Below are positions 1 to 64,000 of a DNA stretch of 64,000 nt, piece after piece. The notes beneath the pieces were generated by a model that was not told the origin of the DNA, made no database searches, and worked only from the letters and a program-made list of their open reading frames with translations. The first letter of the stretch is position 1. Each line of letters begins with the position of its first letter. This DNA comes from Cobetia marina (lineage in GTDB: Bacteria > Pseudomonadota > Gammaproteobacteria > Pseudomonadales > Halomonadaceae), in the NCBI RefSeq assembly GCF_001720485.1, contig NZ_CP017114.1, positions 3,348,001-3,412,000 of the forward strand, in the 5' to 3' direction. A program made the position numbers and the translations under genes.

Positions 1-1
1 C

Positions 2-376
2 ATCGGTGATTTCTTCACCATGGAACTCGAGAACACCGCCAAGGTGTTCTATGGCGAAGAGGAACTGACGAACGTGGGCAGCGGGGAGGTGGTCTTCAAG
101 CTGGTCGGGGCCAAGCGTCAGGATCGCAATCTGTCGTTCATGATCGAGACCTATCCGCCCGTCAGTGACACCGGCCGCGAGATGATCACCCATCAGGGAG
201 AGGAAGCCGGTGTGGTCATCGAAGGCGAGATCGAGATCACCATCGGCAGCGACACCCGGGTATTGAAAGCCGGTGAAGCCTACTACTTCGATACCAATGT
301 GCCGCATCGCTTTCGCAACATCGGCGAAGTCGAGTGCCGTCTGGTCAGCTGTGCGACGCCGGCGCGCATGTTCTAG
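2..376 (+). CDS. puuR: PuuR-like cupin-domain transcriptional regulator (C-terminal part, 5' end outside window)
   Basis: The reading frame is open from the first bases of the window, so the gene starts upstream; 124 residues are visible. They form a small cupin domain: an ITHQGEEAGVVIEGEIEI segment followed by LKAGEAYYFDTNVPHRFRN and a stop at 374-376. This is the effector-binding half of the HTH-plus-cupin regulators to which PuuR, the repressor of putrescine utilisation, belongs. The helix-turn-helix half is not visible. The convergent neighbour is puuC and the following 13 kb is a polyamine catabolism locus, which supports the PuuR assignment. Other cupin regulators of amine or amino acid genes cannot be excluded without the N-terminus. 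Confidence 0.75.
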   Translation: MGDFFTMELENTAKVFYGEEELTNVGSGEVVFKLVGAKRQDRNLSFMIETYPPVSDTGREMITHQGEEAGVVIEGEIEITIGSDTRVLKAGEAYYFDTNVPHRFRNIGEVECRLVSCATPARMF

Positions 377-411
377 ACCTTGCGGCAAACACTTGCGGCA
401 GATGACAACAG

Positions 412-443
412 AAAAGAGGCCACGCGATCGCGTGGCCTCTTTT
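412..443. terminator. Bidirectional intrinsic terminator between puuR and puuC
   Basis: A perfect 32-base palindrome begins AAAAGAGGCCACGCG and ends in a T4 run on both strands. It lies in the gap between two convergent genes, so it can end both transcripts. Confidence 0.85.
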
Positions 444-495
444 CGTGCTGCACGGTGTTTCCGCCAACGCGTGACAGCCCGGTTCGGCCCGGTTT

Positions 496-535
496 CAGTT
501 CAGCCCAGCCCAGCCCAGTTCAGCCTAGCTCAGTC
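496..535. repeat. Pentanucleotide tandem repeat (CAGYY)8
   Basis: Eight consecutive 5-base units of the form CAGYY (CAGTT, CAGCC x3, CAGTT, CAGCC, TAGCT, CAGTC) run up to and over the puuC stop codon at 530-532. One unit deviates at its first base. The repeat touches the gene's 3' end and could change the C-terminus by slippage. Confidence 0.7.
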
Positions 536-2026
536 CAGCGCGATCCAGACACTCTTGAGCTGGGTGTATTCCGCCAGCGAGTGATGGGACTTGTCGCGCC
601 CGTTGCCGGACTGTTTCACGCCGCCAAAGGGCATGCTCTGATCGCCCCCCGCCCAGTTGTTGACGAAGACCTGGCCGGATTCGAGACGATGGGTCATGCG
701 CATGATGCGGCCGATGTCCTGGCTCCAGAGCCCCGCCGCCAGTCCGAAATCACTGTCATTGGCCAGCGCCAGCGCCTCCTCTTCGGTCTCGAAACCGAAG
801 ACCGACAGCACCGGCCCGAAGATTTCCTCACGGCCGATCACCATCTCGGGCGTGACGCCATCGAAGACCACCGGACGGATGAACAGCCCCGGCCCGGCAA
901 CGTCTTCGCCGCCGGCACGCAGCACCGCCCCCTCCTCGATCCCCTTGCGGATGTAGCCCATCACGCGCTCATGCTGGGTGCTGTCGACCATCGCCCCCAT
1001 GAAGCTTGTCGGGTCCAGCGGGTCGCCCGGCTGCATGCGCTCGGCAGCCGCCACCACCTTGGCGACGAAGACGTCGCGGATCGAGTTTTCCACCAGCAGG
1101 CGGGAACCGGCGATGCAGACCTCGCCCTGGTTGTAGAAGATGGCGGCAGCGGCACTCTCCGCCACGCGATCCAGATCCGCGCAATCGGCGAACACGATGT
1201 TGGGGCTCTTGCCCCCGCACTCCAGGAAGACACGCTTCAGGTTCGACTGTCCGGCATACTGCATCAGCTGCTTGCCGACGGCGGTGGAACCGGTGAAGGC
1301 CAGACACTCGACGTCCATCGACAGGGCCAGCGCACGCCCGACGGTATGCCCGAAGCCCGGCAACACCTGGAAGACGCCACTCGGGATACCTGCCTCACGT
1401 GCGAGTGCCGCCAGACGCAGCGCTGACAGTGGTGACTTCTCCGACGGCTTGAGGATGACACTGTTGCCCGCGGCCAGCGCCGGCGCGACCTTCCAGGCCG
1501 TCATCATCAGCGGGAAGTTCCACGGCACGATGGAGGCCACCACCCCCAGCGGCTCGCGCAGCACCAGCCCCAGCACCTGCTCGCCGGTCGGCGCGACCTC
1601 GCCGTACAGCTTGTCGATGGACTCGGCCTGATGGCGGATCGAACCGATCGCTCCCGCCACATCATCCAGCGCGCTGGTGATCGGCTTGCCCATGTCGAGG
1701 GTATCCAGCAGCGCCAGCTCATCCTGGTGTCTCTCCATCAGGTCCGCCAGCCTGAGCAGCACGCCCTTGCGCTCGACAGGCGCCATGCGCGACCAGACAC
1801 CCCTCTTGAAGGCGGCGCGCGCATGCCGGACGGCGATCTCGGCATCGGCGCCGTCACAGCTGGCCACCTTCGCCAATCGTTTCCCAGTGGCCGGATTGAG
1901 GCACTCGAAGGTCTCGCCGCTGACCGCCGGCACGAAGTCATCGTTGATGAAGGCATTGCCTTGCAGTTGCGGCGTCAGACGGGCGGCGAGCGCCTGCCAA
2001 TCGGTCAATGTCCGGGGACGGCTCAT
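530..2026 (-). CDS. puuC: Gamma-glutamyl-gamma-aminobutyraldehyde dehydrogenase
   Basis: A 498-residue NAD(P)-dependent aldehyde dehydrogenase. In the Puu pathway it oxidises gamma-glutamyl-gamma-aminobutyraldehyde to gamma-glutamyl-GABA. The family motifs are present: the PWNFPLMMTAWK segment, the general-base Glu269 in LECGGKSP and the catalytic Cys304 in NQGEVCIAGSR. Length and sequence resemble E. coli PuuC throughout, including the C-terminal NNWAGGDQSMPFGGVKQSG region. The start is placed at MSRPRTLTDWQ because the longer frame upstream adds 25 residues without family similarity. puuD lies 120 bases upstream on the same strand. Substrate is inferred from the context; related enzymes accept several aminoaldehydes. 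Confidence 0.9.
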   Translation of the reverse strand: MSRPRTLTDWQALAARLTPQLQGNAFINDDFVPAVSGETFECLNPATGKRLAKVASCDGADAEIAVRHARAAFKRGVWSRMAPVERKGVLLRLADLMERHQDELALLDTLDMGKPITSALDDVAGAIGSIRHQAESIDKLYGEVAPTGEQVLGLVLREPLGVVASIVPWNFPLMMTAWKVAPALAAGNSVILKPSEKSPLSALRLAALAREAGIPSGVFQVLPGFGHTVGRALALSMDVECLAFTGSTAVGKQLMQYAGQSNLKRVFLECGGKSPNIVFADCADLDRVAESAAAAIFYNQGEVCIAGSRLLVENSIRDVFVAKVVAAAERMQPGDPLDPTSFMGAMVDSTQHERVMGYIRKGIEEGAVLRAGGEDVAGPGLFIRPVVFDGVTPEMVIGREEIFGPVLSVFGFETEEEALALANDSDFGLAAGLWSQDIGRIMRMTHRLESGQVFVNNWAGGDQSMPFGGVKQSGNGRDKSHHSLAEYTQLKSVWIALD

Positions 2027-2146
2027 GATCAGGATTCCGAAGTCAGGTAAGAGGGGGCAGGTCACACGAGAACGCAGGAGAGGCAGCCCGCACCATGTCA
2101 TCCTGCAGCGTCTGCAGGCGCGCGGGACGCGGCTTCGTCGTCATCT

Positions 2147-2932
2147 TCACGACGGCTGACGAGGTGTCTCCTGAACGGATGATGCTTGCCTGGACCTGTC
2201 CCGACAGGCCGCGGCAAATCCTTCCAGAATCGCCTGATACAGCGGGTGCTGACGTGGCTTCCATTCGGGGTGCCATTGCACCGCCAGCGTGAAGGCTCCC
2301 GCTGCGATGATCGAGATCGCCTCCACCAGACCATCCGGAGCGACCGCTTCGACACGCAGCCCCTCGCCCAGCCGCGCGATTCCCTGCTGATGCACGGAAT
2401 TGACCCGCGCCTCAGGCGCGGCGTACAACTCGGCCAGCCGCCCGCCCGGCAGGATGCTGATGCCATGGGAGGGGGCGAACTGCACGTCGAGATCGCCCTC
2501 GGGCTCACGATGATCCCTCAAGCCGGGCACGTTCTGCACCGCCTGATGCAAGCTGCCACCGAAGGCGACGTTCAGCTCCTGAAAGCCGCGACAGATACCC
2601 AGCAACGGCAGTTGCAACTCGAGCGCCAGCGGTACCCAGGCCATGGCTGACGCATCTCGTGCCGTGTCTTCGTAGGTATTCTCCGGCGCGATGGCCTCGC
2701 CATACCGCGCCGGGTGCACGTTGGAATAGCTGCCCGTCAGCAGCAACCCATCCAGTCGCGCCAGCAGCGCTCTGGCCGAGTCAGCCATGACGTCTTCCCA
2801 TACCGGGATCACCAGTGGCTCCAGTCCGAATTCGCGCAGGGCACTGACGTACTTGTCAGTCACCATGTGCGCCGGATGGCCTTCAATCGTGCGACGGCAG
2901 GCGATCACACCCACCAGAGGGCGAGACGTCAT
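2147..2932 (-). CDS. puuD: Gamma-glutamyl-GABA hydrolase, class I glutamine amidotransferase fold
   Basis: A 261-residue peptidase C26-type enzyme that would release GABA and glutamate from gamma-glutamyl-GABA, the last step of the Puu pathway. The nucleophile is Cys114 in LLGICRGFQELN, and the remaining triad residues are His221 and Glu223 in WHPEW. An AAGGAG ribosome binding site precedes the ATG. It is divergent from puuA (257-base gap) and is followed by puuC on the same strand, so puuD-puuC may be one transcript. The end sequence is rich in Ser, Gln and Arg and looks poorly conserved. Confidence 0.9.
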   Translation of the reverse strand: MTSRPLVGVIACRRTIEGHPAHMVTDKYVSALREFGLEPLVIPVWEDVMADSARALLARLDGLLLTGSYSNVHPARYGEAIAPENTYEDTARDASAMAWVPLALELQLPLLGICRGFQELNVAFGGSLHQAVQNVPGLRDHREPEGDLDVQFAPSHGISILPGGRLAELYAAPEARVNSVHQQGIARLGEGLRVEAVAPDGLVEAISIIAAGAFTLAVQWHPEWKPRQHPLYQAILEGFAAACRDRSRQASSVQETPRQPS

Positions 2933-2975
2933 GGATTCTCCTTCAGGGGCCGCTCATGCACCCCGGTCATTTGGT

Positions 2976-2999
2976 ATGTTTTATTCAACATCGATTGAA
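2976..2999. promoter_or_regulatory. Candidate operator between puuD and puuA
   Basis: Two overlapping inverted repeats: ATGTT-N6-AACAT (2976-2991) and TTCAA-N6-TTGAA (2984-2999). They lie in the divergent puuD/puuA gap. The octamer TTTATTCA inside the first dyad recurs upstream of the puuB2-pot operon at 13181-13188. A PuuR site is a reasonable guess, but resemblance to the E. coli consensus is weak. Confidence 0.4.
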
Positions 3000-3128
3000 C
3001 TGACATCCTTGCCAATCAGGCACGAAGGCAATCTCAAGCAAAGGTAAACCACGGGATAGAGATCGAAATAAAGCGCCTCAGCCGATGATACTGCCTCGAG
3101 GGTGCAACGGGTAAGCGCTGTGAATTAT

Positions 3129-3157
3129 TTGACAACACGGGATGGCGTGGCGATATA
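3129..3157 (+). promoter_or_regulatory. Candidate sigma-70 promoter of puuA
   Basis: A consensus -35 TTGACA (3129-3134) is followed after 17 bases by GATATA (3152-3157), or after 19 by TATATG. The start codon of puuA is about 33 bases further on, leaving a short leader. Confidence 0.5.
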
Positions 3158-3189
3158 TGATGTGCCACCACCCGCTCACAGGACCCCCC

Positions 3190-4566
3190 ATGAACAGCCT
3201 TCACGTCGATGAGGCCAGAGAGTTTCTGGACCGCCATCCGGAAATCGAGAGCATCGACCTGCTGATCAGTGATATCAGCGGCATCCAGCGCGGCAAGCGT
3301 ATCCCGCGCGAGAATCTGGAAAAGGCCTACGAGCAGGGCATCAACCTGCCAGGCTCCGTCTTCGCGATCGATATCGCCGGCAACACCATCGAAGAGACCG
3401 GTCTGGGCCTGGAGACCGGGGATGGGGATCAGGTCTGCCGCCCGATCCCCGGCACCTTGATGCCAGCCCCCTGGCTGCGCGGCGGCAAGCAAGGCCAGCT
3501 GTTGATGAACATGCGCGATGACAGGGACGGCCCCTTCTTCGCGGACCCCCGCAATCAGCTGCAGAAACAGGTCGATATTCTGGCCGGGATGGGGCTGACC
3601 GCCGTCGTCGCGCTGGAACTGGAGTTCTATCTCGTGGATCGTGAGCGCGATGACCTGGGCATGGTGCAGCCGCCCTGCTCTCCGCTCACGGGTGAGCGCG
3701 CCACGGAAAGCCAGCTCTACTCCATCGGAGAGCTGGATGAATATGCCGACTTTCTGGAAGAGATCCAGGATGCCGCACGCATCCAACAGCTGCCGCTGGA
3801 TACCGCGCTCAAGGAGTGCGCCCCGGGTCAGTTCGAGATCAACCTGATTCATCTCGACGACGTCATGAAGGCCTGTGACAGCGCCGTCCTGCTCAAACGC
3901 CTGATCAAGGGTGTCGCCCTGCGTCATGGCTTCGACGCGACCTTCATGGCCAAGCCGTACGGTGATGAAGCCGGCAATGGCATGCATGCGCACCTGAGCC
4001 TGGTGGACCGCGATGGACACAATGTCTTCGCAGACCCCGGCGAGAATCCTCTGGGCACCGAGACCCTGCGTCACGCCATCGGCGGCCTGCTGGAACTCAT
4101 GCCCGCCTCCATGGCGCTGTTTGCCCCCAACCTGAATTCCTACCGCCGTTTCCAGCAGGGCCTGTACGTACCGATGGCGCCCACCTGGGGATTCGACAAC
4201 CGCTCGGTCGCCATCCGCATTCCCTCCGGCCCCAATGAGGCGCGTCGGCTGGAGCATCGGGTCGCCGGGGCTGACGTCAATCCCTACCTGCTGCTGGCGA
4301 CGCTGCTGGCCTCCATCATCCATGGCATCACCCATCGGATCTCCCCGGGTGCGCCGGTGACCGGCAATGCCTATGATCAGTTCGAGCCCAGCCTGACCAA
4401 CAGCTGGCCCGAGGCCCTGACGCTGCTGGAGGAAAGCGCTCCCCTCACGGCCGCTTTCAGCGAGCGCTTCCTGAATGTCTTCATTGCCGGTCGCCGGGCG
4501 GAGCGCGAGGCCGCGATGCAGATCATCAGCCGTCTGGAATACGACTGGTACCTGCGCAGCATCTGA
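3190..4566 (+). CDS. puuA: Gamma-glutamylputrescine synthetase-like glutamine synthetase family protein
   Basis: A 458-residue member of the glutamine synthetase family. In putrescine catabolism the reaction is ATP-dependent ligation of glutamate to an amine. The beta-grasp N-terminus contains LLISDISGIQRGKRIPRE, which is where PuuA-type enzymes differ from true GlnA. The catalytic core shows ALELEFYLVD, GQFEINLIHLDD, FMAKPYGDEAGNGMHAHLSL and NLNSYRRFQQG. The start is placed at MNSLHVDEARE, 16 codons inside the longest frame, because that frame begins in the promoter. It is transcribed alone, divergent from puuD and convergent with puuB1. A second, different paralogue lies at 6135-7532; which amine each prefers cannot be read from sequence. 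Confidence 0.85.
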   Translation: MNSLHVDEAREFLDRHPEIESIDLLISDISGIQRGKRIPRENLEKAYEQGINLPGSVFAIDIAGNTIEETGLGLETGDGDQVCRPIPGTLMPAPWLRGGKQGQLLMNMRDDRDGPFFADPRNQLQKQVDILAGMGLTAVVALELEFYLVDRERDDLGMVQPPCSPLTGERATESQLYSIGELDEYADFLEEIQDAARIQQLPLDTALKECAPGQFEINLIHLDDVMKACDSAVLLKRLIKGVALRHGFDATFMAKPYGDEAGNGMHAHLSLVDRDGHNVFADPGENPLGTETLRHAIGGLLELMPASMALFAPNLNSYRRFQQGLYVPMAPTWGFDNRSVAIRIPSGPNEARRLEHRVAGADVNPYLLLATLLASIIHGITHRISPGAPVTGNAYDQFEPSLTNSWPEALTLLEESAPLTAAFSERFLNVFIAGRRAEREAAMQIISRLEYDWYLRSI

Positions 4567-4648
4567 GGCGCCTCACCCCGGACACGCTTGCGCAGTGGGC
4601 ATTCCGGCCGGAGCGCGCTTGCCGGCCCTGCCTTCCGCTTCGGATGCG

Positions 4649-5941
4649 TCAGAGGCCGAGCCTGTCGCGTGTCTGGTAGTACCAGGCTCCCACGGCAGAC
4701 AGCGGCACTCGCAACAGTCGCCCCCCGGGGAACGGCAGATGCGGCAGGTTCGCGAAGGCATCGAAGCGACCCTCACGCCCCCTCATCACCTCGCTGATCA
4801 GTCGTCCGGCGAGGTGACTGCAGGTCACGCCATGCCCGGAATACCCCTGGGCGTAATAGACATTGTCATTGAGCACGCCGAACTGCGGCAGTCGATTGAG
4901 CGTCATCAGGAAGGTTCCGCTCCAGGCATAGTCGATCCTGACACTGGCCAGCTGCGGGAAGACCTTGAGCAGCTTGGGCCGAATCAGGGCCTCGATATCG
5001 GCGGGGTCTTCACCGCCGTAGTTGACACCGCCCCCGAAGAGAAGACGGTTGTCGCGAGTCAGGCGGTAGTAATCCAGCAGATAGTTGCAGTCCTCCACCG
5101 CCATGCCATTGGGCAGCAGCCCGCGCGCCACGTCATCCGCCAACGGCTCGGTGGCGATGATCTGCGTGCCGCAGGGCATCGACTTGCCCTCGAGCTCCGG
5201 CAGCACGCCGTGAAGATAGGCATTGCCCGCCATCACCACACGCTCGGCCCGGATGGCGCCAGCGGCCGTCCTGAGCACGACCGGACTGCCATGCTCGAGA
5301 CTCACCAACGGGCTATGTTCGAAGATCACCCCGCCGAGGGACTCGAAGGCCGCGGCCTCGCCCAGCACCAGATTGAGCGGGTGGAGATGGCCGCCGGAGT
5401 GGTCGACCAAGGCGCCCGTATACCCTTCGGCGCTCACTTCACGCTGGTAGGCATCCCCTTCCAGCAATTCGAGACTGGTATTGCCATAGCGCTCCCAGAG
5501 GGCCTTGTGCTCCTTGAGTCCCTTGAGCTGACGAGCGTTGCAGGCGGCAAAGAGGTTGCCGTCGCGCAGATCGCAGTCGATGGCATAGTCAGCGATGCGA
5601 TCCCGAATGATGCGATTGCCCTCAAAGGCCATGTCGCCCAATGCCTGCGCCGTCCGTGCGCCGAAGCGCGCCTCGATCACGTCCATGTCGCGACTGTAAC
5701 TGTTGACGATCTGCCCGCCATTGCGACCCGAGGCCCCATACCCCACGCAAGCAGCCTCCAGCACCATCACCTTGAGTCCCTGCTCGGCCAGGTGCAGTGC
5801 CGCCGAGATTCCCGTGAAGCCAGCGCCGACCACGCAGACATCGCAGCTGACCTCACCGGACAACGGCCGGCGCTCGGGGGCGGCATTGGCGGAAGCGGCA
5901 TACCAGGAGGCGGCAGGCTCCAGGGGGGTAGTGGCACTCAT
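4649..5941 (-). CDS. puuB: Gamma-glutamylputrescine oxidase-like FAD-dependent oxidoreductase (copy 1)
   Basis: A 430-residue DAO-family flavoprotein. PuuB oxidises gamma-glutamylputrescine to the aminobutyraldehyde with release of ammonia and peroxide. The N-terminal FAD-binding Rossmann motif is VVGAGFTGISAALHLAEQG, followed by GYGASGRNGGQIV; the C-terminus has YYAQGYSGHGVTCSHLAGRL. The start at MSATTPLEPA has a good AAGGA site; the longer frame upstream adds 21 residues with no family similarity. It is the last gene of the minus-strand operon running from puuB2 through the transporter. A paralogue (11769-13154) sits at the operon head; the two are similar in plan but clearly diverged. Confidence 0.85.
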   Translation of the reverse strand: MSATTPLEPAASWYAASANAAPERRPLSGEVSCDVCVVGAGFTGISAALHLAEQGLKVMVLEAACVGYGASGRNGGQIVNSYSRDMDVIEARFGARTAQALGDMAFEGNRIIRDRIADYAIDCDLRDGNLFAACNARQLKGLKEHKALWERYGNTSLELLEGDAYQREVSAEGYTGALVDHSGGHLHPLNLVLGEAAAFESLGGVIFEHSPLVSLEHGSPVVLRTAAGAIRAERVVMAGNAYLHGVLPELEGKSMPCGTQIIATEPLADDVARGLLPNGMAVEDCNYLLDYYRLTRDNRLLFGGGVNYGGEDPADIEALIRPKLLKVFPQLASVRIDYAWSGTFLMTLNRLPQFGVLNDNVYYAQGYSGHGVTCSHLAGRLISEVMRGREGRFDAFANLPHLPFPGGRLLRVPLSAVGAWYYQTRDRLGL

Positions 5942-6077
5942 GACAGCATCCTTGTGGTAGACCAGATCAACCTGCGAACAAGACATCTTGCAGATACACA
6001 CCATGAGCGCCGGACTGACGCGTCATGCCCCTCACTGACGACCACCCTTCTTCCGCCCGCCTATTCCCCTGAACCTC

Positions 6078-6107
6078 GGGAGGCCACGACGGATGTCGTG
6101 GCCTCCC
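6078..6107. other. Intercistronic hairpin between puuA2 and puuB1
   Basis: A perfect inverted repeat with 13-base arms (GGGAGGCCACGAC) and a GGAT loop, with no T run on either side. It therefore looks like an mRNA-stabilising or processing hairpin inside the operon rather than a strong terminator, though it may reduce read-through into puuB1. Confidence 0.6.
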
Positions 6108-6134
6108 GGTATCCGTTGGCGTACCGCAGGGGGT

Positions 6135-7532
6135 CTAGACACGCAGCAGCAGGTGCTCACGCTCCCAGGAGCTGATGACCTGGAAGTATTCCCCATGCTC
6201 GGCACGCTTGACGGCCAGATAACTCTTCACGAAGCGCTCACCGAGGATGTTGGCCAACGGCGTACAGGCATGCAGAGCATCGAGTGCCGGGCCGATATCG
6301 TCCGGCAGGGTATTGCCGCCCTCCCAGGCCGAGCCGACCACCGGAGGGCGCGGCTCGATCCGCTCCATCATTCCCAGATAGCCACACGCCAGCGAAGCCG
6401 CCATCACCAGATAGGGATTGGCATCGGCGCCCGCCAGGCGATTCTCGACCCGCGTACCCGCCGCGTCCGATACCGGCACCCGCAGGCCCACGGTGCGGTT
6501 GTCCAGGCCCCACTCGACATTGATGGGTGCGGAGCCACTGGTGTCATTGCGCATCAGACGCCGATAGGAATTGACGTTGGGGGCGAAGAACGGCATCGCG
6601 GCGGGCAGATAGGTCTGCAGGCCCCCGATGAAGTGACGGAACAGCGTGCTCGGCTGACCCGACGCATCGGCAAACAGGTTATTGCCTGACTCGACATCCA
6701 CCAGGCTCTGGTGAATATGCATCGAACTGCCCGGCTGATAGGCCATCGGCTTGGCCATGAAGGTCCCGTACATGCCATGTCGCAGCGCCGTCTCCCGCAG
6801 GGTGCGCTTGAACATCACCACCTGGTCGGCGAGAGAAAGAGCATCCCCATGCTCGAAATTGACCTCCATCTGCCCCGCTCCCTCTTCATGGATCAGGGTG
6901 TCGAGATCCAGCCCCATCGCCTCGCAGTAGTCATACATCTCCTCGAACAGCGGATCGAATTCATTGACCGCATCGATGGAGAAGGACTGACGGCTGCTCT
7001 CCTGCCGACCGCTGCGGCCGATGGGCGGTTCCAGCGGATAATCGGAGTCGGTATTGGTCTTGACCAGATAGAACTCGGCCTCCGGCGCCACCACCGGCTG
7101 CCAGCCCTGTTCGGCATACAATGCCAGTATCCGTTTGAGCACATAGCGTGGCGACAGCTCGACCGGCTCACCATTCAGGTAATAGCAATCGTGGATGACC
7201 TGTGCGGTGGGATCTTCCGCCCACGGCACCAGATAGAGCGCGTTCACGTCCGGAATCAGCTGCATGTCCTGTTCGGCCGGATTCCAGAAGCGGCTGTCTT
7301 CATCATCCGGATAGCCTCCCGTGACGGTCTGGATGAACAGCGAATCCGGCAGGCGTGGCCGCCCGCCATTGAGGTACTTGCGCGCAGGCATGATCTTGCC
7401 CTTGAGAATGCCGGTCAGATCCGTGACCAGACATTCCACCTCGGTGATACCGTGAGCGGCGAACCATTCCTGCAGGATCGCGTCATCATCTTCATGGCCC
7501 GGCTGCTCGTGACCCACGTGATTGACACTCAT
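6135..7532 (-). CDS. puuA: Gamma-glutamylputrescine synthetase (second copy)
   Basis: A 465-residue glutamine synthetase family ligase. The N-terminal ECLVTDLTGILKGKIMPARK motif and the core segments VAPEAEFYLVK, GAGQMEVNFEHGD, FMAKPMAYQPGSSMHIHQSL and NVNSYRRLMRNDTSG closely follow gamma-glutamylputrescine synthetases. The start at MSVNHVGHEQPG is preceded by AAGGAAGG; the longest frame begins only six codons earlier, inside that site. It lies between potF and puuB1 in one minus-strand operon, so this copy is likely the main putrescine enzyme. The paralogue at 3190-4566 is divergently placed and only moderately similar. Confidence 0.88.
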   Translation of the reverse strand: MSVNHVGHEQPGHEDDDAILQEWFAAHGITEVECLVTDLTGILKGKIMPARKYLNGGRPRLPDSLFIQTVTGGYPDDEDSRFWNPAEQDMQLIPDVNALYLVPWAEDPTAQVIHDCYYLNGEPVELSPRYVLKRILALYAEQGWQPVVAPEAEFYLVKTNTDSDYPLEPPIGRSGRQESSRQSFSIDAVNEFDPLFEEMYDYCEAMGLDLDTLIHEEGAGQMEVNFEHGDALSLADQVVMFKRTLRETALRHGMYGTFMAKPMAYQPGSSMHIHQSLVDVESGNNLFADASGQPSTLFRHFIGGLQTYLPAAMPFFAPNVNSYRRLMRNDTSGSAPINVEWGLDNRTVGLRVPVSDAAGTRVENRLAGADANPYLVMAASLACGYLGMMERIEPRPPVVGSAWEGGNTLPDDIGPALDALHACTPLANILGERFVKSYLAVKRAEHGEYFQVISSWEREHLLLRV

Positions 7533-7548
7533 AACACCTTCCTTGAAC

Positions 7549-7569
7549 ACCGCAGGCAGCGCCTGCGGT
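7549..7569. other. Hairpin between potF and puuA2
   Basis: Perfect 9-base arms ACCGCAGGC / GCCTGCGGT with a 3-base loop sit just upstream of the puuA2 ribosome binding site, and there is no T run. The position after a binding-protein gene is typical of hairpins that stabilise the upstream message. Confidence 0.6.
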
Positions 7570-7605
7570 CAATGACGAGATGCCCGCGATCGACGAGACG
7601 CCGAC

Positions 7606-8670
7606 TCAACGAGCCTGCACTTCCGACCATAACTGCTGGAAGATCTGCAACTGCTCACCGGAGAGACTCGGCGAGAAATGCAGACGCGCCATGTCATCCT
7701 CAGAGGGCTGGATCGGTGGCTGGGTCAGCACCTCATCCAGATACGGCCTGGCGGCGGCATTGGGGCTGGCGTAGTAGTTGTAGTTGGACAACTGCGCGCC
7801 GACCTTGGCGTCCAGAAGGAAGTTGATGAAGGCGTGTGCCAGCTCAGGATGCGGCGCCTTGGCGGGAATCATCATCGAATCGACCCACTTCTCGGCACCT
7901 TCATCCGGAATCATGTACTTGATATCGGCGAAGGACTCCGGATTCTCGTCCAGATAGAACAGATAGTCGCCGTTGTAGGACAGCGCACCATGCGTGACCT
8001 TGCGTGCCAGCTGTTGCAGGGCCGGCGTGCCATCGGAGAAGCCGCTGAAGTTGTCGCGATGCTTGGTCTCGATCAGCAATCTGGCCGCCTCACGCCAGGC
8101 ATCCATGCCGGTACAGTCATAGCCATGACCGAGATAGGCACAGGCCGCCCCCATGCTGACCTGGCCATCGCCCATCAGGCTGAACGGATATGAGGCATTG
8201 ACGGCGGGATCAAACAGCAGTGACCAGCTCTTGGGGGCATCCTTGAACGTGCTGGCGTTGTAGACCAGCCCGGTGACTCCCCACTGATACGGGACGGTGT
8301 AGTTGGCTCCCGGGTCAAAGCTCGGGTCCTTGAACTGCGCATCGACATTGGCCAGGTTGGGCACTTTCGTCTTGTCGATCTTCTGGACCAGGCCGGTGTT
8401 GATCAGGCGCGGCACGTAGTAATTGGACGGCACGATGATATCGTATTGGGACACCCCGCCGGCATTCAGCTTGGCCAGCATTTCCGGCAGGGAGTTGTAA
8501 TAATTCTCGACCACCTCGACATCGAAGGCCTCTTCAAAGGCGGTGATAATCTCCGGGTCCATGTACTGGGTCCAGTTGAAGAGATACAGCTTCCTGTCTT
8601 CAGCCTGGGCGGCGCCTGCCAGCAGCAGACTGCCGATGGCGACCGCGAGACGCAGCGTGTGAGTTGTCAT
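7606..8670 (-). CDS. potF: Polyamine ABC transporter periplasmic binding protein
   Basis: A 354-residue PotD/PotF family protein that captures putrescine or spermidine in the periplasm for PotGHI. A signal peptide is clear (MTTHTLRLAVAIGSLLLAG, cleavage after AQA). The mature protein begins EDRKLYLFNWTQYMDPE, the family signature, and contains YNSLPEMLAKL and DIIVPSNYYVPRL. GGAG precedes the ATG. It is the fourth transporter gene of the operon and is flanked on both sides by hairpins, which fits the usual excess expression of binding proteins. The ligand is inferred from the puu genes around it. Confidence 0.9.
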   Translation of the reverse strand: MTTHTLRLAVAIGSLLLAGAAQAEDRKLYLFNWTQYMDPEIITAFEEAFDVEVVENYYNSLPEMLAKLNAGGVSQYDIIVPSNYYVPRLINTGLVQKIDKTKVPNLANVDAQFKDPSFDPGANYTVPYQWGVTGLVYNASTFKDAPKSWSLLFDPAVNASYPFSLMGDGQVSMGAACAYLGHGYDCTGMDAWREAARLLIETKHRDNFSGFSDGTPALQQLARKVTHGALSYNGDYLFYLDENPESFADIKYMIPDEGAEKWVDSMMIPAKAPHPELAHAFINFLLDAKVGAQLSNYNYYASPNAAARPYLDEVLTQPPIQPSEDDMARLHFSPSLSGEQLQIFQQLWSEVQAR

Positions 8671-8709
8671 TGTGATGCTCCGTTCAGTCGATGAGAGAGG
8701 TGGTGAATG

Positions 8710-8750
8710 CCCGCCCCCGATACCGGCATGCCTGCCTGGTCAGGGGCGGG
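8710..8750. other. Hairpin between potI and potF
   Basis: Arms CCCGCCCC (8710-8717) and GGGGCGGG (8743-8750) enclose a 25-base loop in the 106-base potI-potF gap. No T run is present, so I read it as an intercistronic structure. Confidence 0.4.
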
Positions 8751-8776
8751 GTACGACGAGTGATCCTCCAGCGAAA

Positions 8777-9577
8777 TCATGAAGCGCTGCGCCGGCGTGA
8801 CAGCGCAAGACTCACGATCGCCGCCAGGGCGACCACCGCCATCATCAGGGTGGCGATGGCATTGATCTCCGGTGTCACGCCCTTGCGTATCGCGCTCCAG
8901 ATGTAGATCGGCAAGGTGGCGCTCTCCGGTCCGGCGGTAAAGAAGCTGATCACGAAGTCATCCAGCGACAGCGTGAAGGACAGCAGGAAGCCCGAGATCA
9001 ACGCCGGCTTCAGGGTCGGCAACATGAAGAACTGCACGCGCTGGCGCGGCGTGGCATAGAGGTCCTTGGCTGCCTCGAACAATGTCGGATCCAGACCGAC
9101 GAAGCGTGAATAGACGATCAGCGCCACGAAGGGAATCTGGAAGGTGACATGCGCGATGATCATGGTGCCCAGCCCCGGTGACAGCAGCCCGGTCAACTCA
9201 TTGATCTTGACGAAGAAGGTCATTTCTGAGATCCCGAACACGATGTCCGGCAACACGATGGGCAGATAGATCAACACGATCAGCCACCCCAGCTTGCGGT
9301 GACGATGGCGATACATTCCATAGCCGATCAGCGTGCCGATCATCAGCGCCAGCAGTGACGAGACCACCGCCAGCCACAGCGAATTGCCCAGCGCCGACAG
9401 AATCGCGTCATTGCCCAGCAGGCGCCGATACCAGCGCAGTGACACGCCGGTGAAGCTGGCGGCACTGTTGGAGGCATTGAAGGAGAACAGCATCACCACG
9501 ATCAGCGGCAGATACAGAAAACCGAGCGTCAGCCACCAGAAGCCCCGCAATCCCTTGTGAAGTCCGCCGCGCGTCAT
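8777..9577 (-). CDS. potI: Polyamine ABC transporter permease PotI
   Basis: A 266-residue inner-membrane permease of the binding-protein-dependent family. A hydrophobic N-terminal segment (WWLTLGFLYLPLIVVMLFSF) opens about six membrane spans. The cytoplasmic EAA loop that contacts the ATPase reads LFEAAKDLYATPRQRVQFFMLPTL. The start codon overlaps the potH stop by four bases (ATGA), indicating translational coupling. It forms the channel with PotH. Confidence 0.92.
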   Translation of the reverse strand: MTRGGLHKGLRGFWWLTLGFLYLPLIVVMLFSFNASNSAASFTGVSLRWYRRLLGNDAILSALGNSLWLAVVSSLLALMIGTLIGYGMYRHRHRKLGWLIVLIYLPIVLPDIVFGISEMTFFVKINELTGLLSPGLGTMIIAHVTFQIPFVALIVYSRFVGLDPTLFEAAKDLYATPRQRVQFFMLPTLKPALISGFLLSFTLSLDDFVISFFTAGPESATLPIYIWSAIRKGVTPEINAIATLMMAVVALAAIVSLALSRRRSAS

Positions 9578-10503
9578 ATCACCACCTCTTCACCGCCACC
9601 CAGGCGCCTGCCGATGCGACGCATGGCATAGAGTCCGATGAAGGTCGCGATCAACATCAGGATCGCCCCCGCCGCCCCCAGTGGCCAGTTGGCACTGCCG
9701 GAGAACTGATTGGCGACCAGATTGCCCAGCATCATGCCCTTGCCACCGCCGAGCAGTTCCGGAATCACGTACATGCCGAACGCCGGGATCGCCACCAGCA
9801 CCACCCCCGCCAGCAGACCCGGCAACGTCTGGGGGAATACCGCATGCCAGAAGGCCTTGAGCGGCGAGGCGTAGAGATCCTGCGCCGCTTCCACCAGCGA
9901 GAGATTGAGCTTCTCGAAAGCGGCATACAGCGGCAGCACCATGAAGGGCAGGAAGTTGTAGACCAGCCCCAGCGTGACCGCGAAATTGGACGGATAGAGC
10001 CCCATGTTGGGCGCGATCATGCCCATGGCCTCGGCCAGCTCCGCCATCGGCGTGCCCGGCGCCAGCAGGTTCATCCAGCCAAAGGTGCGGATGACCTGAT
10101 TGGTCCAGGACGGCACGACTACCGCCAGCAGCATGATCGGCCGCCAGCGCTGGTCTGCCTGCGAGATGTGATAGGCGATCGGATACGCCACCAGCACCAC
10201 CAGCACGGTGGAAAGCACGGTCTGCCACAGCGAACGCCCCAGCGTCATGAGGTTGCCCGGGCTCCAGCCGAGAAAGCCCTGACCCGCCAGCTGCGTAAAC
10301 GAGGTCAGCGACAAGGGCATCTCCGGCAAGCCATAGGGGCCATTGCTCATGAAGGCCACGCTCATCAGATAGAGACTGGGCAGCACCAGGAAGATGATGA
10401 TCCACAGCGCGCCGGGGGCGACCGTCAACAGCAGGTGGCGTGACTCGGCCACCACCGCGCGACTGCGTGCCGTGGGCAAGCTCCCGTGATAGGCCATCGT
10501 CAT
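9574..10503 (-). CDS. potH: Polyamine ABC transporter permease PotH
   Basis: A 309-residue permease with several hydrophobic spans (for example LWIIIFLVLPSLYLMSVAFM) and the EAA loop VEAAQDLYASPLKAFWHAVFP. The start overlaps the potG stop by four bases, and its own stop overlaps the potI start. Another in-frame ATG lies two codons later, so the exact start is uncertain by two residues. It pairs with PotI to form the polyamine channel. Confidence 0.92.
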   Translation of the reverse strand: MTMAYHGSLPTARSRAVVAESRHLLLTVAPGALWIIIFLVLPSLYLMSVAFMSNGPYGLPEMPLSLTSFTQLAGQGFLGWSPGNLMTLGRSLWQTVLSTVLVVLVAYPIAYHISQADQRWRPIMLLAVVVPSWTNQVIRTFGWMNLLAPGTPMAELAEAMGMIAPNMGLYPSNFAVTLGLVYNFLPFMVLPLYAAFEKLNLSLVEAAQDLYASPLKAFWHAVFPQTLPGLLAGVVLVAIPAFGMYVIPELLGGGKGMMLGNLVANQFSGSANWPLGAAGAILMLIATFIGLYAMRRIGRRLGGGEEVVI

Positions 10504-11669
10504 GCCTCCAGCGTGATCAGGTCTTGCGCGGCCACCACCACATCGACGTGGTCTCCCACGTCAGGCAACTGGCCGCCCCGATTGTTGACCACCACCTGCA
10601 AGGTGACACCCGCCACCTCCACGCGATATTCGGCATGGCTACCGCGGTACAGTCGCTCCTGTACTCGGCCCGGCAGATGATTTTCCAGCACGTCGTAGCG
10701 TTCGAATTCGCTGGCGGGACGCCGGCGCAGATCCAGCGTCTCGGGGCGCAGCAGCAGCAACCCGCCGCTGCCCGGTGCCTGCGCCGTCAGCATGCCCAGC
10801 GGCGTGGTCAGCCGGACGGCGTCATCGCAGCTGTCATCGCGAGCCGTGATCTCGAACAGATTGGCATGCCCCATGAAACGCGCCACGAAGGCATTGACCG
10901 GGCATTCATAGATCTCGCGCGGCGTCCCCACCTGCTGGATGCTGCCGCTGTCGAGCACCGCGATGCGGTCCGACATCACCATCGCTTCCTGCTGATCATG
11001 GGTGACGAACACGAATGTCATGCCAAGGCGCTTCTGCAGACGCAGCAGCTCGATCTGGATCTGACTGCGCAGCCCGGCATCCAGCGCCGACAGCGGTTCA
11101 TCCAGCAGCAGCACATCCGGCTCGCAGACCAGCGCCCGCGCCAGCGCGATACGTTGGCGCTGACCACCTGAAAGCTGGTCGACCCGGCGATCGACCAGAC
11201 TCCCCAGCTTGATGAACTCGGCCATCTCGGCGACCTTTGCCTCGCGCTCGCCACTCGGCATGCCCTGCATGCGCAGACCGAAGGCGAGGTTGTCACGCAC
11301 GCTGAGATGCGGGAACAACGCATAGGACTGGAAGACCGTATTGACGCTGCGCTGATGCGGCGGTACGTCGGTGACATCGCGCCCGCCGATCACCACCTGC
11401 CCCTCATCCAATGCTTCCAGCCCCGCCAGAATGCGCAGAAGCGTCGTCTTGCCACACCCGGAAGGCCCCAATAGCGTGAAGAACTCGCCGGGCTGAATGG
11501 CGAGATCCACACCATCAAGCGCCGCCACCTCGTTGCCGAAGCGCTTGTGCAGTCCCTTGAGCTGAATGGATGACGCGGCACGGCACTGGAACCGGGGCTG
11601 GCCAGCCTCCGACGACTCTCTCGTGTCTCGCTCAGGCGCCATACCCTCGTTGCTGTCCACTGCGCTCAT
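10500..11669 (-). CDS. potG: Polyamine ABC transporter ATP-binding protein PotG
   Basis: A 389-residue ABC ATPase energising the PotHI channel. Walker A is GPSGCGKTT, the signature is [15 protein letters not shown], Walker B is DVLLLDEPLSALD, and the H-loop is FVFVTHDQQEAM. A C-terminal TOBE-type domain follows. The start at MSAVDSNEGM has an AAGGGAGG site; about 45 residues precede the conserved IQLKGLHKRFG core and look unstructured, a longer tail than usual. It is the second gene of the operon, 99 bases after puuB2. Confidence 0.92.
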   Translation of the reverse strand: MSAVDSNEGMAPERDTRESSEAGQPRFQCRAASSIQLKGLHKRFGNEVAALDGVDLAIQPGEFFTLLGPSGCGKTTLLRILAGLEALDEGQVVIGGRDVTDVPPHQRSVNTVFQSYALFPHLSVRDNLAFGLRMQGMPSGEREAKVAEMAEFIKLGSLVDRRVDQLSGGQRQRIALARALVCEPDVLLLDEPLSALDAGLRSQIQIELLRLQKRLGMTFVFVTHDQQEAMVMSDRIAVLDSGSIQQVGTPREIYECPVNAFVARFMGHANLFEITARDDSCDDAVRLTTPLGMLTAQAPGSGGLLLLRPETLDLRRRPASEFERYDVLENHLPGRVQERLYRGSHAEYRVEVAGVTLQVVVNNRGGQLPDVGDHVDVVVAAQDLITLEA

Positions 11670-11768
11670 CGCGCCTCCCTTGCGATTACTCACCAGTCGT
11701 TTCCCGCTCATGGGCTGTCGGGATGATCAACGATGTCAAATGTGCAGCACCTTCATCATGGCTTCGGC

Positions 11769-13154
11769 CTAGAGCCGATCACGCAGCGTGTAGAAGCTGG
11801 TCGCCAGGACCAGCAGAGGAGTTCGCAACCAGTGTCCACCCGGGAAGGCGCGGTGGGGCATGGCGGCAAAGACGTCAAAACGTTCCGCCTGGCCGGCAAT
11901 CGTCTCGGCGATCAATTTGCCCGCCAGCCCTGCAAGCGACATGCCATGTCCCGAGTACCCCTGGGCGTAATAGACATTCGGGGCAAGACGCCCGAAGTCC
12001 GGTGCCCGATTCATGGTGATGGCCACGTCACCCCCCCAGCGGTAATCGATCCCCACCCCGTCAAGCGCCGGAAACAGACGGCGAATCTTGCCGTCCATGC
12101 GCGTCTTGAGGTGGCGCGGCTCTCGTCCGGTATAGCTCACCTCCCCCCCGTAGAGCAGGCGCCTGTCAGCAGAGAGACGGTAGTAGTCGAGCACGAAGTT
12201 GGCATCGGAAAGGGCATCATTGCCCGGCAACACCTGCGCGACCTGTGCTTCGCTGAGCGGTTCGGTGGCCACGATATAATTGGCGACGCGCATGATGCGC
12301 TCATCCAGCCGCGGGACCAGGCCATCGAGATAGGCGTTGGTCGCCACCACCACAAACTCGGCACTCACGCTGCCCTGCGCGGTATGCACACGCGCACGCT
12401 CTGCCTGCCCACCGGAGCCATTGGCGACGATGCCACTGCCACTTCGGCCATGCTCGAGCTTGAGCACAGGACTCTGTTCACAGATCGTGACCCCTGCCCG
12501 CTGAGCAGCACGCGCAAGCCCGAGGGTGTAATTCAGCGGATGCAGATGGCCACCCTCTCCATCATGCAGCGCCCCGGGATAGGCATCGGTAACGACTCGC
12601 GCTCGCAGGGCATCCCCCTGCAACCACTGCAATGCATGGTAGTCATGATCGCGTGCCATGCGCGCCTGAAATTCCTGCAATTCGCGCACATGTCGCGGCT
12701 TGACGGCAGCATGCAGATAGCCGCGGGTATAATCACAGGGGATCCGGTGCTTCTCGATCAGTGCGGTGGTGAGACGAACCGACTCGCGACTCATCTCCCA
12801 GATGGCATGCGCCTGCTCACGGCCGAGAGCCTTCTCGACCGTGGCGATGTCGGTGCCAAGTCCCGGCAGGATCTGGCCGCCACTGCGTCCCGAAGCCCCG
12901 AAGCCGATGCCGCGCGCCTCCAGCAGGATGACCGAATAGCCACGCTCAGCGAGATGCAGAGCCGCTGAGCAGCCGGTGATACCGCCGCCGATCACGCAGA
13001 CATCAGCGCGCCGTTCCCCGGCCAACGGTGGACAGGGTGCAAGCGTCACACGCTGACTGGCCCGGTAGTAGGAGCGGATGTCATCACGCCCACGCTGCGC
13101 TTCCTGGCGGTCTCGCCGCGGCTCGTCTGTCGCGCCTGATCTGCAGCCGACCAT
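11769..13154 (-). CDS. puuB: Gamma-glutamylputrescine oxidase-like FAD-dependent oxidoreductase (copy 2)
   Basis: A 461-residue DAO-family flavoprotein, the first gene of the minus-strand puu/pot operon. The FAD-binding motif is VIGGGITGCSAALHLAERG, followed by GFGASGRSGGQIL; near the C-terminus is YYAQGYSGHGMSLAGLAGKL. TAAGGAGGGG precedes the chosen ATG, though spacing is only three to four bases. About 50 residues precede the Rossmann motif, roughly the usual DAO/PuuB distance with a basic extension. It is paralogous to 4649-5941. Having two oxidases and two ligases suggests that more than one amine is handled, which is inference. Confidence 0.83.
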   Translation of the reverse strand: MVGCRSGATDEPRRDRQEAQRGRDDIRSYYRASQRVTLAPCPPLAGERRADVCVIGGGITGCSAALHLAERGYSVILLEARGIGFGASGRSGGQILPGLGTDIATVEKALGREQAHAIWEMSRESVRLTTALIEKHRIPCDYTRGYLHAAVKPRHVRELQEFQARMARDHDYHALQWLQGDALRARVVTDAYPGALHDGEGGHLHPLNYTLGLARAAQRAGVTICEQSPVLKLEHGRSGSGIVANGSGGQAERARVHTAQGSVSAEFVVVATNAYLDGLVPRLDERIMRVANYIVATEPLSEAQVAQVLPGNDALSDANFVLDYYRLSADRRLLYGGEVSYTGREPRHLKTRMDGKIRRLFPALDGVGIDYRWGGDVAITMNRAPDFGRLAPNVYYAQGYSGHGMSLAGLAGKLIAETIAGQAERFDVFAAMPHRAFPGGHWLRTPLLVLATSFYTLRDRL

Positions 13155-13356
13155 GCCCCTCCTTACCCGCCACTGTTGAGTTTATTCACCGACCCGGGGA
13201 ATATTTGCGTTATTTACCACACGTCAACGGCAAATACTGCATATTGATTGCCCCGCGAGGTATAAATTTTCAACACGTACCGCCTTGCCCCCCCTTTTAC
13301 GCCCCACAATGGCGCACGCCCCTGAGGTCATCAGCGTCAGGCTTTTGAGATCAGAA
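13155..13356 (-). promoter_or_regulatory. Upstream region of the puuB2-pot operon
   Basis: An AT-rich stretch compared with its surroundings. On the minus strand TTGACG (13222-13227) is spaced 17 bases from ATATTC (13199-13204), a weak promoter candidate. The octamer TTTATTCA at 13181-13188 is shared with the puuD/puuA operator region (2980-2987). Confidence 0.35.
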
Positions 13357-13393
13357 AAGCAAAAGCCCCGCAGCCTGAGAGGCTGCGGGGCTT
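13357..13393 (-). terminator. Intrinsic terminator of moeB
   Basis: A 13-base perfect stem (AAGCCCCGCAGCC) with a TGAGA loop is followed, in the minus direction, by TTTTGCTTTTC. It lies 58 bases after the moeB stop. Confidence 0.85.
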
Positions 13394-13450
13394 GGTGACA
13401 GACCCTCCACGCATTGGCGTGAAGGGTGCTCGGGGAGTGCTCCACTCATG

Positions 13451-14203
13451 TCATGTCGAGCGACGACATACCGGACAGGCGGGGTCACGCTTGAGCCCCA
13501 TGCGTCGCCACTCACCGGTCAGGCCATCGAAGGTGGCGAGCCCTCGATGCACATGCCCGGCACCACTGATCAGCTTGAGCGCTTCCAGCGCCTGGAAGGC
13601 CCCGATGATGCCGACCAACGGCGCGATGACCCCGCTCTCGGCACAGGTCAGCTCTTCATCGCCCTGCTCTTCCGGCGAATACAGGCAGCCGTAACACGGC
13701 GCATCTGCCTCACGGCGATCAAACACCGCCAGCTGGCCGGAGAAACGAATCGCGGCACCTGACACCAGCGGCGTGCCTGCCGCCACGCAGGCGGCGTTGA
13801 TCGGGAAGCGCGAACTGAAACGGTCAGTACAATCAAGCACCACGTCCGCGGCGGCGACCTGCTCGGCCAGCGCCTCGCCCTGAAGGCGTTCGGACAGGGC
13901 GATCACCTCGGTGTCGGGATTGATCGCCGACACCGAGCTGGCGAGCGAGCGCGCCTTGGGCTGGTCGATGTCCGCCTCTCCGTGGGCGATCTGACGTTGC
14001 AGATTGGAGAGCTCGACATGGTCATCATCGGCCAGCACCAGCGTGCCGATACCGGCTGCCGCCAGATAGAGCGCCGCCGGGCACCCCAGACCGCCAGCCC
14101 CGATCACCAGCACCCGCGCGGCCAGCAATCGTTGCTGACCCGCGATATCGACCTGAGGGAGCAATATCTGACGCGAATAGCGCAGCAGTTGCGAATCTTG
14201 CAT
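13451..14203 (-). CDS. moeB: MoeB/ThiF-family adenylyltransferase (probable molybdopterin-synthase adenylyltransferase)
   Basis: A 250-residue E1-like enzyme that adenylates the C-terminal glycine of a ubiquitin-like sulfur carrier (MoaD or ThiS). The nucleotide-binding motif is VIGAGGLGCPAALYLAAAG; the conserved DDDHVELSNLQRQI follows. Four Zn-ligand cysteines are visible: a CYGC pair and a C-terminal CPVC pair. Length matches MoeB. No strong ribosome binding site is visible. In Pseudomonas and relatives moeB follows hemA-prfA-prmC; here lrp lies between, but the position still favours MoeB over ThiF. Confidence 0.82.
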   Translation of the reverse strand: MQDSQLLRYSRQILLPQVDIAGQQRLLAARVLVIGAGGLGCPAALYLAAAGIGTLVLADDDHVELSNLQRQIAHGEADIDQPKARSLASSVSAINPDTEVIALSERLQGEALAEQVAAADVVLDCTDRFSSRFPINAACVAAGTPLVSGAAIRFSGQLAVFDRREADAPCYGCLYSPEEQGDEELTCAESGVIAPLVGIIGAFQALEALKLISGAGHVHRGLATFDGLTGEWRRMGLKRDPACPVCRRST

Positions 14204-14315
14204 GGAAGGTGAGCCGTCTGTCTGTGAATGAAGTGAGTGCTTTGGCCGGCCGCCGGGCCTGGGCCTGAGTTCTGAGCTCTAAACCCTGAGCCCTGCCGCT
14301 GGCATCAGGGGCTCG

Positions 14316-14816
14316 TCACTTGGCGTCGAGATCCTCGATGTCCGGCACATGCAGCGAGAACTGCTCCTTGACCTCTTCCATCACCACATAGCTCTTGGAT
14401 TCCTTGACCCCGGGCAGCGTCAGCACCACATCCCCGAGCAACTGCCGATAGGCGGACATTTCCGGAATCCGGCACTTGAGGATGTAATCGAACTGCCCCG
14501 AGACCAGATGACACTCCTGGATCTGCGGCAGCTTGGAGACGGCACGGCGGAATTCATCGAAGACGGAGGGTGACTGGGTCTCGAGGCTGATCTCGACGAA
14601 GACCAGCAGATTGGCCTTGAGCGCCTTGGGGTCCAGCACGGCCTTGTAGCCACGGATGATGCCGGCACGCTCGAGGCGTTTGACTCGCTCCAGACAGGGA
14701 GTGGTGGAGAGTCCCACCTCGGAGGCGAGGTCGACATAGGAAATGCGCGCATTTTCTTGCAGGCAGCGCAGGATCTTGAGGTCAATGCGGTCCAGAGAAC
14801 GTGATTTCGCTTTCAT
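14316..14816 (-). CDS. lrp: Leucine-responsive regulatory protein
   Basis: A 166-residue Lrp/AsnC family regulator: an N-terminal HTH (LDRIDLKILRCLQENARISY... GLSTTPCLERVKRLE) and a C-terminal RAM/AsnC ligand-binding domain (LLVFVEISLETQSPSVF, ECHLVSGQFDYILKCR, YVVMEEVKEQ). The sequence is close to enterobacterial Lrp along the whole length, including the final VMEEVKE segment, so I call it Lrp proper rather than a paralogue. The start at MKAKSRSLDR gives the normal length; the ribosome binding site is poor (GGGAA at 11 bases). It may be a global regulator acting on amino acid genes. Confidence 0.9.
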   Translation of the reverse strand: MKAKSRSLDRIDLKILRCLQENARISYVDLASEVGLSTTPCLERVKRLERAGIIRGYKAVLDPKALKANLLVFVEISLETQSPSVFDEFRRAVSKLPQIQECHLVSGQFDYILKCRIPEMSAYRQLLGDVVLTLPGVKESKSYVVMEEVKEQFSLHVPDIEDLDAK

Positions 14817-15076
14817 TATAATAGTTTTCCCAGCAGGGTGACTTGCAGCAGGATCATCCTTACTCCTGTCTTTCGTGCAGTCAGGCAACCCGAGAACGCG
14901 GGGGTAATCAGGCGACCTTTCCAGTCATGCATCGCTTATTACTACCATACCCGCCCGACAGGAGATACGCCCGCACAGGCAGGCCTGCGACGAGGATTCC
15001 ACGCAGGCTCCACTGAAAGCAGGGGTTTCCTCTGGCAAGTCCGAGCCGGCCTGCATTCCCGCCCGCCGGGGAGGCG

Positions 15077-15925
15077 TCAGCCAATGCGCCCCAGCGTGAT
15101 GCGCTCTCGCCCACCGAGGTCTTCCAGCGTTTCCACTTCCAGAAAACCACCGGCGCGCAGCGCCTCGCGCACTTCCTTGCCCTGGGCCAGGCCATGCTCG
15201 AGCATCAGATGACCGCCCGCGGCCAGATGGCGGGGCGCGGCCTCGATCAGATGCAGGAAGTCTGCCAGCCCCTGCTGGCGCGCCACCAGTGCCGAGCGCG
15301 GCTCGAAACGCACGTCACCCAGTGCCAGGTGCGGGTCATCATCGGCCAGGTAAGGCGGATTGGCGGTCACCAGCGCAAAGCCGGTCTCGGGAACGGCGGA
15401 GAACCAGTCACTGCGCCGGAATTCGACGTTGGGAATCGCGAGATGCTCGGCATTGTCACGCGCAAGCTGCACGGCCTCCTCGATGAGGTCCACCCCCAGC
15501 ACCTGCCACTGCGGACGATGACGAGCGAAGGCCAGCGCGATGGCGCCGGTGCCGGTGCCGAGATCCAGCAGCGTGCCTTCGGGCGCCTCGGCCAGCTCCA
15601 GCGCGCACTCCACCATCACTTCGGTATCCGGGCGCGGAATCAAGGTGGCAGGAGAGCAGCGCAGCATCAGGCCATAGAACTCACGGCGGCCAAGCAGGTG
15701 GGCGACGGGGTGTCCTTCGGCTCGGCGTGCCAGCAGCGCCTCGAAGCGTGCCACGCCCTCGGCGCCCGCTTCCGTCTCGAGATCGCGATCCCCCCAGGTA
15801 TAGAACCAGGTGCGATCGCGCCCCATCACCTCTCCCAGCAGCAGCTCAGCATCCAGACGCGGAGATTCGCTGCCCGACTCACTCAGACGGGCAGCCGCGG
15901 CTGCCAACGTGACATCGATTCTCAC
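15077..15925 (-). CDS. prmC: Peptide chain release factor N5-glutamine methyltransferase
   Basis: A 282-residue SAM-dependent methyltransferase that modifies the GGQ glutamine of release factors. The SAM-binding motif is LLDLGTGTGAIALAFA; the catalytic NPPY motif appears as TANPPYLADDDPHL. The start is a GTG immediately downstream of the prfA stop, with AGGAG at seven bases. It lies directly behind its substrate gene prfA, the usual arrangement. Confidence 0.95.
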   Translation of the reverse strand: MRIDVTLAAAAARLSESGSESPRLDAELLLGEVMGRDRTWFYTWGDRDLETEAGAEGVARFEALLARRAEGHPVAHLLGRREFYGLMLRCSPATLIPRPDTEVMVECALELAEAPEGTLLDLGTGTGAIALAFARHRPQWQVLGVDLIEEAVQLARDNAEHLAIPNVEFRRSDWFSAVPETGFALVTANPPYLADDDPHLALGDVRFEPRSALVARQQGLADFLHLIEAAPRHLAAGGHLMLEHGLAQGKEVREALRAGGFLEVETLEDLGGRERITLGRIG

Positions 15926-15926
15926 C

Positions 15927-17012
15927 TCATTGCTCCTGCAGTGCCGTCAGCTGGTCTGCCTGATATTCGACGACCAGCGGCTCGATCACCTCGTCCAGCT
16001 GACCGGCGATCACTTCATTGAGCTTGTAGAGCGTCAGATTGATACGGTGATCGGTCAGACGCCCCTGGGGGAAGTTGTAGGTGCGGATGCGCTCGGAGCG
16101 ATCACCGGAGCCCACCAGCTTGCGACGGGCATCGGAAGTCGCCTGTGCCTGGCTGTCCACCGCGGCCTGCTTGAGTCGCGCTGCCAGCAACGACATGGCG
16201 CGCGCACGGTTCTTGTGCTGACTGCGCTCGTCCTGGCACTCCACGACCACACCGGTGGGCAGGTGGGTGATGCGAATCGCCGAATCGGTGGTGTTGACGT
16301 GCTGCCCCCCGGCCCCGGAACTGCGGTAGGTATCCACTCGCAGGTCGGCCGGATTGATGTCGATGTCCCCGACCTCATCGGCCTCAGGCATCACCGCCAC
16401 GGTACAGGCGGACGTATGGATGCGGCCCTGGGATTCCGTGGCAGGCACGCGCTGCACGCGGTGCGCACCGGATTCGAACTTGAGGCGCGAGTAGACCCCC
16501 TCGCCCTTGACGCGGGCGATGACTTCCTTGAAGCCACCATGCTCACCGTGGCTTGCGCTGACGGTCTCGACCTTCCAGCCCTTGAGCTCGGCGTAGCGGG
16601 AATACATCTTGAACAGGTCCCCCGCGAACAGCGCCGCCTCGTCACCGCCGGTGCCGGCACGCACTTCAAGGAAGACGTTGGCCCCATCATCCGGGTCCCG
16701 CGGGATCAACAGCTGGGTGATCTCTGCCTCCAGCACGTCAAGCGCCGCATCGCTCTCGCGGACTTCCTCACGTGCCATCTCGCGCATCTCGGCGTCGCTG
16801 TCATCGCACATGCCGAGGGCGGCCTCGCGATCTTCCTTCAAGGCGCGATGGCGCTGCCATGCCTCGATCAATGGCTCAAGCTCGGCATACTCCCGCGACA
16901 GGTCACGGAAGCGGGCCTGATCCCCGATCACTTCAGGCTCCGACAGCAAGGCGGAGATCTCCTCGAAGCGGTCATGGAAGGTGTCGAGCTTGGTGATGAG
17001 GCTGTCTTTCAT
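15927..17012 (-). CDS. prfA: Peptide chain release factor 1
   Basis: A 361-residue class I release factor for UAA and UAG codons. The stop-codon recognition PxT motif appears as [13 protein letters not shown], and the peptidyl-hydrolysis GGQ motif as [15 protein letters not shown]. Length is normal. Its ATG overlaps the hemA stop by four bases, and prmC follows with no gap, giving a coupled hemA-prfA-prmC operon. Confidence 0.97.
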
Positions 17013-18280
17013 GAAGGGTCCTGTGATGAATCAACCGGCGCGAGCAGCAGCTCCTGCGCCGTCTGAAGAATATCCTGTCGATCGTCGCCTGACGCCTGAC
17101 GCAGCGCCAGGGTCGGGTGATGCATGAAGCGGTTGGCCAACTGACGGGCCAGTTGCGCCACGACTTCCTGCGGGTCACGGCCCTGATCAAGCTCGGCCAG
17201 CGCCTGTGCCTCGCACTCTGCACGCAGTTGCTCGCCGTGGCTACGATAACGCTTGATGACTTCTCCGCCACTGCGCACCCGCTTGCGGTGCTGCCAGGCA
17301 CTGACACCCTGCCGGATCAGCTCTTCGGCCTGGGCAGCCGCCAGCTGGCGATGACGACGGTTCTCCTCGATGACTTCCTGCAGATCATCCACGGTATAAA
17401 GGAAGACATCATCGAGATCCCCGACCTGCGGTTCGATATCGCGCGGCACGGCGATATCGACCATGAAGACCGGCTTGTAACGGCGTTTCTTGAGCGCACG
17501 CTCCACCATGCCCTTGCCGAGGATCGGCAGCTGAGCGGCGGTGGAGGCTATCACGATATCGGCATTCTCGAGGGCATGCGGAATGCCTTCCAAGCCGATG
17601 GCGGTCCCGCCCAGCTCATCGGCCAGCGACTGGGCGCGCGACACGGTACGGTTGGCGATGCACAGGTTGGCGATGCCCGCTTCCTTGAGGTGGCGCGCCA
17701 CCAGCTCGATGGTGTCTCCCGCCCCGATGAGCAGCGCATTGGCTCGCGAGAAGTCATCGAAGATATGGCTCGCCATGCTGACCGCGGCATAGGCCACCGA
17801 GACGGGGTTCTCACCGATTCCCGTCTCGGTACGCACCTGCTTGGCGACCTGGAAGATATGCTGGAAGAGCTGCTCCAGTTCCCCCCCGAGACCGACGGTA
17901 CCGCGGGCGAACTGATAGGCATCCTTGAGCTGACCGAGAATCTGCGGCTCGCCCAGCACCATGGAGTCCAGGCCGACCGCCACGCGAATCAGGTGGCGGA
18001 CCGCCTCCTCACCGAGATGTTGATAGCTGCAGCGCTCAAGCTCTTCTGCGGGCAGGCCATGGTATCGGCTCAACCATGCGAGAACCGAGCGCGCACCGTC
18101 CTCTGTCACACAGTAAAGTTCCGTGCGATTGCAGGTCGAGAGCACCGCCGCCTCGGAAACTTCCGGCAGACGCTTCAGCTCGGCCAGCGCAGCCTCGAGC
18201 TGTGTCGGCGTGAAGGCAACGCGCTCGCGGACATCGACGGCGGCGGTGCGATGATTGATGCCAAGGGCAAGAAGGGTCAT
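17009..18280 (-). CDS. hemA: Glutamyl-tRNA reductase
   Basis: A 423-residue enzyme that reduces glutamyl-tRNA to glutamate-1-semialdehyde, the first committed step of tetrapyrrole synthesis. The catalytic cysteine lies in [12 protein letters not shown]; the N-terminus [13 protein letters not shown] and the [19 protein letters not shown] stretch (here [15 protein letters not shown]) are diagnostic. NADPH-binding [15 protein letters not shown] follows. It is first in the operon with prfA and prmC and divergent from the TPR lipoprotein gene. Confidence 0.97.
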
Positions 18281-18809
18281 GGAGTCAGTCAGTCGTCAGG
18301 GTCTGGCCGGCAGGGCTCGCATCGAGGACAGGCGGCTGTCGCTTGGAAAACCTCCGCAATGAAGGGGCCGGCACCTGGCCACCTGCTTGCAGATCTCGTT
18401 TGTCAAAGCGGCTGAAATCGTAAAATTAGCGTGCTCATTCTATCACAGCGCCTACATCACGCGAGCCTGCAGGGCGCGGCCAGCGATGAGGAATTTCCAT
18501 GGGCTTGGCAGTCTGATGCTATCACCTCCCGTCCGCCATGTTGATTCAGGGAAACGCCGAGCGGACAGGCGCTGCCCTTGCCTCCATGACAGGCACCGCC
18601 GATGCTATCCCCGTCCGCCTTCAGCCGTTATGCTGGAGCGATCAATATCCCCAGGGTGTGCTGCTGAGGCCGAGCGCAGGTCGGGCCGGAATTTCCAGCA
18701 GGCACACGCTGCCAGGCCACCTTTTACGGGTTTCATGACGGCGTGGGCGCGACTCCGGCCGGAACGTGCCGACTGGCCGAGATCCTTCCACCGCTGACTG
18801 CGAGGTTGC
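18281..18809. promoter_or_regulatory. Divergent intergenic region hemA / TPR lipoprotein
   Basis: 529 bases without a convincing gene. On the minus strand an extended -10 (TGA-TAGAAT, 18437-18445) could serve hemA with a leader of about 150 bases; no good -35 is present. On the plus side only a GAGG site before 18810 stands out. Short frames here show no family features. Confidence 0.4.
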
Positions 18810-20693
18810 ATGCACGTATCGACTGCCGCTGAACACTCCCCTCGCGGGGCGGCCCACGCGAGCCCTTCCGAGCGCCTGACGGGCACGGCACGGCTGGCCG
18901 ACAGCCGCTGGACACGCTGCCTGCTGGCCAGTGTGCTGCTGGGTCTGGCCGGCTGCCAGTCGCCGGCCACGCAGGCTCCCTTCGCCTCTCAGCCGGACCC
19001 GCTGGATACCGCCCCACCCATCACCAGTGGCCTGGATGCCAACAGCCTCAATCAGCTGCTGGGCGCGGAGCTTGCCGGCCAGCGTGGCGACTACCCCAGC
19101 GCCGCCGATGGGTATCTGGCCGCCAGCCGCCGCTTCGATGACCCGGAACTGGCCCGGCGCGCCGTGCTGGCCGCTCGCTACGCCGACAATCCTGCCCTGC
19201 TGGAGCGTGCCGCCCAGCGCTGGCAACAACTGGATGATTCCGCGACCGAGCCGGGCATCATCCGCGCCCGCCTGGCCGTGGAGCGCGGCGACTGGATGAC
19301 GGCGCTCGAGCAGCGTCTCGCGGTAGAGACCGCCGGCGGTACCGGCAACGTGACCACCTTGGCGGAGCAGTCCATCGATGCCGGCGCGGATCTGGAATCA
19401 CTGCTGTCACGGCTGCTGGAGCATGTCGCGCAATATCCCGCGCAACCGGGCCCGCGAATTGCCGCCGCGCTCTATGAAGCGGCGCTTGGAAATGAGTCCG
19501 ACGCTCGCAGGCGCCTGATGGCGATGGAAGGCGAGTTCCCCGAACTGGCCGAAGTGTGGCTGGCACGCAGCGAGATAGAGCGCGACGCAGGCCGCCTGAG
19601 CGCCTCACGACAGGCGGCCGAGCGTGGCCTGGCCATCGCCCCGGATGACAGTCGCTTGATCTTGAGCGCCGCCCAGACCGAGCTTGCCGGTGGTGACATC
19701 GAGGCCGCGCGCCTGCGCATTGATGACCTTGTCAGCCGCCATGCCAACGCACCGCGCCTGCGTCTGGCACTGGCCAGCCTCTATCTGGACGCCGACTCTC
19801 CCGAGGATGCTCGTCGTCTGTTGCTGCCGTTGCTTGATGACACGCCGGTCCCGGATGCCGCCTATGCCCTGCTCGGGCTGGCGGCAGAGGCCAGCGGCGA
19901 GATCGACAACGCCATCCTCTATTACCGACAGGTACCGGATGGGGAGCGCTACGTCTCAAGTCGCGCGCGCGCCGCGCAGCTGCTGGTGGAGCATGATCGC
20001 AGCGAGGAGGCACGCCAGTTCCTTGCCGTCGAGCGCCTGCGTCATCCGCGTCACGCCATGACATTGCTCAGCTTCGAGATCGACCTGCTGGATGCCCAGG
20101 AACACTACGCCGCCGCCGACGAGCTGCTCGACGGCAGCATCAAGGCTCGCCAGAAGACACTCACCAGGGCACGCAGCGAAGGTGACGGCGAAAGCGCTGC
20201 CGTGACGGAGAACGAACTGGCCAGCCTGCTGTTCCTGCGCGGCATTCGTCGTCTCGATGACGGGCGTCTCGAGGAGATGGAGCAGGACCTGCGTCAGGTC
20301 ATTGCACTGGAGCCCGAGAATGCCAGCGCCTACAACGCTCTGGGCTACACCCTGCTGGTAGAGGATGCCGACCGCCGCGCCGAAGCGCTCGAACTGGTTC
20401 AGCGCGCCCATGCACTGAAGCCGAACGACCCTGCCATCCTCGACAGCCTCGGCTGGGGGTATTTCCTCACCGGGGATGCCGCCCAGGCATTGCCCCCGCT
20501 GGAAGCGGCCTGGGCACAGCAACAGGATGCCGAGATAGGCGCACACCTCATCGAGGTGCTGTGGTCACTCGAGCAGCAGGATGAAGCACGCAGCCTGGCC
20601 ATCGAGCTCAGTGAGCGTTTCGAGGAGGCCAGCGAGCTGGAAGCCCTGTTCCAGCGCATCCCGGCTCTGCGACCGGTCGTGGATGCGCCCTGA
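18810..20693 (+). CDS. Tetratricopeptide repeat lipoprotein
   Basis: A 627-residue protein with a lipoprotein signal whose lipobox is LLGLAGC (Cys near residue 49), preceded by an unusually long N-region. Downstream are many TPR-like helical pairs, for example the C-terminal ALEPENASAYNALGYTLL and LKPNDPAILDSLGWGYFL. The orthologue sits between hemA and lolB in Pseudomonas. Lipidation and the neighbouring lolB suggest an envelope role, but the biochemical function is unknown to me. GAGG precedes the ATG. A start further in, closer to the lipobox, is possible. Confidence 0.8.
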   Translation: MHVSTAAEHSPRGAAHASPSERLTGTARLADSRWTRCLLASVLLGLAGCQSPATQAPFASQPDPLDTAPPITSGLDANSLNQLLGAELAGQRGDYPSAADGYLAASRRFDDPELARRAVLAARYADNPALLERAAQRWQQLDDSATEPGIIRARLAVERGDWMTALEQRLAVETAGGTGNVTTLAEQSIDAGADLESLLSRLLEHVAQYPAQPGPRIAAALYEAALGNESDARRRLMAMEGEFPELAEVWLARSEIERDAGRLSASRQAAERGLAIAPDDSRLILSAAQTELAGGDIEAARLRIDDLVSRHANAPRLRLALASLYLDADSPEDARRLLLPLLDDTPVPDAAYALLGLAAEASGEIDNAILYYRQVPDGERYVSSRARAAQLLVEHDRSEEARQFLAVERLRHPRHAMTLLSFEIDLLDAQEHYAAADELLDGSIKARQKTLTRARSEGDGESAAVTENELASLLFLRGIRRLDDGRLEEMEQDLRQVIALEPENASAYNALGYTLLVEDADRRAEALELVQRAHALKPNDPAILDSLGWGYFLTGDAAQALPPLEAAWAQQQDAEIGAHLIEVLWSLEQQDEARSLAIELSERFEEASELEALFQRIPALRPVVDAP

Positions 20694-20804
20694 CAGGACA
20701 GCCCGGCACTTTCTGTCCATCGGCGAGTCCATTATCCTGACTCGCCGATGGCGCCATCGGTTGCCCATCGACTCTCATTCCGCCATCCGGAAGGCTTTCG
20801 CGTC

Positions 20805-21479
20805 ATGACCTCCTCTTCTTTCCCCCTATCATCATTCTCCTCTCCCCGGACACGCCACCTTTCCCTCGCCATGTTGCGCCGTCTGGTGGGGCCAGTCCTG
20901 CTGGCCATGACATTGGGCCTGAGCGGCTGTGCCAGTCAGATGGCCAGCGACAACGCCGGTGACCTGACCCGCAATGAAGGTGACTGGCAGCAGCAGAGCG
21001 ACAGGATCGATTCGCTCACGCACTGGCAACTGGCAGGCAAGGTCGGCATTCGCACGCCGGAGGAAGGTCACAGCGCCAATCTTGACTGGCAGCAGGAGGG
21101 CGATGACTACCACATGCTGATCACCGGCCCACTGGGTGCTGGCCGCACGACCCTGGTGCGTGATGCCGAGGGCGTGCGCCTCTCCTCGTCCGACGGCGAC
21201 TTCCAGGCACCGGACGCCGAAAGCCTGATGCTCTCGCAGCTGGGCTGGTCCTTGCCGCTGGGGGCTCTGGATGACTGGGTCCGCGGAGTGGCAGCCAAGG
21301 GCGAGCACGACCTGAAGAGTGACGCCCTCGGCTTCCCCGATACCCTTTATCAGGATGGCTGGGAGGTGGACTATCAGGATTGGACCCGCGCCGAAGGACT
21401 GTGGCTGCCGCGCAAGATGAAACTCTACTACGGCGATCTGACCGCCACCCTGATCGTCAATCAGTGGCAGGCACTCTAA
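20805..21479 (+). CDS. lolB: Outer-membrane lipoprotein receptor LolB
   Basis: LolB accepts lipoproteins from periplasmic LolA and inserts them in the outer membrane. The lipobox is LGLSGCAS; the mature part contains HWQLAGKVGIRTPEEG and the C-terminal LPRKMKLYYGDLTATLIVNQW, typical of LolB. Two starts are plausible: this one has GGAAGG upstream but gives a long n-region, while MLRRLVGPVLLAM at 20871 gives an ideal 20-residue signal without a visible ribosome site. It is followed by ispE as in Pseudomonas and Escherichia. Confidence 0.9.
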   Translation: MTSSSFPLSSFSSPRTRHLSLAMLRRLVGPVLLAMTLGLSGCASQMASDNAGDLTRNEGDWQQQSDRIDSLTHWQLAGKVGIRTPEEGHSANLDWQQEGDDYHMLITGPLGAGRTTLVRDAEGVRLSSSDGDFQAPDAESLMLSQLGWSLPLGALDDWVRGVAAKGEHDLKSDALGFPDTLYQDGWEVDYQDWTRAEGLWLPRKMKLYYGDLTATLIVNQWQAL

Positions 21480-21535
21480 GCGTGCCCCCGACGCTCTCTT
21501 CTTTCTCCACGGCCAGCATTCCGGCCAGCTCATCC

Positions 21536-22426
21536 ATGACGGACACGATGACCGCGACACTTTCTCTGCCGGCACCGGCCAAGCTCAACCGCATGCTGCA
21601 TATCACCGGTCAGCGCGCCGATGGCTATCATGAACTGCAGACACTGTTCCAGTTTCTGGATCACGGTGACCGACTGGACTTCACGCTGCGTGATGACGCT
21701 GCCATTCACCTCGCCCCGGCCATCGAAGGCGTGCCCGCGGAGTCCAATCTGATCATGCGTGCCGCTCGCCTGCTGAGAGAAGCGGCCGTCGCACGCGGCC
21801 AGGTCGCGAGCCCAAATGACTTGCCCGGTGTCGATATCCGACTGAAGAAGGTGCTGCCGATGGGCGGTGGCCTGGGCGGTGGCAGCAGTGATGCGGCCAC
21901 CACGCTGCTGGCGCTGGATCACCTCTGGAAACTTGAGCTCGACCTGGACACCCTGGCCGAGCTCGGACTGACTCTAGGGGCCGATGTACCGGTCTTCGTT
22001 CGCGGCTTTTCGGCCTGGGCCGAAGGCATCGGTGAGCGACTGGAACCTGCCCCGCTGGACACCCCGTGGTTCGTGGTGATCCACCCGGGCATCGAGGTCG
22101 CGACCCCCGCCGTGTTTGGCCACCCGCAATTGACACGTTCCAGTCCCGCGATTAGTATGGCGCGCGCACTGCAGGGGGGCCGCAACGACTGCGAAGTCGT
22201 GGTGCGCACTTTGTACCCGGCAGTCGCCGACGCCCTGGACTGGCTGGACCAGTTCGGCACCGCCAGACTGACGGGCACCGGCGCCTGTGTGTTCTGTGCG
22301 TTCGATGACGCACGACAGGCCAGCAAGGTGCTGGGCCGACTCGACTCCGAGCGCCCGACGTGGCACGCCTTCATGGCACGTGGTTGCAATCTCTCCCCTC
22401 TTCATGCCGCTCTGGCTTCGGCCTGA
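21536..22426 (+). CDS. ispE: 4-diphosphocytidyl-2-C-methyl-D-erythritol kinase
   Basis: A 296-residue GHMP kinase, the fourth step of the MEP isoprenoid pathway. The N-terminal SLPAPAKLNRMLHITGQRADGYH is diagnostic, and the ATP loop is LPMGGGLGGGSSDAATTL. The C-terminal GTGACVFCAFD motif is present. The start at MTDTMTATLS, or four codons later, fits the family; the longer frame runs back into lolB. The tRNA-Gln gene follows by 29 bases. Confidence 0.95.
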   Translation: MTDTMTATLSLPAPAKLNRMLHITGQRADGYHELQTLFQFLDHGDRLDFTLRDDAAIHLAPAIEGVPAESNLIMRAARLLREAAVARGQVASPNDLPGVDIRLKKVLPMGGGLGGGSSDAATTLLALDHLWKLELDLDTLAELGLTLGADVPVFVRGFSAWAEGIGERLEPAPLDTPWFVVIHPGIEVATPAVFGHPQLTRSSPAISMARALQGGRNDCEVVVRTLYPAVADALDWLDQFGTARLTGTGACVFCAFDDARQASKVLGRLDSERPTWHAFMARGCNLSPLHAALASA

Positions 22427-22455
22427 GCACAGCAACTGGTTGAAGTGAACGTTGC

Positions 22456-22530
22456 TGGGGTATCGCCAAGTGGTAAGGCACCGGTTTCTGGTACCGACAT
22501 TCCCAGGTTCGAATCCTGGTACCCCAGCCA
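22456..22530 (+). tRNA. tRNA-Gln (anticodon CTG)
   Basis: 75 bases with a 7-bp acceptor stem TGGGGTA/TACCCCA, discriminator G and encoded CCA. The anticodon loop TTCTGGT gives CTG, reading CAG. The T arm is CCAGG-TTCGAAT-CCTGG. The outermost anticodon-stem pair (C27-A43) is mismatched. The ispE-tRNA-Gln-prs order is shared with Pseudomonas. Confidence 0.95.
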
Positions 22531-22602
22531 ATCCTGGCCGTTCCCGGTCAACCCGGAATTCTCCACTCCCGAGATCCCACAAGACTCCAAAGGTGGCTGC
22601 GC

Positions 22603-23544
22603 GTGTCAAAACTGATGGTATTCGCGGGGAATGCCAATCCCGCTCTCGCCCGCAAGGTAGCTGAAGCCCTCGATACCCGCCTGGGCCACGCAACCGTCGG
22701 TCAGTTCAGCGATGGCGAGATTGCGGTAGAAATCAACGAAAACGTCCGCGGCAAGGACGTCTTCATCATGCAGTCCACCTGCGCACCGACCAACGACAAC
22801 CTGATGGAGCTGATCCTGATGGTGGATGCGTTGCGTCGTGCGTCAGCGGCGCGCATCACGGCGGTCGTGCCGTACTTCGGCTATGCCCGTCAGGATCGCC
22901 GCGTGCGCTCCGCTCGCGTGCCGATCTCGGCAAAGGTGGTCGCGGACATGATGGTCAAGGCTGGCGTGAATCGCGTCATGACCATGGACCTGCATGCCGA
23001 CCAGATCCAGGGCTTCTTCGATGTGCCGGTGGACAACGTCTACGGCTCACCGATCCTGCTCGACGACATCGAACGTCAGAACTATGACAACCTGATCGTC
23101 GTCTCCCCGGATGTGGGCGGCGTGGTGCGTGCCCGTGCCATCGCCAAGCAGCTCAACTGCGAGCTGGCCATCATCGACAAGCGTCGTCCCCAGGCCAACC
23201 AGGCCCAGGTGATGAACATCATCGGTGATATCAAGGACCGCACCTGCGTGCTGGTCGATGACATGATCGACACCGCCGGCACCCTGTGCAAGGCGGGCGA
23301 GGCACTCAAGGATCATGGCGCCAACCGCGTCGTGGCCTATGCGTCCCACGCGATCCTGTCCGGCCCGGCGGTCGACAACATCACCAACTCCGTCCTCGAC
23401 GAAGTGGTGGTGGCCGACACCATCCCGCTGTCCGACACCGCACGTCGTTCCGGCAAGATCCGCCAGCTGACAGTCGCTGGCCTGATCGCCGAGGCGATCC
23501 GTCGCGTCAGCAATGAAGAATCCGTCAGCGCCATGTTCCACTGA
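22603..23544 (+). CDS. prs: Ribose-phosphate pyrophosphokinase
   Basis: A 313-residue PRPP synthase that supplies nucleotide, histidine and tryptophan synthesis. N-terminal [17 protein letters not shown] and [20 protein letters not shown], the [13 protein letters not shown] ATP flexible loop ([19 protein letters not shown]) and the PRPP-binding loop [13 protein letters not shown] are all present. Translation starts at GTG with AAGGTGG upstream. Confidence 0.97.
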
Positions 23545-23595
23545 GTCCTGTCGGCGGGCCCTGCTCGCCGCTGCTCGGGGAAGAGGCACTGACAC

Positions 23596-23653
23596 CGGCA
23601 GATGATCCGTCATCTGCCGACAAGCGGCCGGCCCGGAAATCTCCGGGCCGGCC
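23596..23653. other. Two strong hairpins between prs and rplY
   Basis: Perfect inverted repeats: arms CGGCAGATGA with loop TCCG (23596-23619), then arms GGCCGGCCCGGA with loop AATC (23626-23653). Neither is followed by a T run. They separate the prs message from rplY and may act as weak terminator, processing site or leader structure for L25. Confidence 0.65.
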
Positions 23654-23723
23654 TCATGGATCCGGTAGCGCTCTGGTCGCGGGGGCTGCCGGATTCTCAT
23701 TAGACCCTTGAGGTATCTGCAAA

Positions 23724-24356
23724 ATGAAACTGTTCAAACTGAATGCTGAAGTTCGTGAAGACCTGGGGAAAGGTGCGAGCCGCCGCCTGCGTCGTACGAA
23801 CGACTTCGTGCCGGGAATCGTCTACGGCGCCGACAAGGCCCCGACTCCGGTCATGGTCGACAAGCCGAGCCTGTACAAGGCGGTTGACGATGAGGCGTTC
23901 TACTCCTCCATCATCACCCTGAATGTTGCTGGCAAGGCCGAGAAAGTCGTCATCCGTGACCTGCAGCGTCACCCGTTCAAGCCGCTGCTGACTCACATCG
24001 ACTTCCTGCGCATCGACCCGACCCACAAACTGACCATGAACGTGCCGCTGCACATCACTGGTCAGGAAGCCTGTGTCGGCGTCAAGGATCAGGACGGCGT
24101 CCTGCACATCCTGGCAACTGACGTCGAAATCAGCTGCCTGCCGGAAGCCCTGCCGGAATACCTGGAGCTGGACGTGTCCAAGCTGGAAGTTGGCCACACC
24201 CTGCACCTGTCCGACATCGCTCTGCCGGAAGGCGCCGAGTCCGTTGCCCTGTCTCACGGTGCCGATCACGACACCGCTGTGGTCAACGTCACTCGTCCGA
24301 ACATCTCTGCTGACGCAGAAGATACTGCTGAAGGCGAAGAAGCCGCTGCAGAATAA
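23724..24356 (+). CDS. rplY: 50S ribosomal protein L25 (general stress protein Ctc type)
   Basis: A 210-residue two-domain L25. The N-terminal 5S-rRNA-binding domain ([22 protein letters not shown]) is followed by the C-terminal beta domain ([20 protein letters not shown]) and an acidic tail of Glu, Asp and Ala. GAGGT precedes the ATG. The Ctc-length form is usual outside the enterics. Next gene is pth. Confidence 0.96.
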
Positions 24357-24387
24357 CGCAGCCTTCTGATCAGGGAGCCAGACACGC

Positions 24388-24972
24388 ATGTCACGAGTGA
24401 AAGCGATCATCGGCCTCGGTAATCCGGGGAGCGAATACGAAGACACCCGTCACAACGCCGGCGTCTGGCTCCTTGACGCTCTTGCGCGCCACGGTCACAC
24501 CACGTTGCGTCCGGAACGCAAGTTCCATGGCCAGTACGCGAAGATCATCTTCGCCGGTCAGGATCTGCATCTGCTGTTCCCATCGACGTTCATGAATCGC
24601 AGCGGTCAGGCCGTGGCCGCATTGTGCAACTTCTACAAGCTCGCCCCGGATGAACTGCTCGTCGCCCACGACGAACTGGACATCGATCCCGGCACCGCCC
24701 GCTACAAGCAGGGTGGCGGCCACGGGGGGCACAACGGGCTTCGCGACATCATCAGCGCACTGGGCAACGACAAGTCGTTCCATCGTGCCCGTATCGGCAT
24801 CGGCCACCCCGGCAATGCCAAGCTGGTGACCAACTTCGTGCTCGGGCGTCCCGGCAAGGCTGAACGCCTGGCCATCGATGACGCCATCGACGAAGTGGTC
24901 ATGACCCTCCCGGATGCCCTCAGCGGCGAATGGGCACGGGCCATGAATCGCCTGCACTCCTTCAAGCACTGA
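24388..24972 (+). CDS. pth: Peptidyl-tRNA hydrolase
   Basis: A 194-residue Pth that releases tRNA from stalled peptidyl-tRNA. The N-terminal IIGLGNPGSEYEDTRHNAG contains the catalytic His in its last residues. FMNRSGQAV, HDELDIDPG and GGGHGGHNGLRDI follow. AGGGAG precedes the ATG, 31 bases after rplY. Confidence 0.97.
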   Translation: MSRVKAIIGLGNPGSEYEDTRHNAGVWLLDALARHGHTTLRPERKFHGQYAKIIFAGQDLHLLFPSTFMNRSGQAVAALCNFYKLAPDELLVAHDELDIDPGTARYKQGGGHGGHNGLRDIISALGNDKSFHRARIGIGHPGNAKLVTNFVLGRPGKAERLAIDDAIDEVVMTLPDALSGEWARAMNRLHSFKH

Positions 24973-25268
24973 ACCTCTGCATCACCCGGCATCACTCCTC
25001 TCCGAATTTCGGTGATTCGCTCAGCGCATCACCTCGCTTGTGCGCGCGTCTCGCCACGCGATCAGCAGCAAAAGGCATCATTTGTCGCGCGACATGCGCC
25101 CAATGGATGACCTCGGCGGCATGAGGCCTTACACTTCCCGCCTGACTTCACACCGTGCCTGTCCCCTCGTCTCCTCGCATGGCCCGTGCCCTCGCACTCC
25201 GGGCCTGCCGGTCGAGACGGTCATCAGTGCCACGCCCCATTCGACACGTCACACCAGGATCTAGCGCC

Positions 25269-26360
25269 ATGGGTTTCAATTGCGGCATCGTCGGCCTGCC
25301 GAACGTCGGCAAGTCCACTCTCTTCAATGCACTGACCAAGTCGGGCATTGACGCCGAGAACTTCCCCTTCTGCACCATCGAGCCGAACACCGGTATCGTG
25401 CCGATGCCTGACCCTCGCCTGAATGCGCTGGCCGAGATCGTCAAGCCGGAGAAGGTGATTCCGACCACCATGGAATTCGTCGACATCGCAGGTCTGGTCG
25501 CCGGCGCCTCCAAGGGCGAAGGCCTGGGCAACAAGTTCCTGGCCAACATCCGCGAGACCGATGCCATTGCCCACGTGGTGCGCTGCTTCGAGGATGACAA
25601 CGTCATCCACGTCGCCAATCACGTTGACCCGGCCGCCGATATCGAGACCATCAACATCGAGCTGGCCCTGGCCGACCTCGACAGCGTCGAGCGCAGCATC
25701 CAGCGCCTGGCCCGTGTCGCCAAGGGCGGCGACAAGGAAGCCATCGCCACCAAGGCGGTGCTGGAGCGTATCCAGCCGCACCTGGCCGAAGGCCAGCCGC
25801 TGCGCAGCTTCGGTCTCAGCGATGACGACCTCAAGATCCTGCGTGGCTTCGGCTTCCTGACCCTCAAGCCGACCATGTACATCGCCAACGTCAGCGAGGA
25901 AGGCTTCGAGAACAACCCCTACCTCGACATCGTGCGTGGCATCGCCGCCAATGAAGGTGCCAGCGTGGTGCCGGTGTGCAACAAGATCGAAGCCGAGATC
26001 GCCGAGCTGGAGGAAGAGGAGCGCGAGATGTTCCTCGACGAGCTGGGCATGGAAGAGCCGGGCCTGGATCGCGTGATCCGCGCCGGTTATGAACTGCTGG
26101 GCCTGCAGACCTACTTCACCGCTGGCGTGAAGGAAGTGCGTGCCTGGACCGTCAAGATCGGCGCTACCGCTCCGGAAGGCGCTGGCGTCATCCACACCGA
26201 CTTCCAGAAGGGCTTCATCCGCGCCGAAGTCATCTCCTATGACGACTTCATCGCCTACAAGGGCGAGCAAGGCGCCAAGGATGCCGGCAAGTGGCGCCTG
26301 GAAGGCAAGGACTACATCCTCAAGGATGGCGACGTGGTGCACTACCGCTTCAATGTCTGA
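25269..26360 (+). CDS. ychF: Redox-regulated ATPase YchF (Obg-like)
   Basis: A 363-residue P-loop protein of the OLA1/YchF family, ribosome-associated and using ATP rather than GTP. The P-loop is GLPNVGKST; switch region [14 protein letters not shown]3-like [21 protein letters not shown]; the G4-equivalent is CNKIEAE. A C-terminal TGS domain ends in [11 protein letters not shown]. The start is at MGFNCGIVG with AGGAT upstream; the longest frame adds 38 unlikely Arg/Ser-rich residues. It closes the hemA-to-ychF block. Confidence 0.96.
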
Positions 26361-26417
26361 GGCCTCGGGCGCAGTCAGTACCTGGTGAGCCAGCCTGAAA
26401 GCGCCTGATGCTGCAGG

Positions 26418-26453
26418 GAACGCCCCTGATCTCCCACGAGGTCAGGGGCGTTC
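26418..26453. terminator. Terminator-like hairpin between ychF and the lysR gene
   Basis: Perfect 12-base arms GAACGCCCCTGA / TCAGGGGCGTTC with a 12-base loop separate convergent genes. There is no good T run, so strength is uncertain. Confidence 0.55.
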
Positions 26454-26464
26454 TGCATCATGGG

Positions 26465-27424
26465 TCATGCCCCATCATCAAGAGCACAGCCCTGCAGCCA
26501 TTGTGCCGCCAGCGTCGCCAACTGGTCCGCCAGTGACTGCGCCAGACGCCCCCTCCCCGCCTCTCGACGCCACACGGCACTCAGCATCAGCTCGCCGGCC
26601 AGGGGCAATGTCCGCGCGTCCAGGCCACGCTCCCGACAGGCGGTATGCGCCGTCAAGGCATCGACCACGGCCAGCCCCTCCCCTGCCTGCACCAGTGCCG
26701 CTGCCAGCGGATAGGTCTGTACGCGCGTCACGATGCGAGGAGATGACGGTGCTTTCGAGTTACCTGATTCAGACGGTGACGGCATCTCGCTCGCCAGCAG
26801 GCCATCGAGACGTCGCGCCAGCGGATCATGCGCCCCCAGCGCGATCAGACGCTGACCGGCAAGCTCCGCCACCGTCATCGGTGCCTGCTGACACTCCTGT
26901 ACCCAGTACCCTGCGGGCGCCAATACCTTCAGGGGCATGCGGGCCAGTGCGCGAGTCATCAGTGCCGGATGCGTCGGCGCACTCAAGGTGAAGGCGATAT
27001 CGACTTCATGCAGCAGCAGGGCATCGATGATCTCGCGGGTGTGCTGGGTGGCCAGCTCGCAATTGACTCGAGCATGTCGCCGGCGCCATTGCCCCAGCGC
27101 CTGCGGCAACAGCTGCTGGGCGATCGCCGGCGTCGCCACCACCTTGAGAGACTGCGCCTCACCTGAGCGCAAGCCTTCTACCAGCCGCTTGACGTCATCC
27201 AGCTGCCCCAGCATCCCCTGGCTTGCCGCCTCCAGCTTGCGCGCCTCCTCCGTGGGCACCAGCTGTCCGGCGCTACGGGTGAACAGCGCGATCCCCCACT
27301 GCCGCTCCACCTGCTGCAACGCCTTGCTCGCGGCCGGCTGGGAAACATGCAACAGCCGAGCGGCGCCGGTCACGCTGCCGGCCTGCAACACCGCATGAAA
27401 GACCTCCAGATCCCTGAGCCGCAT
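26465..27424 (-). CDS. LysR-family transcriptional regulator
   Basis: A 319-residue LysR-type protein. The N-terminal winged HTH reads LRDLEVFHAVLQAGSVTGAARLLHVSQPAASKALQ in two adjoining parts, followed by a periplasmic-binding-like effector domain. The start at MRLRDLEVFHA has GGAG upstream. It is divergent from a DadA-like amino acid dehydrogenase, with a perfect LysR-type dyad in the gap, so it probably controls that gene and itself. Effector unknown; an amino acid is a reasonable guess. Confidence 0.85.
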   Translation of the reverse strand: MRLRDLEVFHAVLQAGSVTGAARLLHVSQPAASKALQQVERQWGIALFTRSAGQLVPTEEARKLEAASQGMLGQLDDVKRLVEGLRSGEAQSLKVVATPAIAQQLLPQALGQWRRRHARVNCELATQHTREIIDALLLHEVDIAFTLSAPTHPALMTRALARMPLKVLAPAGYWVQECQQAPMTVAELAGQRLIALGAHDPLARRLDGLLASEMPSPSESGNSKAPSSPRIVTRVQTYPLAAALVQAGEGLAVVDALTAHTACRERGLDARTLPLAGELMLSAVWRREAGRGRLAQSLADQLATLAAQWLQGCALDDGA

Positions 27425-27478
27425 GCAAGATCTCCACATTCTGTCGTGTTGTCTCAACGTCCAGCCGACAGCCTACCC

Positions 27479-27495
27479 CATAACCGAGGGTTATG
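27479..27495. promoter_or_regulatory. LysR-type operator dyad
   Basis: CATAACC-GAG-GGTTATG, a perfect 17-base inverted repeat that contains the T-N11-A signature of LysR regulator sites. It lies 55 bases upstream of the lysR start and 83 bases upstream of the dehydrogenase start, in their divergent gap. Confidence 0.65.
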
Positions 27496-27577
27496 ACGTA
27501 GCGAGGATCTTTCATTCGCCGCTCGGCCCCGGGACAGGCATGCTCATCTGCCTACCCCATACCGTCAGGAGCCTGCC

Positions 27578-28912
27578 ATGCAACGTCATGTGACCATCAT
27601 CGGAGGCGGCGTGATCGGCCTGAGCAGCGCTCATGCACTGGTCCGAGCGGGACACTGCGTGACCCTGATCGATGCCCACGCCGACGTCGCCCGCGAGACC
27701 AGCCATGCCAACGGCGGCCAGTTGAGCTACCGCTACGTGGCACCGCTGGCTGACAGCGGCGTGCCCCGCCAGGCCATCAAGTGGTTGCTGGCAGGCAATG
27801 AGGCACCGCTGAAACTGCGCCCGAACCTGGACCCCGCACAATGGCGCTGGATGACGCAGTTTCTGGCCGCCTGCAATCAGCGCACGCATCGAGCAAGCGC
27901 AGCGCAGATGCTCGCCCTGGCACTGCACAGCCAACAGATCATGACTCAGTGGCGAGTTCAGGATGCACTCGAGGAGTTCGCCTGGCAGCAACGCGGCAAG
28001 CTGGTGATCCATCGCGACTCCGCAGCGCTCGACAGGGCCGCCGCCGCACGCGTCGCGCCTCAGGACCAACAGGTGCTCGATGCACGTCAATGCATCGCAC
28101 TGGAGTCCTCACTTATCCACCAGCAGCCTCATCTGTCGGGCGGAATCTTCAGCGCCTCGGACGAGACGGCGGATTGCCATGCCTTCTGTCAGGCGCTGGA
28201 GCGCAAGCTGCAGGCCTCTGGTCGCTATACACACCTCGCCAGCACCCGCGTCGCTCCACTGAGCGCGCACGACGGACGCATCGCGCACCTCGAACTCACC
28301 CGCGCCGATGGCCGCCGCGAACGCCACGTCGTCGATACGCTGATCATCGCGGCCGGCAATCACGCCACCGAACTGGTCCGCCCGCTGGGCATCCGCCTAT
28401 CTCTGCAACCGCTCAAGGGCTACAGCCTCACGCTGCCACTGCCAGCTGACACCCCAAAGACAGCGGCCCCGCGCATCAGCGTGACGGATGCCGCGCGCAA
28501 GGTGGTCTACGCCGATCTGGATACACGCAAGTCCCGACAGCTGCGCGTCGCGGCCATGGTGGATATCGGCCACCGCGAATCTGACAGCTTCCATCCTGCG
28601 CTGGACGAGAAGCGCATTGCCGCCCTGCGTCAGCTGGCCAGTGAGACCTTCCCCGACGCCGGCGATTTCTCGCAAGCCACTCCGTGGGCCGGGCTGCGCC
28701 CCAGCACGCCGAAGGGCCCTCCGATCCTGGGACGCCCCCAGCAAGCGGGCAGACCGGACAACCTGTGGCTGAACGTCGGACATGGCAGCCTGGGATTCAC
28801 GCTGGCCTGCGCCAGTGGCGACCTCATCGCACGCGCCATCTCGCAAGAGAGCCTTCCCGGCACGCTCCTCGATACCCTCCCCGACCACCTCGCAGAGCAG
28901 CTCGGCTGCTAG
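27578..28912 (+). CDS. D-amino acid dehydrogenase-like FAD oxidoreductase
   Basis: A 444-residue DAO-family flavoprotein of the DadA type, which deaminates D-amino acids and passes electrons to the respiratory chain. The FAD motif is IIGGGVIGLSSAHALVRAG; then ANGGQLSYRYVAPLA, a DadA hallmark. Near the C-terminus WAGLRPSTPKGPPILG and NVGHGSLGFTLACASGDL are typical. AGGAG precedes the ATG. There is no neighbouring alanine racemase, so the substrate is not certain, and the symbol is left blank. Confidence 0.8.
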   Translation: MQRHVTIIGGGVIGLSSAHALVRAGHCVTLIDAHADVARETSHANGGQLSYRYVAPLADSGVPRQAIKWLLAGNEAPLKLRPNLDPAQWRWMTQFLAACNQRTHRASAAQMLALALHSQQIMTQWRVQDALEEFAWQQRGKLVIHRDSAALDRAAAARVAPQDQQVLDARQCIALESSLIHQQPHLSGGIFSASDETADCHAFCQALERKLQASGRYTHLASTRVAPLSAHDGRIAHLELTRADGRRERHVVDTLIIAAGNHATELVRPLGIRLSLQPLKGYSLTLPLPADTPKTAAPRISVTDAARKVVYADLDTRKSRQLRVAAMVDIGHRESDSFHPALDEKRIAALRQLASETFPDAGDFSQATPWAGLRPSTPKGPPILGRPQQAGRPDNLWLNVGHGSLGFTLACASGDLIARAISQESLPGTLLDTLPDHLAEQLGC

Positions 28913-28949
28913 CCTGATGAATTCCCTGCCACTTTTTCAGGCTGATGCG

Positions 28950-28978
28950 TTGACAACATCACGGATAATCCGTAATAT
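28950..28978 (+). promoter_or_regulatory. Promoter of tRNA-Met (plus strand)
   Basis: TTGACA (28950-28955), 17-base spacer, TAATAT (28973-28978), then a GC-rich stretch up to the tRNA 15 bases later. Confidence 0.75.
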
Positions 28979-28993
28979 TCGCCTCCGTTGGAC

Positions 28994-29070
28994 GGCTACA
29001 TAGCTCAGCTGGTTAGAGCACATCACTCATAATGATGGGGTCCCCTGTTCAAATCAGGGTGTAGCCACCA
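28994..29070 (+). tRNA. tRNA-Met (anticodon CAT), elongator
   Basis: 77 bases, acceptor GGCTACA/TGTAGCC, anticodon loop CTCATAA, encoded CCA. The sequence resembles enteric elongator tRNA-Met. It is base-for-base identical to the copy at 33953-34029 on the other strand. Confidence 0.97.
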
Positions 29071-29081
29071 ACCAAGATTCG

Positions 29082-29115
29082 AAAGGCCTGACTGCTTGCA
29101 GTCAGGCCTTTTTTG
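29082..29115 (+). terminator. Intrinsic terminator of tRNA-Met
   Basis: Stem AAAGGCCTGACTGC / GCAGTCAGGCCTTT followed by an uninterrupted T run, 11 bases after the tRNA CCA end. Confidence 0.92.
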
Positions 29116-29182
29116 TTGCGTCGGATTCACATTCCCTCGCATCGCCTGCGCTCATGCTCGTGACTCCCGCCGACAATCGACA

Positions 29183-29231
29183 CCGGAACCGGAACCGGAA
29201 CCGGAACCGAAACCGAAACCGAAACCGAAAG
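29183..29231. repeat. Hexanucleotide tandem repeat (CCGGAA)4 then (CCGAAA)4
   Basis: Four CCGGAA units are followed by about four CCGAAA units, giving 8 hexamers in phase with a single-base change midway. It lies in the noncoding gap between the tRNA terminator and the aminopeptidase gene; its last bases merge with the aminopeptidase terminator. Confidence 0.9.
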
Positions 29232-29256
29232 AGGCAGCCCGCAGGCCGCCTCTTTC
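29227..29256 (-). terminator. Terminator of the M18 aminopeptidase gene
   Basis: Arms GAAAGAGGC / GCCTCTTTC with a 12-base loop, 50 bases after the aminopeptidase stop. On the minus strand it runs into repeated TTTCGG units, a T-rich but not pure T tail. Confidence 0.6.
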
Positions 29257-29305
29257 AATGTTTCAATTTTTCAATGTTTCACCGTGCTTGTCAGTTCAAC
29301 TCTGC

Positions 29306-30634
29306 TCAGTCCAGACGCTCGCGATTGCAGAATGCCACCAGCACCTTGATCAGCATCGCCACATCGGCACTGCCGGACGTCTCACGAATCGAGTGCATGC
29401 CCCACTGCGGCAGCCCGACATCCAAGGTCGGCACCCCCACTTCACTGGCGGTGATCGGCCCGATGGTGCTGCCGCAACCCATGTCGGCACGGCTGACGAA
29501 CGTCTGAACCGGCACCTCCTGCTCACGGCACAGCTCACGGAACAGACCCGCCGTGGTGCTGTTGGTGGCATAACGCTGATTGGCGTTGACCTTGATCACC
29601 GGCCCCGCATTCAGTTTCGGGCCATGACCCGCATCATGCTTGTCCGGGAAGTTGGGGTGGACGGCATGCGCATTGTCACAGGAGATCATCAAGGAGCGCT
29701 GCACGAGGCACTGATAACCTTCTTCGTTGTCCAAGCCCACATAGTGATTGATGCGCTTGAGCACATCCGCCAGGAAAGGTCCCTGGGCACCGCAGGCGCT
29801 GGCACTGCCGACTTCCTCGTGATCCGTGGCGACGAACAGCGCGCCCTGGCTGCCATCGGCCCCCAGCAACGCTTCCAGGCCGACGAAGCAGGACAGCAGA
29901 TTGTCCAGGCGTGCACTGGCGACCAGCTCGCCCTTGAGCCCGGCCTGGGCCGCCGGCTGCAGATCATGCAGCCCGAGTTCGAAGTCGATGACCTCCGCGA
30001 CACGCACGTCGTGCTGCTCTTCCAGCAGCTCGATCAACAGCGCATGGAAGGCCTCAGCCGGAGTGCCAGCCTCCTCACCCAGCTGCATGACCACGGCGGA
30101 CATCTGCGTCTGGGCATTGATGGCGCGCCCATTGTTGACGTCACGATCCAGGTGAATCGCCAGGCTCGGAACACAGGCCACCGGCCGCATCACCGTCAGC
30201 AGCAGACTCTCGCGACGGCCATCCTGGTGACGCACCTGAACACGGCCTGCAAGCCCGAGATCGCGATCGAACCAGGTATTCAGCAGTACGCCACCGTAGG
30301 TTTCGATTCCCAGGGTCAGCCAGCCCTGACTGAGCTGGGCTGGATTGGGCTTCAGGCGCAGGCAAGGAGAATCCGTGTGCGCGCCGATCATCCGTATTGC
30401 CTCGAGCTGCGTATTACCCCGAGGAAGCTGAAAGGCGAGCAGCGAGGAATCATTGCGCGTCACGAAAGCCCGTTCACCGGGCGACAACTTCCAGCTTTCG
30501 GTCTCCTCGAGTCGGCGATAGCCTTCGCGCTCCAGGCGAGCCGCCATGGTCGCCGTGGCATGCCAGGGCGTCGGAGAGACATTCAGGAATTCAAGCAGTG
30601 CTGGAACGCGGGAATCCGCAATCGCGTAAGTCAT
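29306..30634 (-). CDS. apeB: M18-family aminopeptidase
   Basis: A 442-residue zinc aminopeptidase of the aspartyl aminopeptidase family, cytoplasmic. Metal- and active-site motifs are GAHTDSPCLRLKPNP, DHEEVGSASACGAQGPFL and SCDNAHAVHPNFPDKHD, and a late MGCGSTIGPI. The start at MTYAIADSRVPALLEFLNVS gives the usual length; the 65 extra codons upstream have no family resemblance and reach the divergent prc region. The Pseudomonas homologue is called ApeB. Substrate specificity (acidic residues) is by family only. Confidence 0.9.
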   Translation of the reverse strand: MTYAIADSRVPALLEFLNVSPTPWHATATMAARLEREGYRRLEETESWKLSPGERAFVTRNDSSLLAFQLPRGNTQLEAIRMIGAHTDSPCLRLKPNPAQLSQGWLTLGIETYGGVLLNTWFDRDLGLAGRVQVRHQDGRRESLLLTVMRPVACVPSLAIHLDRDVNNGRAINAQTQMSAVVMQLGEEAGTPAEAFHALLIELLEEQHDVRVAEVIDFELGLHDLQPAAQAGLKGELVASARLDNLLSCFVGLEALLGADGSQGALFVATDHEEVGSASACGAQGPFLADVLKRINHYVGLDNEEGYQCLVQRSLMISCDNAHAVHPNFPDKHDAGHGPKLNAGPVIKVNANQRYATNSTTAGLFRELCREQEVPVQTFVSRADMGCGSTIGPITASEVGVPTLDVGLPQWGMHSIRETSGSADVAMLIKVLVAFCNRERLD

Positions 30635-30852
30635 GATAGCGTCAAGTCCTCGAAGATGAATGCAAGGCACTGTATAAGAAGAAACATGATGGATAGAGCG
30701 AAACGACTCCTCCCTTGCGGTGGTGATCGACCCGCCAGCTCTCGTCAGCCGCGCAGGTCCCGCAGGACCGATCACGCCAGGCAGCGCTGACACGCCATAC
30801 CGCAAGCCCCGCCGATCAACGACAGGCAACTGTCGCGGACGCGGGAGGCTGC

Positions 30853-30887
30853 TACAATGCCCGCTCGACCTCTCCGCGGAGAGGTCG
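30853..30887 (+). promoter_or_regulatory. prc promoter -10 and 5'-leader palindrome
   Basis: A TACAAT -10 (30853-30858, preceded by TGC, an extended -10) is followed within ten bases by a perfect 22-base palindrome CGACCTCTCCG/CGGAGAGGTCG (30866-30887). The palindrome would lie at the very start of the prc transcript or act as an operator at +1. Confidence 0.55.
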
Positions 30888-30928
30888 CTCAGGGAGCAGA
30901 GTGTACATGAATCGGGAGTGCTTCATTG

Positions 30929-33028
30929 ATGAGCCTGTTTGCAAACGTCCGGCGCACGGCATGCCTTGCCTTGTGTCTCGCCATGGCCGGCCCCGCCAGC
31001 GCCGCGGTCACCCCTACTGACGCCGATGCACAGGCTGCTCGCGAAGTTGCCGAATCATTGCGTTACGGGCATTACGAAGATGTCACGCTGGATGACCAAT
31101 GGGCTACCCAGGCATTCACGCAATATCTCAAGACACTCGACCCCCAGAAAGCCTATCTGCTGGACTCGGATATCACCGAGTTCAGTGATCTTCGCCACGC
31201 CTTCGATGACGCCATGCTCGACGGTGATCTCGAGCGCCTCTATGCCCTGCATGCCCGCTACCAGCAGCGCCTCACCTCACGCCTCGAATGGCTGGTGAAG
31301 ACGCTGGACGGCAAGCCGAGCTTCGATTTCACCCGCGATGATCGACTCGCACTCGATCGTGCGGAAAGCCCCTGGGCCGACAGCGAGCAGGAGCTTGATG
31401 AGCTGTGGCGCAAGCGACTCAAGAACGCCTGGCTGTCGATGTCGCTGTCCGACAAGAGCGACGAGGACATCGCCAAGACGCTCAGCGAGCGCTATGCCAA
31501 CCAGCTCAAGCGCATCGAGCAGACCAACGACGAAGACATCCTGACCCTGATCATGCACGCCGTCACCGGCAGCATCGATCCGCACAGCGAATACTTCTCC
31601 CCACGCCAGGGCGAATCCTTCGACATCCAGATGAAGCTGTCACTCGATGGCATCGGCGCCCTGCTTCAATCCGAAGGCGAGTACGTCAAGGTCTCAAGCC
31701 TGGTACCGGGCGGCCCGGCCGAGAAGGACGGGGAGCTCAAGCCGGCGGACCGCATCGTGGCCGTTGGTCAGGGGGATGGCGAATGGACCAACGTGGTCGG
31801 CATGCGCCTTGACGATGTCGTGGACCTGATCCGTGGCCCCAAGGGCTCCGTCGTGCGCCTTGAAGTCATCCCGGCCCAGTCCCTGGATGTCACCAAGACA
31901 CGGGAAGTGGACATCACCCGCGACACCGTCAAGCTGGAAGACCAGGCTGCCAACGCCAAGGTCGTCGACGTCAAGCGCAATGATGGCGTGCACAGGATCG
32001 GCGTGATTCACGTCCCTGCCTTCTATGTCGACTTCGATGCCTGGCAGGCCGGCGAAGATGACTATCGCAGCACCACACGTGACGTGGCGCGCCTCATCGA
32101 TGAGCTGAAGGCCAAGCAGGTGGAAGGCATCATTCTGGATCTGCGCAACAATGGCGGCGGCGCCCTGCAGGAGGCCAATTCGATGATCGGCCTGTTCATC
32201 GACCGCGGCCCCACCGTGCAGGTACGTGATGCCCGCGGACGCATCAGCCTGTATGGCGATACCGATGCCGGCACCCACTACGATGGTCCGCTGGCCGTCC
32301 TGGTCAACCGCCTTTCGGCCTCGGCCTCCGAGATCTTTGCCGGCGCCATCCAGGATTATGGCCGCGGCCCGGTCATCGGCAGCCAGACCTTCGGCAAGGG
32401 CACCGTGCAGACGATCTCCTCGCTGACACAAGGTGAAATCAAGCTGACCCGCGCCAAGTTCTATCGCATCTCAGGTGACTCCACCCAGAACAAGGGCGTC
32501 AAGCCGGACATCGCCTTCCCCAGCATCATCGACCCGAAGGAAATCGGCGAATCGAGCCTCGACTACGCCCTGCCATGGGACCAGGTTCGCCCGGTGAAGT
32601 ATCGTCGCTATGGGGAACCGGCTCGCTACCTGGCAGCCCTGCGTGCCCGCCACGAGAGCCGTGTCGAACAGGAGCCCAACTTCGTCTACCTGCAGAGCGA
32701 AGTCGCGTTGTCAAAGGCACTGCGCGCCCAGCAGACCAGCATCAGCCTCAATCGTGAGCAGCGCAAGCGCGAGATGGATGCCCAGGAAGCCGAGCAACTG
32801 GCACTGGAAAACAAGCGCCGCCGAGCACTGGGCATGGAGCCGCTGTCGAGCTTCGCCGAACTTGATGCCGCCAGCGATCACATCGCATCGGCAGAAAGTG
32901 ACCTGCAGCAGGAGATCGAGACGCAGGACAGCACCGACGAGCCAGCCGAGGATCCCATCGATCAGGCTCAGCTCCAGGAAAGCGCCGAGATCCTGCTCGA
33001 TTACGCCCATCTCAATGGCGATCGCTGA
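30929..33028 (+). CDS. prc: Carboxy-terminal (tail-specific) processing protease
   Basis: A 699-residue periplasmic protease that trims C-termini (for example of penicillin-binding protein 3) and degrades tagged proteins. A signal peptide is visible (RRTACLALCLAMAGPASAA). A PDZ domain (GIGALLQSEGEYVKVSSLVPG ... DRIVAVGQG, residues about 235-290) precedes the Ser/Lys catalytic domain, with Ser465 in RLSASASEIFAG and Lys490 in TFGKGTVQ. A helical, charged C-terminal part follows, as in E. coli Prc. The ATG at 30929 has GGGAG upstream; a TTG just before it is the only alternative. Confidence 0.94.
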   Translation: MSLFANVRRTACLALCLAMAGPASAAVTPTDADAQAAREVAESLRYGHYEDVTLDDQWATQAFTQYLKTLDPQKAYLLDSDITEFSDLRHAFDDAMLDGDLERLYALHARYQQRLTSRLEWLVKTLDGKPSFDFTRDDRLALDRAESPWADSEQELDELWRKRLKNAWLSMSLSDKSDEDIAKTLSERYANQLKRIEQTNDEDILTLIMHAVTGSIDPHSEYFSPRQGESFDIQMKLSLDGIGALLQSEGEYVKVSSLVPGGPAEKDGELKPADRIVAVGQGDGEWTNVVGMRLDDVVDLIRGPKGSVVRLEVIPAQSLDVTKTREVDITRDTVKLEDQAANAKVVDVKRNDGVHRIGVIHVPAFYVDFDAWQAGEDDYRSTTRDVARLIDELKAKQVEGIILDLRNNGGGALQEANSMIGLFIDRGPTVQVRDARGRISLYGDTDAGTHYDGPLAVLVNRLSASASEIFAGAIQDYGRGPVIGSQTFGKGTVQTISSLTQGEIKLTRAKFYRISGDSTQNKGVKPDIAFPSIIDPKEIGESSLDYALPWDQVRPVKYRRYGEPARYLAALRARHESRVEQEPNFVYLQSEVALSKALRAQQTSISLNREQRKREMDAQEAEQLALENKRRRALGMEPLSSFAELDAASDHIASAESDLQQEIETQDSTDEPAEDPIDQAQLQESAEILLDYAHLNGDR

Positions 33029-33070
33029 ACTCTCTCGTCGTCGCTGACGCGCCGGCACATCGCGGTTGCA

Positions 33071-33112
33071 AGGCCCCTGCCCTCATGTCAGATCCGAGTG
33101 CAGGGGCTTTTT
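33071..33112 (+). terminator. Intrinsic terminator of prc
   Basis: Arms GCCCCTGC (33073-33080) and GCAGGGGC (33100-33107) followed by TTTTTC. Confidence 0.82.
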
Positions 33113-33375
33113 CATGCCTGATGCAGGCGTCACCGACACGCACCGGCGAATCGACAGCACCGGCGCTCGGCACGCGAGGGCAAGCTGAAACGAATAGCAG
33201 AGAGATCGACCAGCAAGGAAGCGGGCGGACACAGGAAAGCAGGCAGACACAGAAAAGCGGCAGAGAAGACTGCAGGAGTGAGACATCATCAGCGCAGAAT
33301 CACGTCATTCTGACGAGAGGCAGGCGGGATCTCGAACGATCGACTGGCAAGAGGGGGAGATACGGGATGTGCTAT
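33113..33375. other. Noncoding region between prc and the tRNA-Asn array
   Basis: A low-complexity, purine-rich stretch (repeated GACAGGAAAGCAGGCAGAC-like words). A frame through it is Ser/Gln/Arg-rich with no family features. I see no T-run terminator for the tRNA array, only a small CGTCA-TTC-TGACG hairpin near 33302-33314. Confidence 0.5.
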
Positions 33376-33451
33376 TGGCTCCTCGAACAGGACTCGAACC
33401 TGTGACCCAATGATTAACAGTCATTTGCTCTACCAACTGAGCTATCGAGGA
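33376..33451 (-). tRNA. tRNA-Asn (anticodon GTT), copy 3 in transcription order
   Basis: 76 bases, acceptor TCCTCGA/TCGAGGA, anticodon loop CTGTTAA, encoded CCA. Identical to the two other copies at 33549-33624 and 33703-33778. Confidence 0.97.
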
Positions 33452-33548
33452 ACAACGAAATATCGATCGATATCAGGGCGATATCGAAGCTGACGATGAG
33501 ATGCTCATCTACCAGCGTCATTTCCGGCATTGGCAGGAAGCCTGGGAT

Positions 33549-33624
33549 TGGCTCCTCGAACAGGACTCGAACCTGTGACCCAATGATTAACAGTCATTTG
33601 CTCTACCAACTGAGCTATCGAGGA
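33549..33624 (-). tRNA. tRNA-Asn (anticodon GTT), copy 2
   Basis: 76 bases, identical to its neighbours; spacers of 97 and 78 bases on either side differ in sequence. Probably one transcript with copies 1 and 3. Confidence 0.97.
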
Positions 33625-33702
33625 ACGACCGGAAATCCATCTGCCAGCGACATCATCATGGATGCTGTCAGACTGACATTTCAAGCATGCTGCGTGTGCT
33701 AT

Positions 33703-33778
33703 TGGCTCCTCGAACAGGACTCGAACCTGTGACCCAATGATTAACAGTCATTTGCTCTACCAACTGAGCTATCGAGGA
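33703..33778 (-). tRNA. tRNA-Asn (anticodon GTT), copy 1
   Basis: 76 bases, identical to the other two. It is the promoter-proximal member of the array, about 21 bases downstream of a near-consensus promoter. Confidence 0.97.
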
Positions 33779-33799
33779 ACAACCTTGAACACGCGACGA

Positions 33800-33827
33800 A
33801 TTATACGGAAATACTCAATGGCGTCAA
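33800..33827 (-). promoter_or_regulatory. Promoter of the tRNA-Asn array
   Basis: On the minus strand TTGACG (33822-33827), a 16-base spacer, and a perfect TATAAT (33800-33805), 21 bases ahead of the first tRNA-Asn. Confidence 0.85.
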
Positions 33828-33952
33828 CCACCTTCGGGCATTCAACCTGCCGCAGAACTCGCTCGATTCCTTCTGCCGAATCCACCTCCGAAAGCGCACA
33901 TGGCGACATCCAGATGTGACAAGGCCCGCACGGATGCAGGCCTTGGAATCAC

Positions 33953-34029
33953 TGGTGGCTACACCCTGATTTGAACAGGGGACCCCATCATTATGAGTGA
34001 TGTGCTCTAACCAGCTGAGCTATGTAGCC
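33953..34029 (-). tRNA. tRNA-Met (anticodon CAT), elongator, inverted second copy
   Basis: 77 bases, identical in every position to the plus-strand tRNA-Met at 28994-29070, CCA encoded. It lies upstream of the tRNA-Asn array on the same strand. Confidence 0.97.
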
Positions 34030-34043
34030 ACACGACGAGGCGT

Positions 34044-34072
34044 ATATTGCAGGTCAGGCTGCTGAATTGCAA
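34044..34072 (-). promoter_or_regulatory. Candidate promoter of the minus-strand tRNA-Met
   Basis: TTGCAA (34067-34072), 17-base spacer, CAATAT (34044-34049). The following bases AATATACGCCTC nearly match the corresponding AATATTCGCCTC in front of the other tRNA-Met, supporting a shared promoter/discriminator block. Confidence 0.55.
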
Positions 34073-34115
34073 GCACTTTTTTGCAATTGCCCGTCAAAGT
34101 GAGTCAGCGGGATGC

Positions 34116-35069
34116 TCAGATGCCCAGCGAGGCCTTGACGGCAGGCAGGCCAGGTTCTCCCTGGGTGGTCTCGACACCTTCAAGCCATGCCTCCAGCACG
34201 CTGGGGTTCTGCTTGAGCCAGTCTGCTGCTGCCTCGTCCGGATCGGCACCCTCATCCATGATCTCGCCCATGATCTGATTTTCCATCTCCAGGCTGAACT
34301 CGAGATTGGCCAGCAGCGCACCGACATTGGAACACGCCTCACTATATCCCGCGCGGGTATTGGTGTAGACCGTCGCTCCGCCCAGGTTCGGCCCGAAGTA
34401 GTCATCCGCGCCTTCCAGATATCCCATCTCGAAGCGAGTGTTCATGGGGTGCGGCTCCCAGCCGAGGAAGACGACCCACTCCTTGGCCGCGATCTTCGAC
34501 TTCACTTCCGCCAGCATGCCGGCTTCGGAAGAATCGATCATCTCGAAGGCGCCCAGACCGAAGGCATCGTCATCGATCATGTCGGCGATGATCATGTTGC
34601 CATCATTGCCTGCCTCGATGCCGTAGATGCGCCCATCGAACTTCTCGAGGTTGTCGGCAAGATCCGCCACCGAGGTCACGCCGGCATCCAGCACGTACTG
34701 GGGCACCGCCAGGGTGTACTTGGCCCCTTGCAGATTCGCACGCGGTCGCTCTACCTGCCCCTTGTCGATATAGGGGTCACTGATGGAAGCCATCGACGGC
34801 ATCCAGTTCCCCAGGAAGACATCGAAGTCATCGTTCTTCATGCCGGCATAGGCGATCGGCACGGAGATCGTGTCGGAGGTCGTCTCGTACCCCAAACCTT
34901 CCAGGACACTGCGCGTCAGCGCCGTGGTGGCAGTGATGTCCGTCCATCCCACCTCAGCGAAGCGCACCGTACTGCACTCCTCTGATACCTCGGCGTGCGC
35001 CTGGGGTGCCAGCAGCATCCCCATGGCCAGTCCCAGCGGCAATGCGGCAAAACCTGATGATGATTTCAT
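34116..35069 (-). CDS. choX: Choline ABC transporter substrate-binding protein
   Basis: A 317-residue periplasmic binding protein of the ChoX/ProX (OpuAC) type. The signal peptide ends at PQAHA; mature residues include EVGWTDITATTALTRSVLEGLGY, NWMPSMA and VVFLGWEPHPMN, the aromatic residues expected to cage a quaternary ammonium group. A GAAGGGA site precedes the ATG. It is divergent from betI, fitting choline supply for betaine synthesis. No permease or ATPase gene lies beside it, so the rest of the transporter must be elsewhere. Confidence 0.87.
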   Translation of the reverse strand: MKSSSGFAALPLGLAMGMLLAPQAHAEVSEECSTVRFAEVGWTDITATTALTRSVLEGLGYETTSDTISVPIAYAGMKNDDFDVFLGNWMPSMASISDPYIDKGQVERPRANLQGAKYTLAVPQYVLDAGVTSVADLADNLEKFDGRIYGIEAGNDGNMIIADMIDDDAFGLGAFEMIDSSEAGMLAEVKSKIAAKEWVVFLGWEPHPMNTRFEMGYLEGADDYFGPNLGGATVYTNTRAGYSEACSNVGALLANLEFSLEMENQIMGEIMDEGADPDEAAADWLKQNPSVLEAWLEGVETTQGEPGLPAVKASLGI

Positions 35070-35319
35070 GCTTGTCCCTTCTCTTTGTTATATGAGCAGT
35101 ACATGTCCGTCAGTCACACGTGTCATTGATCCCCACCCGGCCCGGCGACAAGTGACAGCCCGCGGGAGGCGCCACTCATGACACGCTCTCATCACGACAA
35201 GCTCCCATGCTGTCGTTGAGAAGCTGCCTGTCTCTGACGAGCTGCCGGGCCAGACGTACGAGGCACCTCGTGAGCACCTTCACAGCCCTTGCTAGGACGC
35301 CTTGTGCCCTCTGGCGTTC

Positions 35320-35348
35320 TCTATAGTTCTACCAAGCCTGGCTTTCAA
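35320..35348 (-). promoter_or_regulatory. Promoter candidate for choX
   Basis: On the minus strand TTGAAA (35343-35348), exactly 17 bases, TATAGA (35320-35325). Transcription from here would give choX a leader of roughly 240 bases. Confidence 0.6.
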
Positions 35349-35367
35349 TAACCACGAATTATGCAAC

Positions 35368-35396
35368 TTGACGCATCACCTTTCTGTCTCTACACT
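35368..35396 (+). promoter_or_regulatory. Promoter of betIBA
   Basis: TTGACG (35368-35373), 17-base spacer, TACACT (35391-35396). Its expected start site falls on the BetI-type palindrome just downstream. Confidence 0.65.
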
Positions 35397-35405
35397 TTTT
35401 TATTA

Positions 35406-35419
35406 ATTGAACGTTCAAT
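35406..35419. promoter_or_regulatory. BetI operator
   Basis: A perfect 14-base palindrome ATTGAACGTTCAAT located ten bases after the betI -10. The TTGAAC/GTTCAA half sites resemble the BetI boxes known from other betIBA loci. Position over +1 fits choline-relieved repression. I see no further gene or site in the rest of the 495-base choX/betI gap. Confidence 0.75.
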
Positions 35420-35564
35420 AAAACTCGAGTCACGACAAGATCGAGCCGAATCCCGATTGAACGCCGGATTCAGCAATGCGGTGACAACCGCGTATCCTTG
35501 GCGTCTACCAGTACCAAGATTACGCGAGTTTCACCGATACGCCACCTGACGGGAGAGCAAGCTG

Positions 35565-36227
35565 ATGCCGAAAGTGGGAATGGAGCCTATTCGTCGCCGC
35601 CAATTGATTCTGGCCACCATGCAAGCCATCGATGAGGCAGGACTGGCCGACGCCACCGTTGCACGGATCGCACGGCATGCGGGCGTCTCCGCCGGCATCA
35701 TCAGTCACTACTTCGGCGGCAAGGATGGCCTGATGGAGGCCACGATGCGCCAGATCCTCACCGACCTGCGCAGAGCCGTCAGTGAGCGACGCGCCGAGAT
35801 CGCCTCGAACGACGTCCGCAGTCACCTGCATGCCGTGATCGATGGCAACTTCGATCGCAGCCAGGTCAGTCAGAGCGTCTCCAAGACCTGGCTGGCCTTC
35901 TGGGCCTCCAGCATGCATCGCACACCGCTGGAGCGCCTGCAGAAGGTCAATGACCGTCGTCTGGTCTCCAATCTGTCGGCCATCTTCCGTCGCGTGATGC
36001 CGCTGGTGGAGGCACGCGATGCGGCGGCAGGGCTCGCCGCCTTGATCGACGGCCTGTGGTTGCGTGGCGCGCTGGACCCCGAGGGACTGGACGTCGAGCG
36101 AGCCCGGCGTCTGGCCTATGAATATGTGGAATACCAGCTGGCGCAACACGCCGCTGACGTCTCCACGCCAGCAGCAGATGCACAAGCGTCTGACATGACG
36201 CACCCGGTGCCTGCCGAGCATGCCTGA
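35565..36227 (+). CDS. betI: TetR-family repressor BetI
   Basis: A 220-residue choline-responsive repressor. The N-terminal MPKVGMEPIRRRQLI start and the HTH ATVARIARHAGVSAGIISHYFGGKDGL are characteristic of BetI. The ligand domain includes WLAFWASSMH. GGGAGAG precedes the ATG. betB and betA follow on the same strand, and a BetI-like palindrome lies upstream, so autoregulation of the operon is likely. Confidence 0.95.
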   Translation: MPKVGMEPIRRRQLILATMQAIDEAGLADATVARIARHAGVSAGIISHYFGGKDGLMEATMRQILTDLRRAVSERRAEIASNDVRSHLHAVIDGNFDRSQVSQSVSKTWLAFWASSMHRTPLERLQKVNDRRLVSNLSAIFRRVMPLVEARDAAAGLAALIDGLWLRGALDPEGLDVERARRLAYEYVEYQLAQHAADVSTPAADAQASDMTHPVPAEHA

Positions 36228-36314
36228 GCGCAACAGCCTCCCCCGCTCGGACGCTTGAACCCACCGGTACTCTACGACTCTCCCCCTTTTCTGATCCCTG
36301 ACAGGAGCGCAAGC

Positions 36315-37796
36315 ATGGCCAACAGCAACGCAAGCTTCCCGACCCAGACCCTGTACATCAATGGTCGTCGCGTTGACGCGACCTCTGGCGAAACCTTCGA
36401 GACCGTCAACCCGGCCACCGGCGACGTCATCGCCCAGGTACAGCAGGCCAGCGGCGCGGACGTGGATGCCGCCGTCGAAAGCGCCCTGCAGGGCCAGAAG
36501 GTGTGGGCCGCGATGAGCGGCATGGAGCGTTCGCGCATCCTGCGTCGCGCCGTCGACCTTCTGCGCGAGCGCAATGACGAGCTGGCACTGCTCGAGACAT
36601 TGGACACCGGCAAGCCGCTGTCCGAGACCGAAGTGGTCGACATCGTCACCGGTGCCGATGCACTGGAATACTATGCAGGCCTCGCGCCGGCCATCGAAGG
36701 CACCCAGGTGCCGCTGCGCCAGGAAGCCTTCGTCTACACCCGCAAGGAACCGCTGGGTGTCATCGGTGCCATCGGTGCCTGGAACTACCCGATCCAGATC
36801 GCCTGCTGGAAGTCTGCCCCGGCACTCGCCGCCGGCAACGCCATGGTCTTCAAGCCCAGCGAAGTCACGCCGCTGAGCGCACTGAAGCTTGCCGAGATCT
36901 TCACCGAAGCCGGCCTGCCGGACGGCGTGTTCAACGTCGTGCAGGGCGATGCCCGCGTCGGCGTGATGCTCACAGAGCACCCGGATATCGCCAAGATCTC
37001 CTTCACCGGCGAAGCCGGCACCGGCAAGAAGGTCATGTCCGCGTCCGCCTCTTCCAGCCTCAAGGAAGTCACCATGGAGCTGGGCGGCAAGTCCCCGCTG
37101 CTGGTGTTTGCGGATTCCGACCTCGACCGTGCTGCCGACGGCGCCATGATGGCCAACTTCTACAGCTCCGGTCAGGTGTGCACCAACGGCACCCGCGTCT
37201 TCGTCGAAGCCAGCGTCAAGGACGCCTTCGAGGCCAAGATCGTCGAGCGCGTCGCACGTATCAAGGCCGGTGACCCGCAGGATCACGCCACCACCTTCGG
37301 TCCGCTGGTCAGCTTCGAGCACCTGGAAAAGGTCGTCTCCTACCTGGAGATCGCCAAGCAGGACGGCGCACGTCTGCTGGTTGGCGGCGAGCGCATGAGC
37401 GAAGGCGACTTCGCCAAGGGCGCCTGGGTCGCGCCGACCGTCTACACCGACTGCAGCGATGACATGCGCATCGTGCAGGAAGAGATCTTCGGTCCGGTGA
37501 TGTCCATCCTGTCCTTCGACAGCGAAGAGGAAGTCATCCGCCGCGCCAACGACACCACCTATGGCCTGGCGGCTGGCCTGTTCACCGAGAGCCTGAACCG
37601 CGCGCACCGCGTGATCCACCAGCTCGAAGCCGGTATCTGCTGGGTCAACACCTGGGGCGAGTCCCCGTCCGAGATGCCGGTCGGCGGCTACAAGCAGTCA
37701 GGCATCGGTCGCGAGAATGGTGTCGAGACGCTGTCCCACTACACTCAGACCAAGTCCGTGCTGATCGAGATGGGGCCGTTCGAGTCCGCCTTCTGA
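36315..37796 (+). CDS. betB: Betaine aldehyde dehydrogenase
   Basis: A 493-residue NAD(P)-dependent enzyme oxidising betaine aldehyde to the compatible solute glycine betaine. Motifs: [25 protein letters not shown] with the general-base Glu, and [16 protein letters not shown] with the nucleophilic Cys. The start [11 protein letters not shown] has AGGAG; the longer frame adds 20 residues that run through that site. It sits between betI and betA, with an unusually wide 370-base gap before betA. Confidence 0.96.
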
Positions 37797-37855
37797 GCCA
37801 CCAGAGGCCATGAGGCCTGAATCGACGACAGCAGCATTGTCTGGCGCAGGATGCG

Positions 37856-37958
37856 GGATCAGGACACTTGATCCACTGATCCGCTGCAGTGAGTTGATGC
37901 ACTGAAGATAGCGCCAGATGCCCCACCCGCCGGCATGACGACCCCTCGTCGTGCCGGC
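37856..37958. other. betB-betA intercistronic region with two hairpins
   Basis: Within the 370-base gap (37797-38166) two structures stand out: GGATCA-N7-TGATCC (37856-37874), and a 13-base stem (37929-37941 with 37946-37958, one G-U pair) with a CCCC loop. There is no T run. The remaining sequence shows no gene. The structures may set the betB:betA ratio. Confidence 0.55.
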
Positions 37959-38166
37959 CAGCACGCCACGCCACTCATGACTTCGGCGCTGGCAGTGCAC
38001 GAATCCCGACGAGTCGCTGACAGTGATGGCATACCACTTGCCATGCGCTGCCCCGACGGCTCCTCACAGACACATCACCGTATCCATCCGCCCGGCAGTG
38101 GCCACCCCTCGTCGTCGACGGGGCGTCCTGCGCCCGCATGTGGCATCTGATACGAAAGGAGATTTC

Positions 38167-39882
38167 ATGAGCCAATTCGAGCGTGAATACGACTACGTCA
38201 TCATCGGTGCCGGCAGCGCCGGCAACGTGCTGGCCACTCGCCTCAGTGAAGACGCTGACGTCAGTGTCCTGCTGCTGGAAGCGGGCGGCCGTGACCACCG
38301 CTTCGATTTCCGTACCCAGATGCCTGCCGCACTGGCGTATCCCCTGCAGGGCCAGCGCTACAACTGGGACTTCAAGACCGACCCCGAGCCGCACATGAAC
38401 AATCGCCGCATGGAATGTGGCCGCGGCAAGGGGCTGGGAGGCTCCTCGTTGATCAATGGCATGTGCTACATCCGTGGCAATGCGCTGGATTACGACAACT
38501 GGGCCAAGGATCCCATCCTGGCTGACTGGAACTATCGTGAGTGCCTGCCCTACTTCCGCAAGTGCGAGACGCGCGATATCGGCCCGAACGACTACCACGG
38601 CGGCGATGGGCCGGTCTCGGTCACGACTCCCAAGGAAGGCAACAACGAGCTCTATCACGCCTTCATCGCGGCAGGCATCGAGGCGGGCTATCCGGCCACC
38701 GAAGACGTCAACGGCTATCAGCAGGAAGGCTTCGGCCCGATGGATCGCTTCGTGACCAAGGAAGGCCGTCGCGCCTCCACCGCCCGCGGCTATCTGGATA
38801 CCGCCAAGAAGCGCGCCAACGTGACCATCGAGACGCGTGCCACCACTGATGTCATCCTGTTCGAGGGCAAGACAGCGGTCGGCGTGAAATATGAGCGCAA
38901 GGGGCAGGACCACCGCGTACGTGCACGCAAGGAAGTGCTGCTGTGTGCCGGCGCCATCGCCTCGCCGCAGATCCTTCAGCGCTCCGGCGTAGGCAACCGT
39001 GAGCACCTCGAGCCGCTGGGCGTGAAGATGGTGCACCACCTGCCGGGTGTGGGGGAGAACCTGCAGGATCACCTCGAGCTCTACATCCAGTACGAGTGCA
39101 CCAAGCCGATCTCGCTCTACCCGTCCCTCAAGTGGTACAACCAGCCGCCCATCGGCCTGGAGTGGATGCTCAAGGGGACCGGTGTGGGTGCCAGCAACCA
39201 GTTCGAGGCTGCCGGCTTCATTCGCAGCGATGCCAACGAGGCCTGGCCGAACCTGCAGTATCACTTCCTGCCGATCGCGATCAGCTACAACGGCAAGAGT
39301 GCGGTGCAGGGTCACGGCTTCCAGGCACACGTCGGTTCCATGCGCTCCCAGAGCAAGGGCCGTGTCCGACTGACCTCACTGGACCCCAAGGCCGCGCCCT
39401 CGATCTTCTTCAACTACATGGCCGAGGAGCGTGACTGGGAAGAGTTCCGCGCCGCCATTCGCCTGACTCGCGAGATCATCGCTCAGCCGGCACTGGACGA
39501 TTACCGTGGCCGCGAACTGGCGCCGGGCGCTGACGTCCAGACGGACGAGCAGCTCGACGAGTACGTACGCAATCATGCCGAGACGGCCTACCACCCGTGC
39601 GGCAGCTGTCGCATGGGCAGTGACGCGACCTCCGTGGTCGATGGTGCCGGTCGCGTGCATGGTCTCGACAACCTGCGCGTCGTGGACGCCTCGCTGTTCC
39701 CGGTCATCCCCACCGGCAACCTGAACGCACCGACGATCATGCTGGCGGAGAAGATGGCCGACAAGATTCGGGGCCGTGCTCCGCTGCCGCCGTCCGACGC
39801 CGACTACTTCGTGGTCGAGCCGGGCACACCGGCCAAGCAGCCCGCCAAGCGCCAGATCGATTCCGCGCCGATCAACGGCTGA
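38167..39882 (+). CDS. betA: Choline dehydrogenase
   Basis: A 571-residue GMC flavoprotein that oxidises choline to betaine aldehyde at the inner membrane. The FAD motif is [20 protein letters not shown]; the GMC signatures [13 protein letters not shown] and [15 protein letters not shown] are intact. The active-site region [12 protein letters not shown] contains the conserved His. AAGGAG precedes [10 protein letters not shown]; the longer upstream frame has no family similarity. It is the final gene of the bet operon and ends at a strong terminator. Confidence 0.96.
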
Positions 39883-39948
39883 TCCTGCGCGATCAACGTA
39901 AGCCTCCGTTATGCTGACGGCAGGCATGGAAGCACCATCGATCGTTCG

Positions 39949-39976
39949 AGGCCCCGCACTGCGGGGCCTTTTTTAT
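39949..39976 (+). terminator. Intrinsic terminator of the bet operon
   Basis: Stem AGGCCCCGC / GCGGGGCCT with a 3-base loop and a six-T tail, 67 bases after the betA stop. Confidence 0.92.
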
Positions 39977-40272
39977 GTCTGGCATGTCTCGATTCCAGAC
40001 CATCACTTCCGTCGTGGCAGCCCACCTCCTCGTTTCCCCCCCCGCCCGCATCGCTTCATCCCGCCCGCACCGCCTCATCCCGTCTCATGGCATCAGCAGC
40101 TCCGATGACGTCCCGACCGGGGCCAGTGCCTCTCCCTGTATCCAAGGCCCCTTTCGCTGCCCATACGCCTTGCACAGCCACCATTGCTTTCCCCGCGACG
40201 CCTCTTCCATCGCTTCACCTTTCATACCTTCGACCTTGGGTGGACTGGCGGAGTGAGTCGAGTTGGGATAGG
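39977..40272. other. Noncoding region upstream of fadE
   Basis: C-rich sequence with runs such as CCCCCCCGCCCGC. Short frames here have compositions unlike proteins of this genome and lack ribosome sites. No repeat or RNA gene recognised. Confidence 0.4.
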
Positions 40273-40301
40273 CTGACAATAATTCAAACAACTGTTCTAA
40301 A
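40273..40301 (+). promoter_or_regulatory. fadE promoter with PsrA-like half-dyad
   Basis: CTGACA (40273-40278), 17 bases, TCTAAA (40296-40301). The spacer and -10 carry CAAAC-AACT-GTTCT (40285-40298), close to the CAAAC-N4-GTTTG type of site bound by the fatty-acid regulator PsrA. One half is imperfect. Confidence 0.4.
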
Positions 40302-40371
40302 CGCATGGCTGCTATGCTGAAGAGGAAGGCCATTCGCTAGAGCTCCCGCAACGCAACCTGGAGATCCTGCC

Positions 40372-42840
40372 ATGACGCAGCTCATCCTCATCCTCGTCGC
40401 CCTTGCCGGTCTGCTGACCGTCATGGCACGTGAATCCGGTGCACTGGCCGCCATCGGCGTGCTGGCGGTCACCGGCCTCATCGGCCTGGGCATCGACACC
40501 CCGGTGCTTGGTGTCCTGCTGTTGATCGGCGCGGCACTGGTCGCCGTCTGCGGCCTGCCGGCGCTGCGCACCAAGTGGCTCAGCCCGCGGCTGTTCGCGA
40601 TGTTCAAGAAGGTGTCGCCCAAGGTCTCGGCGACCGAGAAGGTAGCCCTGGAAGCCGGTACCGTGTTCTGGGACGCCGAATTGTTCTCCGGCAAGCCGCA
40701 ATGGGACACCCTGACCGCACAGCGCAATGAGGGCATCTCCAGCGAGGAGCAGGCCTTCATCGATACGCAGTGCTCCATCGCCTGTGGCATGACCAACAGC
40801 TGGGAAATCGCTCGCGAGCGTGCGGATCTTCCCGAGGAACTGTGGGAATTTCTCAAGCGCGAGAAGTTCTTCGGCATGATCATTCCCAAGCAGTACGGCG
40901 GCCTCGGCTTCTCGGCCAAGGCGCAGTCACTGGTACTGCAGAAGCTGGCGGTCAACGAGACGCTGATGGTCACCGTCGGCGTGCCCAACTCCCTCGGCCC
41001 GGGTGAGCTGCTGCTCAAGTACGGCAGCGAGGAACAGAAGGATTATTACCTGCCGCGCCTGGCGGATGGCCGCGAGATCCCCTGCTTCGGCCTGACCGGC
41101 CCGCGTGCCGGCAGTGACGCGACCTCCATTCCGGACACCGGTATCGTGTGTCGCGGCATGCATGACGGCGAGGAAGTCGTCGGTATCCGCCTCAACTTCG
41201 AGAAGCGCTGGATCACCCTGGCGCCGGTCGCCACCGTGGTCGGCCTGGCCTTCCGCATGTTCGACCCCGAGCACCTGCTGGGGGACGTGGAAGACATCGG
41301 CATCACCTGCGCCCTGATTCCGCGTGATACCGACGGCATGGACATCGGCCGTCGCCATCACCCGATCGGCGCGCCGTTCATGAATGGCCCGATCTTCGGC
41401 AAGGACGTCTTCATCCCGCTCAGCTATCTGATCGGTGGCGAGCAGATGGCCGGCCAGGGCTGGAAGATGCTGGTCGAGTGTCTGTCGGTGGGTCGCTGCA
41501 TCACCCTGCCGTCCGGCTCCGCGGGCATCTCTCGCTACGCACTGGGCTGGAGCGCCGGTTTCGCGCGCATCCGCCGCCAGTTCAATCTGCCGGTGGCCGA
41601 GATGGAAGGCGTGCAGGAGCCGCTGGCTCGCATGGCCGCGATGAACTACATCAGCCAGGCCGCCGTACTGCATACCGCCAACATGATCGACAACGGCCAC
41701 AAGCCGGCCGTGCCCTCCGCCATCCTCAAGAGTCAGCTGACCGAGATGGCCCGCACGCTGCTGACCGATGGCATGGATATCCACGGCGGACGCGGCGTGA
41801 CGCTCGGCCCGCGCAACTACATCGGCGTGGCATATGCCGGCACCCCGGTCTCGATCACGGTGGAAGGCGCCAACATCATGACCCGCAACCTGATGATCTT
41901 CGGTCAGGGGGCCATCCGCTGCCATCCGTACGTGCTGGAAGAGCTGGCCGCCAAGGATGCCGATGACCTGAACGCCTTCGACAAGGCCTTCTTCCGCCAT
42001 GCAGGCCTCATCTTCGGCAACGCGGCCCGCGCCTTCAGCCAGAGCTTCGGCATCGGCGGCAAGACCACCGGCTTCGACGCCGTCGCCACGCCTTATGCCA
42101 ACCACATCAACCGCTTCAGCGCCGCCTTCTCGCTGTCCGCCGATGCGGCCATGGCCAGCCTCGGCTCCAGCCTCAAGGCACGCGAGATGCTGTCGGCTCG
42201 TCTGGGTGACGTGCTCTCCAACCTCTACCTGGCGTCCCTGACGCTCAAGCAGTGGCACGAATCGGACGCCTGTGAGCACGAGGAAGCGCTGTTCCACTAC
42301 AGCATGCAATGGTTGCTGCATCGCACCGAGAAGGCACTCGACGAACTGCTCGCCAACCTGCCCAACCGTGCCCTGGCCACGACATTGCGCGTCGTCACGC
42401 TGCCGCGTGGTCGTCAGTTCGCCATGCCCAGGGACAGCCTGACCCGCGAGATCGCACGTGCCGTCTCCACCGACAGTGCATTGCGTACCAAGCTGACCGA
42501 CAACACCTGGGACGCTCAGGACGAAGGCCAGAAGGACAATGCTCTCGCCCGCTACAACGCGCTGCTCAAGGATTACCCGCGTGCGGAGCCGATCTACAAG
42601 ACGCTGGCCAAGGCCTATCACAAGGGCGAGATCCCGGCCGACGCACTGTCACCGGAAGCGCGCATCGAAGCGGCGGTCGAGGCCGGTATCCTGTCCGCTG
42701 AGGATGGCGACTTCATGCGCGTCTTCGAAGCCGAGGTACTCGACATGCTGACCGTCGACCACTTCGATTTCGATGCCTTCGTGCGCAAGCCGATGGCGAG
42801 TGACGGCACAGCCTCCAACCCACAGCAGGACGCCGCCTGA
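40372..42840 (+). CDS. fadE: Acyl-CoA dehydrogenase FadE
   Basis: An 822-residue protein of the large gammaproteobacterial FadE class, first step of fatty-acid beta-oxidation. Two hydrophobic N-terminal segments (LILILVALAGLLTVMA and VLGVLLLIGAALVAVCGL) anchor it in the membrane. The acyl-CoA dehydrogenase core follows, with FFGMIIPKQYGGLGFSAKAQ, CFGLTGPRAGSDATSIPD and ITVEGANIMTRNLMIFGQGA. A C-terminal FadE-specific domain completes it. GGAG precedes the ATG. It is flanked by terminators, so it is monocistronic. Confidence 0.95.
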   Translation: MTQLILILVALAGLLTVMARESGALAAIGVLAVTGLIGLGIDTPVLGVLLLIGAALVAVCGLPALRTKWLSPRLFAMFKKVSPKVSATEKVALEAGTVFWDAELFSGKPQWDTLTAQRNEGISSEEQAFIDTQCSIACGMTNSWEIARERADLPEELWEFLKREKFFGMIIPKQYGGLGFSAKAQSLVLQKLAVNETLMVTVGVPNSLGPGELLLKYGSEEQKDYYLPRLADGREIPCFGLTGPRAGSDATSIPDTGIVCRGMHDGEEVVGIRLNFEKRWITLAPVATVVGLAFRMFDPEHLLGDVEDIGITCALIPRDTDGMDIGRRHHPIGAPFMNGPIFGKDVFIPLSYLIGGEQMAGQGWKMLVECLSVGRCITLPSGSAGISRYALGWSAGFARIRRQFNLPVAEMEGVQEPLARMAAMNYISQAAVLHTANMIDNGHKPAVPSAILKSQLTEMARTLLTDGMDIHGGRGVTLGPRNYIGVAYAGTPVSITVEGANIMTRNLMIFGQGAIRCHPYVLEELAAKDADDLNAFDKAFFRHAGLIFGNAARAFSQSFGIGGKTTGFDAVATPYANHINRFSAAFSLSADAAMASLGSSLKAREMLSARLGDVLSNLYLASLTLKQWHESDACEHEEALFHYSMQWLLHRTEKALDELLANLPNRALATTLRVVTLPRGRQFAMPRDSLTREIARAVSTDSALRTKLTDNTWDAQDEGQKDNALARYNALLKDYPRAEPIYKTLAKAYHKGEIPADALSPEARIEAAVEAGILSAEDGDFMRVFEAEVLDMLTVDHFDFDAFVRKPMASDGTASNPQQDAA

Positions 42841-42895
42841 TCACCGGCCGACGCCCGCGTGAGCGATGCAAGACCTGATCGCTGATCGCAGAACC

Positions 42896-42928
42896 AAAAA
42901 GGCCCCGCTCAGTGAGCGGGGCCTTTTT
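42896..42928. terminator. Bidirectional terminator after fadE
   Basis: 16-base arms AAAAAGGCCCCGCTCA / TGAGCGGGGCCTTTTT around a single base (a real loop of about five). It serves fadE and the convergent frameshifted gene. Confidence 0.93.
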
Positions 42929-42965
42929 ATTGGCAGGAGGCGCCATGCTTCGCGTCATCTCGATC

Positions 42966-43552
42966 TCAGATATGACGCGCGAAGTGCTCGAGATCACGCA
43001 CGAAGGCGTTCTTGTAGGTCTCGAAGTCCTTCGGGCGCGCCTTGAAGGTGCGCTTGATACGCTCGCGATCCAGACGCAGCGGCTCGTCCAGCGCCGCGAG
43101 AGTGCCGACACGCGCCGCCGGATTCATGCCGACCAGCTCACGCGGGCGATCGCCTTCGGCCTCGGCCTCCAGCCAGTCGTTGATCCCGGCGCGACGCAGC
43201 ACGCTGACCAGCGAGCCGTCGGTGAGACGCACCTGCAGACGACCGTGATCCGCCAGCTGTGACACCAGCGCGATGCCGTGGTCATGGCCACGATGGACCG
43301 GCGGCGTCGCCCACAGGGCAAGATTCAGCCCGCGCGCATTCTCGTCGAGCACCAACAGGGCGGCGGAGTGGATGCGCTCGGCATCGTCCACCAGCGCGAA
43401 CAGGCGAGCGGTCTCGTTCTCGAACCAGACACCTCGGACACCGGCATAGCTCACCAGCGCATCCAGCCCCCCTCGCGGCCATGCACTTCGGCACACAGCA
43501 TCGCCAGACACGCATCGCGCCGGGCACCGGCACTCACTTCCACCACTTTCAT
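42966..43552 (-). pseudogene. Frameshifted gene of unknown function
   Basis: The open frame ending at 42966 encodes a protein-like C-terminal part (LDALVSYAGVRGVWFENE ... YKNAFVRDLEHFARHI), but its frame extends upstream into Cys-rich non-protein sequence. A good start, ATG at 43552 with GGAG seven bases away, opens a second frame (MKVVEVSAGARRDACLAML...) that stops after about 34 codons. Both join if one G is added to the G6 tract (plus-strand C6 at 43467-43472), giving a 195-residue protein. I do not recognise the family. The shift may be a real null mutation, a slippage-prone switch or a base-calling error. Confidence 0.7.
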
Positions 43553-43669
43553 CGCATTCTCCGCCACAGGCATTTTCAGCGCGCAAGACTAGCACACTCG
43601 CCGGATGATCGCCTGATCCACCGCGCCCCGTGCAGGGCCGACGGTGGTTACCCGCACATGAACATCCAA

Positions 43670-43687
43670 CCGTCATAAAGTTGTAAG
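43670..43687 (+). promoter_or_regulatory. Pho-box-like element upstream of ugpB
   Basis: CCGTCAT-AAAG-TTGTAAG: two direct 7-base repeats separated by an AT-rich 4-base spacer, as in PhoB sites (CTGTCAT repeats). A TTCTAG -10-like hexamer lies about eight bases further on, the spacing expected for PhoB activation. ugp genes are PhoB targets in E. coli. Confidence 0.55.
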
Positions 43688-43743
43688 GAAAGCCTTCTAG
43701 AGTCGTCTACGCTTTTCGGACGATCATCATAAGAACAAAAAGA

Positions 43744-43762
43744 TGTTCGCTTGATCGTTCGC
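43744..43762 (+). promoter_or_regulatory. Candidate GlpR-type operator
   Basis: Direct repeat GTTCGC-N6-GTTCGC (43745-43750 and 43757-43762); the first half reads ATGTTCG, which equals the half site of the E. coli GlpR consensus. The site precedes ugpB, and a GlpR-like gene is in the same operon. Confidence 0.3.
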
Positions 43763-43832
43763 CATCGATCGACAGCAGTCAGCCTGCGCGACTCCCACAA
43801 GGCTGACCAGGGACCCTCTCAGGAGCTCGACC

Positions 43833-45197
43833 ATGCGCCGCCCGACCCATCACGCAATGCTCAACACCCGTGGCACCCGTCATCTTGCCAGCCTCGCGCT
43901 GGCAGTCGGTTTCGCGACCGCTTCCGCCAGTGCCCTGGCCGCCACCGAAGTCGAGTGGTGGCACGCCATGGGGGGCGGACTTGGTAAGAAGGTCGACGAG
44001 ATCGCGGCCGACTTCAATGCAAGTCAGGATGAATTCGTCGTCAAGCCGGTCTTCAAGGGCAACTACTCCGAGACCATGACGTCCGCCATTGCCGCCTTCC
44101 GGGCCGGCAAGGGCCCGGACATCGTGCAGATCTTCGAGGCCGGCACCGCCACCATGATGAGCGCCAAGGGTGCCATCATGCCGGTCCATCAGCTGATGGC
44201 GGACTATGCACCGTCAGAAGGCGCGAGTTTCGATCCGAAGGCCTACCTGTCTTCCGTCACCGGCTACTACACCGACACCGAAGGCAAGATGCTGTCAATG
44301 CCGTTCAACTCCTCCACCCCGGTCACCTATTACAACAAGGACATGCTGGCCAAGGCCGGTGTCGAATCCGTGCCGGCCACCTGGCAGGAGCTGGGTGATG
44401 CCCTCAAGAAGGTCGTCGATTCCGGCGCGGGCAGCTGTGGCCTGACGACCACCTGGCCGTCCTGGGTGATGCTGGAGAACTTCTCGGCACGCAATGACGT
44501 GCCCTTCGCCAGTAAGGCCAATGGCTTCGCCGGCACCGATACCCGCCTTGAATTCAACAAGACCGCCGTGGTCGACCACATCCAGCGCCTCGATGACTGG
44601 CAGGCCGACAAGCGCTTCGTGTTCGGCGGTCGCTTCGATGACGCGGCGCCGAAGTTCTACTCCGGTGAGTGCGCGATGATGATGGGCTCCTCCGCCAGCT
44701 ATGCCGGCGTCAAGGAAAGCGCCAAGGGCTTCGAGTTCGGCGTGGCACCGCTGCCCTACGACAGCGACGCGATCGAGACGCCGCAGAACTCCATCATCGG
44801 CGGCGCGTCACTGTGGGTGCTGTCCGGCCACAGCGATGAGGAATACCAGGGCGTCGCCAAGTTCTTCCAGTACCTCTCCAGGCCCGAAGTCCAGGCCGAC
44901 TGGCACCAGTTCACCGGCTACCTGCCGATCACCACCGCCGCGGCAGAGCTGACACGTGAGCAGGGCTTCTACGCCGAGAATCCGGGCACTGACGTCGCCA
45001 TCACCCAGATGACCTCCGTGACCCCGACCGAGAACTCCAAGGGTCTGCGTCTGGGCAACATGGTGCAGATACGTGACGTGATCAACGAAGAGCTCGAGAA
45101 GATCTTCGCTGGCAAGGAAAGCGTGCAGGACGGTCTCGATCAGGCTGTCGAGCGCGGCAACAAGCTGCTGGAGAAGTTCGAGCGCGCCAACGGCTGA
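43833..45197 (+). CDS. ugpB: Glycerol-3-phosphate ABC transporter binding protein
   Basis: A 454-residue periplasmic protein that binds sn-glycerol-3-phosphate or glycerophosphodiesters. The signal peptide ends near SASALAATE. Mature VEWWHAMGGGLGKKVDEIAADFN, FKGNYSETMTSAIAAFRAGKGP and FEAGTATMMSAKGAI match UgpB. AGGAG precedes the first ATG; an inner Met at codon 9 is possible. It heads the ugpBAEC-Q operon and is followed by two strong hairpins. Confidence 0.94.
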   Translation: MRRPTHHAMLNTRGTRHLASLALAVGFATASASALAATEVEWWHAMGGGLGKKVDEIAADFNASQDEFVVKPVFKGNYSETMTSAIAAFRAGKGPDIVQIFEAGTATMMSAKGAIMPVHQLMADYAPSEGASFDPKAYLSSVTGYYTDTEGKMLSMPFNSSTPVTYYNKDMLAKAGVESVPATWQELGDALKKVVDSGAGSCGLTTTWPSWVMLENFSARNDVPFASKANGFAGTDTRLEFNKTAVVDHIQRLDDWQADKRFVFGGRFDDAAPKFYSGECAMMMGSSASYAGVKESAKGFEFGVAPLPYDSDAIETPQNSIIGGASLWVLSGHSDEEYQGVAKFFQYLSRPEVQADWHQFTGYLPITTAAAELTREQGFYAENPGTDVAITQMTSVTPTENSKGLRLGNMVQIRDVINEELEKIFAGKESVQDGLDQAVERGNKLLEKFERANG

Positions 45198-45209
45198 ACA
45201 CCGCCACAC

Positions 45210-45341
45210 CATGGTGGGCCGCCTGGGCGGCCCACCATGCCTGGATGCCAGAGAGCGGAAAGCGCACCCGAAACCGGTGCCCTTTCCCTTCTCTCCCGGC
45301 TTGATGGCGCATGGTCGGCCGAATCCACGCCGACCATGCGC
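45210..45341. other. Two strong hairpins between ugpB and ugpA
   Basis: A 14-base perfect stem CATGGTGGGCCGCC/GGCGGCCCACCATG (45210-45239) and a 13-base perfect stem GCGCATGGTCGGC/GCCGACCATGCGC (45307-45341). No T run follows either. The arrangement would stabilise the ugpB message and lower downstream expression. Confidence 0.7.
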
Positions 45342-45388
45342 ACACGACTGACGTGATCAGTCCCTCTTCCTTGCGAGACCTCTGCTGC

Positions 45389-46264
45389 ATGGCCCATTTC
45401 AATCGACATCCCTTCACGCCATGGATCCTGCTGGCCCCCCAGCTGATCATCGTCGGCGTGTTCTTCTTCTGGCCGGCCCTGCAGGCCATCGAACAGGCTT
45501 TCTATATCGAGGATGCCTTCGGGCTTTCACGTGAATTTGCCGGACTTGCCAACTTCCTCGCGGTCCTCGGCGAAGCGGAATATCTGGAAACCCTGTGGAC
45601 GACGGTCTACTTCTCCTTTGCCGTCGCCTTCGGCGCCATGGCACTCGCCCTTGGGCTGGCCGTGCTGGCAGACCGCGTGCTGCGTGGCGCCAGCACCTAC
45701 AAGACCTTCCTCATCTGGCCCTATGCCGTCGCGCCTGCCGTGGCCGGCGTCCTGTGGCTGTTCCTGTTCGACCCGACGCTCGGCATCCTGCCGGAACTGC
45801 TGTCCGCCATCGGCATCGACTGGAATCACAACCTCAACGGCAACCAGGCCATGCTGCTGGTGGTACTGGCCTCGATCTGGAAACAGATGAGCTACAACTT
45901 CGTGTTCTTCCTCGCAGGTCTCCAGGCGATCCCCAAGAGCCTGCTGGAAGCGGCCGCCATGGATCGCGCCGGCCCCTGGCGACGTTTCTGGACCATCACC
46001 TTCCCGCTGCTCTCCCCGACCAGTTTCTTTCTGCTGGTGATGAACGTGGTCTACGCCTTCTTCGAGACCTTCGGCACCATCGATGCCACCACCTCGGGTG
46101 GTCCGGGCGGCTCGACGCGCACCCTGGTCTACAAGGTGTATGAAGACGGTTTCGTCGGTCAGGATCTGGGGTCGAGTGCCGCCCAGTCGGTGTTGTTGAT
46201 GGTCATCGTCGGTGTGCTGACGCTGATCCAGTTCAAGTATGTCGAGAAGAAGGTGCAGTACTGA
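45389..46264 (+). CDS. ugpA: Glycerol-3-phosphate ABC transporter permease UgpA
   Basis: A 291-residue inner-membrane permease with about six spans. It resembles E. coli UgpA throughout: [38 protein letters not shown], and the EAA loop [22 protein letters not shown], ending [10 protein letters not shown]. The start [11 protein letters not shown] is chosen by family alignment; the ribosome site is weak. Its stop overlaps the ugpE start (TGATG). Confidence 0.94.
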
Positions 46265-47109
46265 TGCGCTACAACCGTCCCGGGCTTGATATCGCAAGCC
46301 ATGCGCTCTTGATCGTCGGCTGCGCGCTGTTCTTCCTGCCGGTGTGGATCGCCTTCAGCGCCAGCACCCACGAGATGGGCGACCTCTACTCCAACGTCGC
46401 CCCCGTCTGGATAGGCGAGGCAGGATTCGACAACTACCGCCACCTGCTGGAAGACCCCGTCAGCAGTCTCGGCGCCGACGTGATGACCTTGCTGTTCAAT
46501 TCGATGCTGATGGCACTGGGCATCGCCATCGGCAAGATCATCATCTCGGTACTGGCGGCCTATGCGATCGTGTTCTTCGAGTTCCGCTTCCGCAAGCTGT
46601 GCTTCTGGCTGATCTTCATCACCCTGATGTTGCCGGTGGAGGTGCGCATCCTGCCGACCTTCAAGGTGGTGGCCGACCTCAACATGCTGGACAGCTATGC
46701 AGGCCTGATCCTGCCGCTGATCGCCAGCGCTACCGCGACCTTCCTGCTGCGCCAGTTCTATCTGACCATCCCGGCCGAACTGGTCGAGGCGGCACGCATC
46801 GATGGCGCCGGGCCGTGGCGCTTCCTCAAGGACATTCTGCTGCCGCTGTCGAAGACCAACATCGCGGCACTGTTCGTGATCATGTTCATCTACGGCTGGA
46901 ATCAGTACCTGTGGCCGCTGCTGATCACCACGGATGCCGACTACCTGACCATCGTCGTCAGCCTCAAGCGCATGTTGACCACCGGCGACGGCCTGGTGCC
47001 GTGGCAGGACGTCACCGCCACCACGCTGCTGGCCATGGGGCCGCCGGTGCTGGTGATCCTGTTCATGCAGCGCTACTTCATCAAGGGGCTGGTGGACAGC
47101 GAGAAGTGA
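46264..47109 (+). CDS. ugpE: Glycerol-3-phosphate ABC transporter permease UgpE
   Basis: A 281-residue partner permease of UgpA. Hydrophobic spans begin with SHALLIVGCALFFLPVWIAF; the EAA loop is LVEAARIDGAGPWRFLKDILLP; the C-terminus reads FMQRYFIKGLVDSEK. The start overlaps the ugpA stop by one base, a coupled arrangement. Confidence 0.95.
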   Translation: MRYNRPGLDIASHALLIVGCALFFLPVWIAFSASTHEMGDLYSNVAPVWIGEAGFDNYRHLLEDPVSSLGADVMTLLFNSMLMALGIAIGKIIISVLAAYAIVFFEFRFRKLCFWLIFITLMLPVEVRILPTFKVVADLNMLDSYAGLILPLIASATATFLLRQFYLTIPAELVEAARIDGAGPWRFLKDILLPLSKTNIAALFVIMFIYGWNQYLWPLLITTDADYLTIVVSLKRMLTTGDGLVPWQDVTATTLLAMGPPVLVILFMQRYFIKGLVDSEK

Positions 47110-47240
47110 CCTCCTCTCGCCCCGGCACCTCGTGATTCGCGCTCCTTTTACCTGACGCCTTGCGCCCGGCCACCTGATTCCGTTCCGCCGTGATGGGCCG
47201 CTCTCACGCCTGTCACGGCACCGCTTTGGATATTCATCTC

Positions 47241-48350
47241 ATGGCAACACTGACACTCAAGCAGCTCAAGAAGCAGTACCCCAATGGCTACCAGGCCCTG
47301 CACGGCATCGACCTGGAGTTCGGTGAGGGCGAGCTGATCGTCATCGTCGGCCCTTCCGGGTGCGGCAAGTCCACCCTGCTGCGCACCCTGGCGGGGCTCG
47401 AGGATATCTCCGAAGGCGACCTGGAGATCAACGGCAAGCGCGTCAATGACCTGGAGCCCGCCGAGCGCGATATCGCGATGGTGTTCCAGAACTATGCGCT
47501 CTACCCGCACATGAGCGTGTTCGACAACATGGCCTACGGCCTCAGGAACCGTCGCACGCCCAAGGACGAGATCCAGCATCGCGTCAGCGAGGCCGCCGAA
47601 CTGCTGGGCCTGACCGAGCTGCTCGATCGTCGTCCCAAGCAGCTCTCCGGCGGCCAGCGTCAGCGCGTCGCCATGGGGCGCGCCATCGTGCGCAAGCCGC
47701 AGGTCTTCCTGTTCGATGAGCCGCTCTCGAATCTCGATGCCAAGCTGCGCGTGCAGATGCGCCTCGAGATCCGCCGTCTGCAAAAACGCCTCAAGGTCAC
47801 CTCCGTCTATGTCACCCATGACCAGACCGAGGCCATGACCCTGGCAGACCGCCTGGTGGTGATGAATGGCGGCCACGTCGAACAGTTCGGCACGCCGATG
47901 GCGCTCTATGACCGACCCGCCAGCCAGTTCGTCGCCGGCTTCATCGGCTCGCCTGCCATGAACTTCCTGAGCGCCACCCGTACGGAGGCAGGCCTCTCGC
48001 TGCCCTGCGGCGCGCGCCTGGCATTGCGACCGGCGGCCAGAGAACACGAGGCGACTCCCATGGACGCCGCACTGACGTTGGGCATCCGCCCGGAACATCT
48101 CGAGGTTCTGCAGCCGGACAGCCCGCTGCCACCGGGTGCCGCGGAGCTTGTGGCCCGCATCGAGCTGGTCGAGCCACTGGGCGCGGACACCCTGGCGTAC
48201 TGCCGACTGGACGGCCAGGCGGAGCCGCTGGTGGTGAGACTGGACGGCGAGCACGCCGTCGCCGAGGAGCAATGCCTGCGCCTGGCCATTCCGCCCGCAC
48301 GCGCGCATCTGTTCGGTGCGGATGGCAAGCGCCTGGCAACTCACGAGTGA
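47241..48350 (+). CDS. ugpC: Glycerol-3-phosphate ABC transporter ATP-binding protein UgpC
   Basis: A 369-residue ABC ATPase. Walker [10 protein letters not shown], signature [15 protein letters not shown], Walker [13 protein letters not shown] and H-loop [11 protein letters not shown]; a C-terminal OB/TOBE domain begins around [12 protein letters not shown]. The start [11 protein letters not shown] is the family start; the longer frame adds 17 residues. It energises UgpAE. Confidence 0.95.
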
Positions 48351-48542
48351 TGGAGCACCTGGCCTGCGCACGAGTCGCCACAACGAAACCTGCAGCAGGG
48401 CCTGGAGCGGAACCTGTCGCGAAAGGCACATGCACACAAAAGTGATTGCCCCCGTAGCGTCATCATCGGATGGTAACAAGGACACGCCGGGTGCTCGTCC
48501 TGACGCGTCGAGCCTGACACCATCCACCAACGAGGTTCATCG

Positions 48543-49334
48543 ATGTCATCATCTTTCTCCCACGGCACATCGCTTGCATTGCCAATGGCCATCGCTCACC
48601 GCGGGTTGTCCGCCTATGCACCGGAAAACACGCTCAGCGCCATCCGCGCCGCCCATGAGGCCGGCCACCAATGGGTGGAGCTGGATGTCCAGCTGCTCAA
48701 GGATGGCACTCCTGTCATCTGGCACGATGCCAGCGTCAATCGTTGCTCCGATGGGCGTGGGCGGCTGAGAAACCTGGATCTGGCAGCGGCTCGGGCGCTG
48801 GATGTGGGCAGCTGGTTCAGTGCCCGCTTTGCCGGGGAACGCATGGCGACACTCGAGGAAGCCCTGGCATTGATCGCCTCGCTGGGCATGGGGCTCAATC
48901 TCGAGCTCAAGCTGAGTCCGGGGCACGACACTCGAGCACTGGTCGAGAAAGTCGTGCCCCTGGCGGTCGAGGCGCTGCCCGTCGGGCGGCTGATTCTCTC
49001 GTCATTCGACCCGCAAGCCCTGCGCATGAGCCGGGAACGTGACGGCAAGGTGCTGATCGGGCTGCTCTACGACGCCATTCCTGACGACTGGGAGGCATTG
49101 GCCGAGGACGTGAAGGCAGTCACCGTACATGCGGACTGGCGTGCACTGACACGTGTCGCGGCGAGTCGCGTCACGGCCACCCAGCGCAAGCTGCTCTGCT
49201 ACACGCCCAACGATGCCGCGGCCTTCTCCCCTCGCTGGGCCTGGGGGGTCAGTGCCGTCATCAGCGATGACCCCGGTATCTTCTCCGAGCAGGACCTTGC
49301 GCAGTCTCCCTGTACCGAACGCACCTTGTCGTGA
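48543..49334 (+). CDS. ugpQ: Glycerophosphodiester phosphodiesterase UgpQ
   Basis: A 263-residue cytoplasmic GDPD that hydrolyses imported glycerophosphodiesters to glycerol-3-phosphate and an alcohol. The catalytic HRG motif is IAHRGLSAYAPENT, followed by ELDVQLLKDGTPVIWHD with metal-binding Glu, Asp and His. GAGG lies before the ATG. Glycerophosphocholine would yield choline, linking this operon to betaine synthesis upstream; that link is inference. Confidence 0.93.
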   Translation: MSSSFSHGTSLALPMAIAHRGLSAYAPENTLSAIRAAHEAGHQWVELDVQLLKDGTPVIWHDASVNRCSDGRGRLRNLDLAAARALDVGSWFSARFAGERMATLEEALALIASLGMGLNLELKLSPGHDTRALVEKVVPLAVEALPVGRLILSSFDPQALRMSRERDGKVLIGLLYDAIPDDWEALAEDVKAVTVHADWRALTRVAASRVTATQRKLLCYTPNDAAAFSPRWAWGVSAVISDDPGIFSEQDLAQSPCTERTLS

Positions 49335-49341
49335 GATCGCC

Positions 49342-50127
49342 ATGAGCCAGTCACTGGAGACATTGAGCCCGCGCCAGCTGCGCATTCTCGAGCGCCTGGC
49401 GCGAGACGGCCAGTTGAGCGTCGAGCCGCTGGCCGTGGACTTCGAGGTCACACCGCAGACCATACGCCGCGATCTCGGCGTGCTGTGTGATCTCGGACTG
49501 GCGCGACGGCGTCATGGCGGCATCGAACGTCCGCTGGGTGGACACAATCTGGGCCACACCCAGCGCAGCATGCTGGCGAGACCGGCCAAGCAGGCCATGG
49601 CGGCCCAGGTCGTCGCCGAGATACCCGATGGCGCCTCGCTGGCACTGGGAATCGGCACCAGCGTGGTGGCTGTCGCCGAGGCACTGATCGCCCGGCGCGG
49701 CCTGCGCGTGATCACCAACAACCTGCAGGTGGCACAAGCGCTTTCCAGCCACCCGGATGTCAGCGTGCAGCTTGCCGAGGGCCAGCTTCGCCCTCGGGAT
49801 CTCGATGTGGTCGGCAGCGCCACCGTGGCCTTCTTCACCCGGCATCAGGTGGACATCGCCGTGCTGGGATGTGGCGGGCTGGATGCCGAGGGGCTGCTGG
49901 ATTTCGACCCTGAAGAGGCCGCCGTCAGTCGCGCCCTGCTCAGGCATGCCAGACGCCGCATCCTGGTCACCGATGCCAGCAAGTGGGGGCGTGCCGCCAT
50001 GTGCCGGATCGGCCCGCTCACCGATATCGATCTGCTGATCACCGACAGCCCCCCACACGCCAGCGAGCACCAGATGGCGTTGACCGAGGCGGAGGCTCAC
50101 TCACTGCAGGTGATGTACCGCCAATGA
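49342..50127 (+). CDS. glpR: DeoR-family regulator, GlpR-like
   Basis: A 261-residue DeoR-type repressor. The N-terminal HTH is RQLRILERLARDGQLSVEPLAVDFEVTPQTIRRDL in two parts; the sugar-phosphate sensor domain includes LGIGTSVVAVAEALIAR, NNLQVAQAL and DFDPEEAAVSRALL, then VTDASKWGR. This is typical of GlpR, whose ligand is glycerol-3-phosphate. It begins seven bases after ugpQ, so it belongs to the operon. No glpD/glpK genes are nearby, so its target may be this operon. Confidence 0.82.
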   Translation: MSQSLETLSPRQLRILERLARDGQLSVEPLAVDFEVTPQTIRRDLGVLCDLGLARRRHGGIERPLGGHNLGHTQRSMLARPAKQAMAAQVVAEIPDGASLALGIGTSVVAVAEALIARRGLRVITNNLQVAQALSSHPDVSVQLAEGQLRPRDLDVVGSATVAFFTRHQVDIAVLGCGGLDAEGLLDFDPEEAAVSRALLRHARRRILVTDASKWGRAAMCRIGPLTDIDLLITDSPPHASEHQMALTEAEAHSLQVMYRQ

Positions 50128-50182
50128 ATCACTCAGCCCCCGCCCCTGTGGCCCACCGCTCACGAGGATGATCGGAATCACC

Positions 50183-50992
50183 ATGCAAGCCTTCGCTCAC
50201 TGCCCAGCCACCACCCTGTCCGGCATTCGCTACCTGCTGACCGACATCGATGACACCCTCACCCGGGAAGGGCGACTCGATGCCTCGACATTGGCGGCAC
50301 TCGAGCGCCTGGAGGCAGCCGGCATCAAGGTCATTCCGGTCACGGGCGGCTGTGCCGGCTGGTGCGATCATATCGCCAGGGCCTGGCCAGTGGCCGCCGT
50401 GATCGGGGAGAACGGCGCCTTCGCCTTTCAGCGCCAGGGGCAGCGGATACTCACGACCTGGTGGGAGGACGAAGCACGTCTTCGCGCGCGTCAACGCCAT
50501 GTGATGACGGTGGCGCGCCAGCTGCTGCTCAACCATCCCCAGGCCGCACTGGCCCAGGACCAGCCCTTCCGCTACGCGGATGTCGCGGTGGACCACTGTC
50601 AGGCCGTCAGCCCGCTGTCGCAGGCACAGATCCACGCCATCATCGCCGGCTTCACGGCCGCCGGCATTCAGGCGCGTGCCAGCTCCATCCATATCAATGC
50701 CTGGCAGGGTGACTTCGACAAGGCACGCATGGCCGTGCGTGTCCTGACCGAGACCTTCGGACTGGACCGCATGCAACTGGAACAGGAGGTGATGTACGTC
50801 GGCGATGCCCCCAATGACGCGCCGATGTTCGCTACCTTCCGGCATACCGTGGGCGTCGCCAATATCCTCAAGCATCGTGCAGCGCTGGGCTGGGAGCCCG
50901 CCTGGCTGACCCGCCACGGTCATGGCGCCGGGGTCGAGGAAATCGCCGATGCCCTGCTCGGGTCACATGCAGCCATCGACAGCGGACACTGA
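50183..50992 (+). CDS. HAD-IIB-type phosphatase in the ugp operon
   Basis: A 269-residue haloacid dehalogenase superfamily hydrolase with the nucleophile motif LTDIDDTLTREGR, motif II in VIPVTGGC, a cap domain, a Lys in GDFDKARM, and motif IV MYVGDAPNDAPMF, the layout of Cof/sucrose-phosphatase-like enzymes. The start with GGAA at eight bases is preferred over an ATG five codons earlier that lacks spacing. It is the last gene after glpR, and its substrate is unknown; a glycerol-phosphate or phosphoglycolate-like compound is plausible from context. Confidence 0.8.
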   Translation: MQAFAHCPATTLSGIRYLLTDIDDTLTREGRLDASTLAALERLEAAGIKVIPVTGGCAGWCDHIARAWPVAAVIGENGAFAFQRQGQRILTTWWEDEARLRARQRHVMTVARQLLLNHPQAALAQDQPFRYADVAVDHCQAVSPLSQAQIHAIIAGFTAAGIQARASSIHINAWQGDFDKARMAVRVLTETFGLDRMQLEQEVMYVGDAPNDAPMFATFRHTVGVANILKHRAALGWEPAWLTRHGHGAGVEEIADALLGSHAAIDSGH

Positions 50993-51002
50993 GACTGCCG
51001 AG

Positions 51003-51090
51003 CGGCTGCACTTGTCGTACTGAGCCTGCCAGACCGAGTCCTTCGAGCTGAGCCCGTCGAACTGTGCCCGTCGGACTGAGCTCACCAAGC
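51003..51090. repeat. Degenerate tandem repeat of about 14 bases
   Basis: About five imperfect copies of a TCGNACTGAGCCCG-like unit (for example TCGTACTGAGCCTG, TCGAGCTGAGCCCG, TCGAACTGTGCCCG, TCGGACTGAGCTC). It lies in the tail after the HAD gene, before the terminator. In reverse complement it reads GTTCGACGGGCTCAGCTCGA. Confidence 0.6.
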
Positions 51091-51107
51091 TTGACCTGAC
51101 GACATGA

Positions 51108-51141
51108 AAAAGCCCGCCTCGGCATTCCGAGACGGGCTTTT
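51108..51141. terminator. Bidirectional terminator between the ugp operon and trpC
   Basis: Arms AAAAGCCCG-C-CTCGG and CCGAG-A-CGGGCTTTT (one mismatch) around CATT. A T4 run sits on each side for the two convergent operons. Confidence 0.9.
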
Positions 51142-51181
51142 GTTATCTGAAAGATAACAATATCAACAAAGAACAGACTGC

Positions 51182-52009
51182 CTACTGTGGAAAGAACAGC
51201 CCACGCAAGCCTTCACCCGGGTCTTCGAAGCGCATGAAGGCCTCGCCCACCAGGAAGCCGTGGACACCACGGTCACGCATCTTCGCCACATTTTCACGGG
51301 TGTGGATACCTGATTCGGTCACGACGCGCACTCCCGATGGCATGTCGGTCAACAGGTCCAGCGTCGTCTCCAGTGAGGTCTCGAAGCTACGCAGATCACG
51401 GTTGTTGATTCCGACCAGCTCGATCCCCAGCGCCAGCGCACGCTTGAGCTCCTCGCCATCATGCACCTCGACCAGCACATCCATGCCCAGCTCTCGCGCC
51501 TGATCATGCAGAGCACTCAGGCGTGCATCGTCCAGTGCCGCGACGATCAGCAGAATGCAGTCGGCACCGATGGCACGCGCCTCGAGCACCTGATAGGGAT
51601 GAATGATGAAGTCCTTGCGGATCACCGGGATCGAGACGGCGTCGCGCGCCTCGATCATGAAGTCCTCATGCCCCTGGAAGAAGTCGGCATCGGTCAGCAC
51701 CGACAGGCAGGCAGCGCCGGCCTGCTCATATGCCACGGCGATCTCGGCCGGCGCGAAGTCTTCACGGATCACGCCCTTGGAGGGAGAGGCCTTCTTCACC
51801 TCGGCGATGATGGCCGGCTCACCGCGATCGATACGAGATGTCAGCGCCTTGATGAAACCACGCGGCGCACTCTGCTTCTCGATCAGCGTCTGAAGATCCG
51901 CCTCGCCCACCGCCGCACTGCGCTCGGCGATCTCCTCTTCCTTGCGCGCCAGAATTCTGGCCAGGATGGTCGGCAGCGCCTTGTCAGTCGTCTGTTGCTC
52001 GGTACTCAT
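51182..52009 (-). CDS. trpC: Indole-3-glycerol phosphate synthase
   Basis: A 275-residue TIM-barrel enzyme of tryptophan synthesis, not fused to TrpF. Motifs: [46 protein letters not shown] and [17 protein letters not shown] precedes the ATG. Its start overlaps the trpD stop by one base. It is last in trpGDC, with trpF, trpB and trpA elsewhere. Confidence 0.97.
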
Positions 52010-53055
52010 CAGCGGGTCGCTCCTTCATCATTGACCTGGGCGTAGACACGGGTGAAATCGGCAAGCTCCTTCATCTTCTCGAAGGGCAGCTTGCTGGCCT
52101 GCACGTCCTCGGCAATATTGACGCCTTCCTTGAGACTGTCTGCGATACCGGCCACGTACAGGGCCGCGCCGGCATTGAGCGCCACGATATCGCTGGCCGG
52201 CCCCTCGTCTCCGCGCAGCGCCTGCTGCACCAGCTTCAAACTGTCGGCAGACGTCGCGACTGCCAGCGAATCCAGCGACTGGCGCGCGATACCGAAGTCT
52301 TCCGGCGCGATGCGGTATTCGCGGATCTCGCCATCCTTGAGCTCATTGACCAAGGTCGGCGCCGCCAGCGAGATCTCGTCCAGACCGTCATCGCTGTGCA
52401 CCACCAGCACATGCTCGGCCCCGAGACGCTTGAGCACCTCGGCCATCAGCGGCACCAGCGCGGGGTCATACACGCCGAGCACCTGACGGGTAGCGCCAGC
52501 CGGATTGGTCAGCGGACCCAGGATGTTGAACATGGTGCGCACCCCCATCTCGCGACGCGGACCGATCACGTGCTTCATGGCAGCATGATGATTGGGCGCG
52601 AACATGAAGCCGACCCCGATATCATCGATGCAGCGCGCGACCTGTTCGGCATTCAGCGCCAGATGGATGCCAGCCGATTCGAGCAGATCCGCACTGCCGG
52701 ACGACGAGGAGACACTGCGGTTGCCATGCTTGGCCACATGCCCACCGGCGGCGGCCACGACGAAACTTGCGGCAGTGGACACATTGAACAGATTGGCCCC
52801 ATCTCCGCCGGTACCCACGATGTCCACCGCATCGGTGGCGCGCACCGTGACTCGCGTCATCAATTCACGCATCACCTGCGCGGCAGCGGCCAGCTCATCG
52901 ACAGTCTCGCCTTTCATCGACAGGGCCATCAACAGCGCCCCTATCTGCGCCTGGGTTGCCTCGCCGGTCATGATGGCCGTCATGACCGCATGAGTGTCGT
53001 CGTAGCTCAGGTGCTGGCGGCGCATCACGGCGCCAATCGCCTCACGCATCTGCAT
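52009..53055 (-). CDS. trpD: Anthranilate phosphoribosyltransferase
   Basis: A 348-residue enzyme joining anthranilate and PRPP. The PRPP-binding motif is [40 protein letters not shown] follows. A Met two codons in is an alternative start. It is 75 bases after trpG and overlaps trpC, so the three genes form one transcript. Confidence 0.97.
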
Positions 53056-53130
53056 GTTGTGTCTCCGCAGACGCCAGCCTCGGCGGCTGACGCATGAAAA
53101 TGAAATATGACTCTTGCGATCTGCATCCGC

Positions 53131-53766
53131 TCAAGCGGCTTTCTCGACCTCGCCGCGACGCAGGAAGTTAGCCAGAAGCTCATGACCCTGCAATGTGAGG
53201 ATCGACTCGGGGTGGAACTGCACACCCTCGACATCAAGCTCGCGATGGCGCAGCCCCATGATCAGCTGCGGGGTGACATCGTCATCTCCCGTCCAGCTGG
53301 TGACGACAAGACACTCAGGCAGGCTGTCGCGCTCGACGACCAGCGAGTGATAACGCGTGACTTCCAGCGGCTCGGCCAACGCCCTGAAGACGCCACTGTT
53401 GTCGTGATGGACGGCGGAGGTCTTGCCATGCATCACCTGAGGGGCACGCACCACCTTGCCACCGTAGACCTGACCGATGGCCTGATGGCCGAGACAGACC
53501 CCCAGGATCGGCAGCTTGCCGGCAAAGTGACGGATGACGTCCAGGGTAATCCCGGCCTCATTGGGCGTGCACGGCCCTGGCCCCAACACCAGATGCGTGG
53601 CACCGAGCACCTCGATCTGCTCGAGCGTGATGGCGTCATTGCGCACGGTCAGCACTTCGGCCCCAAGCTCGCTCAGATACTGGACGATGTTGTAGGTGAA
53701 GCTGTCAAAGTTGTCGATCATCAGCACGCGTGGCGCGCTGGCGTCCTGCGAAGTGAATGCCTGCAT
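53131..53766 (-). CDS. trpG: Anthranilate synthase component II (glutamine amidotransferase)
   Basis: A 211-residue subunit supplying ammonia to TrpE. It contains [17 protein letters not shown], the oxyanion strand [12 protein letters not shown], the nucleophile [11 protein letters not shown] and the FHPESI His-Glu pair. The chosen ATG adds 15 residues before the usual [11 protein letters not shown] start (Met at codon 16); either is possible. It is the first gene behind the trpL attenuator. It may also serve PabB. Confidence 0.94.
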
Positions 53767-53852
53767 GGTCAGTGTCCATTCTCGGGAGCGGATCCGTGCC
53801 GTGATTCACCGGCCTGCCCGCCCTCCTTTGGTGTCGTTCCCGCCGTCCAGCA

Positions 53853-53881
53853 ACAAAAATGCCGCCCTGGTCGGCGGCATT
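53853..53881 (-). terminator. trpGDC attenuator terminator
   Basis: On the minus strand AATGCCGCC-GACCAG-GGCGGCATT followed by T5. It lies between the leader peptide and trpG. A competing antiterminator can form because a leader segment GGGGCGGC (53920-53927) pairs with the terminator's 5' arm GCCGCC; GCTCC (53935-53939), next to the Trp codons, can in turn pair with GGGGC (53923-53927). Confidence 0.85.
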
Positions 53882-53931
53882 CTTCTGGTCGTACGTCCTC
53901 GAACTTCAGACATGCGAAAGCCGCCCCGTTG

Positions 53932-53982
53932 TCAGGAGCGCCACCACTGCTGGTTGAGGTCGTGCGGGTTACGTAGCGTCAT
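53932..53982 (-). CDS. trpL: trp leader peptide with tandem tryptophans
   Basis: A 16-codon frame, MTLRNPHDLNQQWWRS, ends in TGA. Two adjacent Trp codons (53941-53946) lie just before segment 1 of the leader RNA. Stalling there when charged tRNA-Trp is scarce would free the antiterminator and allow trpGDC transcription. The design matches known trp attenuators; a trpGDC attenuator separate from trpE is known in Pseudomonas. No strong ribosome site is visible before the ATG. Confidence 0.87.
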   Translation of the reverse strand: MTLRNPHDLNQQWWRS

Positions 53983-53988
53983 GGGTCA

Positions 53989-54017
53989 ATAGTGCGTTGA
54001 GCCGTTGGGAGTGTCAA
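53989..54017 (-). promoter_or_regulatory. Promoter of trpL-trpGDC
   Basis: On the minus strand a perfect TTGACA (54012-54017), 17 bases, then CACTAT (53989-53994). It leaves only a few bases before the leader ATG, so the true start may differ or the -10 may be different. Confidence 0.45.
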
Positions 54018-54088
54018 TCACATGCGACATTGCAGGGAGCGGCCCCGCAAGGCCGCCGGGCCACTCCCTGTCGTGCATGGCGCGGCAT

Positions 54089-55579
54089 TCAGTCCAGGTT
54101 GTCCAGGCCACGCTCCGCCATCGCCACGGCACGGAACAGCGCACGCCCCTTGTTGAGGGTCTCGTCCCACTCGGACTGCGGGACGGAATCCGCGACCACC
54201 CCGGCACCGGCCTGGACGTGAAGCACCTGATCCTTGAGCACGGCGGTACGGATCGCGATCGCGGTATCCATGTTGCCGTGCCAGGAGAGATAGCCCACCG
54301 CCCCCGAGTAGATGCCACGCTTGACCGGCTCCAGCTCGTCGATGATCTCCATGGCGCGAATCTTCGGCGCGCCGGACAGCGTGCCCGCCGGGAAGGTGGC
54401 ACGCAGCACGTCCATCGGCCCCAGCCCTTCCTTCAGCTTGCCGGTGACGTTGGAGACGATGTGCATGACGTGGGAGTAGCGTTCCACCACCATCTGGTCC
54501 GTCACCTTGACGCTACCGGTCTGACTGATGCGCCCGGCATCGTTGCGGCCCAGGTCGATCAGCATCAGGTGCTCGGCGATTTCCTTGGGGTCCGAGAGCA
54601 GATCCTTCTCGAGCGCCAGATCCTCCTCTTCGGTGGCACCGCGTACGCGCGTCCCGGCAATGGGACGCACCGCGACTTCACCATCCTCGAGACGCGAGAG
54701 AATCTCGGGCGACGAGCCGATGACGTGATGATCATCCAGATTGAAGAAGAACATGTACGGCGAGGGATTCAGACTGCGCAGCGCACGATAGAGATCCAAC
54801 GGCGCGGCACGGTAGGGAATCGACATGCGCTGGGACGGCACGCACTGCATGACATCACCGGCCAGCACGTATTCCTTGATCTTCTCGACCGCGCCCTTGA
54901 AGCCTTCCTCGGTGAAGCCGGAAGTGAAATCGGTCTCCTGGACCGGATCACCTCCGGTACCGGGGCTGACGGTATTCAGCGTGGCGCTGCGCAGCTGGAT
55001 CTCGAGGCGCTCGAGACGCTCGCAGGCTGCCTCGAAGGCATTGGGTGTCTCGGGGTCGGCATGGGTCAGCAACGTCAGGCGGCCAGAGAGATTGTCGAAG
55101 ATCACCAGCTCGTCGGCCACCATCAACAGGATATCCGGCACGCCCAGCGGGTCCGGCTTCTCGACGCCCCGCAGGCGCGGTTCGATGTAGCGCACGGTGT
55201 CATAGCCGAAGTAGCCGACCAGCCCGCCATTGAAGCGCGGTGCGCCCTCGATGACCGGCACCCGGAAGCGCGTCTGGAACTGCTCGATCCACTCGAGCGG
55301 ATCTTCCACCTCGGTCATGCCGGTCTGCTCGCCATTGACCAGGTGCGCCACGACCTGACCACGCACCTCGATGCGCTCACGGCACGGCAAGCCGATGATC
55401 GAATAGCGCCCCCACTTCTCGCCGCCCTGCACGGACTCCAGCAGGAAGGTCCACGGCATGTCAGCCAGTTTGAGATAGGTGGACAGCGGTGTGTCGAGGT
55501 CCGCCAGCACGTCACGAGTAACGGGAATGCGGTTGTAGCCTGCCTCGGCCAGTTCAGCGAAGTGTTGTGGGGTCATCAT
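54089..55579 (-). CDS. trpE: Anthranilate synthase component I
   Basis: A 496-residue chorismate-utilising enzyme that makes anthranilate with TrpG; feedback inhibited by tryptophan. Near the N-terminus is the [17 protein letters not shown] segment, which holds the Trp-binding LLES-type motif. The catalytic core has [45 protein letters not shown] and [23 protein letters not shown] precedes the ATG. It is 104 bases after gph, with no Trp-rich leader of its own visible. Confidence 0.96.
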
Positions 55580-55683
55580 GACCTGCAGTTCCTTCCACGG
55601 AGGGGGCGTTGCCGGTACGCGACCGGCTTGTCTGGCGTCAGTCTATCATCGCGTGCCGGTGGCGGCAGCGCTGTCTGGCAGGC

Positions 55684-56505
55684 TCAGCCTGCGACGACCA
55701 GCTCGGCCAGGGACTCGACGATGTGATCCGGATGACTGCGCGCGATCGGCTCACCGTGGTTGTAGCCGTAGGGCACCGCCAGCGTCCGGAAACCGGCGAC
55801 GCGACCTGCCGCGATATCGTGACGTGAATCCCCGACCATCAACGCCTCCCGCGGCGCGACCCCCAGGCGCTCGGCCGCGAACAGCAACGGTGCGGGGTCC
55901 GGCTTGCGCGTCGGCAGGCTGTCGCCCCCCAACGCCAGCGCGAAGTATTCCGCCAGCGAGAAATGCGAGAGCAGCGGTTCGATGAAGGTTTCCGGCTTGT
56001 TGGTGATCAGCACCACGACCACACCGGCCTGATGCAACCCCTCCAGACAGTCACGCGCACCGGGATATAGCCGTGTACGCGAGCTGGGGTCCGCGGCGTA
56101 ATGCGCCAGGAAGCACTGATGCGCGCGCTCGACCCGCGTCAGATCATCCGTCGCCAGACCATGCGCCTCAAGCGCTCGCTCCACCAGCACCCGCGCGCCA
56201 TTGCCGACGAAGTCGCGCACGCGGTCTTCCCCGAGTGCCGACAAGCCTTCATCGACCAGCATCCTGTCGATCGCGTTGGCAAGATCCGGCACCGAGTCGA
56301 TCAAGGTGCCATCCAGATCGAAGGCCACCATCTTGATGCCCCGCAATGCCGGATGCGCCAGCCCGTGATCGAGGCTCTGTACCTGCTCGGGTCGGGGCCC
56401 GAGAGCGTCCCCGCCACGCGCGGTATCGCAGGGCGTGGAAGTGGAATGAGACGCGGTCTGGACAGACGCCTCGTCGGAAGTCTGCATTACCGTCTTTTCG
56501 CTCAC
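55684..56505 (-). CDS. gph: Phosphoglycolate phosphatase
   Basis: A 273-residue HAD phosphatase. The nucleophile motif is MVAFDLDGTLIDSVPDLANAID; VLITNKPETFI and MVGDSRHDIAAGRVAG follow. The GTG at 56505 has a perfect AGGAGG site (4-base spacing), giving an N-terminal extension of about 60 residues before the core, longer than E. coli Gph. The family clears 2-phosphoglycolate. The neighbour trpE matches the rpe-gph-trpE order of Pseudomonas, except that rpe is separated here by ndh and a GIY-YIG gene. Confidence 0.9.
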   Translation of the reverse strand: MSEKTVMQTSDEASVQTASHSTSTPCDTARGGDALGPRPEQVQSLDHGLAHPALRGIKMVAFDLDGTLIDSVPDLANAIDRMLVDEGLSALGEDRVRDFVGNGARVLVERALEAHGLATDDLTRVERAHQCFLAHYAADPSSRTRLYPGARDCLEGLHQAGVVVVLITNKPETFIEPLLSHFSLAEYFALALGGDSLPTRKPDPAPLLFAAERLGVAPREALMVGDSRHDIAAGRVAGFRTLAVPYGYNHGEPIARSHPDHIVESLAELVVAG

Positions 56506-56797
56506 CTGGCCTCCTGAGATCACTCGCTGAATCCGGCTGTCACGGGACGAGAATCGTCCGCCATTCATCCACGCAACGCATGGTTTCATCTGTTTTGTTG
56601 GAAAAATCCGTAAAAAAATTACATTCCTTCACCCTGCCACTATTAGCACGCCAGCGGTCACGTTACCATAGCGCCATTCAGTCGACCGTCCCTCCGGGTG
56701 TGGCGCCAGTGACAACGAAAAATCGCGCAACCCGACGCTCCGGCGACAGCCAGTTTCTGCTTGTCCTTTTCGATCTTGTCACTCTCAGGAGCTCTCC

Positions 56798-58099
56798 ATG
56801 GCTATTCCCCGCATCGTGGTTGTCGGCGGTGGCGCCGGCGGTCTGGAACTTGTCACCAAGCTTGGCCACAAGCTGGGTCGCAAGAAGAAAGCCGAAATCA
56901 TCCTCATCGATCGCAATTCCACGCATATCTGGAAGCCTCTGCTGCACGAAGTGGCCACCGGCGTGCTGGATTCCGGTCTTGATGAGGTGTCCTACCAGGG
57001 CCATTCCAAGGCCCACGGCTACAAGTTCCAACGCGGGACTCTCGAAAGCCTGGAGCGCGAAGAGAAGCAGCTGACACTGGCGGCCATCCACGATGCCAAC
57101 GGCACCGTACTGCTGCCCTCGCGCACCCTGAGCTATGACTATCTGGTGCTGTCGCTGGGCAGCGTGTCCAACGACTTCGGTACCCAGGGCGTCGCTGAGC
57201 ACTGTCACTTCCTGGACAGCCCGCAGCAGGCCGAGAAGTTCCGTCGCGACATGCTCGACACCTTCCTGCGCTTCAGCGCCAATGGCGACAAGTGTGAGCG
57301 CCAGCAGCTCAACGTCGCCATCATCGGCGCCGGCGCGACCGGGGTCGAACTGTCCGCCGAGCTGTTCGATGCCTCAAAGATGCTGCACAGCTATGGCTTC
57401 TCCTCGCTGGAGGATCGTCAGGTCAAGGTGCATCTGATCGAGGCCGCTCCCCGCATCCTGCCGGCCCTGCCGGAGCGCATCGGCAAGCCGGTCGCCAAGG
57501 AGCTGACCCGGCTCGGTGTGGACATCCACACTGACACCCGCGTGACCTGTGCCGACGAACGCGGCATCACCACGGCCGATGGCACTCTGATCGAGGCGGA
57601 TCTGAGCGTATGGGCCGCCGGTATCCGGGCGCCGTCCTTCCTGTCGGAGCTGGGCCTGTCCACCGAGCGCAACCACCAGGTCAAGGTCCACCAGACCATG
57701 CAGAGCATCGACGATGACGCCATCTTCGCGCTCGGCGATTGCGCCAGCTGCCCGCAGCCGGATGACAAGCGCGTGCCGCCACGCGCCCAGGCCGCTCACC
57801 AGCAGGCCAGTCTGATGGTCAAGAATCTGCGTGCGGCAATGGACAACAAGCCGCTGAAGGAATTCGTGTTCAAGGATCACGGCTCGCTGATCTCGCTGGC
57901 GCATTTCGATGCCGTCGGCTCGCTGATGCGCGGCGCCTCCGCGCGCTCGTTGTTCATCGAAGGCCGCCTGGCCAAGTTCTTCTACGCCTCGCTGTATCGC
58001 ATGCACCAGATGGCGATCCACGGCGTGATCAAGACCGGCATGACCGTGATCGTGGATGGCCTGAATCGCTACCTGCGTCCGAAGATGAAGCTGCACTGA
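56798..58099 (+). CDS. ndh: Type II NADH dehydrogenase
   Basis: A 433-residue NDH-2 flavoprotein that passes electrons from NADH to quinone without pumping protons. The FAD motif is IVVVGGGAGGLELVTKLGHKLG; the NADH motif is VAIIGAGATGVELSAELFDAS; FALGDCASCPQPDD is the second FAD motif. The C-terminal amphipathic segment (FYASLYRMHQMAIHG, PKMKLH) binds the membrane. AGGAG precedes the ATG. It is transcribed alone between gph and a strong terminator. Confidence 0.95.
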   Translation: MAIPRIVVVGGGAGGLELVTKLGHKLGRKKKAEIILIDRNSTHIWKPLLHEVATGVLDSGLDEVSYQGHSKAHGYKFQRGTLESLEREEKQLTLAAIHDANGTVLLPSRTLSYDYLVLSLGSVSNDFGTQGVAEHCHFLDSPQQAEKFRRDMLDTFLRFSANGDKCERQQLNVAIIGAGATGVELSAELFDASKMLHSYGFSSLEDRQVKVHLIEAAPRILPALPERIGKPVAKELTRLGVDIHTDTRVTCADERGITTADGTLIEADLSVWAAGIRAPSFLSELGLSTERNHQVKVHQTMQSIDDDAIFALGDCASCPQPDDKRVPPRAQAAHQQASLMVKNLRAAMDNKPLKEFVFKDHGSLISLAHFDAVGSLMRGASARSLFIEGRLAKFFYASLYRMHQMAIHGVIKTGMTVIVDGLNRYLRPKMKLH

Positions 58100-58110
58100 T
58101 CACCTGTTCA

Positions 58111-58155
58111 GAACGAAAACGCCCCCGACGGTCTCCGTCGGGGGCGTTTTCGTTC
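58111..58155. terminator. Bidirectional terminator between ndh and the GIY-YIG gene
   Basis: Perfect 21-base arms (GAACGAAAACGCCCCCGACGG and its complement) with a TCT loop, and T4 runs in both directions. Confidence 0.93.
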
Positions 58156-58177
58156 AGGCACTTGTGCGTTCAGGCAC

Positions 58178-58534
58178 TTACCCGAGCAGGCTCTCCAGCG
58201 TCAGTTCGCCGGCAATCAGGCGCCGCTTGGCGGAGACACTCAGCTGCTTGACGCGGTACTCGAGCTTGAGTGCCCGCGAGCGATCCCCGACCGCCTGTTG
58301 ATAACACAACGTCAAGGGCCCCTTGCCACGCAGGGCACGCGCGCCCCGCTTGCCGCCGGCATGCTCGCTCAGGCGACGCGTCACATCGGTACTGATGCCG
58401 GTATAGAGGCGCCCCTGGGCCGTCTCGAGGACATACAGCCACCACTCGGATGGCGTCTCGCCCGTCTGCGCCGCCGCGTCCGCGACACGCGGTTCTCCCG
58501 GCACAGTCGCTTCCGGCACAGTCGCTTCCGGCAT
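58178..58534 (-). CDS. GIY-YIG nuclease-family protein
   Basis: A protein of about 118 residues with a GIY-YIG domain: [44 protein letters not shown] and [12 protein letters not shown], the small UPF0213/YhbQ type. The start at 58534 is tentative and lacks a clear ribosome site; a GTG at 58549 is an alternative. The N-terminus includes [10 protein letters not shown], encoded by a perfect 15-base duplication (58501-58530). It follows rpe by 7 bases. Role unknown, possibly nucleic-acid repair. Confidence 0.8.
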
Positions 58535-58541
58535 GGCCGGA

Positions 58542-59249
58542 TCAGCCACGCACGCTGGCAAGCTCGGCACGCAGTTTCGCCAGTACGCTGTCATAGCGGT
58601 TGGCATCGCTGTCGCTGCGCGCATTGAAAATGGCGGAACCCGCGACGAAGGTGTCAGCCCCGGCACGCGCGATCTCGGCGATGTTGTCGACCTTCACGCC
58701 ACCATCGATCTCGAGACGGATGTTGTAGCCGGAGGCATCGATGCGCCGGCGCGCTTCACGCAGCTTGTCCAGCGTTCCGGGGATGAAGGACTGCCCGCCG
58801 AAGCCCGGATTGACGCTCATCAGAAGGATCATGTCGACCTTGTCCATCACGTAATCGAGATAGGACAGCGGCGTGGCCGGATTGAACACCAGGCCGGACT
58901 TGCAGCCCGCGTCACGGATCAGTTGCAGCGAGCGATCGACGTGATCGGAGGCTTCCGGATGGAAGGTGATGAAACTGGCGCCTGCCTCGGCGAAGTCACC
59001 GATCATGCGATCCACCGGGGTGACCATCAGGTGCGCATCGATCTCTGCCGTGATGCCATAGTCACGCAGCGCCTTGCACACCATCGGACCGATGGTGAGG
59101 TTGGGCACGTAATGATTGTCCATCACGTCGAAGTGCACGATATCCGCACCGGACGCCAGCACATCCTCGACTTCCTGCCCCAGGCGGGCGAAGTCGGCAG
59201 ACAGGATCGACGGGGCAATCTTGAAATCATTCGGCAGTAGATCAGACAT
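58542..59249 (-). CDS. rpe: Ribulose-phosphate 3-epimerase
   Basis: A 235-residue TIM-barrel epimerase of the pentose phosphate pathway. [53 protein letters not shown] and [11 protein letters not shown] hold the metal and catalytic residues. The start [10 protein letters not shown] is chosen by family; a Met seven codons upstream is possible. The GIY-YIG gene follows closely. Confidence 0.96.
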
Positions 59250-59527
59250 GTCATCAGGCGCCATCAGCAAGTGGAAGAGGCATTTTACGTCACCCTCTCA
59301 CAAAAGACAGGCACTGTGTGAAGCGTCAGGCTGTCCCGGCACCAGCGCTTGCGTTCCCCTCTGCGCGACGGACGCCGTCGTCATCGAGGTTGAAATTGGT
59401 GCATTAGCATCTGATAGTAAAACGGTTCGTCTGGGTAGCCACTCCCGATGCGACTCACGACAGCACGTGGCGCGCGCGTCACCGACGCCATGCAGCGACT
59501 CCAATAACGATAAAGGGACTACCACTC

Positions 59528-61288
59528 ATGTTCGACACCCCTTGTGCAGCACGCAAGCGTCTGAAGACCTTCGCCGCGGCGGCACTACTGCCTCTGGCAG
59601 GTCTGCTGCCCGCCGCGATGCCGGCCGCCTTCGCGGACAGCAGCGCGATTCTGGAAGGCGAGCGTTTCCATCCGGTGGAAGGCAAGCATGGCATGGTCGC
59701 CACCAGCCATTACCTGGCCTCACAGGTCGCACGTGATGTCCTGGCGGAAGGCGGCAATGCCGTCGATGCCGCCGTGGTGGCCGGCTTCGCGCTGGCCGTG
59801 ACCCAACCCCGCTCCGGCAACATCGGTGGCGGCGGTTTCATGCTGGTGTCCGATGAGAAGACCGGCAAGGTGGTCGCCATCGATTACCGTGAGAAAGCTC
59901 CGGCTGCGGCCAGCGAGACGATGTTCCAGGACGAGAATGGCGAAGCCGTGGCCGAGTGGTCTCGCTTCACGCATCGCGCTGCGGGCGTGCCCGGCACCGT
60001 GGCCGGTCTTGCCAAGGCACTGGAGGACTACGGCACCCTGACGCTCGAGCAGGCACTGGCTCCGGCCATCAAGCTGGCAGAAGACGGTTTCGTCATCCCG
60101 ACCCGCTTCGCCAAGGGGCTGAGCGATGCCAAGGACCGCCTCGCCAAGTGGGACAGCACCGCCAAGGTGTTCTACAAGGCAGACGGCAGCAATTACGAGG
60201 CGGGTGAGCTGTTCAAGCAACCGGAGCTGGCCGCGACGCTCAAGCGTATCGCCGCCAATGGGGCACGGGAGTTCTATGAAGGTGAGACGGCCAGGCTGAT
60301 CGTCGCCGAGATGGATCGCCATGACGGCATCATGACGATGGATGACCTGAAGGCCTACGAGCCGGAAATCCGTGAGCCGGTCCATGGCACCTATCGTGGC
60401 TACGACATCTTCTCGATGAGCCCGCCCTCCTCCGGCGGTGCGCACATCGTCCAGATTCTCAACATGCTCGAGGGTGACGACATCCAGGCGATGGGCTTCA
60501 ATTCCGCCGCCACCATCCACGTGATGGCCGAGGCGATGCGCCGTGCCTACGCCGATCGCTCCGAGTATCTGGGCGACACCGACTTCGTCGATGTGCCGCT
60601 GGCCGGCATCACCTCCAAGGACTACGCCAAGGAGCTGCGCGGCCAGTTCGACATGAACCAGGCCACGCCGTCCAGCGAGATCAAGCCCGGCAAGCCGCAG
60701 CCCTATGAATCCAACCAGACCACCCACTTCTCGATCGCCGATGGCAATGGCCTGGCCGTCTCCAATACCTACACCATCAATTTCAGCTATGGCTCCGGCA
60801 TCGTGGTGGATGGCGCAGGCTTTTTGCTCAACAACGAGATGGATGACTTCTCCGCCAAGCCGGGCGTGCCGAATGCCTATGGTCTGATCGGTGGCGTCGC
60901 CAACAAGATCGAGCCGGGCAAGCGCATGCTGTCCTCCATGAGCCCGACCATCGTGATGAAGGATGGCAAGAACTTCCTCGTCACCGGCAGCCCCGGCGGC
61001 TCGCGCATCATCACCACCACGCTTCAGGTGCTGATGAACGTGATCGACCACGGCATGAACATCCAGTCGGCGGTCAGCGCTCCGCGCATCCACCACCAGT
61101 GGCTGCCGGATGAGATCCGCATCGAGGCGGGCATCAGTCAGGACACCATCCGCCTGCTCGAGGCGATGGGCCACAAGGTCGTCACCAAGGACGCCATGGG
61201 GGCCATCCAGTCCGTGATGATCCAGGACGGCACCTTCTATGGCGGTGCCGACCCGCGCCGCTCCACCTCCTCGGCCATGGGGCTTTGA
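59528..61288 (+). CDS. ggt: Gamma-glutamyltransferase
   Basis: A 586-residue secreted proenzyme that cleaves gamma-glutamyl bonds of glutathione. A signal peptide ends near AMPAAFADS. The self-cleavage nucleophile is Thr398 in QTTHFSIADGNG, which would separate large and small subunits. The small subunit contains MSSMSPTIVMKDGKNFLVTGSPGG in two motifs. AGGGA precedes the ATG. It ends at a strong terminator. Other gamma-glutamyl chemistry in the window is cytoplasmic, so a direct link to puu is not supported. Confidence 0.95.
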   Translation: MFDTPCAARKRLKTFAAAALLPLAGLLPAAMPAAFADSSAILEGERFHPVEGKHGMVATSHYLASQVARDVLAEGGNAVDAAVVAGFALAVTQPRSGNIGGGGFMLVSDEKTGKVVAIDYREKAPAAASETMFQDENGEAVAEWSRFTHRAAGVPGTVAGLAKALEDYGTLTLEQALAPAIKLAEDGFVIPTRFAKGLSDAKDRLAKWDSTAKVFYKADGSNYEAGELFKQPELAATLKRIAANGAREFYEGETARLIVAEMDRHDGIMTMDDLKAYEPEIREPVHGTYRGYDIFSMSPPSSGGAHIVQILNMLEGDDIQAMGFNSAATIHVMAEAMRRAYADRSEYLGDTDFVDVPLAGITSKDYAKELRGQFDMNQATPSSEIKPGKPQPYESNQTTHFSIADGNGLAVSNTYTINFSYGSGIVVDGAGFLLNNEMDDFSAKPGVPNAYGLIGGVANKIEPGKRMLSSMSPTIVMKDGKNFLVTGSPGGSRIITTTLQVLMNVIDHGMNIQSAVSAPRIHHQWLPDEIRIEAGISQDTIRLLEAMGHKVVTKDAMGAIQSVMIQDGTFYGGADPRRSTSSAMGL

Positions 61289-61360
61289 GCGAGGCCACTC
61301 GCGCTGCGCCTGACGCTCTGAGCGATGCGTCATCTGCCTGACTGGTCAGGACCTGCGATA

Positions 61361-61390
61361 CGGGCGACACTCCACGGTGTCGCCCGTTTT
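61361..61390 (+). terminator. Intrinsic terminator of ggt
   Basis: Perfect 10-base arms CGGGCGACAC / GTGTCGCCCG around TCCACG, then TTTT. It shows that the next gene cannot start at the upstream ATG at 61325. Confidence 0.85.
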
Positions 61391-61420
61391 CATGTCGCTC
61401 GCGCTCAACCAGGTGCTCTC

Positions 61421-62686
61421 TTGTCCTCCTCAAAGTCTCTTTCCTCGGCCGATGCCCGTTGGCGGCAACTGGCCAGCCGTTACCCCGTCGCCCTCATCGC
61501 GCTGGCTCAGCTGTTCGGCACCAGCCTGTGGTTCACGCCCAATGCCGTGCTGACGCCAATGCTGGCGAGCTGGAACTTTGCCGGCGAGAGCGCTGGCGCT
61601 CTGGGGCAACTGACCTCCTCGGTACAGGGCGGCTTCATCGTCGGCACCCTGACCCTGGGGCTGGCGGGACTGGCAGACCGCTTCGCGGCACGCCACCTGT
61701 TCATGGCTTCGTGCCTGCTGGGGGCGCTGACCAACCTGGCGCTCATCCTCGCGCCGGGGCTGTTGAGTGCCTCGGCGCTGCGCGTGCTGACCGGCCTGGC
61801 GCTGGCCGGCATCTATCCCATCGGGCTCAAGCTGATGGTACAGACGGCCCCGGACCGCGCCGGAGCTGCACTGGCCTGGCTGGTCGGCATGCTGGTGCTG
61901 GGCACCTCGCTGCCACATGGCCTGGCTGCCCTGCAACTCAGTGGCAGCTTCTCGCTTTCCTGGGGGGCGGCGATCGGCATGGCCTCGCTGCTGGCCGTGG
62001 CCGGGGCCGGACTGGTGGCCTTGCTGCCCGCTGTCGCCCCGCCCGCACCAGCGCCTGCCTCGACGCAGACGTCCTTGCTTGCCCGCGCGACACGAGGGTT
62101 GGCCGCCTGGCGTCATCCCGGTTTCGTGCGCGGCGCGCTAGGCTACTTCGGCCACATGTGGGAGCTCTATACGCTGTGGGCATTGGTGCCGCTATTGCTG
62201 ACGACCATGGCCAGACTCAACGGCCTCTCACTCTCGGCCACGCAACTGGCGCTGCACAGCTTCATGGTGATCGCGGTGGGCGGGCCCGGTTGCGTGGTCG
62301 GAGGCTGGCTGTCGCGCACTCGCGGGAGTCTGTGGGTCGCGCGCCTGGGATTGGCGGGCTCGGTGATCCTCACCCTGCTGTTCGTCGGTGCCATGCAACT
62401 CGAGGCCGGCTATGGCCTGCTGCTGGGCCTGCTGGCGCTCTGGAGTCTGATGGCCGTGATCGATTCCCCGCAATTCTCCGCGCTGGCGGCCGGCGGCACG
62501 CCCGTCGAGCTGCAGGCCAGTGCGCTGGCCTTGATGAATGCCATCGGTTTCAGCCTGTCACTGGTCTCGATCGCCCTGCTGACCCCGCTGATCGCCGCAC
62601 AGGGCAGCCTGTTGCTGCTGAGCATTCTGCCCGGCCCCTTGCTGGGGCTGCTGGCATTGACGCGCCGCGTGCCGCCCGGCCAGTGA
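61421..62686 (+). CDS. Major facilitator superfamily transporter
   Basis: About 421 residues with 12 predicted hydrophobic spans, beginning ASRYPVALIALAQLFGTSLWF. The loop after the second span has LADRFAARHLFMASCLLG, the MFS signature with D and R. The start is a TTG at 61421 with AGGTG upstream; the nearest in-frame ATG lies before the ggt terminator. Substrate unknown; such proteins are often efflux systems or cyanate/amino acid carriers. It is 157 bases before the lipoprotein gene. Confidence 0.82.
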   Translation: MSSSKSLSSADARWRQLASRYPVALIALAQLFGTSLWFTPNAVLTPMLASWNFAGESAGALGQLTSSVQGGFIVGTLTLGLAGLADRFAARHLFMASCLLGALTNLALILAPGLLSASALRVLTGLALAGIYPIGLKLMVQTAPDRAGAALAWLVGMLVLGTSLPHGLAALQLSGSFSLSWGAAIGMASLLAVAGAGLVALLPAVAPPAPAPASTQTSLLARATRGLAAWRHPGFVRGALGYFGHMWELYTLWALVPLLLTTMARLNGLSLSATQLALHSFMVIAVGGPGCVVGGWLSRTRGSLWVARLGLAGSVILTLLFVGAMQLEAGYGLLLGLLALWSLMAVIDSPQFSALAAGGTPVELQASALALMNAIGFSLSLVSIALLTPLIAAQGSLLLLSILPGPLLGLLALTRRVPPGQ

Positions 62687-62843
62687 GCGTCGCCGAACGG
62701 GAACAGCCATGAGCCAGAATTTCCACTACTCACCCGGCGCGATCTGACCCTATACTCGCGCCCATCAATCCGGGAGCCTGCCATTCAGCCGGCTCTCGTG
62801 ATCCTTCCACTGTTGACCGGCCACCGGCCCGGGAGCCCGAACG

Positions 62844-63446
62844 ATGATGCGACACCTGCGTATTACCTGCATGAGCGTGGCCTTGATGGCCACGACCGCG
62901 CTACTCAGCGCCTGCGGCACCAGCCCGCAACGCCTGTACGTCAACCCGCAGGTTGGCGAGATGGGGGTGGTCGGCCATGGCCAGCAGGTGGTGGTGGAAG
63001 TGCGCGACGAGCGACCCTCTGAGCGCATCGGCACCCGTGATGGTGCCACCAACGCCTCCAGCTATCTGGTGGTCCCGACCGGCGATCTGACGCCCAAGCT
63101 GGAGGCACAGGCCATCAGCGCCCTGCGCCGCATGGGCTTCGTGCCGGTGACCGCCGAGCAGGCCAATGCCGGTGCCACCGAACTGACCCTCTCGCTGACC
63201 GAGCTGGCCTATGGCGTGAAGCGCGGCGGTCTGCTCACCGACACCGCGGCACTCAACGGAGTGATCCAGGCGGTCGCGGTCTCCGGCAAGCAGCGCTACA
63301 CCGGCAGCTATACCGCCACGCGTGATCAGGGCTACGCCCTCAAGCCCAGCCAGGAGAAGAATACCGAACTGGTCTCTCTGGTGATCGGGGATGCCCTGAC
63401 ACGCGCCTTCCAGGACACCACCCTGATCCGCCAGCTGGACCAGTAA
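62844..63446 (+). CDS. YajG-family lipoprotein
   Basis: A 200-residue lipoprotein with lipobox LLSACG after SVALMATTA. The mature part (VNPQVGEMGVVGHGQQVVVEVRDERPSERIGTRDG in two parts) and LTLSLTELAYG match the YajG family of outer-membrane lipoproteins. GGGAG precedes the ATG. Function is poorly known. It is convergent with the methyltransferase gene. Confidence 0.85.
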   Translation: MMRHLRITCMSVALMATTALLSACGTSPQRLYVNPQVGEMGVVGHGQQVVVEVRDERPSERIGTRDGATNASSYLVVPTGDLTPKLEAQAISALRRMGFVPVTAEQANAGATELTLSLTELAYGVKRGGLLTDTAALNGVIQAVAVSGKQRYTGSYTATRDQGYALKPSQEKNTELVSLVIGDALTRAFQDTTLIRQLDQ

Positions 63447-63497
63447 GTCCACTCGGGAGACGCGTCCAGCAGCCCCGCACCACCTGCTCGTCCAACG

Positions 63498-63535
63498 AAA
63501 ACGCCACCGCCGCCCAATGGGCGGCGGTGGCGTTT
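63498..63535. terminator. Bidirectional terminator between yajG and tpm
   Basis: Perfect 17-base arms (AAACGCCACCGCCGCCC) with an AAT loop between convergent genes, with short T runs on both strands. Confidence 0.88.
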
Positions 63536-63585
63536 CACGAGATGAGGCAGACCCGCCAGGTATCGCGGCGAGGTGGATCAGTCAA

Positions 63586-64000
63586 TCACTCTCTGGGCCC
63601 CTTGCGCACCAGCGCCCAGACCGTCTCGCGCAGACCACGATCATCCGGCGCACGGCGCTCCAGCACCTCCAGCGTGAAATTGGCGCCCAACAGCCGCCGG
63701 ATCTCCGCCTCCGAGACATGAAACGGCGGCCCTTGTTCACGCTCCGTGTCACGCTCGAGACTGATCAACAGGCCGCGAGCGCCGGGCGGCAACAGCTGAG
63801 CCAGATGGAAGGCATAACGCTGACGAGTCGCCTCGGGCAGTGCAATCAGCGCCGCACGGTCATAGAAGGCATCGAGATGATCGACATGATCGATGTGGAA
63901 GTGGAAGAAGTCTCCGCACCACAGCTCGACCGGCCCCTGACGGAAGCATTCGAAGTGATCCAGTCGATAGCGCGAGACATCCCCGACTCCCTCGGCCACG
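63586..64000 (-). CDS. tpm: Thiopurine S-methyltransferase (C-terminal part; start outside window)
   Basis: About 138 residues are visible, open to the window edge, so the gene begins further right. FYDRAALIALPEATRQRYAFHLAQLLP and GLLISLERD are the TPMT motifs, followed by PPFHVSEAEIRRLL and WALVRKG. The enzyme is an S-adenosylmethionine-dependent methyltransferase, in bacteria linked to thiopurine or selenite/tellurite methylation. The SAM-binding half is not visible. Confidence 0.9.
   Translation of the reverse strand, partial: VAEGVGDVSRYRLDHFECFRQGPVELWCGDFFHFHIDHVDHLDAFYDRAALIALPEATRQRYAFHLAQLLPPGARGLLISLERDTEREQGPPFHVSEAEIRRLLGANFTLEVLERRAPDDRGLRETVWALVRKGPRE

Follow-up and report, generated by a model that had tools for sequence, protein, structure and literature searches.

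We find that the trpGDC genes of Cobetia marina are very probably preceded by a ribosome-mediated transcription attenuator with its own promoter. It lies on the minus strand, in the 322-nt interval between trpE and trpG, within the 64,000-nt stretch of DNA that was analyzed (the window). The leader RNA is predicted from its promoter to start at its own start codon, that is, to be leaderless. The features are as follows:

54012 to 54017, minus strand: −35 element TTGACA, read in the sequence.
53989 to 53994, minus strand: −10 element CACTAT, with a spacer of 17 nt to TTGACA and of 6 nt to the ATG.
53982, minus strand: predicted transcription start, the A of the leader AUG, placed from the −10 position.
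53932 to 53982, minus strand: leader ORF MTLRNPHDLNQQWWRS and its stop (ATG at 53982, TGA at 53934-53932).
53941 to 53946, minus strand: tandem Trp codons 13 and 14, predicted as the stall site from sequence and conservation.
53935 to 53940, minus strand: segment 1, CGCUCC (Arg-Ser codons), 5' arm of the 1:2 hairpin; the fold prolongs this arm upstream.
53920 to 53927, minus strand: segment 2, GGGGCGGC, partner of segment 1 or segment 3 by sequence, fold, and alignment.
53873 to 53880, minus strand: segment 3, AUGCCGCC, antiterminator partner and 5' arm of the terminator.
53855 to 53866, minus strand: segment 4, GGCGGCAU, with a U5 tract; 3' arm and end of the terminator.
53131 to 53766, minus strand: trpG (PF00117), the first gene under the predicted control.
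52009 to 53055, minus strand: a gene that we take to be trpD from its place, sequence, and family likeness.
51182 to 52009, minus strand: a gene that we take to be trpC on the same grounds.
54089 to 55579, minus strand: trpE (PF00425, PF04715), the upstream gene, outside the attenuator.

A preliminary description of this DNA had proposed that the locus holds all parts of attenuation by tryptophan supply. These parts are present in the window and recur in 16 of 24 sampled genera of the family, and switching between their structures is predicted. The 16-residue frame with Trp13 and Trp14 spans 51 nt including its stop, TTGACA lies just upstream at 54017-54012, and a terminator with T5 follows the frame (53880-53855). 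The terminator arms (53880-53873 and 53866-53859) enclose a loop, with T5 at 53859-53855, and the GGGGCGGC segment able to pair with the 5' arm is found at 53927-53920. The −10 element at 53994-53989 had not been named. A short ORF with Trp codons thus stands before a trp gene, and an intrinsic terminator stands behind the ORF, as attenuators have them.

Intergenic terminators are common, and the locus could be read as a plain terminator behind trpE beside a chance ORF, with no regulation at all. We give this reading almost no credence: ORF, terminator, and antiterminator never occurred together in 5000 dinucleotide shuffles of the trpE-trpG interval (singly, the short tandem-Trp ORF arose 40 times and the terminator twice), the Trp codons and promoter geometry are conserved, and the 1:2 hairpin covaries. 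Ten short tandem-Trp ORFs occur in the 64 kb, eight on the plus and two on the minus strand, and the full set of parts accompanies only that at 53982. The pattern TTGACA-N16-18-CANNNT-N6-7-ATG has one match in the 4.18-Mb genome, which is the leader site, while its reversed control has none. The leader RNA also folds well relative to shuffles, 2 of 200 being as good or better (z = −2.53).

General-purpose tools recovered little of the locus. A generic promoter scan gave no site at the leader, to which it is blind because CACTAT agrees with TATAAT at only three of six positions, and a generic terminator scan gave the attenuator hairpin on the plus strand only. No Rfam cis-regulatory family reached its threshold anywhere in the window. 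The Trp_leader model RF00513 aligned over 53952-53852, from its first to its last position, at 25.5 bits; since its gathering score is 41 bits, we class the leader not as a member of that family but only as working alike.

We searched trpG relatives from named genomes (80 loci, mainly Halomonas, Vreelandella, Chromohalobacter, Salinicola, and Marinobacter) and found a tandem-Trp frame before trpG in 26 of them, in addition to the window. This search could not return leaders with a single Trp codon because TGGTGG was demanded; these were recovered later by a covariance model. Two of the 26 loci (L048, 2106-2166, and L061, 2099-2159) have other tandem-Trp frames (MARTASVNVAQQWWRFQ and MTRTASINVAQWWRFQ), about 400 nt before trpG. 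Their records are named Vreelandella stevensii and Alcanivorax sp., and the frame is common to both; with no promoter or terminator match, no T-run, and scores of 22.2 and 20.0 bits, they were not counted as leaders. The remaining 24 loci and the window have TTGACA (TTGACG in one) and a −10 element that is followed, after 6 or 7 nt, by an in-frame ATG. The covariance model was built from 22 of these 25 sequences, leaving out L034 and L040, in which segment 2 was misaligned, and L065.

Across 250 genomes from the window's family, the model matched 144 at E 0.001, the recovery of its training members being by construction. In the window's own genome, it gave two further weak matches (33.5 and 29.8 bits). 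We examined 113 candidates among the matches listed, down to about 36 bits, and dropped five (G057b, G030b, G080, G493b, and G115b) that lack the Trp ORF and the promoter. Among the matches listed at about 36 bits or more, there are thus 108 homologous leaders, in 106 of the 250 genomes and 16 of the 24 genera; trpG lies downstream within the fetched stretch in 104. A search of the order matched 67 of 293 genomes at E 0.001. The best match outside the family (41.5 bits) has no Trp ORF, resembles a simple terminator downstream of some other gene, and was rejected.

All 108 leaders have a promoter by our rule (at least five of six matches to TTGACA, a spacer of 16 to 18 nt, and NANNNT). The −35 element is mostly TTGACA, with a few TTGACG, and the −10 element is CACTAT or another CANNNT. 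Leader frames run from 15 to 25 codons, with 16 codons in 74 of 107. The tandem Trp codons, which the preliminary description had expected to be conserved, are kept as pairs in 80 leaders and extended to three in a row in 16; the expectation does not hold for 11 leaders with one Trp codon and for one that has lost its ATG. Arg directly follows the last Trp in 96 of 107 leaders, which may be explained by the Arg codon belonging to segment 1.

The alignments show compensatory changes that back the 1:2 hairpin. Across the 22 sequences, 99.2% of its cells are paired, with changes on both sides at three of six pairs, and the 1:2 and 3:4 helices together have 11 both-side-change cells against 3.6 in shuffles. 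A larger alignment of 90 distinct sequences, which was fitted to the structure and is hence biased toward it, has 36 such cells against 10.0 in shuffles; the pairs with both-side changes number four, matched or exceeded in 48 of 500 shuffles. The 2:3 pairing is near-invariant (98.5 and 99.1% paired) and has no covariation in either alignment, so that covariation argues neither for nor against it. Such constancy would follow from the double role of each segment: 2 has to pair with both 1 and 3, and 3 with 4 as well.

To follow switching, we folded 107 leaders without segment 4, masking the ribosome and varying its footprint edge. When the A site holds the last Trp codon, upstream pairing of segment 3 is predicted in 106 of 107. 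When it holds the stop codon, the count is 66, 35, 22, 12, and 8 of 107 at edges of 13, 14, 15, 16, and 17 nt, respectively, and with no ribosome, it is 31. For the window's leader, segment 3 stays free for the terminator in the ribosome-free fold; with the ribosome at the stop, it is paired upstream up to an edge of 15 nt and flips between 15 and 16 nt. In silico, ribosome position thus sets a mutually exclusive antiterminator. When segment 4 is included, all three window folds end as the terminator, the stalled state too. As the minimum-energy fold is the terminator even then, antitermination must be kinetic, which is usual for attenuators. The structures originally proposed for the leader therefore stand in part: the 1:2 hairpin covaries and switching with ribosome position is predicted, while 2:3 lacks covariation and the off-state depends on the footprint.

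The predicted course of events is as follows. Polymerase would start at the leader AUG or within one base of it. When charged tRNA-Trp is scarce, the ribosome would stall at codons 13 and 14 and disrupt the 1:2 hairpin; the freed GGGGCGGC would pair with segment 3 before segment 4 is synthesized, and polymerase would run on into trpGDC. When tryptophan is plentiful, a ribosome at the UGA would cover most of segment 2, and the 3:4 terminator would halt transcription near 53855. With no ribosome, 1:2 and 3:4 would both form and transcription would stop too. The classical mechanism fits, with the modeled off-state resting on the usual footprint. Attenuation by tryptophan supply is thus well supported in silico, and trpGDC is probably switched off at plentiful tryptophan.

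The promoter geometry is the basis for a leaderless start. In 107 of 108 leaders, exactly 6 nt (52 leaders) or 7 nt (55 leaders) separate the −10 element from the ATG, which places +1 at the A of the AUG or the adjoining base. From this spacing, we infer the start site and an RNA that opens with its start codon, which would be translated without a Shine-Dalgarno sequence. No Shine-Dalgarno sequence is seen by eye before the window's leader ATG, and a Shine-Dalgarno–like tetramer occurs in the 13 nt ending 3 nt before the ATG in only 1 of 107 leaders. As a rough comparison, since stretch lengths differ, the 45 nt preceding the trpG core contain such a tetramer in 89 loci. In 106 of 107 leaders, the −10 element opens with C instead of the consensus T.

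The attenuator could also be real without being leaderless, if transcription started farther upstream or read through from trpE and so gave a longer RNA. The position of trpE directly upstream on the same strand, and the weakness of CACTAT as a −10 element, missed by the generic scan, would suit such an RNA. Against it are the 6- to 7-nt spacing across 16 genera, the near absence of Shine-Dalgarno–like tetramers, and unrelated genes between trpE and the leader in relatives (nine intervals). We therefore consider the longer RNA improbable and prefer the leaderless start. Nine relatives with a long trpE-trpG gap have various unrelated frames between trpE and the leader or trpG; thus, leader and trpGDC look like a unit. 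In the window, no leader is seen by eye in the approximately 105 nt upstream of trpE. Directly behind trpE, at 54033-54070, lies a GC-rich inverted repeat (CAGGGAG...CTCCCTG) without a T-run, which may end or protect the trpE transcript.

Of 41 family genomes, 38, including the window's own, give no match to TrpR (PF01371). Two of the other three are over the cut-off, both of the genus coded g10, in which 29 of 41 genomes have TrpR. With the leader model, the 12 loci named Vreelandella reach 22.2 bits at most. If g10 is assumed to be Vreelandella, leader and TrpR tend toward a reciprocal pattern, a tendency only. Given the absence of a TrpR match from its own genome, the window's organism may control trpGDC in response to tryptophan mainly through attenuation.

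Attenuation before trpGDC is known in kind. The tandem Trp codons and hairpin-terminator layout of RF00513 are as in the window. In the Escherichia coli Trp_leader system, trpE follows the leader and TrpR acts as well, whereas in the window trpG follows and there is no TrpR match. Four loci that we take as Pseudomonas-like (L246 to L248 and, similarly, L220) have a GTG-started frame (...RWRWRA or ...RWRWHA) before trpG and, unlike the window's leader, no TTGACA-CANNNT-ATG geometry by eye. In Pseudomonas putida, attenuation of trpE and trpGDC has been reported (Olekhnovich and Gussin 2001, J Bacteriol 183:3256, as cited in PMC8297930), so that, judging by the title, target and class of control are like those of the window's leader. 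For P. aeruginosa trpGDC, the available part of PMC8297930 gives premature 3' ends near a possible GTG uORF.

The nearest likeness in the start itself is from Sinorhizobium meliloti, where, according to the available part of PMC7298713, the 5' end of the leader RNA is the trpL ATG and attenuation operates without transcriptional repression. Like the predicted window leader, trpL combines a leaderless start with attenuation; it differs in belonging to an Alphaproteobacterium, in preceding trpE(G), and in having described trans roles (same source). By analogy, the released leader peptide or the short terminated RNA in our family might act in trans besides its cis role, the predicted leaderless start and the size being like those of S. 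meliloti peTrpL and rnTrpL (PMC7298713, available part). However, the peptide stretch before the Trp codons varies strongly among genera, and the features that are kept fit cis pairing, which makes an added trans role quite unlikely. Among the papers that our search covered, none describes a trp leader from Halomonas or related bacteria, or a trp attenuator borne by a phage; this is weak evidence of absence, since the search covered few subscription papers. PMC2965389 gave no trp passage for the terms used.

For four of the 108 leaders, no trpG was found downstream: those of G014 and G003 and both of G524 (loci L254 and L255, L252 and L253, and L360, L361, and L362, respectively; the IMG/VR loci are L257 and L258). 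In G003 and G014, a tyrosine integrase gene comes after roughly the first eight trpG codons; the element in G003 also contains genes of tail, virion, endolysin, and repressor-like type. The host leader of G003 (MNMNPTLRLNQWWWRL) is stranded, cut from trpG, and some 45 kb on, the far end of the element has a different leader (MTTAPIASIKSWRLH), with the same promoter geometry and attenuator, before trpG. In G524, an integrase contig starts where the host-leader contig stops (95-nt overlap), and its end has its own leader (MTLFRPTQRIRQWWPF) and a trpG start. The G014 host leader is stranded too, and the far end there has none.

Virus records contain the same arrangement. IMG/VR UViG_2849289992_000002 is the G003 element, its integrase being 100% identical and its leader identical. 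UViG_2788500074_000003 has another leader-bearing, trpG-facing end (MTSISMTIAKQWRLVI), with a stop within the trpG frame by eye; a 66% identical integrase is on another record numbered as UViG_2788500074_000003. The trpG-facing end of L258 has its own predicted leaderless trp leader and attenuator, and L256, a third IMG/VR pattern match, has no leader and no trpG. A related integrase (E 1e-80) occurs in 18 of the 250 family genomes and lies behind a trpG start in nine of these (seven by pattern and two by eye). The far ends of these nine elements have a leader in G003 and G524 and none in G014, G015, G081, G058, G141, and G143; that of G101 was not found. Most trpG-inserted elements seen are thus without a leader. 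The P. aeruginosa R-pyocin cluster, located between trpE and trpG (PMC7344871), is likewise phage-related and near trpG; in the available part of that source, it is not described as inside trpG or with a trp attenuator, whereas the elements here lie within trpG codons.

Beside the integrases, we find a tandem motif like CTGGGTAAGATCCTGGGTAAC (TGGGTAA type), and the far ends have a similar motif before trpG. With a matrix built from seven integrase-side copies and a cut-off at the 99.9% shuffle level, such repeats, which resemble integrase arm sites, are detected between terminator and trpG in 33 of 108 leader-trpG spacers, including those of the phage-borne leaders of G003 and G524. The repeat lies 81 to 84 nt from the trpG core in 28 of the 33 and 93 nt in five, across seven genera. 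It is not confined to loci with leaders: of the 53 named trpG loci that lacked one in the tandem-Trp search, 11 have it too. It is absent from all six genomes of the window's genus, where the leader may thus be ancestral. In Marinobacter algicola (L076), an arm-like repeat lies 83 nt before the trpG core, so elements that insert into trpG may extend beyond the family.

On a quick trpG tree (beyond the core, 105 rows), where the G003 and G014 left-junction rows are element DNA and stand apart on long branches, ten single-Trp leaders of one type require at least four changes, and leaders of this type are more clustered than under shuffled labels. The G003 phage end is one of the ten. Repeats at a fixed distance beside about a third of the leaders, together with the scattered single-Trp type, suggest repeated past swaps. 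We thus read the arm-like repeats as relics of att sites and the leaders as swapped by phages. As a rival reading, the repeats could be an older host feature copied by phages; their fixed spacing and likeness to the integrase side speak against this without excluding it. Single-Trp leaders of one type could, likewise, have arisen more than once. On balance, we lean toward the family's trp attenuator being a partly mobile cassette, carried by some temperate phages that insert into trpG. Insertion in the first trpG codons would sever the gene from its promoter, and the phage end before trpG would bring a complete leaderless promoter, leader peptide, and attenuator. Host tryptophan control would then outlive the insertion, with its parts exchanged.

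As a kind, trpGDC attenuation is already known; the family's predicted leaderless form and the copies of it on phages make this case a variant. The analysis provides a covariance model and a test set for what we predict to be a family-wide leaderless trp attenuator of Gammaproteobacteria, found for the most part where the genome gives no TrpR match, in which leader translation would start on a bare 5' AUG. The phage-borne copies would mean that a virus keeps the amino acid–sensing switch of its host when inserting into a biosynthetic gene. They would thus constitute regulatory repair of the insertion site, beyond repair of the coding sequence.
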